Shown: positions 1 through 26,039 of the stretch, piece by piece
Layout of the letters: each line of letters begins with the position of its first letter
Numbering within the stretch: the stretch's first letter is position 1
Origin: a virus
Direction: 5' to 3' (one strand)
DNA length: 26,039 bases
IMG/VR virus record: IMGVR_UViG_3300025646_000313
Location: 1 to 26,039 of that record
Notes under the pieces: model-generated
What the model saw: only the letters and a program-made list of their open reading frames with translations
Database searches by the model: none
What the model was told of the DNA's origin: nothing
Program-made: the position numbers and the translations under genes

Positions 1-75
1 AAAGAAAAGCAAGCTAAAATAAAAGAGTTTAATAGAAAACAAGAAGCTTTGTTATCAAATCTCAAAAAAAGCTAA
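1..75 (+). CDS. C-terminal fragment of a rightward gene
   Basis: Frame 1 is open from the window edge to a TAA at 73-75 and gives 24 residues rich in Lys, Glu and Gln, ending in NLKKS. This looks like the end of a charged, helical or coiled-coil protein. It runs toward the leftward methyltransferase and overlaps its last 14 bases, so the two are convergent. It has the same orientation as the late genes at the right end of the window and could be the last gene of the structural module if the genome is circular or permuted. Too little is visible to name it. Confidence 0.5.
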   Translation, partial: KEKQAKIKEFNRKQEALLSNLKKS

Positions 76-1717
76 TTTGATTTTCAATAAATTCTATTTC
101 ACTCGTATTTAATGCAAAATATTGATTTAACTCGTTATTTATTAATTCAATTCCATTATTTACAGAAATAGAATCATTGTATATACTTTCTGTAATATTA
201 GAAATTTTTTCTTTCATTTGTATGTCTGTAATTATTGGCAATTTTATTAAATCTGATATTTTAATTTGAGGTTGCTTTCCAATAAAATGCCTTATAATTC
301 CTGTTTTTTGAGCTATAAAAGTTGAGATATTTGAATTCAAATATCCACAAATAAACATTAATTCTTTAATAGATTGTTCAGCATTATCTCTAAATGAAAA
401 TACATATAAGCTATTATTTGATGTGCTTAAATTATCATCAAAAGAAGCTACTATATTTTTACAGGATTGCCTTATAAAAACCTTTGGATTTTTAAATACT
501 AATTCATCTCCCATTCCAATTCGCTTTTTATTTTTTACACCTTCCTTTTCTAATTGAACTTTTAAATCATTATTAATTTTATCTTGTAATTTTTTATCAT
601 ATTTTAAGATTTTGTCTGTTTGCATTTTGCAAAACCTATCTTTTAAACTTCTTGAACCAACGTAATATAGATATTCATTTTGATTTAATTGATAACTTTC
701 TGATATTTTATTTACAAATTTATCTTCCATATTCAAAAGCATTGAACAGGTGCGAATTGATTTATTTGGATAAACATTTTGAATTATTGAAGTTTTATTT
801 GTAATTTTTTCAATTATTTGATTTGTTAAATTGCACTCTTCTTTGAAATTAAATTTATATTCAGATTCTTCATTTTTCCAATCTAGAGAGTTTTTGTAGT
901 ATTCATTTTTGGTTTTATAATCTATGATTTTTGTGTTATTGTTATTTTTTATATTTGAAATTTTTAAAATAATCTGTCCACTTGCTACATTATCAAACTC
1001 AGATATATTGTGTATAATTTCACTTATAGCATAGTTATTAAGCAAATATTCTCTTGTATATTTATAGGCAGTCTCATTAAATGCAGCGTCTATTATAAAA
1101 CTTAATTGTCCATTGGGTTTTAAAAAATCTAAAGCATGTTCTAAAAATAACATTACATAATTGATTTTTCCATTTTGAAGATTTTTTGGAAATTGATTAT
1201 ATGTTTTTAAAAAATAATTACGTTCTGCTTCGGTTTTACCTTTATCCCTTCTGCCATAAAGAGTAATATACGGAGGATTTCCAATAACATAGTCAATTTT
1301 ATTTAAGTATTGATATATTTTTGATGTTGATGTTAAATCTTTTTTCTTTGTAAAGTCCACATTAAAAGCATTTAGATTGTAATCTATTTGTTGATTATAC
1401 ATTTTGCAATACAGTTCTTTTATATTGTGTATACATTCATTTAAAATATCTAAATCTATGTCATTAAAGATTAAATTATGTTTTAGAAAATTATCCACTA
1501 TCAATTGTGAATTATAATGATTATGAATTTTTTTCATTAATTCTAAAATCAACATACCGTTTCCACAAGATGGCTCTAAAATGATTTTATTATTAACTTC
1601 TGCAATATCTATAACATTGATAATGTTATTTATAATTTCATTATTTGTTGTAAAAAATATACCATTCTTAGATTTATAATTATTGGATAAATTTTCAGAA
1701 TATTGTACATTTAACAT
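62..1717 (-). CDS. N6-adenine DNA methyltransferase (Eco57I/TaqI-like)
   Basis: 551 residues. It transfers a methyl group from S-adenosylmethionine to adenine N6 in DNA. Motif I for AdoMet binding is LEPSCGNG (residues 47-54) and the catalytic motif IV is NPPY (147-150), in the order of gamma-class adenine methyltransferases. The C-terminal third, with a GYLNSN...GIIRHFIGKQ stretch near residues 455-485, resembles the TaqI/Eco57I target-recognition region. No nuclease domain or restriction partner is seen, so it is probably an orphan methyltransferase protecting phage DNA or marking it. It is the last gene of the long leftward block and follows a 22-codon ORF. Start ATG at 1717 has no Shine-Dalgarno, like most genes here. 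Recognition sequence cannot be read from the protein. Confidence 0.88.
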   Translation of the reverse strand: MLNVQYSENLSNNYKSKNGIFFTTNNEIINNIINVIDIAEVNNKIILEPSCGNGMLILELMKKIHNHYNSQLIVDNFLKHNLIFNDIDLDILNECIHNIKELYCKMYNQQIDYNLNAFNVDFTKKKDLTSTSKIYQYLNKIDYVIGNPPYITLYGRRDKGKTEAERNYFLKTYNQFPKNLQNGKINYVMLFLEHALDFLKPNGQLSFIIDAAFNETAYKYTREYLLNNYAISEIIHNISEFDNVASGQIILKISNIKNNNNTKIIDYKTKNEYYKNSLDWKNEESEYKFNFKEECNLTNQIIEKITNKTSIIQNVYPNKSIRTCSMLLNMEDKFVNKISESYQLNQNEYLYYVGSRSLKDRFCKMQTDKILKYDKKLQDKINNDLKVQLEKEGVKNKKRIGMGDELVFKNPKVFIRQSCKNIVASFDDNLSTSNNSLYVFSFRDNAEQSIKELMFICGYLNSNISTFIAQKTGIIRHFIGKQPQIKISDLIKLPIITDIQMKEKISNITESIYNDSISVNNGIELINNELNQYFALNTSEIEFIENQISFF

Positions 1718-1760
1718 ATTTCTATATAATTACTTACTATCGTTTTTTTTTGTTTAAATA

Positions 1761-1829
1761 TTAAAATATTGTTGTTATCACTGCACCAACAACAAAAACT
1801 CCGAGATATATAAAAGCAAAGGTTGTCAT
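1761..1829 (-). CDS. Possible 22-residue membrane peptide
   Basis: An ATG four bases after the helicase stop codon opens a 22-codon frame ending in TAA. The product is almost entirely hydrophobic (begins MTTFAFIYLGVFVVG, ends TTIF) and would form one transmembrane helix. The start context TTTTTAATAAAATG matches the A+T-rich starts of other genes here, and it fills most of the only gap between the helicase and methyltransferase genes. No family is recognised. It may be a real phage membrane micropeptide or a chance frame. Confidence 0.35.
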   Translation of the reverse strand: MTTFAFIYLGVFVVGAVITTIF

Positions 1830-1833
1830 TTTA

Positions 1834-3168
1834 TTAAAAATTATTTTTTAAGTAGTCAACTAAATCTTTTTGAGTTTTAGCTTTATTTGATAGTGCAAAA
1901 AATAGTACTTTTTCATCTAAACAATTTTTAGTTATTAAATGAATATTTCTTACAATATTTTTTTGGCCTTGCCTATGGAGTCTTTTATTAAATTGTTGAT
2001 AATATTCTAGATTCCAAGTGAGTCCATACCAAACTATTATATTTCCACCATATTGCAGATTTAACCCGTGGCCTGCTGATGCTGGATGAGCTAGTAATAT
2101 TTTTATTTTTCCTTTATTCCAATCATCTTCTTGTTTAGCTGTTTCTAATTTTACAGCTTTAGGAAAAGCTTTTTGTAATTTTTCTAAATCATGCTTATAA
2201 TTATATGCTACTAAAAAATTTTCTCCTGGATTATCTTCAATAATTTCTTTTAATCTTTCTATCTTTTCATTATGAATTTCATGGACATTTTTTTCTGAAT
2301 CATAAATTGATCCATTACACATTTGAAGCAATTTATTTCCAAGAGCTGCTTTAGAAGGTGATTCAATATCAGTATCATCTAAAGAAATAATAAATTCTTT
2401 TTCTAATTCTTTATATTGTTGTTTTGCTTTATCAGGAAGTTCTATAAATTCATTTACATTTATGCATTCAGGAAGCTCTAAATAATCTTCTGCGGTCATA
2501 GTTACACAAACATCTTTAATTAATTCCATTATTTGTTCTTTTGCTCCTGGTTTTAATTTATAATTATATCCCATATAACCGTCAGGAACAAAGAATCTTT
2601 GCCTGTAATTTGTTATTGTTCTTCCTAAACGTTCACCTTGGTCAATTAAATACATTTGGCTCCATAAATCCATCATTCCATTAGGGCTAGGCGTTCCTGA
2701 TAATAAAACAATAGATCTAATATATTTCATTACTTTTTTCAAAGCTCTAAATCTTTTTGCTCTTGCTGATTTAAAACTACTACTTTCGTCTATTACAACC
2801 ATATCCCATTTCCACTTACATTTTTCTACAAGCCATGGCACATTTTCTTTATTTATTAAAGTTATAGTTTTATTTGAATTAATAGCTGATAATCTTTCAT
2901 TTACTGATCCTGTAGCAATTGCGATATCAAGCTCTTGTAAATGTTCCCATTTTTGCGCTTCTTTATGCCATACATTATTTGCAACTTTTAAAGGCGCAAT
3001 AATTAATATTCTTTCTACAGAAAAATTATAATATAGATCATGAATAGCAGTAAGCGTAGTTGTAGTTTTACCGAGCCCCATATCTAAGAATAAAGCACAT
3101 TTCTTTTTATTCAATACTACATCTAAAGCAGAATTTTGGTAATGATGTAAATTTTCTCTTTTAAGCAT
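1834..3168 (-). CDS. SNF2-type superfamily 2 DNA helicase
   Basis: 444 residues, the compact form common in phages. The motifs are in order: Walker A DMGLGKT (residues 29-35), motif II DESS (127-130), motif III SGTP (157-160), and motif VI QFNKRLHRQGQ with its arginine finger region (about 392-402). This is an ATP-driven double-stranded DNA translocase or remodeller rather than a replicative helicase, probably acting in recombination, repair or replication restart. The start overlaps the stop of the VRR-NUC gene by one base (TAATG), so translation is probably coupled. A helicase directly after a VRR-NUC nuclease is a recurrent phage pairing and suggests joint action on branched DNA. No accessory domains are visible. 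Confidence 0.9.
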   Translation of the reverse strand: MLKRENLHHYQNSALDVVLNKKKCALFLDMGLGKTTTTLTAIHDLYYNFSVERILIIAPLKVANNVWHKEAQKWEHLQELDIAIATGSVNERLSAINSNKTITLINKENVPWLVEKCKWKWDMVVIDESSSFKSARAKRFRALKKVMKYIRSIVLLSGTPSPNGMMDLWSQMYLIDQGERLGRTITNYRQRFFVPDGYMGYNYKLKPGAKEQIMELIKDVCVTMTAEDYLELPECINVNEFIELPDKAKQQYKELEKEFIISLDDTDIESPSKAALGNKLLQMCNGSIYDSEKNVHEIHNEKIERLKEIIEDNPGENFLVAYNYKHDLEKLQKAFPKAVKLETAKQEDDWNKGKIKILLAHPASAGHGLNLQYGGNIIVWYGLTWNLEYYQQFNKRLHRQGQKNIVRNIHLITKNCLDEKVLFFALSNKAKTQKDLVDYLKNNF

Positions 3169-3443
3169 TATTCTTCCATATTATTAAAAAGCACTATTCC
3201 TTCACCTACATCGTCAATTACATAAGTAGGAATACATTGATCTTGTAATTTATTTATAGTTTTTTGTTGTAGTTTAGTCGGTTTTTTACCTTCAGCTTTA
3301 AATTCAATAATAATAGTTTTACCATTTCTAAAGAAAATTCTATCAGGAACAGAACGGTTACCTGGACTAACCCACTTATAACATAACCATCCTAAATATT
3401 TAGCATGGTTACAAACTTTAGTTTCAATCTCTGATTCTCTCAT
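3168..3443 (-). CDS. VRR-NUC domain nuclease
   Basis: 91 residues, essentially one stand-alone VRR-NUC domain of the PD-(D/E)XK superfamily. The catalytic pattern is visible: an N-terminal Glu (E4 or E6), then SVPDRIFF with Asp34, then IIEFKA with Glu47 and Lys49, followed by a KLQQ helix. Stand-alone phage VRR-NUC proteins are structure-selective nucleases thought to cut branched DNA such as Holliday junctions. It overlaps the dCMP deaminase gene by 20 bases and the helicase by one base, so it sits in a tightly coupled operon. Function beyond nuclease activity is inferred from the family and context. Confidence 0.88.
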   Translation of the reverse strand: MRESEIETKVCNHAKYLGWLCYKWVSPGNRSVPDRIFFRNGKTIIIEFKAEGKKPTKLQQKTINKLQDQCIPTYVIDDVGEGIVLFNNMEE

Positions 3444-3864
3444 AAATAATATCTACATTTAATTTTTTAAGCATATCTATTCCAGATGTGTCAGCATATT
3501 CATCAGAATAAATAACTGTTTTGCAAGATGTATTTGCGATTAATTTAGCACAAACAATGCAAGGAGATGTTGTAATATAAATTGTGTCAATATCCATTAC
3601 ATTATCACATTGGAGCAAAGCATTTTGTTCTGCGTGTGTTGCCATACATGAATTTAAGCCTTGAGATGATTTTTGTTTTTCACCTCCACAAGGTTTATCT
3701 ATACAATGAGGAAAGTTTTTTGGAACACCGTTATATCCTGTTGCTTTTATATGCCCATGTTTATTTATAATAACACAGCCAACAGAACGTCTTGGACAAG
3801 TTGATCTAGTAGCAACTAATCTTGCTATTTTTAAGAAATATTGATTTTTCGATTCTCTTTGCAT
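3424..3864 (-). CDS. dCMP deaminase
   Basis: 146 residues; zinc-dependent conversion of dCMP to dUMP. Zinc and proton-shuttle residues are clear: HAE at 78-80 and PCxxC at 101-105. The N-terminal STCPRRSVGC segment is typical of the family. A sigma70 promoter lies 39 bases upstream of the start (3903-3931) and the downstream VRR-NUC gene overlaps it. Next to a hydroxymethylase and a MazG-like enzyme it would reshape the pyrimidine nucleotide pool. If the hydroxymethylase uses dCMP the two enzymes would compete for substrate; if it uses dUMP they would work in series. That makes this gene relevant to which base is modified. Confidence 0.92.
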   Translation of the reverse strand: MQRESKNQYFLKIARLVATRSTCPRRSVGCVIINKHGHIKATGYNGVPKNFPHCIDKPCGGEKQKSSQGLNSCMATHAEQNALLQCDNVMDIDTIYITTSPCIVCAKLIANTSCKTVIYSDEYADTSGIDMLKKLNVDIIYERIRD

Positions 3865-3902
3865 AATTTTATCATTTTAAGATTATATTTTTAAACATTT
3901 TA

Positions 3903-3931
3903 ATTATAAAGCCTTATTTTTTAAAAGTAAA
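3903..3931 (-). promoter_or_regulatory. Sigma70 promoter for the dCMP deaminase operon
   Basis: On the minus strand, -35 TTTACT, a 17-base spacer and -10 TATAAT, reading toward the deaminase start at 3864. The upstream flank (AACTAAAATTTATTTT, fused to the stop of the preceding gene) is the same as at several other promoters in the window. Confidence 0.75.
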
Positions 3932-3938
3932 ATAAATT

Positions 3939-5060
3939 TTAGTTATTGTAAATTAATTGCTTATATTCTTCTACAGTTAAATTATTTTCTTTTAAAACTT
4001 TATCATCTGAAGGATGTTCAGGTTTATTGAAAGTGTCAATCAAACCTAGCTCTAACATCTTTTTTTGTCTTCCAAAAGGATGGTCAATTATATTACTGCT
4101 ATTCCATGTTGAATCTAAACAAAGATGGTCATAATCTGATCCTGGTTTAATATAGTTTTCAATCCATCTGATAAAATCACAAGCAATATCTTCAGAATTA
4201 TATGGAACTGCTCCTGTGTCATTATAAATTTTATCTGTTAAAGCATCAAGAAAATCTAATTGCTTCATTCCTTTAGGTCTTTCTGCTAAATAATTTAAAC
4301 ATTCTATTGCATTTTTACCATAAAAGAAATGTGATTCTAAATTTATGAATCTAGGAAAAAAGTCTGCAATGTCAGCTAAAGTTGCCGCATATTGGAATCT
4401 AAATACTCTAAAACCTCTTGCTTTATTGAATCTTTCTAAAAATCCCATTAATGTTCTGAAGTTTTTAGCTGATCCTCTTTGCAAATAATTGGCAAACTCT
4501 TTACATAATCCAGGTAAATGTTCACACATAAAATAGTCTCCTCCTAATTTATAATCTCCTTCAGCTTTAGGAAAAGGTGCTATTTGATAGCCTACGCTTG
4601 TAAATTTAGGTCCTTTAAATTCTTTTATTACTTTAACCATATCTTTTACAGAATCGCAAGTATGAAAATGTAAAAGAATAGAATTATAATAACCAGATGG
4701 ATTTTTAGCATAATTAATGCCTGATCCTGTAAGTCTATGAACAAAAAAGACAAATAGCCATTCTGGTAAATCCCATAATTCTGTATGAAATTTATCAACT
4801 ATTTCTTTTCTCCATTCAGGCATTTTTGCTTTATATGGATGAGTTTCATAATCATGCCATATATCTAAGATTAATTGAGTAAATCCTGCATATTTTCTTG
4901 CACATACATCATAAAGATAAACATTCTTTATTAAATCATCATTCCATGGAGTTTCTTTATATGGAACTAATCCTAAATTGCAATTTTCATGCTGCCATTT
5001 AGAAATTTTAGCGTAATAAATAAATTCTTCGTAATATTTTGTTGTCTGTAAATTATGCAT
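3939..5060 (-). CDS. Candidate amino-acid:DNA transferase (aGPT-PPlase-like)
   Basis: 373 residues from the ATG at 5060. A longer frame exists from a TTG at 5102, but it would overlap the upstream gene by 50 bases instead of 8. The protein is aromatic-rich and helical, with a PWNDDLIKNVY segment near the N-terminus, GFLERFNKARGFRVFRFQY in the middle, and DFFPRFINLESHFFYG after it. This layout resembles the alpha-glutamyl/putrescinyl-thymine pyrophosphorylase family, which in phages such as ViI and M6 attaches amino acids to an activated hydroxymethyl base in DNA. The match is from memory of family patterns, not a search. Context supports it: immediately upstream are a PLP enzyme, an SGNH-like protein and a pyrimidine hydroxymethylase, all leftward and nearly without gaps. 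The P-loop kinase that activates hydroxymethyluracil in those systems is not in this window. Confidence 0.5.
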   Translation of the reverse strand: MHNLQTTKYYEEFIYYAKISKWQHENCNLGLVPYKETPWNDDLIKNVYLYDVCARKYAGFTQLILDIWHDYETHPYKAKMPEWRKEIVDKFHTELWDLPEWLFVFFVHRLTGSGINYAKNPSGYYNSILLHFHTCDSVKDMVKVIKEFKGPKFTSVGYQIAPFPKAEGDYKLGGDYFMCEHLPGLCKEFANYLQRGSAKNFRTLMGFLERFNKARGFRVFRFQYAATLADIADFFPRFINLESHFFYGKNAIECLNYLAERPKGMKQLDFLDALTDKIYNDTGAVPYNSEDIACDFIRWIENYIKPGSDYDHLCLDSTWNSSNIIDHPFGRQKKMLELGLIDTFNKPEHPSDDKVLKENNLTVEEYKQLIYNN

Positions 5061-5979
5061 AGTCAAAAGCTGATTGATCTCCCCATTCTCTAACTCCATC
5101 AATATCTTTCCAATTAGATATTTCTGAAAGTCTATTTTCTATTTGTTTATCTGATCCTACGTTTATAAATATAGCACCAGGTTTTCCTTCATCAATAAAT
5201 CTTTTATATGCTTTTGCATCATAAGTAGTTGTAGTATTAAACTCAGGCATATATTCTGATTTTTGATAAAAAGATTTATGATAAGACACAACATTAGCAT
5301 TTCCTTTTTCACCTTCTTTAATATTTCTTGCTACAGCAACGCCTTTAGCATCAGCATTAGGCCAACCTATTTGTAAAGCTCTTATCATAGTTCCTGTTGA
5401 AACTGCGCAATAAAATTCTGTAGGTTCACCATAAATTAATCGATGGTTTTCACACATATTTATTAATCCTGCAGTAACTTCAGGAGTATTTGCTAACCCG
5501 AAAGGAAGAGCAATACCATTAAATTTTTCTGCCCAATCACGAATCCAAGAATTTAAACAAGGCATAGCTGGAATCTTAACGAATCTTAAATCACAATTCT
5601 TATAAGCTAAAACAACAGCTTGGTGAGGCGTAACTTGTTTTGATGCTGCTGCAAAGAATACAGCTTTTTTATTATATATTTCTGAAAGCATAGCTATAGC
5701 TTCAGGAGCATGACCTACTCTTGGAGAAGCATAGCCTAATAAATTTGAATTTGTTTCAGCAATAAACTTTTCTGCCCCATAAGCTTTTAGTCCACATGGA
5801 CCTTTAGCAAAGTCTAAAATAAAAATATCATCTCTTTCAGGAGATGGGTAAAATTCAGGCATAGGAAGTTTTGATTTAAACTTTCCATATAAATTCAAAT
5901 AATATTCTCTACATTCTCCAAATTGTATATTATGGAAAAGTTGATCTTTATTTTTATTTGATTCAGTTATCTCATACAT
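5053..5979 (-). CDS. Fold-type-II PLP-dependent enzyme (tryptophan synthase beta/ACC deaminase-like)
   Basis: 308 residues. A GLKAYGAEKF segment (63-72) sits where the family has its Schiff-base lysine (Lys65 or Lys71). It is followed by a substrate loop around 83-120 and a STGTMIRALQIGWPNAD stretch (194-210) that fits the glycine-rich loop binding the PLP phosphate, then KGVAVAR. This pattern is typical of the tryptophan synthase beta superfamily, in a diverged form. PLP enzymes occur in phage thymine-hypermodification clusters, where they rework the amino acid linked to the base, for example by decarboxylation. The gene starts one base after the SGNH gene stops and overlaps the transferase-like gene by 8 bases. 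An unrelated role in amino-acid metabolism is possible. Confidence 0.6.
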   Translation of the reverse strand: MYEITESNKNKDQLFHNIQFGECREYYLNLYGKFKSKLPMPEFYPSPERDDIFILDFAKGPCGLKAYGAEKFIAETNSNLLGYASPRVGHAPEAIAMLSEIYNKKAVFFAAASKQVTPHQAVVLAYKNCDLRFVKIPAMPCLNSWIRDWAEKFNGIALPFGLANTPEVTAGLINMCENHRLIYGEPTEFYCAVSTGTMIRALQIGWPNADAKGVAVARNIKEGEKGNANVVSYHKSFYQKSEYMPEFNTTTTYDAKAYKRFIDEGKPGAIFINVGSDKQIENRLSEISNWKDIDGVREWGDQSAFDYA

Positions 5980-5980
5980 T

Positions 5981-6976
5981 TTAATTCCAATTATAAATTG
6001 ATCGATAATATTTAGGAGCTATATGCACAGATGAGTGTAATTCCATTATTTCTCTTGCATATTCATCTCCTGGCATTGTATACCATTGTTTAGGCGGTTC
6101 TATAAGATCAAAGTCAAAACAATAATCGCTAAGATATTTTATAAAGTCAAATGTAAATTTTAATCTTTCCCATCTTGCTCCATAAAAATTTTGTCCTTCA
6201 AATTGCCCTGTTTTAGGTAATTTTCTTAATTCATGTTCTATAGGAACAGGAGCACAAACTTTTATAGGAATCTTATAAAAGTTCTGCCATTTAATTATTT
6301 CTTTAGCATACAAATCAGCAAACTCTTTTGCAGTAAAAGTTTTTAATCTTAATAAATGGAATCTTATGTCAATTGATCCTAAACATAATGTTATTTCTTT
6401 AATATTTTTAGGTTGATTTTGATAATGTAAAAATGAATCTAATCCAGATTTACAAATTACACTATATAATGTTTTTCCATTCAATCTTGTAATTGCTTGA
6501 TCTTTAGTTGAAAATGCTAATGTATGGCTATCACCTATAATCCATTTATTTAACTTAAGCGATTCCATTGGAAGATATTTTGCTTTATTCAATATATTTT
6601 CAAATTTTTCTAAGAAGTCAAAATCAACCATTTTTGAAGTTGTTTTTGCACCAATTCGTTTTTCTATTTGAGAAATATAATTACAATCTTTTATTTTCCA
6701 ATCTAAAGAAAATAATTTAGCTTCATTATCTACTGCATCCATTAAGTTATAGCAATTTGAAACTATATCATCATTGAATCCTCCAAATAAGTTCAAAGAT
6801 CCATGAAAATTAACCCCATGGTCAATATAAATATTTTCATAGTCTAATAAATCAGTTTCTTTTGTTGCTATGTCAGCATCTAGTCTTTGCGCCCACATCA
6901 TAGCCCATCCTCTAATATGGCTTTTTTCTGATTTAGGAATTGGAGTAAAAGGATTATAAATTACAGATTTTTTCAT
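5981..6976 (-). CDS. SGNH-like hydrolase or acyltransferase
   Basis: 331 residues. A GDSH block (WIIGDSHTLAF, near 145-155) carries the candidate nucleophile Ser. A later LCLGSIDIRFHL (near 197-208) corresponds to the GxND-type block, and HSSVHIAPKYY near the C-terminus carries the His of the last SGNH block, though the usual Asp of DxxH is replaced. The first 140 residues match nothing I know. SGNH proteins are esterases or acyl-transfer enzymes. Its place between the hydroxymethylase and the PLP enzyme, with one base to the latter, suggests a step in DNA base modification such as acylation or deacylation. The start is ATG in an AATGATAAAA-type leader shared with other genes. It could instead act on host envelope sugars, but the operon argues against that. 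Confidence 0.55.
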   Translation of the reverse strand: MKKSVIYNPFTPIPKSEKSHIRGWAMMWAQRLDADIATKETDLLDYENIYIDHGVNFHGSLNLFGGFNDDIVSNCYNLMDAVDNEAKLFSLDWKIKDCNYISQIEKRIGAKTTSKMVDFDFLEKFENILNKAKYLPMESLKLNKWIIGDSHTLAFSTKDQAITRLNGKTLYSVICKSGLDSFLHYQNQPKNIKEITLCLGSIDIRFHLLRLKTFTAKEFADLYAKEIIKWQNFYKIPIKVCAPVPIEHELRKLPKTGQFEGQNFYGARWERLKFTFDFIKYLSDYCFDFDLIEPPKQWYTMPGDEYAREIMELHSSVHIAPKYYRSIYNWN

Positions 6977-6995
6977 TTTATTTTTATTAATTTTA

Positions 6996-7652
6996 TCATT
7001 TTATTAGATCAAAATGTCTAGGGTAAATATGAAGAGTTGCAGCATTCCAAAATAAATGCCCAAAACGTAAATGTTTATAAGTCTTCTTTAATTGTTTATA
7101 TGCTAAGTCATGAACAAAATGATGCCAATAAGAATCGTTTTTATAACCAAATATTGCGTCATTACTTCTCATATAAACATGATAATAAAGATGATCGTTT
7201 CTTATCATTAATTGAACACCATATGTGCATATAAAATCATTCATACCGTCTCTTACAGCATCTGCATGCATAGATGGGCGAATATAAATCATAGTTGCTT
7301 GTCTTGATAATTTACCATTTTCTAATTTAGCTATGGCATTTTCAAATTGTCTTCCATTTTCTTCTGAGAATATACACCAACCATAATTTGAGTTTATCCA
7401 ACCATCTTTTGTTGCAACTTCTTTCCATATAGAAGGGATTTTGCCTTCTATATCATTTATATTTCTACTTTGACTTAAATACCATTTTACTTCTGATTTA
7501 GCATATTTTTCATTTAATTCTCCAAATATTACTAAATCATTAGAAATAAATGAAGCATTTAATATCTCATAAGTTCCATTATCAGAAAGCAATTTATTTT
7601 CTTTAAGTCTTATAAATTCTTTTCTTATATGTTCTACATTATATCGTTCCAT
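6996..7652 (-). CDS. Pyrimidine-nucleotide hydroxymethylase (T4 gp42-like)
   Basis: 218 residues of the thymidylate synthase superfamily, most like T4 dCMP hydroxymethylase. It transfers a hydroxymethyl group from methylenetetrahydrofolate and water to C5 of a pyrimidine monophosphate. Visible landmarks are INSNYGW (86-92), catalytic Cys142 in DFICTYG, MRSNDAIFG (161-169) and Asp173 in YKND. Cys142 and Asp173 are 31 residues apart, as are Cys148 and Asp179 of T4 gp42. Asp at this site favours cytosine, whereas thymidylate synthases have Asn. The protein ends soon after PRHF, so it lacks about 28 residues found at the T4 C-terminus. It heads the modification cassette, and its ATG overlaps the DUF6378 stop. 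dUMP as substrate cannot be excluded. Confidence 0.88.
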   Translation of the reverse strand: MERYNVEHIRKEFIRLKENKLLSDNGTYEILNASFISNDLVIFGELNEKYAKSEVKWYLSQSRNINDIEGKIPSIWKEVATKDGWINSNYGWCIFSEENGRQFENAIAKLENGKLSRQATMIYIRPSMHADAVRDGMNDFICTYGVQLMIRNDHLYYHVYMRSNDAIFGYKNDSYWHHFVHDLAYKQLKKTYKHLRFGHLFWNAATLHIYPRHFDLIK

Positions 7653-7957
7653 TATTTTAAAGTACTTATATTAGACAAATTTATTCCGAATTCTTTATCT
7701 TTTAAAAAGTCTTCTAAAAGTTTTGCATAACCTACTATATCATGGATATTATCAATATAATTAGGATCACCACAAACACATCTTGCTATCTTATGAAATA
7801 TCATATGGAAAGCTTCAATATGCTCTTCTTCTAATAAATCATAATTAGGTGCCTGTTTTAACACATTACAAAGTCGTTGTGTTATTTTAGCATTATGTTC
7901 AAAAGATCCATATCTAGATCCTCTTTCTTTTAACGTTTTATCTATTTTATTTGTCAT
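7652..7957 (-). CDS. DUF6378 family protein
   Basis: 101 residues from the ATG at 7957; a TTG two codons earlier is less likely. The pattern RGSRYGSF near the N-terminus, then HMIFHKIARCVCGDPNY and DIVGYAKLLEDFL, is that of phage DUF6378 proteins. These are small helical proteins often found beside nucleotide metabolism genes and possibly related to MazG-type folds. The biochemical role is unknown. It overlaps the MazG-like gene by 11 bases and the hydroxymethylase by one, so it is translated as part of the same operon. Confidence 0.7.
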   Translation of the reverse strand: MTNKIDKTLKERGSRYGSFEHNAKITQRLCNVLKQAPNYDLLEEEHIEAFHMIFHKIARCVCGDPNYIDNIHDIVGYAKLLEDFLKDKEFGINLSNISTLK

Positions 7958-8408
7958 TTTCAATTTTATTTAGTTTATTTTCAGAGGTTAATTTTTCTAT
8001 TGGATCATTCATAAATTCAAATAATGTCATTTGTTTAGGCTTATCTTCAACTAAATCGCTTAGGTCAGGAGCAGTCCAACCTTTAGGCTTAACTAAATCT
8101 AATTGGAATGATCCTCGTTTTTGATTTTGCCCTATTTCTTTTTGACAATTAGCAATCATAACTCTTTCAAAAGCTTCTTCAAAAACTTCAAGCATACCTT
8201 GTCTTTCAGCAGTTCCGAAAGCAAATACAACAAGATCAACTAAAGCATCTAATTGATCTTCTTTAGTTTCAGCTTCTTTGTATTCATCCAATTCTTCTTG
8301 CATTGCGCAAATTCTAAACTTTTTTTCTTCATCAGAAAATTTTACTTTTTCTGAGGTTATACCAAATTTGGTATGCATTTCTTTAACTAATTTTAACATT
8401 GTATTCAT
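7947..8408 (-). CDS. MazG-like NTP pyrophosphohydrolase
   Basis: 153 residues. The N-terminal 90 residues have the all-alpha NTP-pyrophosphatase signature: acidic EELDEYKEAE (about 38-47) followed by QLDALVDLVVFAFG (about 52-65), which supply the metal-binding Glu and Asp residues. A KRGSFQLDLVKPKGW segment follows, as in other phage MazG-like proteins. Members hydrolyse (d)NTPs to monophosphates. Beside a hydroxymethylase, a plausible job is to remove the unmodified dCTP or dUTP and supply monophosphate substrate. The substrate is inferred only. Its last 11 bases overlap the DUF6378 gene. Confidence 0.72.
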   Translation of the reverse strand: MNTMLKLVKEMHTKFGITSEKVKFSDEEKKFRICAMQEELDEYKEAETKEDQLDALVDLVVFAFGTAERQGMLEVFEEAFERVMIANCQKEIGQNQKRGSFQLDLVKPKGWTAPDLSDLVEDKPKQMTLFEFMNDPIEKLTSENKLNKIENDK

Positions 8409-8423
8409 TTTAAATTATTAATA

Positions 8424-8666
8424 TTATACGTAACAAGTCCAACCTGCTTCAGGTTCATAAGACCAAATAGTAAATTCATCTTCATATTCTGCGCCTTCTT
8501 GAAACCATCCTAAATTTACTAATTCTTCTAAATCGCTATTTGGTATAGGATAATCTGTTACATGAAAATAAATTACGTCATGTTCAGCAGAAATATTATA
8601 ACCTTCTTTGTCCTTCATATATTTTTGTAATATCTGCAGGCCTTTTACTATATTTTTTGTATTCAT
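8424..8666 (-). CDS. Conserved small phage protein, function unknown
   Basis: 80 residues, acidic, with VTDYPIPNSDLEELVNLGWF in the centre and a C-terminal aromatic WSYEPEAGWTCYV. The general shape (a helix, then EHD, then 'LGWF') is familiar from uncharacterised phage proteins. No catalytic motif or membrane segment is visible. It lies 6 bases after the GapR-like gene and 15 before the MazG-like gene. Start context AATTTAAAATG lacks a Shine-Dalgarno. Confidence 0.6.
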   Translation of the reverse strand: MNTKNIVKGLQILQKYMKDKEGYNISAEHDVIYFHVTDYPIPNSDLEELVNLGWFQEGAEYEDEFTIWSYEPEAGWTCYV

Positions 8667-8672
8667 TTTAAA

Positions 8673-8924
8673 TTATAATTCAATTAATAAGTCTTTGTAA
8701 AGTTCTCTCATATCTTCTTCGTTAACTACTTTTTGAAGATCTCTTTTACGAAGTTTAATAACTTCTTTCATAGCTTTAACATCGTAACCTGCATTTGCTG
8801 CAGCTTCAAACGCTTCTCTAATTTCTGTGTTTAAATTATCTTTTTCAAGTAAAAGAGATTCGATATGCTCGACCCTATTTTTAAGATCTTCCTTAGTTTC
8901 ATTTGTAATTGTATTATTTATCAT
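8673..8924 (-). CDS. GapR-family (DUF2312) DNA-binding protein
   Basis: 83 residues, all helical. An N-terminal coiled coil (KNRVEHIESLLLEKDNL) is followed by EAFEAAANAGYDVKAMKEVI and KLRKRD (residues about 37-62), the signature of GapR/DUF2312. GapR is an alphaproteobacterial nucleoid protein that encloses overtwisted DNA ahead of replication forks and stimulates topoisomerases. A phage copy just upstream of nucleotide and replication functions may help its own fork or redirect host chromosome structure. It is the first gene after a strong promoter (8958-8986). The family is the main clue to an alphaproteobacterial host. Confidence 0.8.
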   Translation of the reverse strand: MINNTITNETKEDLKNRVEHIESLLLEKDNLNTEIREAFEAAANAGYDVKAMKEVIKLRKRDLQKVVNEEDMRELYKDLLIEL

Positions 8925-8957
8925 TTTGTTTTTAGATTAAAAGTTAATAATTTATAT

Positions 8958-8986
8958 ATTATAAAACATAGTTTTTTATTTGTAAA
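8958..8986 (-). promoter_or_regulatory. Sigma70 promoter for the GapR/nucleotide/modification operon
   Basis: Minus-strand TTTACA, 17 bases, TATAAT, ending 34 bases before the GapR-like start. With no clear promoter until 3931, it probably drives everything from GapR through the base-modification genes. Confidence 0.78.
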
Positions 8987-9010
8987 CTATATTTTAGTAA
9001 AAATTTTAAA

Positions 9011-10816
9011 TTATAAGTCAGTAATTCCAAGATCGTCTAAAATCGACATTGATTCTTCAATATATCGATCATAATCAATATCTTTTGGAAATTCACAATT
9101 CAAATCCATAATTGGCCTAGATCCTTCAGATTTTGCCACCTTAGGAAATGTTCCTGTTTTATTAGGCTTTTTGTATTTAATAATGTCTCCATTAGTTGAA
9201 TAAATCCATCTTACAACACGGCCTAAATACATATCTTTATAAGTTGCTCCTCCTGTTACACTTCTTACATGCAAAAATTCTTTTAAATCTTTACAATTTC
9301 TAATAGTTTCAGAAATAGGAATATTATCAACTAAAAGTTTTATTACCGCATTTATAATAATTGTTGCTTGAGGATTCTTTTGAAGTGAATCAAGAGTAAA
9401 TATACCTTTTCCTTTATAACCGTAATCAGTTATTGCTAAATAGTTATTAATATCTCTTGAGTAAAGTGCTTTATATCTAGTTTCCTCTAAAACAAAGCCT
9501 GTAGTTAGTTCCCAATCAAAACAAATAGAATCATATCTTTCATATTGTTCTTTAGTTAATAACGACACAAAGCCATCTGTGTTAGATGAAATTACTGAAA
9601 CATCATTATTTTCTAATTCTTCAATAAGCATTAATAAAGAAAGTTGTCCTGTTAATGTTACGGCAATCATTAGATCAGGTGAATATAAAAACGAGTATTT
9701 ACTTCCTAATTTACCAAATGATCCATTAATAACAATCTTTAGTGATTCATTTACTATCTTGTTACCTTCTTTTTTAGCCTTAAGCCTTTCTTCTACAATT
9801 TGTCTATACACATCTAAAAAAGGTGTTCCTAAATGTCTTGGATAAAGTTTTTGATTTAAAATAATAGATGGATAATAAGACGCAACGTCTTTATCTATTA
9901 AAAATTGATGTTCTGTTGGTATTACAACTTGTTTCTTTTCTGTTGAGTGAATACCTCCTATTCCTAATTGATAAATAGAGTTTCCTAATTCTATTTTAGC
10001 ATTTTTTAAAACTGAAGGTAATTTAATTGATCCTTTACCATCTAATTCAAAATCATGTGTTTTAATTATCTCTAATATATCTTTTAATTGTTTTGACTTA
10101 AATGAAATAAAATCAGGAACTTCGTATTTAAAAGTTTTTCCATTAGGTATTTTAGGAGTTTTACAATATATTTTTTTCTTTGTTAATTCTGATTTAATAA
10201 CAACTTCTGCTATTTGTGCATCTGATTTAGAAAGTAAATCTTGTCCGTATTTATTAGACATATCTACTCTTAGTTTTATTCTGTCTTCGATTTGACGATA
10301 TAAGTCAATTGTTGTATCAAGATCATTAATACAATATAACTTAGTCTCTTCCATTTCATTTTCTGATAATATAGAATTAGGTTCTATTGGAAGATCTTGT
10401 AATTTATCAGAGTGCATTCTACCTCCATAAAGTTTTAAACTTACCCTAACTCCAGGTGAAGGTTCTTGAATATCAAAATGTTTTATTGAATTAGGCCAGG
10501 ATAAACTAAAGTTTTGTAATGTTTTCCATCCAGGAGAGTTGTTTTCAATGATGTAATTAGATAGTTTACATATTTCTTTTGCTGTTTTTCCTTGTAAAGC
10601 AAAAAGAATAATTGGTATATCATAATTTATACTGTTAAAACCAAATGTCGTTCTAACAGTCATTATTTGTTGGAGTTTTTTTAATGAGTTTTCATCTAAT
10701 GAAGAACTTTCACCTTTTATCTCAATGGTAAAAGTTTTTTGATTATCTATATTCTTAAATGCGAATAATGTATAATTTGGATAGACTTCACAGTCTAATA
10801 CAACTAAATCTTTCAT
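9011..10816 (-). CDS. Family B DNA polymerase with 3'-5' exonuclease
   Basis: 601 residues, short for the family. The exonuclease motifs are LDCEVYPN (Asp8, Glu10), NSINYD (61-66) and YCINDLD (161-167). The polymerase motifs are A, DVASYYPSI (Asp310); B, KIVINGSFG (360-368); and C, SSNTDGF (411-416). In motif C the first Asp of the usual DTD is Asn412, and the second, catalytic Asp414 is kept. It copies phage DNA, presumably also placing modified nucleotides. The start ATG at 10816 is preceded by CAAGGAACG, one of very few Shine-Dalgarno sequences in the window, and overlaps the upstream stop (ATGA). A long hairpin ends just before this ribosome site, and its 5' end is duplicated at 11187-11254. 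Regulation is therefore probably translational. Confidence 0.93.
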   Translation of the reverse strand: MKDLVVLDCEVYPNYTLFAFKNIDNQKTFTIEIKGESSSLDENSLKKLQQIMTVRTTFGFNSINYDIPIILFALQGKTAKEICKLSNYIIENNSPGWKTLQNFSLSWPNSIKHFDIQEPSPGVRVSLKLYGGRMHSDKLQDLPIEPNSILSENEMEETKLYCINDLDTTIDLYRQIEDRIKLRVDMSNKYGQDLLSKSDAQIAEVVIKSELTKKKIYCKTPKIPNGKTFKYEVPDFISFKSKQLKDILEIIKTHDFELDGKGSIKLPSVLKNAKIELGNSIYQLGIGGIHSTEKKQVVIPTEHQFLIDKDVASYYPSIILNQKLYPRHLGTPFLDVYRQIVEERLKAKKEGNKIVNESLKIVINGSFGKLGSKYSFLYSPDLMIAVTLTGQLSLLMLIEELENNDVSVISSNTDGFVSLLTKEQYERYDSICFDWELTTGFVLEETRYKALYSRDINNYLAITDYGYKGKGIFTLDSLQKNPQATIIINAVIKLLVDNIPISETIRNCKDLKEFLHVRSVTGGATYKDMYLGRVVRWIYSTNGDIIKYKKPNKTGTFPKVAKSEGSRPIMDLNCEFPKDIDYDRYIEESMSILDDLGITDL

Positions 10817-10832
10817 GTTACGTTCCTTGAAT
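10765..10832 (-). repeat. 68-bp direct repeat P, copy 2 (polymerase 5' end)
   Basis: Identical to 11187-11254. It covers the Shine-Dalgarno, start codon and first codons of the DNA polymerase gene. This is the functional copy. Confidence 0.95.
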
Positions 10833-11106
10833 ATACAGGAAAATCTTTTATAAGTATAAAAGATTTTCCTGTGTATTCAATATATACTTTTTCTCTACCT
10901 TTATTTGTATATTTGTATGCTTCTATTATTAAAGAATTATCAACATCAACATTTTTATTTTTTAAATATTTTATATTTTCTTTATTTATTTTTTCTAATT
11001 TCTTATTATATTTAATTTCATCCCTTTTTGCAGTTATATAAGCAATACCAACTGCAATGAAAAATATTAGTAAAATAAAAATTACTAAGTATAAAAATTC
11101 TATCAT
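10813..11106 (-). CDS. Small membrane-anchored protein
   Basis: 97 residues from the ATG at 11106. A longer frame from 11154 would begin inside repeat R and lacks the AATATAAATAAAATG context seen here. Residues 4-25 (FLYLVIFILLIFFIAVGIAYIT) form one transmembrane helix, followed by Lys/Asn-rich residues and a cytoplasmic-like C-terminal domain. No family is recognised. Its TGA overlaps the polymerase ATG in an ATGA, so translation may couple the two. Its last codons also encode the hairpin at 10835-10872 and the polymerase Shine-Dalgarno. It sits between two copies of the polymerase 5' end, as if it entered or was kept by a duplication. Confidence 0.6.
   Translation of the reverse strand: MIEFLYLVIFILLIFFIAVGIAYITAKRDEIKYNKKLEKINKENIKYLKNKNVDVDNSLIIEAYKYTNKGREKVYIEYTGKSFILIKDFPVYSRNVT
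10835..10872 (-). promoter_or_regulatory. 18-bp hairpin just upstream of the polymerase ribosome site
   Basis: Arms 10835-10852 and 10855-10872 are perfect reverse complements with a 2-base centre. In the mRNA the hairpin ends 5 bases before CAAGGAACGT. There is no T-tract after it, so it is not an intrinsic terminator. It recalls the T4 polymerase translational operator in position, but that role is inferred. Confidence 0.7.
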
Positions 11107-11138
11107 TTTATTTATATTTAATTTTAATAATTTATTTG

Positions 11139-11192
11139 CGCTTAAAAGTGACATTATGAAGCGCCAAGGAACGTTGAAACATCAACATAATG
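11139..11192 (-). repeat. 54-bp direct repeat R, copy B
   Basis: Identical to 11347-11400. On the minus strand it holds a GTTGA-TGTT-TCAAC hairpin, a CATTATG/CATAATG pair, a GCGCTT/AAGCGC pair and ACGTTCCTTG, the exact complement of the polymerase Shine-Dalgarno region. Confidence 0.95.
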
Positions 11193-11238
11193 TATAATTT
11201 GGATAGACTTCACAGTCTAATACAACTAAATCTTTCAT
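11182..11238 (-). pseudogene. 18-codon truncated copy of the polymerase start
   Basis: The duplicated P copy carries its own CAAGGAACG and ATG, encodes the first 17 polymerase residues (MKDLVVLDCEVYPNYTL), then Cys and a TGA inside repeat R. It is either a decayed duplicate or a leader peptide. Confidence 0.7.
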
Positions 11239-11254
11239 GTTACGTTCCTTGAAT
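11187..11254 (-). repeat. 68-bp direct repeat P, copy 1 (duplicate of polymerase 5' end)
   Basis: Perfect copy of 10765-10832. It is preceded on the minus strand by the stem at 11264-11351 and followed by repeat R. Confidence 0.95.
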
Positions 11255-11263
11255 TAATAAGCT

Positions 11264-11351
11264 AAGCGTAAAATAAAGTAGGGTCTGATCCTACGTCTCT
11301 TAATAAAATATTAAGTATTTTAACTGTCACTAAATTATTTATTTTACGCTT
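11264..11351 (-). ncRNA. Multibranched RNA structure between repeat R and repeat P
   Basis: A perfect 14-bp stem (11264-11277 with 11338-11351; AAGCGTAAAATAAA/TTTATTTTACGCTT) encloses two small hairpins on the minus strand, CTTAAT-ATTTT-ATTAAG and GTAGG-ATCAGAC-CCTAC. A further 10-bp pairing (11373-11382 with 11242-11251) extends the stem and would hide the Shine-Dalgarno of the duplicated polymerase start. This could be an mRNA leader structure or a separate small RNA. Confidence 0.55.
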
Positions 11352-11400
11352 AAAAGTGACATTATGAAGCGCCAAGGAACGTTGAAACATCAACATAATG
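11347..11400 (-). repeat. 54-bp direct repeat R, copy A
   Basis: Identical to 11139-11192. Order on the minus strand is R, stem region, P, R, membrane gene, P, which looks like a tandem duplication of an R...P unit with different inserts. Confidence 0.95.
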
Positions 11401-11520
11401 CCACATTTAAACGCAAAAACGCCAGTCTTTCCTGGCAGTCAGATAGTTAATTACTCTATCAATCGCCTTTCGGCTATTTGGCTCGGCGCCCAGCGAATCC
11501 GCAGACCTAAACCGTCCAAA
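11401..11520 (-). other. G+C-richer structured intergenic segment
   Basis: No credible gene. The base composition is clearly richer in G+C than the surroundings. Hairpins stand in a row: GCCAG/CTGGC (11421-11436), GATAG/CTATC (11442-11460), ATCGCC/GGCTAT with a tight loop (11462-11477) and GCG/CGC (11493-11502). On the minus strand the first hairpin is followed by GTTTTTG, so it may act as a weak terminator after the ssDNA-binding gene. A tRNA fold does not work. It may be a structured RNA of unknown class. Confidence 0.5.
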
Positions 11521-11525
11521 ATTCT

Positions 11526-12026
11526 TTATAATTCGTCTAAATCTTCAAAGTCATCTGTAACATCAACAGGACCCATTCCGAATGGTTCACCGTCTTTTAC
11601 AAATTGAACTCCGTAAAGATTTGCGTTAATTCTTTTTCCGTAAGCATTGTTTTGGACCCAGAAATCAATAACTGCATTTACATAACAACCGGCATATAAT
11701 TTTTCATCATCTGCAGTTAATGGAGTTTTGTCTCTGTCAATAACAGTTGGTCTTTTAGAATTAGAAGCTTTTAAACTCCAATTTCCTTCGAAACCATCTA
11801 ATTCAGATTCATCTCCGTCTTTTATACAATATTTTTCTGATGGAACTTTTATTTTAGATTCGGCAATTAATTTTGCTATTTGCTCGTCAATTTGTTTTTT
11901 CAAAGCTTCATCTTTTTTGTCAATCAAAAGTGTTGCTTCATATTTACCTTCTTTTCCTTCAAAAACAGATTTTTGAAATAAAGACGGAAAAGATAGTCTT
12001 GCATTTTTTATTACAATTTTAGTCAT
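11526..12026 (-). CDS. DUF2815 single-stranded DNA-binding protein
   Basis: 166 residues. It opens with TKIVIKNARLSFPSLF and contains KYEATLLIDK near residue 30, as in DUF2815 phage proteins, which adopt a T7 gp2.5-like ssDNA-binding fold. The C-terminus is an acidic tail (DVTDDFEDLDEL), the usual partner-docking feature of ssDNA-binding proteins. It would coat single strands during replication and recombination and contact the polymerase. It pairs with the DUF2800 nuclease-like gene, a standard phage combination. Its start is far from its promoter: a leader of about 225 bases with hairpins lies between them, which suggests regulation in the mRNA. Confidence 0.87.
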   Translation of the reverse strand: MTKIVIKNARLSFPSLFQKSVFEGKEGKYEATLLIDKKDEALKKQIDEQIAKLIAESKIKVPSEKYCIKDGDESELDGFEGNWSLKASNSKRPTVIDRDKTPLTADDEKLYAGCYVNAVIDFWVQNNAYGKRINANLYGVQFVKDGEPFGMGPVDVTDDFEDLDEL

Positions 12027-12258
12027 TTTATTTATAAATTAAATTAATAAAGGTTATATTGGCTAAACTCTTCAGATCAAGCTCGCCACGGCTTGATGAC
12101 ACAATTAAGTGTTTCGTTATTTATGGCTCCTTGCTCTTATTTTTATACTAATCGGCAAGGATTAATTAGTTTTTTATTATATTTCTATCTTAAGTTTAAA
12201 ATATAATAAAAGAGAAATATTATTGTCTAGAATTTATAATATTTACCTTATACTCTAT
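12027..12258 (-). promoter_or_regulatory. Long structured 5' leader of the ssDNA-binding gene
   Basis: About 230 bases without a gene between the promoter and the DUF2815 start. Hairpins include ATCAAGC/GCTTGAT (12076-12082 with 12091-12097), ACAC/GTGT (12099-12112) and CCTTGC/GCAAGG (12129-12134 with 12155-12160). Other genes here have leaders of about 30-60 bases. I do not recognise a known riboswitch class; autoregulation by the ssDNA-binding protein is one possibility. Confidence 0.5.
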
Positions 12259-12287
12259 ATTATAATATATTAAATTTTAAAAGTAAA
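12259..12287 (-). promoter_or_regulatory. Sigma70 promoter for the ssDNA-binding/polymerase transcript
   Basis: Minus-strand TTTACT, 17 bases, TATAAT. It belongs to the repeated promoter family of this genome. Confidence 0.75.
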
Positions 12288-12313
12288 ATAAAATTTAGCA
12301 TATATTAAACATT

Positions 12314-12544
12314 TTATAAATATTTATTCCAATCTATTTTTAAATATTCTTTTTCTTTTTTAAATTTCATTAAATTTGGTATATCAACTATTTTTTTTCC
12401 TTTTGTAGTTTTAAGTTCATAACTTCTTATTATTTTTCTAGTCTTTTTACCTACCTCCCATTCCATTTTTTCATTTATCTTAGTAATAGCTACAACCATA
12501 TCGTCTATTACTATTTGATTCTGTCTATTTATTTTTATATTCAT
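12314..12544 (-). CDS. Hypothetical small basic protein
   Basis: 76 residues, Lys/Ile-rich, with a probable beta-rich first half (IKINRQNQIVIDDMVVAITK) and KGKKIVDIPNLMKF near the end. No family is recognised and there is no signal or membrane segment. It lies 13 bases after the Cys-rich gene and just before the promoter at 12259-12287, so it ends the upstream transcript. Context in the recombination block suggests a nucleic-acid role, but nothing more can be said. Confidence 0.5.
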   Translation of the reverse strand: MNIKINRQNQIVIDDMVVAITKINEKMEWEVGKKTRKIIRSYELKTTKGKKIVDIPNLMKFKKEKEYLKIDWNKYL

Positions 12545-12557
12545 AATTTATTTTAAT

Positions 12558-12923
12558 TTATCTTTTTATAATCCATTTAATTTTTCCGCCTTTACTATGA
12601 TTTATGATAGATGTAGCATCGTCGCTTTCTTCCATTGTATATGAAAAATCTTTTATATTTTTTAGATTTAAATCATCAACACATCTTTTACAGATCATTT
12701 GTTTTTTATCATTCAAAACTAGTTTAATTATATCTCTTACAGTAATTTCAAATTTTGTTTTACAGTTTATACAGCAACCCTCTTGATTAATAAAAGCTTT
12801 TACAAAATTATCGTCACTACCTCTTAAATATATTTCTTCTGCTAAAAATTTATTCTTATATTTGTTAATATGTTCTGACCAAATCAAATCTTTTATTTCG
12901 AGTTTAACTTGCTCTTTCTCCAT
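12558..12923 (-). CDS. Small zinc-ribbon-like protein
   Basis: 121 residues from the ATG at 12923; a TTG at 12947 would overlap the upstream gene. Four Cys form two pairs: CINC (near residue 70) and CKRC (near residue 99), spaced by 27 residues, a classical zinc-ribbon layout (the preceding Cys of the first pair makes CCINC). The rest is charged with a basic C-terminus (KGGKIKWIIKR). It probably binds DNA, RNA or a protein partner through the zinc ribbon. It follows the DUF2800 gene by 10 bases in the same operon. The function is unknown. Confidence 0.55.
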   Translation of the reverse strand: MEKEQVKLEIKDLIWSEHINKYKNKFLAEEIYLRGSDDNFVKAFINQEGCCINCKTKFEITVRDIIKLVLNDKKQMICKRCVDDLNLKNIKDFSYTMEESDDATSIINHSKGGKIKWIIKR

Positions 12924-12933
12924 AATTATTTTA

Positions 12934-14067
12934 TTAAATTTTATCAAAATGATCTATTGTCTTAGTAACTTCTTTTCTCTTGTCAGAAGCAGGCACTAAT
13001 TGGAGTTTTCCTTCAGGCTTATAAGTAAGTTCTTCAACTTCATCTTTTTTAAGTTTCTTTCCTGCGGCAGTAATTCCAATTAATTTTTTCTCATAAGCAT
13101 CTTCTCCTAACTTATTTTTTAATATTTCTTCTGCATCATCGACCCATTTTCTATTTGAACGACCTTCAACAAGTTTATATCCTTCAAATTTTTCACCATT
13201 TAAAACTCTATCGTAGATATATTGTTCAACTGATTTTAAGAAGTCTTCAATAAGGTTTTTATTGTCAAGAATAAGTTTTAGTTGTTCGTCATTAAGTTCA
13301 TTAAACATAATATCTTTATTTAAATCATCAAAACTTTTTAATATAGTCTCTTCGGTATGTTTTTTAAGAGCAGGACAAGTAGCTTTAGCATTACACCATT
13401 TACATTGTTTTTCACCTGGAGTTCTTGGAGCATTAGGAGCCAAAGCTTCATTTGCTTTCTTTGAGGCATATTCTCCAAATTTAACTAAATCATCTAATGT
13501 TATTTCCCAAGATGAGTAGTTAAATATTCTAGGTTGAACTATATGAATTTTAAATGATTTAATAACATCTAAACATTTAAGTTCATTATAAAATCCAAGT
13601 GCATAAAGCTGAGCTTGTGTATTTTCGACAGCACTAACTTCTACACCTTGCCCATATTTTAAGTCAAATATGTGGCAAATTCCTGTATCATAATCAAGGA
13701 TAGCCGCATCCATAGTACCAAATCCATCTGGAACAATGTTAGAAAAATCAACTCTATCTTCAGTATATAATTGGCTATTTTTTGTTTCATGAGCTAGGAC
13801 GTAGTCAATATATTCTTGAACAAACTTAGCCATTTCATCAGTTATTATACCTGATTTTTCAGGAGCATAAAGAACATCATAACCTATATATTTTTTTGCT
13901 TCCAATTGTTTTTTCAAACATATATCTGCTAACTCATGAGCTAAAGTTCCTTCTTCAGCATATACTGATGATTTATTAGGAATTTTTGATTCAGCCTCAA
14001 CTGATCCAGGACAATTTAACCATTTGCTGGACCCTGAAGCTGATAATTTCGCATGCTTTTTAGTCAT
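12934..14067 (-). CDS. DUF2800 PD-(D/E)XK nuclease-like protein
   Basis: 377 residues. The N-terminal GSSKWLNCPGS (Cys19) and EEGTLAHELAD (38-48) are followed by the nuclease core: GTMDAAILDYD (118-127), IFDLKYG (133-139, Asp135 and Lys137) and the helix ENTQAQLYALG. Three more Cys (222, 225, 231) come after the core, so with Cys19 they can hold an iron-sulfur cluster as in AddB and Cas4 nucleases. DUF2800 proteins are phage recombination exonuclease candidates. The neighbours (a DUF2815 ssDNA-binding protein and a coiled-coil protein) fit a recombination module. Confidence 0.87.
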   Translation of the reverse strand: MTKKHAKLSASGSSKWLNCPGSVEAESKIPNKSSVYAEEGTLAHELADICLKKQLEAKKYIGYDVLYAPEKSGIITDEMAKFVQEYIDYVLAHETKNSQLYTEDRVDFSNIVPDGFGTMDAAILDYDTGICHIFDLKYGQGVEVSAVENTQAQLYALGFYNELKCLDVIKSFKIHIVQPRIFNYSSWEITLDDLVKFGEYASKKANEALAPNAPRTPGEKQCKWCNAKATCPALKKHTEETILKSFDDLNKDIMFNELNDEQLKLILDNKNLIEDFLKSVEQYIYDRVLNGEKFEGYKLVEGRSNRKWVDDAEEILKNKLGEDAYEKKLIGITAAGKKLKKDEVEELTYKPEGKLQLVPASDKRKEVTKTIDHFDKI

Positions 14068-14075
14068 TATTTTAC

Positions 14076-14519
14076 CTATTTATTTTCAGGTTGTAGCTCA
14101 CTTATTTTATTATAGCATTCTTCAATATTAGATTCATCTAAATCAGCAATTGAAGCATCTGGACCTGCTAAACTAGTAATTATTGATTTTATTTTAGATC
14201 TGTCTACGCCTGCTGCCATTTTTTCTTTTCCTAATTGTTTAACCATATCATTGGTTACTTTAACTTTTGCTTCATTTTTCTCATTATCAACTTCATATTC
14301 TAATGGCTTAGGAGGATTTTTTATTTCTACTTTTTTTATAGTTTTGCTTTGTTCTTCAACAGGAGCAATTTTTTCTGCTGGTTTATATCCGATTGATATT
14401 TCTTGAACTTCAGGATCGATTCTATTTTCTGTAATTACAGGTTTTTTAGATTCTATTATAGCATTAGTTAAACCTTCTATTGATTCTCTAAGCTTTTTAA
14501 TTTCATTTTCTATTGACAT
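14076..14519 (-). CDS. Coiled-coil protein of the recombination block
   Basis: 147 residues. An N-terminal coiled coil (IENEIKKLRESIEGLTNAI) is followed by a Pro/Lys/Glu-rich linker (about 25-85) and a C-terminal helical domain from about 86 with KEKMAAGVDRSKIKSII and SIADLDESNIEECYNKI. This C-terminal type (a helix pair, then 'D...SI.DLDE') occurs in uncharacterised phage proteins near recombination genes. It probably oligomerises through the coiled coil and docks a partner with the C-terminal domain. It is 8 bases upstream of the DUF2800 gene. The function is not known. Confidence 0.55.
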   Translation of the reverse strand: MSIENEIKKLRESIEGLTNAIIESKKPVITENRIDPEVQEISIGYKPAEKIAPVEEQSKTIKKVEIKNPPKPLEYEVDNEKNEAKVKVTNDMVKQLGKEKMAAGVDRSKIKSIITSLAGPDASIADLDESNIEECYNKISELQPENK

Positions 14520-14554
14520 TTTATTATAAATTTTAAGTTAATAAACATTTTAAT

Positions 14555-14575
14555 GATAGTCTTTCCTATCAGTCA
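14555..14575 (-). ncRNA. Second copy of the AGTCTTTCCT hairpin element
   Basis: GATAG-TCTTTC-CTATC followed by AGTCA, in the gap between two leftward genes. It matches 11421-11442 in the loop and the flanking AGTCA, but two stem pairs differ in a compensating way (GCCAG/CTGGC there). Confidence 0.45.
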
Positions 14576-14643
14576 TTTACTATTATTTCTTGGACCTAAG
14601 CTCTAAATAAATTCTGTGTAACCTTGTCCAGAATATCGTAAAT

Positions 14644-14823
14644 TCAAACATTCTTTTCATCAATAAGTTTTTCAACTTCTGTTAATAATACGTAAGCAAG
14701 ATCGCTTTCCTTAGAATGCTGATTATTAAAACTAGCGATTCTACGGTTAACAATATCAATTGCTTTTTCTCCGTGTTTTTCAAATAACTTTTTAGCTTCT
14801 AACATTATTGATTCTTTATTCAT
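14644..14823 (-). CDS. Hypothetical 59-residue helical protein
   Basis: ATG at 14823, TGA at 14644-14646. The protein is charged and helical (begins MNKESIMLEAKKLFEKHG, has DIVNRRIASFNNQ in the middle and ends LIDEKNV). It starts 10 bases after the next upstream gene stops, with the same A+T-rich start context, and reads as natural coding sequence. No family is recognised. It is followed by about 120 gene-free bases with the hairpin element at 14555. Confidence 0.6.
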   Translation of the reverse strand: MNKESIMLEAKKLFEKHGEKAIDIVNRRIASFNNQHSKESDLAYVLLTEVEKLIDEKNV

Positions 14824-14832
14824 ATTATTCTA

Positions 14833-15054
14833 TTAATAAACTATTGATTCTAATTTACGAACTTTGTCCATTTCTAATTCATATAAACTAGTCTGAACTT
14901 CAGCAAAAAACTGATTATTAGAATGTCTTATTTTAGTGCTAATTTTTTCAGCATTTTCAGTAAAAGTTTTAATCATATCTAACATTTGATCAGTTGTAAA
15001 TTTAGATTTAATTTCTTTTATAGTCATTAAGTTTATAGATTTTTTAATTTTCAT
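14833..15054 (-). CDS. Hypothetical small helical protein
   Basis: 73 residues from the ATG at 15054. An in-frame ATG at 15066 is part of the AATGATAAAAACT leader that precedes other starts (compare 16090), so the second ATG is preferred. The protein is Lys-rich and helical (MKIKKSINLMTIKEIKSKF, later MDKVRKLESIVY). It has no recognised domain. It is the first gene after the promoter at 15112-15140 and leads the recombination operon. It might be a small regulator, but no DNA-binding motif is obvious. Confidence 0.55.
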   Translation of the reverse strand: MKIKKSINLMTIKEIKSKFTTDQMLDMIKTFTENAEKISTKIRHSNNQFFAEVQTSLYELEMDKVRKLESIVY

Positions 15055-15111
15055 AGTTTTTATCATTTTAAGTTTATATTTATCTAATTGATTTGTTCAA
15101 TTGATATATTT

Positions 15112-15140
15112 ATTATATAAGGCTAAATTTTAAATGTAAA
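15112..15140 (-). promoter_or_regulatory. Sigma70 promoter for the recombination operon
   Basis: Minus-strand TTTACA, 17 bases, TATAAT, 58 bases upstream of the start at 15054. Confidence 0.78.
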
Positions 15141-15179
15141 CAAAAAATTTACGTATTTTAAAATTTATTTTAGATATTG

Positions 15180-15521
15180 TTAAAAATGAACAATATTACC
15201 TAATTGACCTCGTTCAATATTATCATATACTCTCATAATTAAAGTGTCTTGATCTTTAGAATCATATTCTTTAAAAAATTCATCAACTTTGTCAAAAACA
15301 TAGCTCAATAATTCAAAACCATATATTTTATCAAATGTAATTTTTTCTTCAATAACTTCAGTGCAACGTTTTATTCTTTTAAATATACATTCTTTTTTAA
15401 GAAATCCGTCAGGTAAATTATCAAATGCTTTATTTAATCCTTCTTGTATATTTTCTCCAGAATTAAAATCAGATTCAAATTTATTTAAAATTTGTTTTTC
15501 TGTTAATTTGCTTTCAGTCAT
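15180..15521 (-). CDS. Hypothetical acidic protein
   Basis: 113 residues, helical, acidic at the C-terminal half (DKVDEFFKEYDSKDQDTLI), with KKECIFKRIKRCTEVIEEKI in the middle. No membrane segment, signal or catalytic motif is seen, and no family is recognised. It lies two bases after the stop of the preceding gene (15524) in the short leftward operon starting at 16090, so it is an early gene. Confidence 0.5.
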   Translation of the reverse strand: MTESKLTEKQILNKFESDFNSGENIQEGLNKAFDNLPDGFLKKECIFKRIKRCTEVIEEKITFDKIYGFELLSYVFDKVDEFFKEYDSKDQDTLIMRVYDNIERGQLGNIVHF

Positions 15522-15523
15522 AG

Positions 15524-16090
15524 TTAGTTTATTAAATTATCTTGTTGATTAGTTTTAATAAAAAATTTCCAATCTTCAAAGAAATAAGGAATTTCTCTAT
15601 TAGTCCATTTAGGAGGCTTAATATCATTAAGCCATTTTTTAATTAATTGACGTTTATAAGCATAAGGGATTTTATATTGCTTATATTCAGTGCAATTAAA
15701 ATCAAAATTTACATAAATTGAATTATACTTAACTTCTAAATATTTTGCACGAGAAAATTTATCTCTATTAATTTTGTTTAAAAATATATCGTTAAGCTTA
15801 GTATAAGATAAGTGAGGTTTTTTATTAGGAAAACGATGTGATCTTTCTTTATTTAACAATTCCCAATAAGCATGAAGATAAAAGAAATTATTTAAACATC
15901 TTCTTGCCCATATAGAACAAGGATGATTAACATGAGTATCTTTATATAATACTTCAGGATTATCATTATAAAATAATCTATAAGCCGTGCATAACATCTG
16001 AGCTGTTTCAAGTATCATTTTATTTAGACGTAAATCATCTAAATGTTGAGACGATATAAAAGGATCGTAATCTGTAATAAATATATTCAT
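15524..16090 (-). CDS. Conserved phage protein, possible DNA-binding/glycosylase-like
   Basis: 188 residues. The N-terminus (MNIFITDYDPFISSQHLDD, then LRLNKMILETAQMLCTAYR) and HPCSIWARRCLNNFFYLHAY (about 58-77) belong to a phage protein type I have met as uncharacterised. The His/Arg/Glu arrangement recalls small pyrimidine-dimer glycosylase-like proteins, but this is weak. The C-terminal 80 residues are basic and aromatic and could bind nucleic acid. It is the first leftward gene from the divergent promoter region, so it is probably expressed very early. Confidence 0.5.
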   Translation of the reverse strand: MNIFITDYDPFISSQHLDDLRLNKMILETAQMLCTAYRLFYNDNPEVLYKDTHVNHPCSIWARRCLNNFFYLHAYWELLNKERSHRFPNKKPHLSYTKLNDIFLNKINRDKFSRAKYLEVKYNSIYVNFDFNCTEYKQYKIPYAYKRQLIKKWLNDIKPPKWTNREIPYFFEDWKFFIKTNQQDNLIN

Positions 16091-16145
16091 AGTTTTATCA
16101 TTATAAGTTTATATTATCTAACTGAATTAATCAACTGACAAATCA

Positions 16146-16174
16146 ATTATAAAGCGCTATTTTTTAAATGTAAA
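16146..16174 (-). promoter_or_regulatory. Leftward early promoter
   Basis: Minus-strand TTTACA, 17 bases, TATAAT. Its -35 lies in the left arm of the inverted repeat 16161-16237, shared with the rightward promoter. Confidence 0.8.
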
Positions 16175-16237
16175 CACAAAATTTATATATTTTAAAATTT
16201 ATTTTAGTTATTGATAATTTGTGTTTACATTTAAAAA
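16161..16237. promoter_or_regulatory. Inverted repeat across the divergent promoters (candidate operator)
   Basis: Arms 16161-16180 and 16218-16237 are perfect 20-bp reverse complements and contain the -35 of each promoter. Part of the symmetry comes from the shared promoter sequence, but it extends beyond the -35 on both sides. The HTH protein encoded at 16295 is the natural candidate to bind here. Confidence 0.55.
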
Positions 16238-16251
16238 GTATATTTTATAAT
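16224..16251 (+). promoter_or_regulatory. Rightward early promoter
   Basis: Plus-strand TTTACA, 16 bases, TATAAT, about 43 bases upstream of the HTH gene start. Confidence 0.78.
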
Positions 16252-16294
16252 TACTAAATTGAATATTAACTTTTAATTATAATTATAAATAAAA

Positions 16295-16477
16295 ATGTTA
16301 CAAAAAGAATTATTATCTTTAAAAAAAATACAGTTATTATTGAAAGATAAGCGGCTTTATGTTGTATCAAAAGCAACAGGACTTAGTTTTCCTACTCTTA
16401 AGAAAATGGCTGATGGAAAAAAAGAAAATTACACATATAATACTATTAAAGCTATTTCTGATTATCTTAGAAAATAA
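16295..16477 (+). CDS. Small HTH regulator (Cro/CI-like)
   Basis: 60 residues, a single helix-turn-helix domain. VVSKATGLSFPTLKKMADGK (24-43) has the pattern of the recognition helices, followed by NTIKAISDYL, the usual closing helix of Cro/CI-like domains. It is the first rightward gene from the divergent promoter pair, and the primase-helicase follows 20 bases later. It probably binds the inverted repeat 16161-16237 and balances leftward and rightward early transcription, possibly autoregulating. Binding site and direction of control are inferred. Confidence 0.75.
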   Translation: MLQKELLSLKKIQLLLKDKRLYVVSKATGLSFPTLKKMADGKKENYTYNTIKAISDYLRK

Positions 16478-16497
16478 TTAATCAATATCAAGGAACG

Positions 16498-18819
16498 ATG
16501 GTAAAAAACACAATTATAGATCAATATTTGTCTTCAGGTAAAAACTTAATGCCTTTGGATGGCAAAATACCTAGAACAGGTTGGAGAAATACAATTTATC
16601 CTAGAGACAAATTATTTAGTCATAATGACAATATTGGATGGCAAATATCTAATAAGGACCTTGTTATTGATATCGACCCTAGAAATGGTGGGGTAGAAAG
16701 TTTTAAGAAATTAGAAAAACAGTTAAAAATAAAGTTAGATTATACAGTTAAAACTCCAAGAAAAGGGTATCATATCTATCTTAAAATTCCTGAAAACTAT
16801 ATCGGACTATCTTTTAAAAAGACGTTAAAAGAGTTTCCAGGTATTGACTTCTTAACCGAAGGATCATATTGCCTCATTTGCGATTGTAAGACAAAAGACG
16901 GAAAATATATTTGGGTTGATGATTTATTCGGAGGTTTTGTTCAGTCAGACGCTCCTGAAGAGGTTTTAAAGCTAATAAATTTTGAAAGCAATGTTACTAT
17001 AACAGGAGAAGACTTAGGAGACTTTAATGGAATTGTTGGCGGAACGTCATCAAATTGGCCTGAAGATAAAGTGTTGGTTATGCTCGACAAACTTGATCCA
17101 TCTATGAAAAATGATGAATGGGTTAAGGTTGGAATGGCTCTACATGATTGGGACCCTATTAAAGGAAAAGAGTTATGGGAAGAATGGAGTCAAGCAGGAG
17201 ATAACTATGAAGAAGGCCAAACAGATAAAAGATGGAAAAGTTTTAAAATAGGCCATGGCGTAACTTTAGGGACAATTAGTTATATGGTTAAAGAAGTTGC
17301 TTATGATGAAGCATCAGAAAAAGTAAACGAGATAATAAATAAGATTCAATATTCTAACGAAAAGCAAATAGAGTTCGAGTTATTTCCAAAGATAAGAAAA
17401 TTAGGTTTTTCTAAAATAGCAATAGAAAAAATTGCTAAAGCAATTCAGGATCGATTTAAAGAATTAACTAAGGCAAGAATGCCTATATCTGAAATCAGAA
17501 ATGAAATTAGTTATAATGGAGTCGTATCAGGAGAGTTTATTGAAGATAGTGAAGTACCTGAATGGACTAAAAGTTGGGTTTATGTAAATAGTCACACCTG
17601 CTTTGCTAACTTAGAAACTCTTAGATTATTAAAAACAGAAGCATTTAATTTAAAGAATGGAAAGTATGTGCCTGATTCTGCAAATGGTAGTAAGCAGTCT
17701 GCTGCTAAATTTGTAGCTGATAGAGGATTTATTGAAACCGTTGATATGATGGCATATTTACCTAATATAAACGAGTCTATTGTTACAATTGATGATTTTA
17801 AAGTATTAAATAGTTTTAATAGTAAAACGGTTCCAAAGGCAATTTCTGAATATACTGAAGACGGATTAAAAGCTATTGATATTGTCAAAAAGCATATTAG
17901 ATTTATTTGTGGAAATGATAAAAATAGTCATATATTTACTCAGTGGATAGCTCACCAAGTACAATTTCCAGGAAAACAAATATTATGGTCTCCTATTATT
18001 CAATCTATTCAAGGAGTCGGTAAATCATTTTTTGGAGAACTTTTAAGATGTTGTTTAGGAGATCGTAACGTTGGGACAGTGTCGCCTACTCAAGTTGTTT
18101 CAGATTTTAACGGCTGGGCGACAGGAGTAAGTGTTAATGTGCTTGAAGAGTTAAGGGTGAAAGGGCATAATCGTCATGACGCTGTTAATTCATTAAAGCC
18201 TTTAATAACTGACAGGATGATTCAAATAAATGACAAAGGCGTAAAGCAATTTATGACGTATAATACCACTAATTATATTTGTTTTACTAATTATAAAGAT
18301 TCTATTCCACTTGATAGCGATGATCGTAGATGGTGGGTGATATTTGTTGCTATTGATTCATTAGATGAAATGGCTGAAATTATAGGTGAGAATATAGTAA
18401 CTTATTTTCCAAAGTTATTCCATGCGGTAAGAACTTACGGTTGTGAAATAAGAAAATGGTTATTAGAATATGAATTAACAAAAGAATTTTTAGCTATTAA
18501 GCAAGCTCCAATGACTGATGATAAGATGAGCATGATTGCTACAGAAGAGTCTTCTTTGGAAGGTTATGTTGAAGTTAAAGAGATGATTGAAAAAGGTAGT
18601 AAATATTATAATAAAGACGCTGTGTCATCTTCTGATTTATTTGGAGATTTATTATTTGAACATCCTGATTTAGAAATAAATACAAGTAAAAGAAATTATA
18701 TTCTAAAAAAATTAGGTTTTACTGCAGTGGCTAAACCGGTAAAAATTGATGGTAAATCTAGGAGGATATGGACTAAAAAAGGATATGATAATGAAAAAAT
18801 TAGAAACTTATTAAGTTAG
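16498..18819 (+). CDS. Primase-polymerase/SF3 helicase replication protein
   Basis: 773 residues. The N-terminal prim-pol domain has DIDPRNGG (58-65, two catalytic acids), RKGYHIYL (88-95) and IDFLTEGSY (116-124). A PriCT-2-like region follows, from about 185 to 265 (VKVGMALHDW, LWEEWSQ, KRWKSF). The helicase domain has Walker A QGVGKSF (505-511), Walker B-like VLEEL (548-552) and the sensor/arginine segment IPLDSDDRRW (603-612), typical of VapE/D5-type SF3 helicases. It would prime and unwind at the phage origin. It has a real Shine-Dalgarno, CAAGGAACG, directly before ATG 16498 and shared almost exactly with the DNA polymerase. The origin-like repeats start at its stop codon. Confidence 0.92.
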   Translation: MVKNTIIDQYLSSGKNLMPLDGKIPRTGWRNTIYPRDKLFSHNDNIGWQISNKDLVIDIDPRNGGVESFKKLEKQLKIKLDYTVKTPRKGYHIYLKIPENYIGLSFKKTLKEFPGIDFLTEGSYCLICDCKTKDGKYIWVDDLFGGFVQSDAPEEVLKLINFESNVTITGEDLGDFNGIVGGTSSNWPEDKVLVMLDKLDPSMKNDEWVKVGMALHDWDPIKGKELWEEWSQAGDNYEEGQTDKRWKSFKIGHGVTLGTISYMVKEVAYDEASEKVNEIINKIQYSNEKQIEFELFPKIRKLGFSKIAIEKIAKAIQDRFKELTKARMPISEIRNEISYNGVVSGEFIEDSEVPEWTKSWVYVNSHTCFANLETLRLLKTEAFNLKNGKYVPDSANGSKQSAAKFVADRGFIETVDMMAYLPNINESIVTIDDFKVLNSFNSKTVPKAISEYTEDGLKAIDIVKKHIRFICGNDKNSHIFTQWIAHQVQFPGKQILWSPIIQSIQGVGKSFFGELLRCCLGDRNVGTVSPTQVVSDFNGWATGVSVNVLEELRVKGHNRHDAVNSLKPLITDRMIQINDKGVKQFMTYNTTNYICFTNYKDSIPLDSDDRRWWVIFVAIDSLDEMAEIIGENIVTYFPKLFHAVRTYGCEIRKWLLEYELTKEFLAIKQAPMTDDKMSMIATEESSLEGYVEVKEMIEKGSKYYNKDAVSSSDLFGDLLFEHPDLEINTSKRNYILKKLGFTAVAKPVKIDGKSRRIWTKKGYDNEKIRNLLS

Positions 18820-18901
18820 ATTTTTCTTGTTGATTTTTCTTGTTGATTTTTCTTGTTGATTTTTCTTGTTGATTTTTCTTGTTGATTTTTCTTGTTGATT
18901 T
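18819..18901 (+). repeat. 13-bp tandem repeat, six units (GATTTTTCTTGTT)
   Basis: Six exact 13-bp units (18819-18896) and a partial seventh begin at the last base of the primase-helicase stop codon. A sister array with one changed base lies at 20284-20371. Candidate iterons. Confidence 0.9.
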
Positions 18902-18904
18902 AAG

Positions 18905-18923
18905 CAATTTGTATTACAAATTG
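18905..18923. repeat. 19-bp palindrome
   Basis: CAATTTGTA and TACAAATTG around a central T, just after the tandem array. Possible protein-binding site. Confidence 0.7.
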
Positions 18924-18962
18924 TAACTTTCAAATTTTAAATGTAAATAGTTTTTTGTAAAA

Positions 18963-19292
18963 GGTTACGAGTATAGAATGGCAAAAAGGTTACGAGTTTT
19001 GCAAGGTTACAAGTTGAGGTTACAAGTTTCGATAAACTTGTAACCTCTTTTATTTTTATCTGGAGGTATATATTTATTGCTTTTATTTATTATTTATATT
19101 ATATAAGGTTACAAGTTACAAGATAATATTAAAATAATATATATGATAAATAAAATATATAAAATATAAAAAATAAATAATGATTAGAACGTATATAGGA
19201 AAAGCTTGTAACTTGTAACCTTTTCCGCAGTTGGAGTCAACTGCCGTATTGCTTGGCATAGGTTACAAGACTTGTAACCTTAACTTGTAACC
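18963..19292. repeat. Iteron cluster GGTTACRAG, probable replication origin
   Basis: No gene is seen between 18820 and 19459. Ten copies of GGTTACRAG lie within 330 bases: forward at 18963, 18988, 19005, 19018, 19107 and 19261, reverse at 19037, 19212, 19271 and 19284. Two half copies also occur. A perfect 18-bp inverted repeat (19105-19122 and 19205-19222) flanks 82 bases of almost pure A+T, like a DNA-unwinding element. A hairpin GCAGTTG/CAACTGC lies at 19227-19244. Position directly after the primase-helicase supports an origin. Repressor or packaging sites are alternatives. Confidence 0.65.
19016..19056 (+). terminator. Intrinsic terminator after the primase-helicase
   Basis: A perfect 14-bp stem (19016-19029 with 19034-19047), a CGAT loop, then TTTTATTTTT. 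It is built from two opposed iteron copies. Confidence 0.7.
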
Positions 19293-19385
19293 TAGATATT
19301 TAATGCTTTTTGGATAGTGGTGGCTGACGTTGGTTAAATACGGTAGAAAATGTTGATTTTTATTGTTGATTTTTAGTAAGAAAAT

Positions 19386-19416
19386 AAAAGGCTTTTCTAT
19401 TGAAAAAGCCTTTTTT
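19386..19416. terminator. Bidirectional terminator
   Basis: AAAAGGCTTTT and AAAAGCCTTTT pair over 11 bp with a 7-base loop and T-runs on both strands. It sits after the leftward gene ending at 19460. Confidence 0.75.
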
Positions 19417-19459
19417 AGTGCATTTTAGTTTAATTATAAAAAGTTTAATTTGTTTCATT

Positions 19460-20008
19460 TTAAGAAATATATTGATTTTCGCTTTTATAAATTGTCTCAC
19501 CATTTGAAAAAGTGGCAATTACTGACAAAGGGGTTGCAATTTGTTGGTAAATTGCCTCAAGTGCCTTTATGTTCTTTTCCAGCCAAGCAATGCTTTTTTT
19601 GTAAATAGTTAAAGCCTTCAACTTTCTAAAATCATCATCGCAATTAAAAGCCTCTTGATCTTGTAAGTCCATATCTTCCCAGCGATCGTTGTAATTCTCA
19701 TAATTCAATTCAATACTATAATCAAGATTTACACCGCTATAATAGCCCGACCTAATAATAATATTAACTATCACCAAAATATTGCCGTTTTCATTTTCAA
19801 AATTTTCGTAAATTCTGCCGATTATATTGCCGGGAAAGCTATACAAGCCGTTTTCCTCGTATTTGTCGCAAGTCTCAAAATCATTCTTGAATTTGCCCAT
19901 TGCTAACAGTGTTAAATCCTCGACAAGAAAATCATAATCAAGATCATCTTCTAATTGCATTGCGTAAATTTTAGATGCGTTTTCATTGTAAAAGTTTGAG
20001 GTTCCCAT
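19460..20008 (-). CDS. Conserved phage protein of unknown function
   Basis: 182 residues, acidic, starting MGTSNFYNENASKIYAM, a start I associate with uncharacterised phage and plasmid proteins. The middle has FPGNIIGRIYENF and VNIIIRSGYYSG (beta-rich), and the C-terminal third is a probable coiled coil (YKKSIAWLEKNIKALEAIY). The wording of the codons is less extreme in A+T than in the neighbouring small genes, so it may have arrived separately. It is preceded by a 30-codon ORF under the promoter at 20205-20234 and followed by the terminator at 19386. Confidence 0.6.
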   Translation of the reverse strand: MGTSNFYNENASKIYAMQLEDDLDYDFLVEDLTLLAMGKFKNDFETCDKYEENGLYSFPGNIIGRIYENFENENGNILVIVNIIIRSGYYSGVNLDYSIELNYENYNDRWEDMDLQDQEAFNCDDDFRKLKALTIYKKSIAWLEKNIKALEAIYQQIATPLSVIATFSNGETIYKSENQYIS

Positions 20009-20059
20009 TTTGTTTTTAGTTTGAGTTAATAAAGCGGGCTTTTTGTGGTGTCGGTTAAA

Positions 20060-20152
20060 TTAATTATAAAGTTCAATTGTGTTATAAATGTGATCATCGT
20101 GTATTGACTCATAAAATCCGCCAAATTTTATAGTTAGTTCCTGATTTTTCAT
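20060..20152 (-). CDS. 30-residue ORF, possibly a truncated phage gene
   Basis: ATG at 20152, TAA at 20060-20062. The product begins MKNQELTIKFGGFYESIHDD, which resembles the N-terminus of longer uncharacterised phage proteins I have seen in company with genes like the one downstream. It may be a shortened relic or a real small protein. The start has AATAAATAAAATG as at other genes. Confidence 0.4.
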   Translation of the reverse strand: MKNQELTIKFGGFYESIHDDHIYNTIELYN

Positions 20153-20204
20153 TTTATTTATTATTTAAGTTAGTAAATCCAAGTCTTATTAACTTGTTAA
20201 AAAT

Positions 20205-20234
20205 ATTTTAGCAAGTTAATAATTAATTGTAAAC
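20205..20234 (-). promoter_or_regulatory. Leftward promoter, weaker match
   Basis: Minus-strand TTTACA, 18 bases, TAAAAT, upstream of the ORFs at 20152 and 20008. Confidence 0.55.
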
Positions 20235-20283
20235 AATTATTTTACTTATTTTAAAATATATTTTACTTATTTTAAAATAAGTT

Positions 20284-20371
20284 GATTTGTGTTGTTGATT
20301 TTTGTTGTTGATTTTTGTTGTTGATTTTTGTTGTTGATTTTTGTTGTTGATTTTTGTTGTTGATTTTTATA
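20284..20371 (+). repeat. 13-bp tandem repeat, second array (GATTTTTGTTGTT)
   Basis: Five exact units (20297-20361), one variant unit before them (20284-20296) and a partial unit after. It differs from the array at 18819 by one base per unit. The stretch 20153-20441 holds this array, a promoter and a dyad, and no gene. Confidence 0.9.
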
Positions 20372-20400
20372 TTTACTTTTAAAATAAATCAATTATTAAA

Positions 20401-20440
20401 ATTTAACTTAACATTAATTTTAATTAATATTAAGTTAAAT
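20401..20440. promoter_or_regulatory. 40-bp near-palindrome touching the next start codon
   Basis: 11-bp outer arms ATTTAACTTAA/TTAAGTTAAAT and inner ATTAA/TTAAT pairs, ending one base before ATG 20442. It could be an operator or an mRNA hairpin that limits translation. Confidence 0.6.
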
Positions 20441-20441
20441 T

Positions 20442-20876
20442 ATGGCAAGAAAAGATTTAATTTCGATGGATAAGAGAACTAAAGAGGAAGTTAAGGCTAT
20501 TGCAAGAAACGGTGGAATAAAATCTGGAGAGGCTCGAAGGAAAAAAAGAGACTTAAAAGAGAGGTTTAAAATGGGCCTTGAGATATTTACACAATTAAAA
20601 GCTCGAGAATTAAAATTAAATGGAAATGAAGAGGCGGCAAAAATAGTAAAAGAAATTGGCCTTGAGACATTTACGTTTTTAGATATACTCCAAGACGAGA
20701 AAAATAGCGCTCAGGTTAAATTGCAAGCCGTTAATGATATACTAGATAGATTAGAAGGAAAAGCTACTCAGAAGAGCGTTATAGACGCGTCTGTAAATGC
20801 TGAGAGAGAATTGTCTCCTAAAGAAATTGAATTAATTAAGAGACAATTAGAAAAAGAGGCTAAAAAATTAAAATGA
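20442..20876 (+). CDS. Probable small terminase subunit-like protein
   Basis: 144 residues, basic and helical. The N-terminus has ARNGGIKSGEARRKKRDLKE (21-40), the KGG-like start seen in many phage small terminases or related DNA-binding proteins, followed by a helical core and a C-terminal coiled coil (SPKEIELIKRQLEKEAKKLK). Small terminases recognise the packaging site and guide the large subunit. It is rightward, like the large terminase at 23142, although five leftward ORFs lie between. The family match is general and a regulatory DNA-binding role is possible. Confidence 0.5.
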   Translation: MARKDLISMDKRTKEEVKAIARNGGIKSGEARRKKRDLKERFKMGLEIFTQLKARELKLNGNEEAAKIVKEIGLETFTFLDILQDEKNSAQVKLQAVNDILDRLEGKATQKSVIDASVNAERELSPKEIELIKRQLEKEAKKLK

Positions 20877-21080
20877 TTTTATTAATTTAAGATTAAAATA
20901 TTTAGCCGCGTAATTTATATGTTTTTGAGTTGTTACGCTATAATATTTTGGTTGAATTAATGCATTAGGATCAATTTTTTCATCATAATAAGCAACTAAA
21001 GTGTTATAGGAATATATTTCTAGACCTTTATCGCCATAAGTGTATTTTAAATTTTGTTTATATTTTTCAAATGTTTTCAT
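20868..21080 (-). CDS. Small conserved phage protein
   Basis: 70 residues with YGDKGLEIYSYNTLVAYYD and YSVTTQKHINYAAKYFNL, a pattern I know from uncharacterised small phage proteins ('YS.TT.KH.NY'). Its end overlaps the terminase-like gene convergently by 9 bases. The leader AACGATAAAATC before ATG is shared with the next genes. The function is unknown. Confidence 0.55.
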   Translation of the reverse strand: MKTFEKYKQNLKYTYGDKGLEIYSYNTLVAYYDEKIDPNALIQPKYYSVTTQKHINYAAKYFNLKLIKSF

Positions 21081-21123
21081 GATTTTATCGTTATATTTAT
21101 ATTTATATTGTTGATTTTAATTT

Positions 21124-21369
21124 TTAAATTCTATATTTTCTAAATATATTTAATTCGCTAATATTTTCTTGGATATTATATAATTTTTCGCAATTATTTT
21201 CTAAATAATTTAATATTGATTTTGGTAATTTATAAGGATTATCTACGGCAAATTCTTTTTCATCATAAAAAATTGGCCAGTCTGCGTGCCAACCGTTTGT
21301 TATTCGTATTCTATTTTCAAAAATATCTATTTTCCAATTTCCAAATTTTCTAATTGTATTTTTAATCAT
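21124..21369 (-). CDS. Hypothetical small protein
   Basis: 81 residues, with IRKFGNWKIDIFENRIRITNGWHADW near the N-terminus (beta strands with Trp) and a helical, acidic C-terminal half. No family is recognised. The start follows AATATAACGATAAAATG and a GTTGATTT motif copy. It is part of the leftward group of small genes from the promoter at 21792-21820. Confidence 0.45.
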   Translation of the reverse strand: MIKNTIRKFGNWKIDIFENRIRITNGWHADWPIFYDEKEFAVDNPYKLPKSILNYLENNCEKLYNIQENISELNIFRKYRI

Positions 21370-21415
21370 TTTATCGTTATATTTAATTGTTGATTTTAGT
21401 TGTTGATTTAGGATT

Positions 21416-21742
21416 TTACAATCCTAAATCATTGGCCTTATCTGATATAAGCTCACATAATTCGTATAGCATCGAGGTAAAATGGTTGGTATTTTTGTTG
21501 ATTTTATTATAAATTTCTATAGGATCACCACTGTAGCTAGGCATTTCAAGAATAATCTTATTATTTTCGATGCTGCTGCAATTGCATTTGTATTTAAATG
21601 TGAATTTAGGATCAGATAATACTATTGTATCAATATATCGATCGTAATATAAATTTTGTTGATTTTCTAATTTATATTCTAAGTTGTCTAATAAAAAATT
21701 TACGTTATTTCTGGATAGATCTTTTAATTTATTTATATGCAT
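21416..21742 (-). CDS. Hypothetical small protein
   Basis: 108 residues. The N-terminal helix (LKDLSRNNVNFLLDNLEYKL) is followed by FTFKYKCNCSS, with two close Cys, and a helical C-terminus (FTSMLYELCELISDKANDL). One CNC pair is not enough for a zinc site. It is the first gene after the promoter at 21792-21820. No function can be assigned. Confidence 0.45.
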   Translation of the reverse strand: MHINKLKDLSRNNVNFLLDNLEYKLENQQNLYYDRYIDTIVLSDPKFTFKYKCNCSSIENNKIILEMPSYSGDPIEIYNKINKNTNHFTSMLYELCELISDKANDLGL

Positions 21743-21791
21743 TTTATTTTTATATTTATATTGATTATATTATCGTTTTACCGATATATTT

Positions 21792-21820
21792 ATTATAATA
21801 TATTAAATTTTAACTGTAAA
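21792..21820 (-). promoter_or_regulatory. Sigma70 promoter for small leftward genes
   Basis: Minus-strand TTTACA, 17 bases, TATAAT, with the same upstream flank (AACTAAAATTTATTTT) joined to the stop codon of the gene at 21851. Confidence 0.78.
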
Positions 21821-21850
21821 CAGTTTATTTTATATATTTTAAAATAAATT

Positions 21851-22090
21851 TTAGTTGTTGATTTGCGTTAGCAAAAATTCTAAATCTTCATTGTCTGACG
21901 CGTATTCGTTTTCTAAATATAATTTTATATCGCCGTAAGATCCTGATAATTTAATGCTATTGCAATTAGGATTTTGCGTATTATCTTCGATGAACGTTGA
22001 TTTTAAATTATATTTATTTAAATTATTAATAAATAATTTAAATTCTTCATCGCACATAGGTACAATATCTAATTCTATATTTTTAGTCAT
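21851..22090 (-). CDS. Hypothetical small acidic protein
   Basis: 79 residues with CDEEFKLFINNLNKYNL and KLSGSYGDIKLYLENEYASD. Alternating strands and helices suggest a small alpha/beta domain. No family is recognised. It lies 19 bases after the coiled-coil ORF at 22110, and its stop codon forms the start of the next promoter cassette. Confidence 0.45.
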   Translation of the reverse strand: MTKNIELDIVPMCDEEFKLFINNLNKYNLKSTFIEDNTQNPNCNSIKLSGSYGDIKLYLENEYASDNEDLEFLLTQINN

Positions 22091-22109
22091 TATATTTATA
22101 TTGTTGATT

Positions 22110-22244
22110 TTAGTTATTGATTTTAGTTATTGATTTTAAATCATTCGCAGATTCTTTTAAAATTTTAACTTTATCTTGGAGATCGTCTAATTTTTTATCT
22201 AGCTCGGCGAATTTATTATTTAATTCTTTTAAAAATTCTAACAT
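22110..22244 (-). CDS. 44-residue coiled-coil peptide
   Basis: ATG at 22244, TAA at 22110-22112. The product is a strong heptad coiled coil (MLEFLKELNNKFAELDKKL, then DDLQDKVKILKESANDLK), with Leu/Ile at a/d positions. Its last codons run into TTATTGATTTTAG repeats. It is the first gene below the cassette promoters at 22284-22312 and 22379-22407. It may be an oligomerisation or inhibitor peptide; the function is unknown. Confidence 0.5.
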   Translation of the reverse strand: MLEFLKELNNKFAELDKKLDDLQDKVKILKESANDLKSITKINN

Positions 22245-22275
22245 TATATTTATATTTATATTTATATTTATATTT

Positions 22276-22314
22276 ATATAATTATTATAATATATTAAAT
22301 TATAAATGTAAACA
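22276..22314 (-). promoter_or_regulatory. Promoter cassette copy 1 (39 bp)
   Basis: Contains minus-strand TTTACA (22307-22312), 17 bases, TATAAT (22284-22289). Identical to 22371-22409. Confidence 0.8.
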
Positions 22315-22370
22315 GTTTATTTAATATATTTTAAAATAAATTTTATATAAATTAAAATAAAATTTAATTT

Positions 22371-22409
22371 ATATAATTATTATAATATATTAAATTATAA
22401 ATGTAAACA
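22371..22409 (-). promoter_or_regulatory. Promoter cassette copy 2 (39 bp)
   Basis: Same cassette in the same direction, with -35 at 22402-22407 and -10 at 22379-22384. Together with copy 1 it gives two tandem leftward promoters. The stretch 22245-22549 holds only these cassettes and A+T-rich spacer. Confidence 0.8.
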
Positions 22410-22469
22410 CTTTATTTTAAAATAAATAAAATAAATTTTAAAATAAATTAAATTTATTTTAAAATAAAC

Positions 22470-22508
22470 TGTTTACATTTATAATTTAATATATTATAAT
22501 AATTATAT
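22470..22508 (+). promoter_or_regulatory. Promoter cassette copy 3, inverted (39 bp)
   Basis: Perfect reverse complement of copies 1 and 2, giving a rightward promoter (-35 at 22472-22477, -10 at 22495-22500) for the gene at 22550. Confidence 0.8.
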
Positions 22509-22549
22509 CGGTTAAACGATAATATAATAATTTAAAATAAAATAATAAA

Positions 22550-22801
22550 ATGAATATAAATATAATTAATTTTTATAATAAACCCGAAGCTCGCGACGAA
22601 GAATGGCTAGACGGCGATAATATATTTCAATTAGAATTAAATTATAAAAATAAAAATTATCGAGGATTAATTTATAATATGGACGAATGTGGATTTGATA
22701 TGGAAAAAAAATTAGAGGCAATATGGAATAAAGATATAGAAAATTTAATTATTAATTTTATAAATAATAATATCGAAATTAATAAATTTTATAATAAATA
22801 A
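22550..22801 (+). CDS. Hypothetical small protein
   Basis: 83 residues, acidic, Asn-rich, with ARDEEWLDGDNIFQLELNYK and YNMDECGFDMEKKLEAIW. Extreme use of A/T-ending codons. No family is recognised. It is a lone rightward gene with its own promoter (22472-22500) and a hairpin after its stop, so it is a self-contained expression unit like a phage moron. Confidence 0.5.
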   Translation: MNINIINFYNKPEARDEEWLDGDNIFQLELNYKNKNYRGLIYNMDECGFDMEKKLEAIWNKDIENLIINFINNNIEINKFYNK

Positions 22802-22811
22802 TATTATCCTG

Positions 22812-22850
22812 GCCGCGTATAATTATATTGCGCGGCTAAATTTTAAAACG
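22812..22850 (+). terminator. Hairpin terminator after the 83-residue gene
   Basis: GCCGCG (22812-22817) pairs with CGCGGC (22831-22836) around an A+T loop, followed by TAAATTTT. Confidence 0.55.
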
Positions 22851-22908
22851 ATCGCGGTAATAATGATTCTTATGAATCGCGCTCTCTTCTCTAAAAGTAT
22901 TCAATAAT

Positions 22909-23028
22909 AAAATTTTCCAGAAAAAAATCCCAGAAAAATTTTCCAGAAAAAAATCCCAAAAAAATTTTCCAGAAAAAAAATCCCAAAAAAATTTTCCAGA
23001 AAAAAATCCCAAAAAAATTTTCCAGAAA
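22909..23028 (+). repeat. 26-27-bp tandem repeat before the large terminase
   Basis: ATTTTCCAG recurs at 22912, 22938, 22964, 22991 and 23017, each followed by an A-run and ATCCC. The phased C/G blocks in A-tracts suggest bent DNA or a protein-binding array, possibly a packaging site. Nothing coding is seen in 22802-23141. Confidence 0.85.
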
Positions 23029-23078
23029 CGGAATTCAAATAAAAATAGTCCCCGGGAAAATCCAGAAAAATTTTTCGA

Positions 23079-23107
23079 TTTACTTTTTATATTATATAAA
23101 TTATATT
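23079..23107 (+). promoter_or_regulatory. Candidate promoter for the packaging module
   Basis: TTTACT, 17 bases, TATATT, 34 bases before the terminase start at 23142. Confidence 0.5.
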
Positions 23108-23141
23108 TTAAAAGGTTATAATTTATATAAATAATAGACGT

Positions 23142-24659
23142 ATGGCGGAAATTTACAATCCTTCAACAATAGATTTTCTTGTAAGAGACAAATTAGAATG
23201 TTTTTACGAGCAATCGTTTGAAAAATTTGACGGAGGTGAAAAATACTTAGATAATTGGTATATAGGATTGCTTTGCGAATATTTACAAGCATTTGCAAAT
23301 GGAGAAATAAGAAAATTAAATATTAATATTCCACCTAGATTTGGCAAATCAGCTTTATGTAATGTTGCTTTTTCAATGTGGTATTTAGGTCTAAATCCTG
23401 AAAAAAGGATAATTTCTATATCTCACTCAGCGTCATTATCGCAAAAACTTCACTCTTTTGCAAGAGCTATATCAAATTCCTCTTGGTATCATAGGGCTTT
23501 TCCTAAATTTCATATCGACACTAAATCGAGAACTTTGAAAATAGATCAATCTGAAACTAAAAATACCCAAAGTTCTTTCGTTACTTCTAAAGGCGGTTTT
23601 AGATTAGCAACTTCAGCAATGGGTTCAATTACAGGTGAAGGTGCAAATATACTTATTTTTGATGATTTAATGGATCCAAGGCAATCCATGTCAGTAGTAG
23701 AGAGCGAATCTATATTAGAATGGACTAAAACCACCGCGTTTTCAAGGTTTAATAACAGAAAAAAAGGTCAAATTTTAAATATTCAACAAAGATTAGGTGC
23801 AACTGACTTTACAGCAACATTTGTAGATAATTCATGGGAAAATGTAATAATTCCGATAAAAGCTAGAAGGTCTAAGATTTATTCTTTTAATAATTTTCTA
23901 CACGTTAATAAAGCAGGCTCGTATTTAGAGCCAAGAAGATATGGAGATAAAGAATTAGAAGAAGATCGTTATTTAATGGGAACAAAAGCCTTAGAGGCTC
24001 AGTTTTTCCAAAATCCATATCCTGACGACGGTGAAATATTCCGTCGAGAATGGTTTAGATATTATCAATTTTTACCTAAAATGGATTATTTAGCAATTTA
24101 TGCTGATACCGCATCAAAGGAAGGTAGGAATAACGACTACACAGTATTTATGTGCTGGGGGCTTTTAACTAAGAATCAAAGGAAATATGCATATCTTATA
24201 GATGTATTTAGAAATAAAATGACTACTCCTAAGCTTTTAAGAGCCGCTAAAGACTTTTGGTTAAAACATCAATCTAATGAGCATGATTCACCTTTAATAA
24301 AATTTGCTGTAGAGGATAAATCGTCAGGCATAGGCCTTATCCAATTGTTAGAGGATGAGACAAACATACCTGTGACTAAGCTTTATCCTGAAAAAGATAA
24401 AGTTGCAAGGGCAAATGATATTTTACCTAGAATGGAATCTCACCAAGTATTATTTCCAAAAGATGCTTCTTGGTTAGGAGCTTTAGAAAAAGAGCTATTA
24501 ACTTTTTCTGCTAAGAAAGGAGCAAATAAGAAAGATCAGGTCGATACATTAACTTACGCAATAAAAGATTTACTTTTTGATCCAGCTGATCAAAGATTAA
24601 AACCTATGAATTATTCAGCGCTATTAAAAGAAACTTCAATTTTAAATAGATTATGGTAA
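23142..24659 (+). CDS. terL: Terminase large subunit
   Basis: 505 residues; the packaging motor ATPase and headful/cos nuclease. The ATPase domain has Walker A PPRFGKS (64-70) and Walker B LIFDD (171-175) with the coupling region after it. The nuclease domain has Asp322 in IYADTASKEG, Glu391-Asp392 in FAVEDKSSG and Asp465/Asp468 in KKDQVDTLTYA, the RNase H-like metal ligands. Length and order are normal. The portal gene starts in its last codons (ATGGTAA overlap), so the two are translationally coupled. Upstream lies the tandem repeat 22909-23028. Confidence 0.95.
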   Translation: MAEIYNPSTIDFLVRDKLECFYEQSFEKFDGGEKYLDNWYIGLLCEYLQAFANGEIRKLNINIPPRFGKSALCNVAFSMWYLGLNPEKRIISISHSASLSQKLHSFARAISNSSWYHRAFPKFHIDTKSRTLKIDQSETKNTQSSFVTSKGGFRLATSAMGSITGEGANILIFDDLMDPRQSMSVVESESILEWTKTTAFSRFNNRKKGQILNIQQRLGATDFTATFVDNSWENVIIPIKARRSKIYSFNNFLHVNKAGSYLEPRRYGDKELEEDRYLMGTKALEAQFFQNPYPDDGEIFRREWFRYYQFLPKMDYLAIYADTASKEGRNNDYTVFMCWGLLTKNQRKYAYLIDVFRNKMTTPKLLRAAKDFWLKHQSNEHDSPLIKFAVEDKSSGIGLIQLLEDETNIPVTKLYPEKDKVARANDILPRMESHQVLFPKDASWLGALEKELLTFSAKKGANKKDQVDTLTYAIKDLLFDPADQRLKPMNYSALLKETSILNRLW

Positions 24660-26008
24660 ATAAAAAATTAGTAAAAACTAATAACAAAACTTTGCAATCA
24701 ATGAATAGCGACGGCTATATTGATATTGCTAAAAAATTAGGAACAAAAACTTCAGGAAATAACGGATTTTCTTTAACTTTAGCCGACGATAATTTATTTG
24801 CCGCTTTATATGTAGGAAACGGTCTTGTTAAGAAATACATTGACTTATTAGCCGATGATATGACAAGGCAATGGATAACTATACCAGAAGATACTGAAGG
24901 AAATATTATTAGGTATATGAAAAATCTCAAAGCTAAATTTGAGATTAAAAAAGCAATAAAAGCTACAAAGTTATTTGGAGGAGCCATTATATTTATGGTA
25001 ATAGAAGATGGTTTAGAACCTAATCAACCTGTAGATATTAACAATATCAAATCTATTAAGAAATTAAAATTTTTTAGTAGAAAGAATGTAGTAATTGATC
25101 AAAGTAATTATTACGATGATCCATTATCAGAAAAATATGGAGAGCCTGAGTATTTTACTATTTACGCTGATGGAGCAAATTCAAAAGTTGTTCACGAGTC
25201 AAGATGTTTAGTTTTTACAGGAGAGTATTATCCTGCAGACGAATTAGGGTTACAACCTTATCATGAAAAATTCTGGGGTATATCAATTCTCCAGTCTTTA
25301 CACGAAATATTTGAAAATTATGGTCTTTCGTTAGAAGCTCTTCTTAAAGTATTCCAAAAATTCAATATTGATACTTTAAAAATAAAAAATTTAATGCAAT
25401 TATTAGCAAATCCTGATGGACAAAAACAATTAGAAGCAAGAGCCCAGATATTTGATTTAGCAAAATCTGTTTCAACAACTTTAGTTTTAGACTCTGAAGA
25501 AGACTTTGATGTTGTGTCTCAATCCCTAACAGGAGGCGTCTCAGAAGCATTTGGTAAAATACAAGAGACAGTTGCGGCTATGGCAGGAATTCCTACAAAT
25601 ATTTTAATGGGAACAACTACTAAAGGATTAAATACAAATAAAGATCAAGAAACAAGGCTTTATTATGATAGAATAAAATCAGATCAAGAAGAAGAAATGT
25701 TAACGCAGCTAGAATATTTAATAAAATTAATTTCTTATACTCAAGATTCTAAATTAGATCAAAATAAAGAATATTCAATAATATTTAATTCTTTATGGCA
25801 ACAAACTGATGAAGAAAAAGTTGAAATGAGAAAAAAACAAGCAGAAATTGACCAGATTTATATTTCTAATGGAGTGTATGATCCAAATGAAGTTAGAAAC
25901 TCTAGATTTGGTAATGGTAATTATTCTATTGAAACTGAAATAGAAGGAAAAGTTGACTTAGGAAGTTTCAATGATAATAATGGAAATAACAATCAAAATA
26001 ACGAATAA
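24653..26008 (+). CDS. Portal protein (DUF1073 type)
   Basis: 451 residues. It follows the large terminase with a 7-base overlap. The N-terminal region has FAALYVGNGLVKKYIDLLADDM and KATKLFGGAIIFM, the middle RCLVFTGEYYP and FWGISILQSLHEI, and then GVSEAFGKIQETVAAMAGIP with ILMGTTTKGLN, the pattern of DUF1073 portals. It forms the ring at one capsid vertex through which DNA passes. The C-terminal tail is Asn-rich (FNDNNGNNNQNNE). Some DUF1073 proteins carry an Acb1 anti-CBASS domain; no such extra domain is visible here. Confidence 0.88.
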   Translation: MVNKKLVKTNNKTLQSMNSDGYIDIAKKLGTKTSGNNGFSLTLADDNLFAALYVGNGLVKKYIDLLADDMTRQWITIPEDTEGNIIRYMKNLKAKFEIKKAIKATKLFGGAIIFMVIEDGLEPNQPVDINNIKSIKKLKFFSRKNVVIDQSNYYDDPLSEKYGEPEYFTIYADGANSKVVHESRCLVFTGEYYPADELGLQPYHEKFWGISILQSLHEIFENYGLSLEALLKVFQKFNIDTLKIKNLMQLLANPDGQKQLEARAQIFDLAKSVSTTLVLDSEEDFDVVSQSLTGGVSEAFGKIQETVAAMAGIPTNILMGTTTKGLNTNKDQETRLYYDRIKSDQEEEMLTQLEYLIKLISYTQDSKLDQNKEYSIIFNSLWQQTDEEKVEMRKKQAEIDQIYISNGVYDPNEVRNSRFGNGNYSIETEIEGKVDLGSFNDNNGNNNQNNE

Positions 26009-26011
26009 ATT

Positions 26012-26039
26012 ATGAAAATATTTATATCTCAACCAATGA
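26012..26039 (+). CDS. Start of a DUF4406-like gene (cut by the window)
   Basis: ATG three bases after the portal stop gives MKIFISQPM before the sequence ends. This is the typical N-terminus of DUF4406, related to nucleoside 2-deoxyribosyltransferases. If so it adds another nucleotide-metabolism gene. Only nine residues are visible, so the call rests on that signature and on position. Confidence 0.45.

Follow-up and report, generated by a model that had tools for sequence, protein, structure and literature searches.

Pseudomonas phage M6 and its relatives carry a thymidine-modification cassette that encodes a hydroxymethylase, an HMUDK kinase, an ADDT, a PLP enzyme and a radical SAM enzyme. 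For SN1, an M6-like phage, a thymidine-modification cassette is known as well (PMC9476957). Phage decorations of cytosine, in the literature that we searched, comprise sugars and carbamoyl. Here, we describe a gene block of an uncultivated phage that, in the reading we favour with some reserve, serves the hypermodification of cytosine in phage DNA by transferase and PLP chemistry, with an SGNH protein as an added step. An amino-acid-derived decorating route of this kind seems to be new for cytosine, since no such cytosine appears in the same literature.

Gene block and its distribution

The analysed stretch of DNA, hereafter the window, is 26,039 nt long. All the ORFs of the cassette are present in it, every one on the minus strand:

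7947–8408, minus strand: MazG-like nucleotide pyrophosphohydrolase (PF01503, E 2.3e-4, 22 bits against a cut-off of 21.3; phrog_671, E 7e-19)
7652–7963, minus strand: DUF6378 protein, accessory (PF19905, E 4.6e-6, barely above the cut-off)
6996–7652, minus strand: dCMP 5-hydroxymethylase, T4 gp42 type (PF00303, TS/HMase, E 1.8e-13; PDB 1b49, E 1.3e-53)
5981–6976, minus strand: SGNH-fold esterase/acyltransferase-like protein, 331 aa (AF2 model and Foldseek; phrog_13881, function not annotated, E 2.5e-57)
5053–5979, minus strand: fold-type-II PLP enzyme (phrog_7093, 'threonine dehydratase' in PHROGs, E 3e-41)
3939–5060, minus strand: transferase-like all-helical protein, 373 aa (AF2 model and Foldseek)
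3424–3864, minus strand: dCMP deaminase (PF00383, E 4.8e-21; phrog_174, E 1.6e-44)

The four core genes (transferase-like, PLP, SGNH and hydroxymethylase) are joined by one 8-base overlap and by gaps of 1 and 19 bases. The preliminary description of a compact leftward block with overlaps or gaps of at most 20 bases thus holds for these four; the two genes upstream of them also overlap, and the dCMP deaminase gene lies farther away, across a 74-base gap. The Pfam and PHROGs matches bear out the flanking MazG-like, DUF6378 and dCMP deaminase genes of that description. The transferase-like, PLP and SGNH proteins of the window gave no Pfam match over the cut-off.

The gene block is real and not a chance arrangement: its collinearity extends to divergent viral contigs, with identity down to about 33–50%, and it recurs in several gene orders among related loci. 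When loci were collected via the SGNH protein alone, without selection for its partners, 25 dereplicated viral loci were obtained. The transferase-like (aGPT-like) gene lay within 5 kb of the SGNH gene in all 25, the PLP gene in 23 and the hydroxymethylase gene in 21, these partners being always on the same strand; the dCMP deaminase gene was as close in 21 and the MazG-like gene in 19. One viral collection contains at least 258 aGPT-like and at least 459 SGNH candidate stretches, so the modified base may be common. A tblastn search of INPHARED with two divergent queries returned no phage record with an aGPT-like homologue, and none was confirmed among 84,980 species genomes. The idea that 'aGPT-only' loci form a separate system was dropped, as the 174-kb record G001, in which the aGPT gene stands apart, has adjacent SGNH and PLP genes elsewhere.

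SGNH, PLP and transferase-like proteins

The AF2 model of the SGNH protein (pLDDT 91.5), which includes an additional N-terminal domain of about 140 aa, was matched by Foldseek to the isoamyl acetate esterase 3mil (E 1e-4, probability 1.00); matches to D-ornithine decarboxylase were disregarded, their TM being about 0.2. Two putative catalytic residues are conserved throughout the family:

6527–6529, minus strand: Ser150 codon, GDSH motif, putative nucleophile (kept in 52/52)
6023–6025, minus strand: His318 codon, putative catalytic His (kept in 52/52)

Block III reads G-[S/N]-I-D, with Asn in 13 of 52, and the catalytic His sits in SSVH, not DxxH. Judged from the model and the conserved Ser and His, the protein has an SGNH fold with the GDS nucleophile block and the catalytic His present, as had been proposed. 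It is homologous to the N-terminal part of ORF233c of Aeromonas phage 44RR (44RR2.8t), and the genomes of 44RR-type phages that encode such homologues also encode a gp42 bearing the Asp discussed below. The cultured Aeromonas phages that we checked have the SGNH homologue and no recognisable aGPT-like or PLP gene, so the SGNH protein may function without these two. We rejected ORF233c as a Rosetta stone linking SGNH to HMUDK_hel: its PF18723 match (E 9e-4 in one comparison; 6.5 bits against 6.0 for the best shuffle in another) is suggestive and was not taken as proof.

The PLP protein aligns with SN1_023, the PLP protein of phage SN1, and Lys65, S194-T195-G196 and R218 are kept in 40 of 40 relatives. 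The lysine, invariant also in SN1_023 and in Microcystis phage Mae-JY30, is encoded as follows:

5785–5787, minus strand: Lys65 codon, putative PLP Schiff-base lysine (Lys in 40/40)

Against a PF00291 cut-off of 35 bits, the relative in L013 scored 25 (below), and R6L and Mae-JY30 scored 40.6 and 46.6 (above); the window protein itself had no match to this profile, and a PDB search with the PLP profile returned nothing useful. The matches of the relatives, with the conserved Lys65 and STG motif, support the earlier assignment to fold type II. From these residues the protein is an intact-looking enzyme, and its predicted substrate is the appended group or the donor of that group.

The 373-aa transferase-like protein matched no Pfam family by sequence, and its family shows 27 invariant residues across 50 sequences. 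Outside this family, Foldseek matched its AF2 model (pLDDT 90.2) to aGPT-Pplase1 (E 1e-3, probability 1.00), ADDT (E 2.2e-3) and the HMUDK_hel of PhiW-14 (E 1.3e-2); over the named members of the ADDT/aGPT-PPlase/HMUDK-helical group, probabilities were 0.93–1.00 and E-values 1e-3 to 0.15, with a modest TM of about 0.4. HMMER, hhalign and shuffled controls gave no link to ADDT (PF18724) or HMUDK_hel, and the PF18724 profile matched 0 of the 50 family members. The aGPT-PPlase-like transferase of the preliminary description therefore stands as a member of this fold group by structure comparison, and did not gain a sequence-level link; we hold the assignment, a transferase class read from the fold, with moderate confidence. 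A further aGPT-like paralogue may be the 333-aa protein F3, for which hhalign gave an E-value of 0.0014 but a probability of only 18.

These folds bear on two other readings. It is rather unlikely that the cassette makes a sugar-based 5-hydroxymethylcytosine (hmC), with O-acylation or de-acylation of the sugar by the SGNH protein, and with this sugar or its donor as the substrate of the transferase-like and PLP proteins. Glucose and arabinose are among the known cytosine decorations (PMC13390438), and a UDP-galactopyranose mutase and a family-2 glycosyltransferase adjoin the cassette in L082 and L089, which indicates sugar chemistry in those loci; in Aeromonas phage 25, the SGNH homologue has a member of the same mutase family (phrog_9677) two genes away. 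However, we recognised no glycosyltransferase within the cassette of the window or next to it, sugar aminotransferases are not among the fold-type-II PLP enzymes, and the transferase-like protein does not have a glycosyltransferase fold.

We give a still lower probability to a base-binding or glycosylase-like role of the aGPT-like protein, in counter-defence or repair of hmC-DNA, with hmC altered by the SGNH and PLP proteins only. Although it weakly matches HhH 8-oxoguanine glycosylases in the PDB, and an HhH-GPD glycosylase gene adjoins the aGPT-like gene in several large phages, the ADDT/aGPT-PPlase/HMUDK group was matched at higher probability and the aGPT-like gene is linked to a PLP gene of biosynthetic type.

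Hydroxymethylase and identity of the base

The hydroxymethylase is a relative of T4 gp42: its match to PDB 1b49 extends over residues 5–217 and upholds the T4 gp42-like identity first suggested for it. Two of its codons, read directly in the sequence as are the genes and their linkage, specify the following residues:

7227–7229, minus strand: catalytic Cys142 codon (Cys in 35/35 non-redundant cassette relatives)
7134–7136, minus strand: Asp173 codon, dCMP-versus-dUMP determinant (Asp in 35/35 non-redundant cassette relatives)

Within the TS family, a change from Asn to Asp shifts substrate choice from dUMP to dCMP (PMC8670742). At this position Asp is also found in the T4, 44RR-type and G004 enzymes, and Asn in true TS controls; the Asp recurs in separate TS-derived lineages (L011/L016, L086 and G004). 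Because of the Asp in all 35 relatives, the base of the cassette is most likely cytosine, via hmC, and the predicted product of the enzyme is hydroxymethyl-dCMP, the first committed step.

The hydroxymethyluracil implied by the earlier analogy with phages ViI and M6 is not supported, in view of this residue: the window enzyme is not of the dUMP type of their pathway, and these phages are, given a cytosine base, chemical analogues with a different pathway. That the M6/ViI pathway operates unchanged on hydroxymethyluracil is thus very improbable, despite the PLP subfamily in common with SN1 and the ADDT-group fold of the transferase-like protein. No relative of HMUDK (PF18748, 5-hmdU DNA kinase) was found in the window and 22 cassette records (possibly incomplete), in agreement with the initial remark that no P-loop DNA kinase was visible, nor was any PF18724 relative found in cassette records; both searches recovered their targets in SN1. 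An RB69-type enzyme making 5-hydroxy-dCMP, with decoration on the C5-OH, is equally improbable and was rejected: 5-hydroxy-dCMP synthases are homologous to gp42 (PMC13390438), but in our tree the RB69 enzyme falls on a long branch outside the T4-gp42 group that holds the window enzyme, and in an alignment including both T4 gp42 and the window enzyme it lacks the GYxND motif.

Proposed pathway and comparison with known systems

The order of steps, the donor, the product and the SGNH role are given here as we infer them. The gp42-type enzyme would convert dCMP to hydroxymethyl-dCMP, and hmC would enter phage DNA at replication. The MazG-like protein, plausibly by clearing dCTP or dUTP, and the deaminase, by adjusting dCMP/dUMP pools, would lower competing dCTP/dCMP. 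After replication, the 373-aa protein would link the C5 methylene of hmC to a small nucleophile, of which an amino acid is the likeliest. The PLP enzyme would either prepare the donor of this amino acid or remodel it once attached, decarboxylation being one example; the decoration is thus probably an amino-acid-derived group. The SGNH enzyme would add or remove an acyl ester, either activating the hydroxymethyl instead of a kinase or capping or trimming the product. In a more tentative version, the cassette would be the counterpart, on cytosine, of the amino-acid-based hypermodification of thymidine and would occur widely in uncultivated phages: an SGNH acyltransferase would esterify hmC, replacing the P-loop kinase, and the ADDT-fold enzyme could then displace this ester with an amino acid for the PLP enzyme to remodel.

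Several observations count against the pathway: the 373-aa protein has no sequence link to ADDT/HMUDK_hel and a modest Foldseek TM; no HMUDK-type kinase for hydroxymethyl activation was found; some loci contain the glycosyltransferase and mutase; a PF00303 enzyme was not found in some records, such as G001 and G003 (possibly fragments); and the cultured Aeromonas phages examined have the SGNH homologue with no recognisable aGPT-like/PLP genes.

If the pathway is correct, chemistry so far characterised on thymidine has also arisen on cytosine, separately from glycosylation. The base may affect sensitivity to restriction, Type IV systems and CRISPR and make sequencing harder, and the cassette may be a source of new DNA-modifying enzymes.

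The cassette shares with the T4 gp42/hmC system the logic of dCMP hydroxymethylase (1e-53), dCMP deaminase and nucleotide pyrophosphohydrolase; unlike T4, it has no recognised glucosyltransferase, and transferase-like, PLP and SGNH genes stand in its place. Aeromonas phage 44RR2.8t likewise combines gp42 with a homologue of the window SGNH protein, but there the SGNH part of ORF233c is fused to 460 aa with the weak HMUDK_hel match, and no PLP or aGPT-like gene was found in the genome. In the 5-carbamoyloxymethylcytosine system of uncultivated phages (MetaGPA, PMC8670742), a dCMP-type TS is also paired with an enzyme that adds a non-glycosyl decoration; in that case the decorating enzyme is a carbamoyltransferase, and the paper mentions no PLP or SGNH protein. 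In contrast to M6 and SN1, the cassette is predicted to act on cytosine, not uracil, has an additional SGNH protein and dCMP deaminase, and shows no HMUDK kinase, PF18724-level ADDT or radical SAM gene. Like them, it unites in one block a TS-family hydroxymethylase, a protein of the ADDT fold group and a related fold-type-II PLP protein, with YDxK and FxN elements common to the PLP proteins of both.

Gene block and choice of base

The 26,039-base record of the viral collection (GC 26.8%) carries the following consecutive genes from 8408 to 3424:

7947-8408, minus strand: MazG-like protein
7652-7963, minus strand: DUF6378 protein
6996-7652, minus strand: hydroxymethylase
5981-6976, minus strand: SGNH protein
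5053-5979, minus strand: PLP enzyme
3939-5060, minus strand: 373-aa transferase-like (aGPT-like) protein
3424-3864, minus strand: dCMP deaminase

As these genes are consecutive on one strand and the flanking assignments are secure or slightly above the cut-off, the preliminary description of the block was correct. A few genes away lies an Eco57I-type methylase-like protein (62-1717, minus strand; PF07669, 2.9e-16).

Searched against the PDB, the hydroxymethylase hits the deoxycytidylate hydroxymethylase of T4 (1b49, E 1.3e-53). Whether a TS-family enzyme takes dUMP or dCMP depends on a single residue, Asn for the former and Asp for the latter (position 177 in E. coli TS; PMC8670742). The window enzyme has Asp173 and the catalytic Cys142, and both are kept in 35/35 non-redundant relatives from related cassettes, including enzymes without gp42-like sequence (RSSDLFLGIPYD in loci L011 and L016, RSIDLWYGFGND in L086); control true thymidylate synthases have Asn at the determinant (GLPFN). 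A further enzyme without gp42-like sequence, encoded in the 256-kb record G004, has RSNDIFYGLTFD. In the tree, the window enzyme falls within the gp42 group and RB69 5-hydroxy-dCMP synthase outside it, the exact place of the latter being unsure because of long branches. Together, the PDB match, the conserved residues and the tree make dCMP very likely the substrate and 5-hydroxymethylcytosine (hmC) the first modified base, and the hydroxymethyluracil implied earlier by analogy with M6 and ViI is not borne out, given Asp at the determinant.

Partner enzymes

Lys65, the STG phosphate loop and Arg218 are conserved in all 40 PLP proteins, and relatives of the window protein match PF00291. M6-like phage SN1 has a known thymidine cassette (PMC9476957), whose PLP protein scores 18.5 bits against the PLP profile of the present cassette (best of 2,000 shuffles, 2.8) and also has the YDxK and FxN elements. 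In Erythrobacter phage R6L gp1 (L022:10744-13175, plus strand) a DNA methylase domain is fused to a PLP domain of this subfamily, and a related PLP gene of Microcystis phage Mae-JY30 comes after two ParB/sulfiredoxin genes; these arrangements possibly represent another PLP-dependent DNA modification.

The 373-aa protein had been called aGPT-PPlase-like, which finds support in its fold but not in sequence profiles. Pfam gave no naming match in any of 50 relatives, and profile comparison showed no link to ADDT (amino acid:DNA transferase) or HMUDK_hel (helical domain of the 5-hmdU DNA kinase). Its AF2 model (pLDDT 90) matches in BFVD, outside its own family, aGPT-Pplase1 (E 1e-3), ADDT (2.2e-3) and HMUDK-helical proteins of PhiW-14 and phiRSL1 (E 1e-2 to 2e-2); the next matches, from the PDB, are 8-oxoguanine glycosylases of the HhH type (E 0.26). 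In UniProt, its nearest relative within the family (48% identity) carries the name ADDT-domain protein. There is thus a moderate case for placing it in the ADDT/aGPT-PPlase/HMUDK-helical group, a case that does not extend to the reaction; its transferase class is assigned by fold only.

F3, an unknown 333-aa family (L072:11148-12149, plus strand, and about 90 relatives), is present in nearly all loci whose aGPT-like gene has no SGNH/PLP genes beside it, and also in ~40 others; it shows faint similarity to the aGPT-like protein and is maybe a second member of its fold group. In many large phages an HhH-GPD DNA glycosylase (L065:9196-9972, plus strand; PF00730, 1.4e-7) adjoins the aGPT-like gene; such phages are expected to carry modified DNA.

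In the SGNH protein, GDSH and His318 are conserved (52/52), and the AF2 model (pLDDT 91.5) matches SGNH esterases (3mil, E 1e-4, probability 1.00). Because its block III departs from the usual form, as does the Asp of DxxH, it may be either a hydrolase or an acyltransferase. The protein occurs alone in Aeromonas T4-like phages; the three examined each encode gp42 with Asp. In 44RR and AS4 it is fused to a domain weakly matching HMUDK_hel (44RR ORF233c, uncharacterised, 795 aa; L024:5998-8385, plus strand), and 44RR offers a test of the SGNH role in a cultured phage.

Spread and linkage

IMG/VR scans returned 258 candidate stretches with aGPT-like relatives and 459 with SGNH relatives. Among 25 dereplicated SGNH-scan loci with sufficient flank, chosen irrespective of partners, the genes found within 5 kb, all on one strand, were aGPT-like (25/25), PLP (23/25), hydroxymethylase (21/25), deaminase (21/25) and MazG (19/25). 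Linkage was looser in the 16 aGPT-scan loci (SGNH 10, PLP 8, hydroxymethylase 7) because the genes are split in some large phages; a 174-kb record with an isolated aGPT gene has SGNH and PLP together elsewhere. Gene order varies by group (SGNH-PLP-aGPT, aGPT-F3-SGNH-PLP, SGNH-F3-PLP-aGPT and others), so the association survives rearrangement. A search of 84,980 species genomes confirmed no relative, and 50,697 phage records yielded no aGPT-like one.

A sugar may form part of some versions of the modification, as suggested by UDP-galactopyranose mutase (phrog_9677; L082:14311-15417 and L025:3773-4837, both plus strand): in large uncultivated phages it adjoins the cassette, and in Aeromonas phage 25 it is two genes away from the SGNH homologue.

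Proposed pathway and known systems

An ADDT-group protein together with a PLP enzyme reportedly marks the amino-acid-based route of hypermodification, which Lee, Weigele and colleagues established for thymidine. For the present cassette the genes, their residues and their linkage are shown, and the inferred course is that hmC would be made at the nucleotide level, incorporated into DNA and decorated afterwards. The piece that is missing is the kinase, as the profile PF18748 recovered SN1 but none of the cassette records; either an unrecognised kinase is encoded elsewhere or activation differs. Given its strict linkage, the SGNH enzyme would be the obvious choice for an acyl step; that it carries out such a step in activation is speculative and rather unlikely. 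Within limited literature coverage we found nothing on a role of SGNH or PLP proteins in hmC DNA, and neither is mentioned in PMC8670742.

The cassette is not filed with the M6/ViI pathways, whose way of working is alike, because its base very likely differs, the ADDT profile does not match and no kinase was found. Compared with the T4 hmC system, no glucosyltransferase was recognised in the cassette, whereas a true gp42-type enzyme is common to both.
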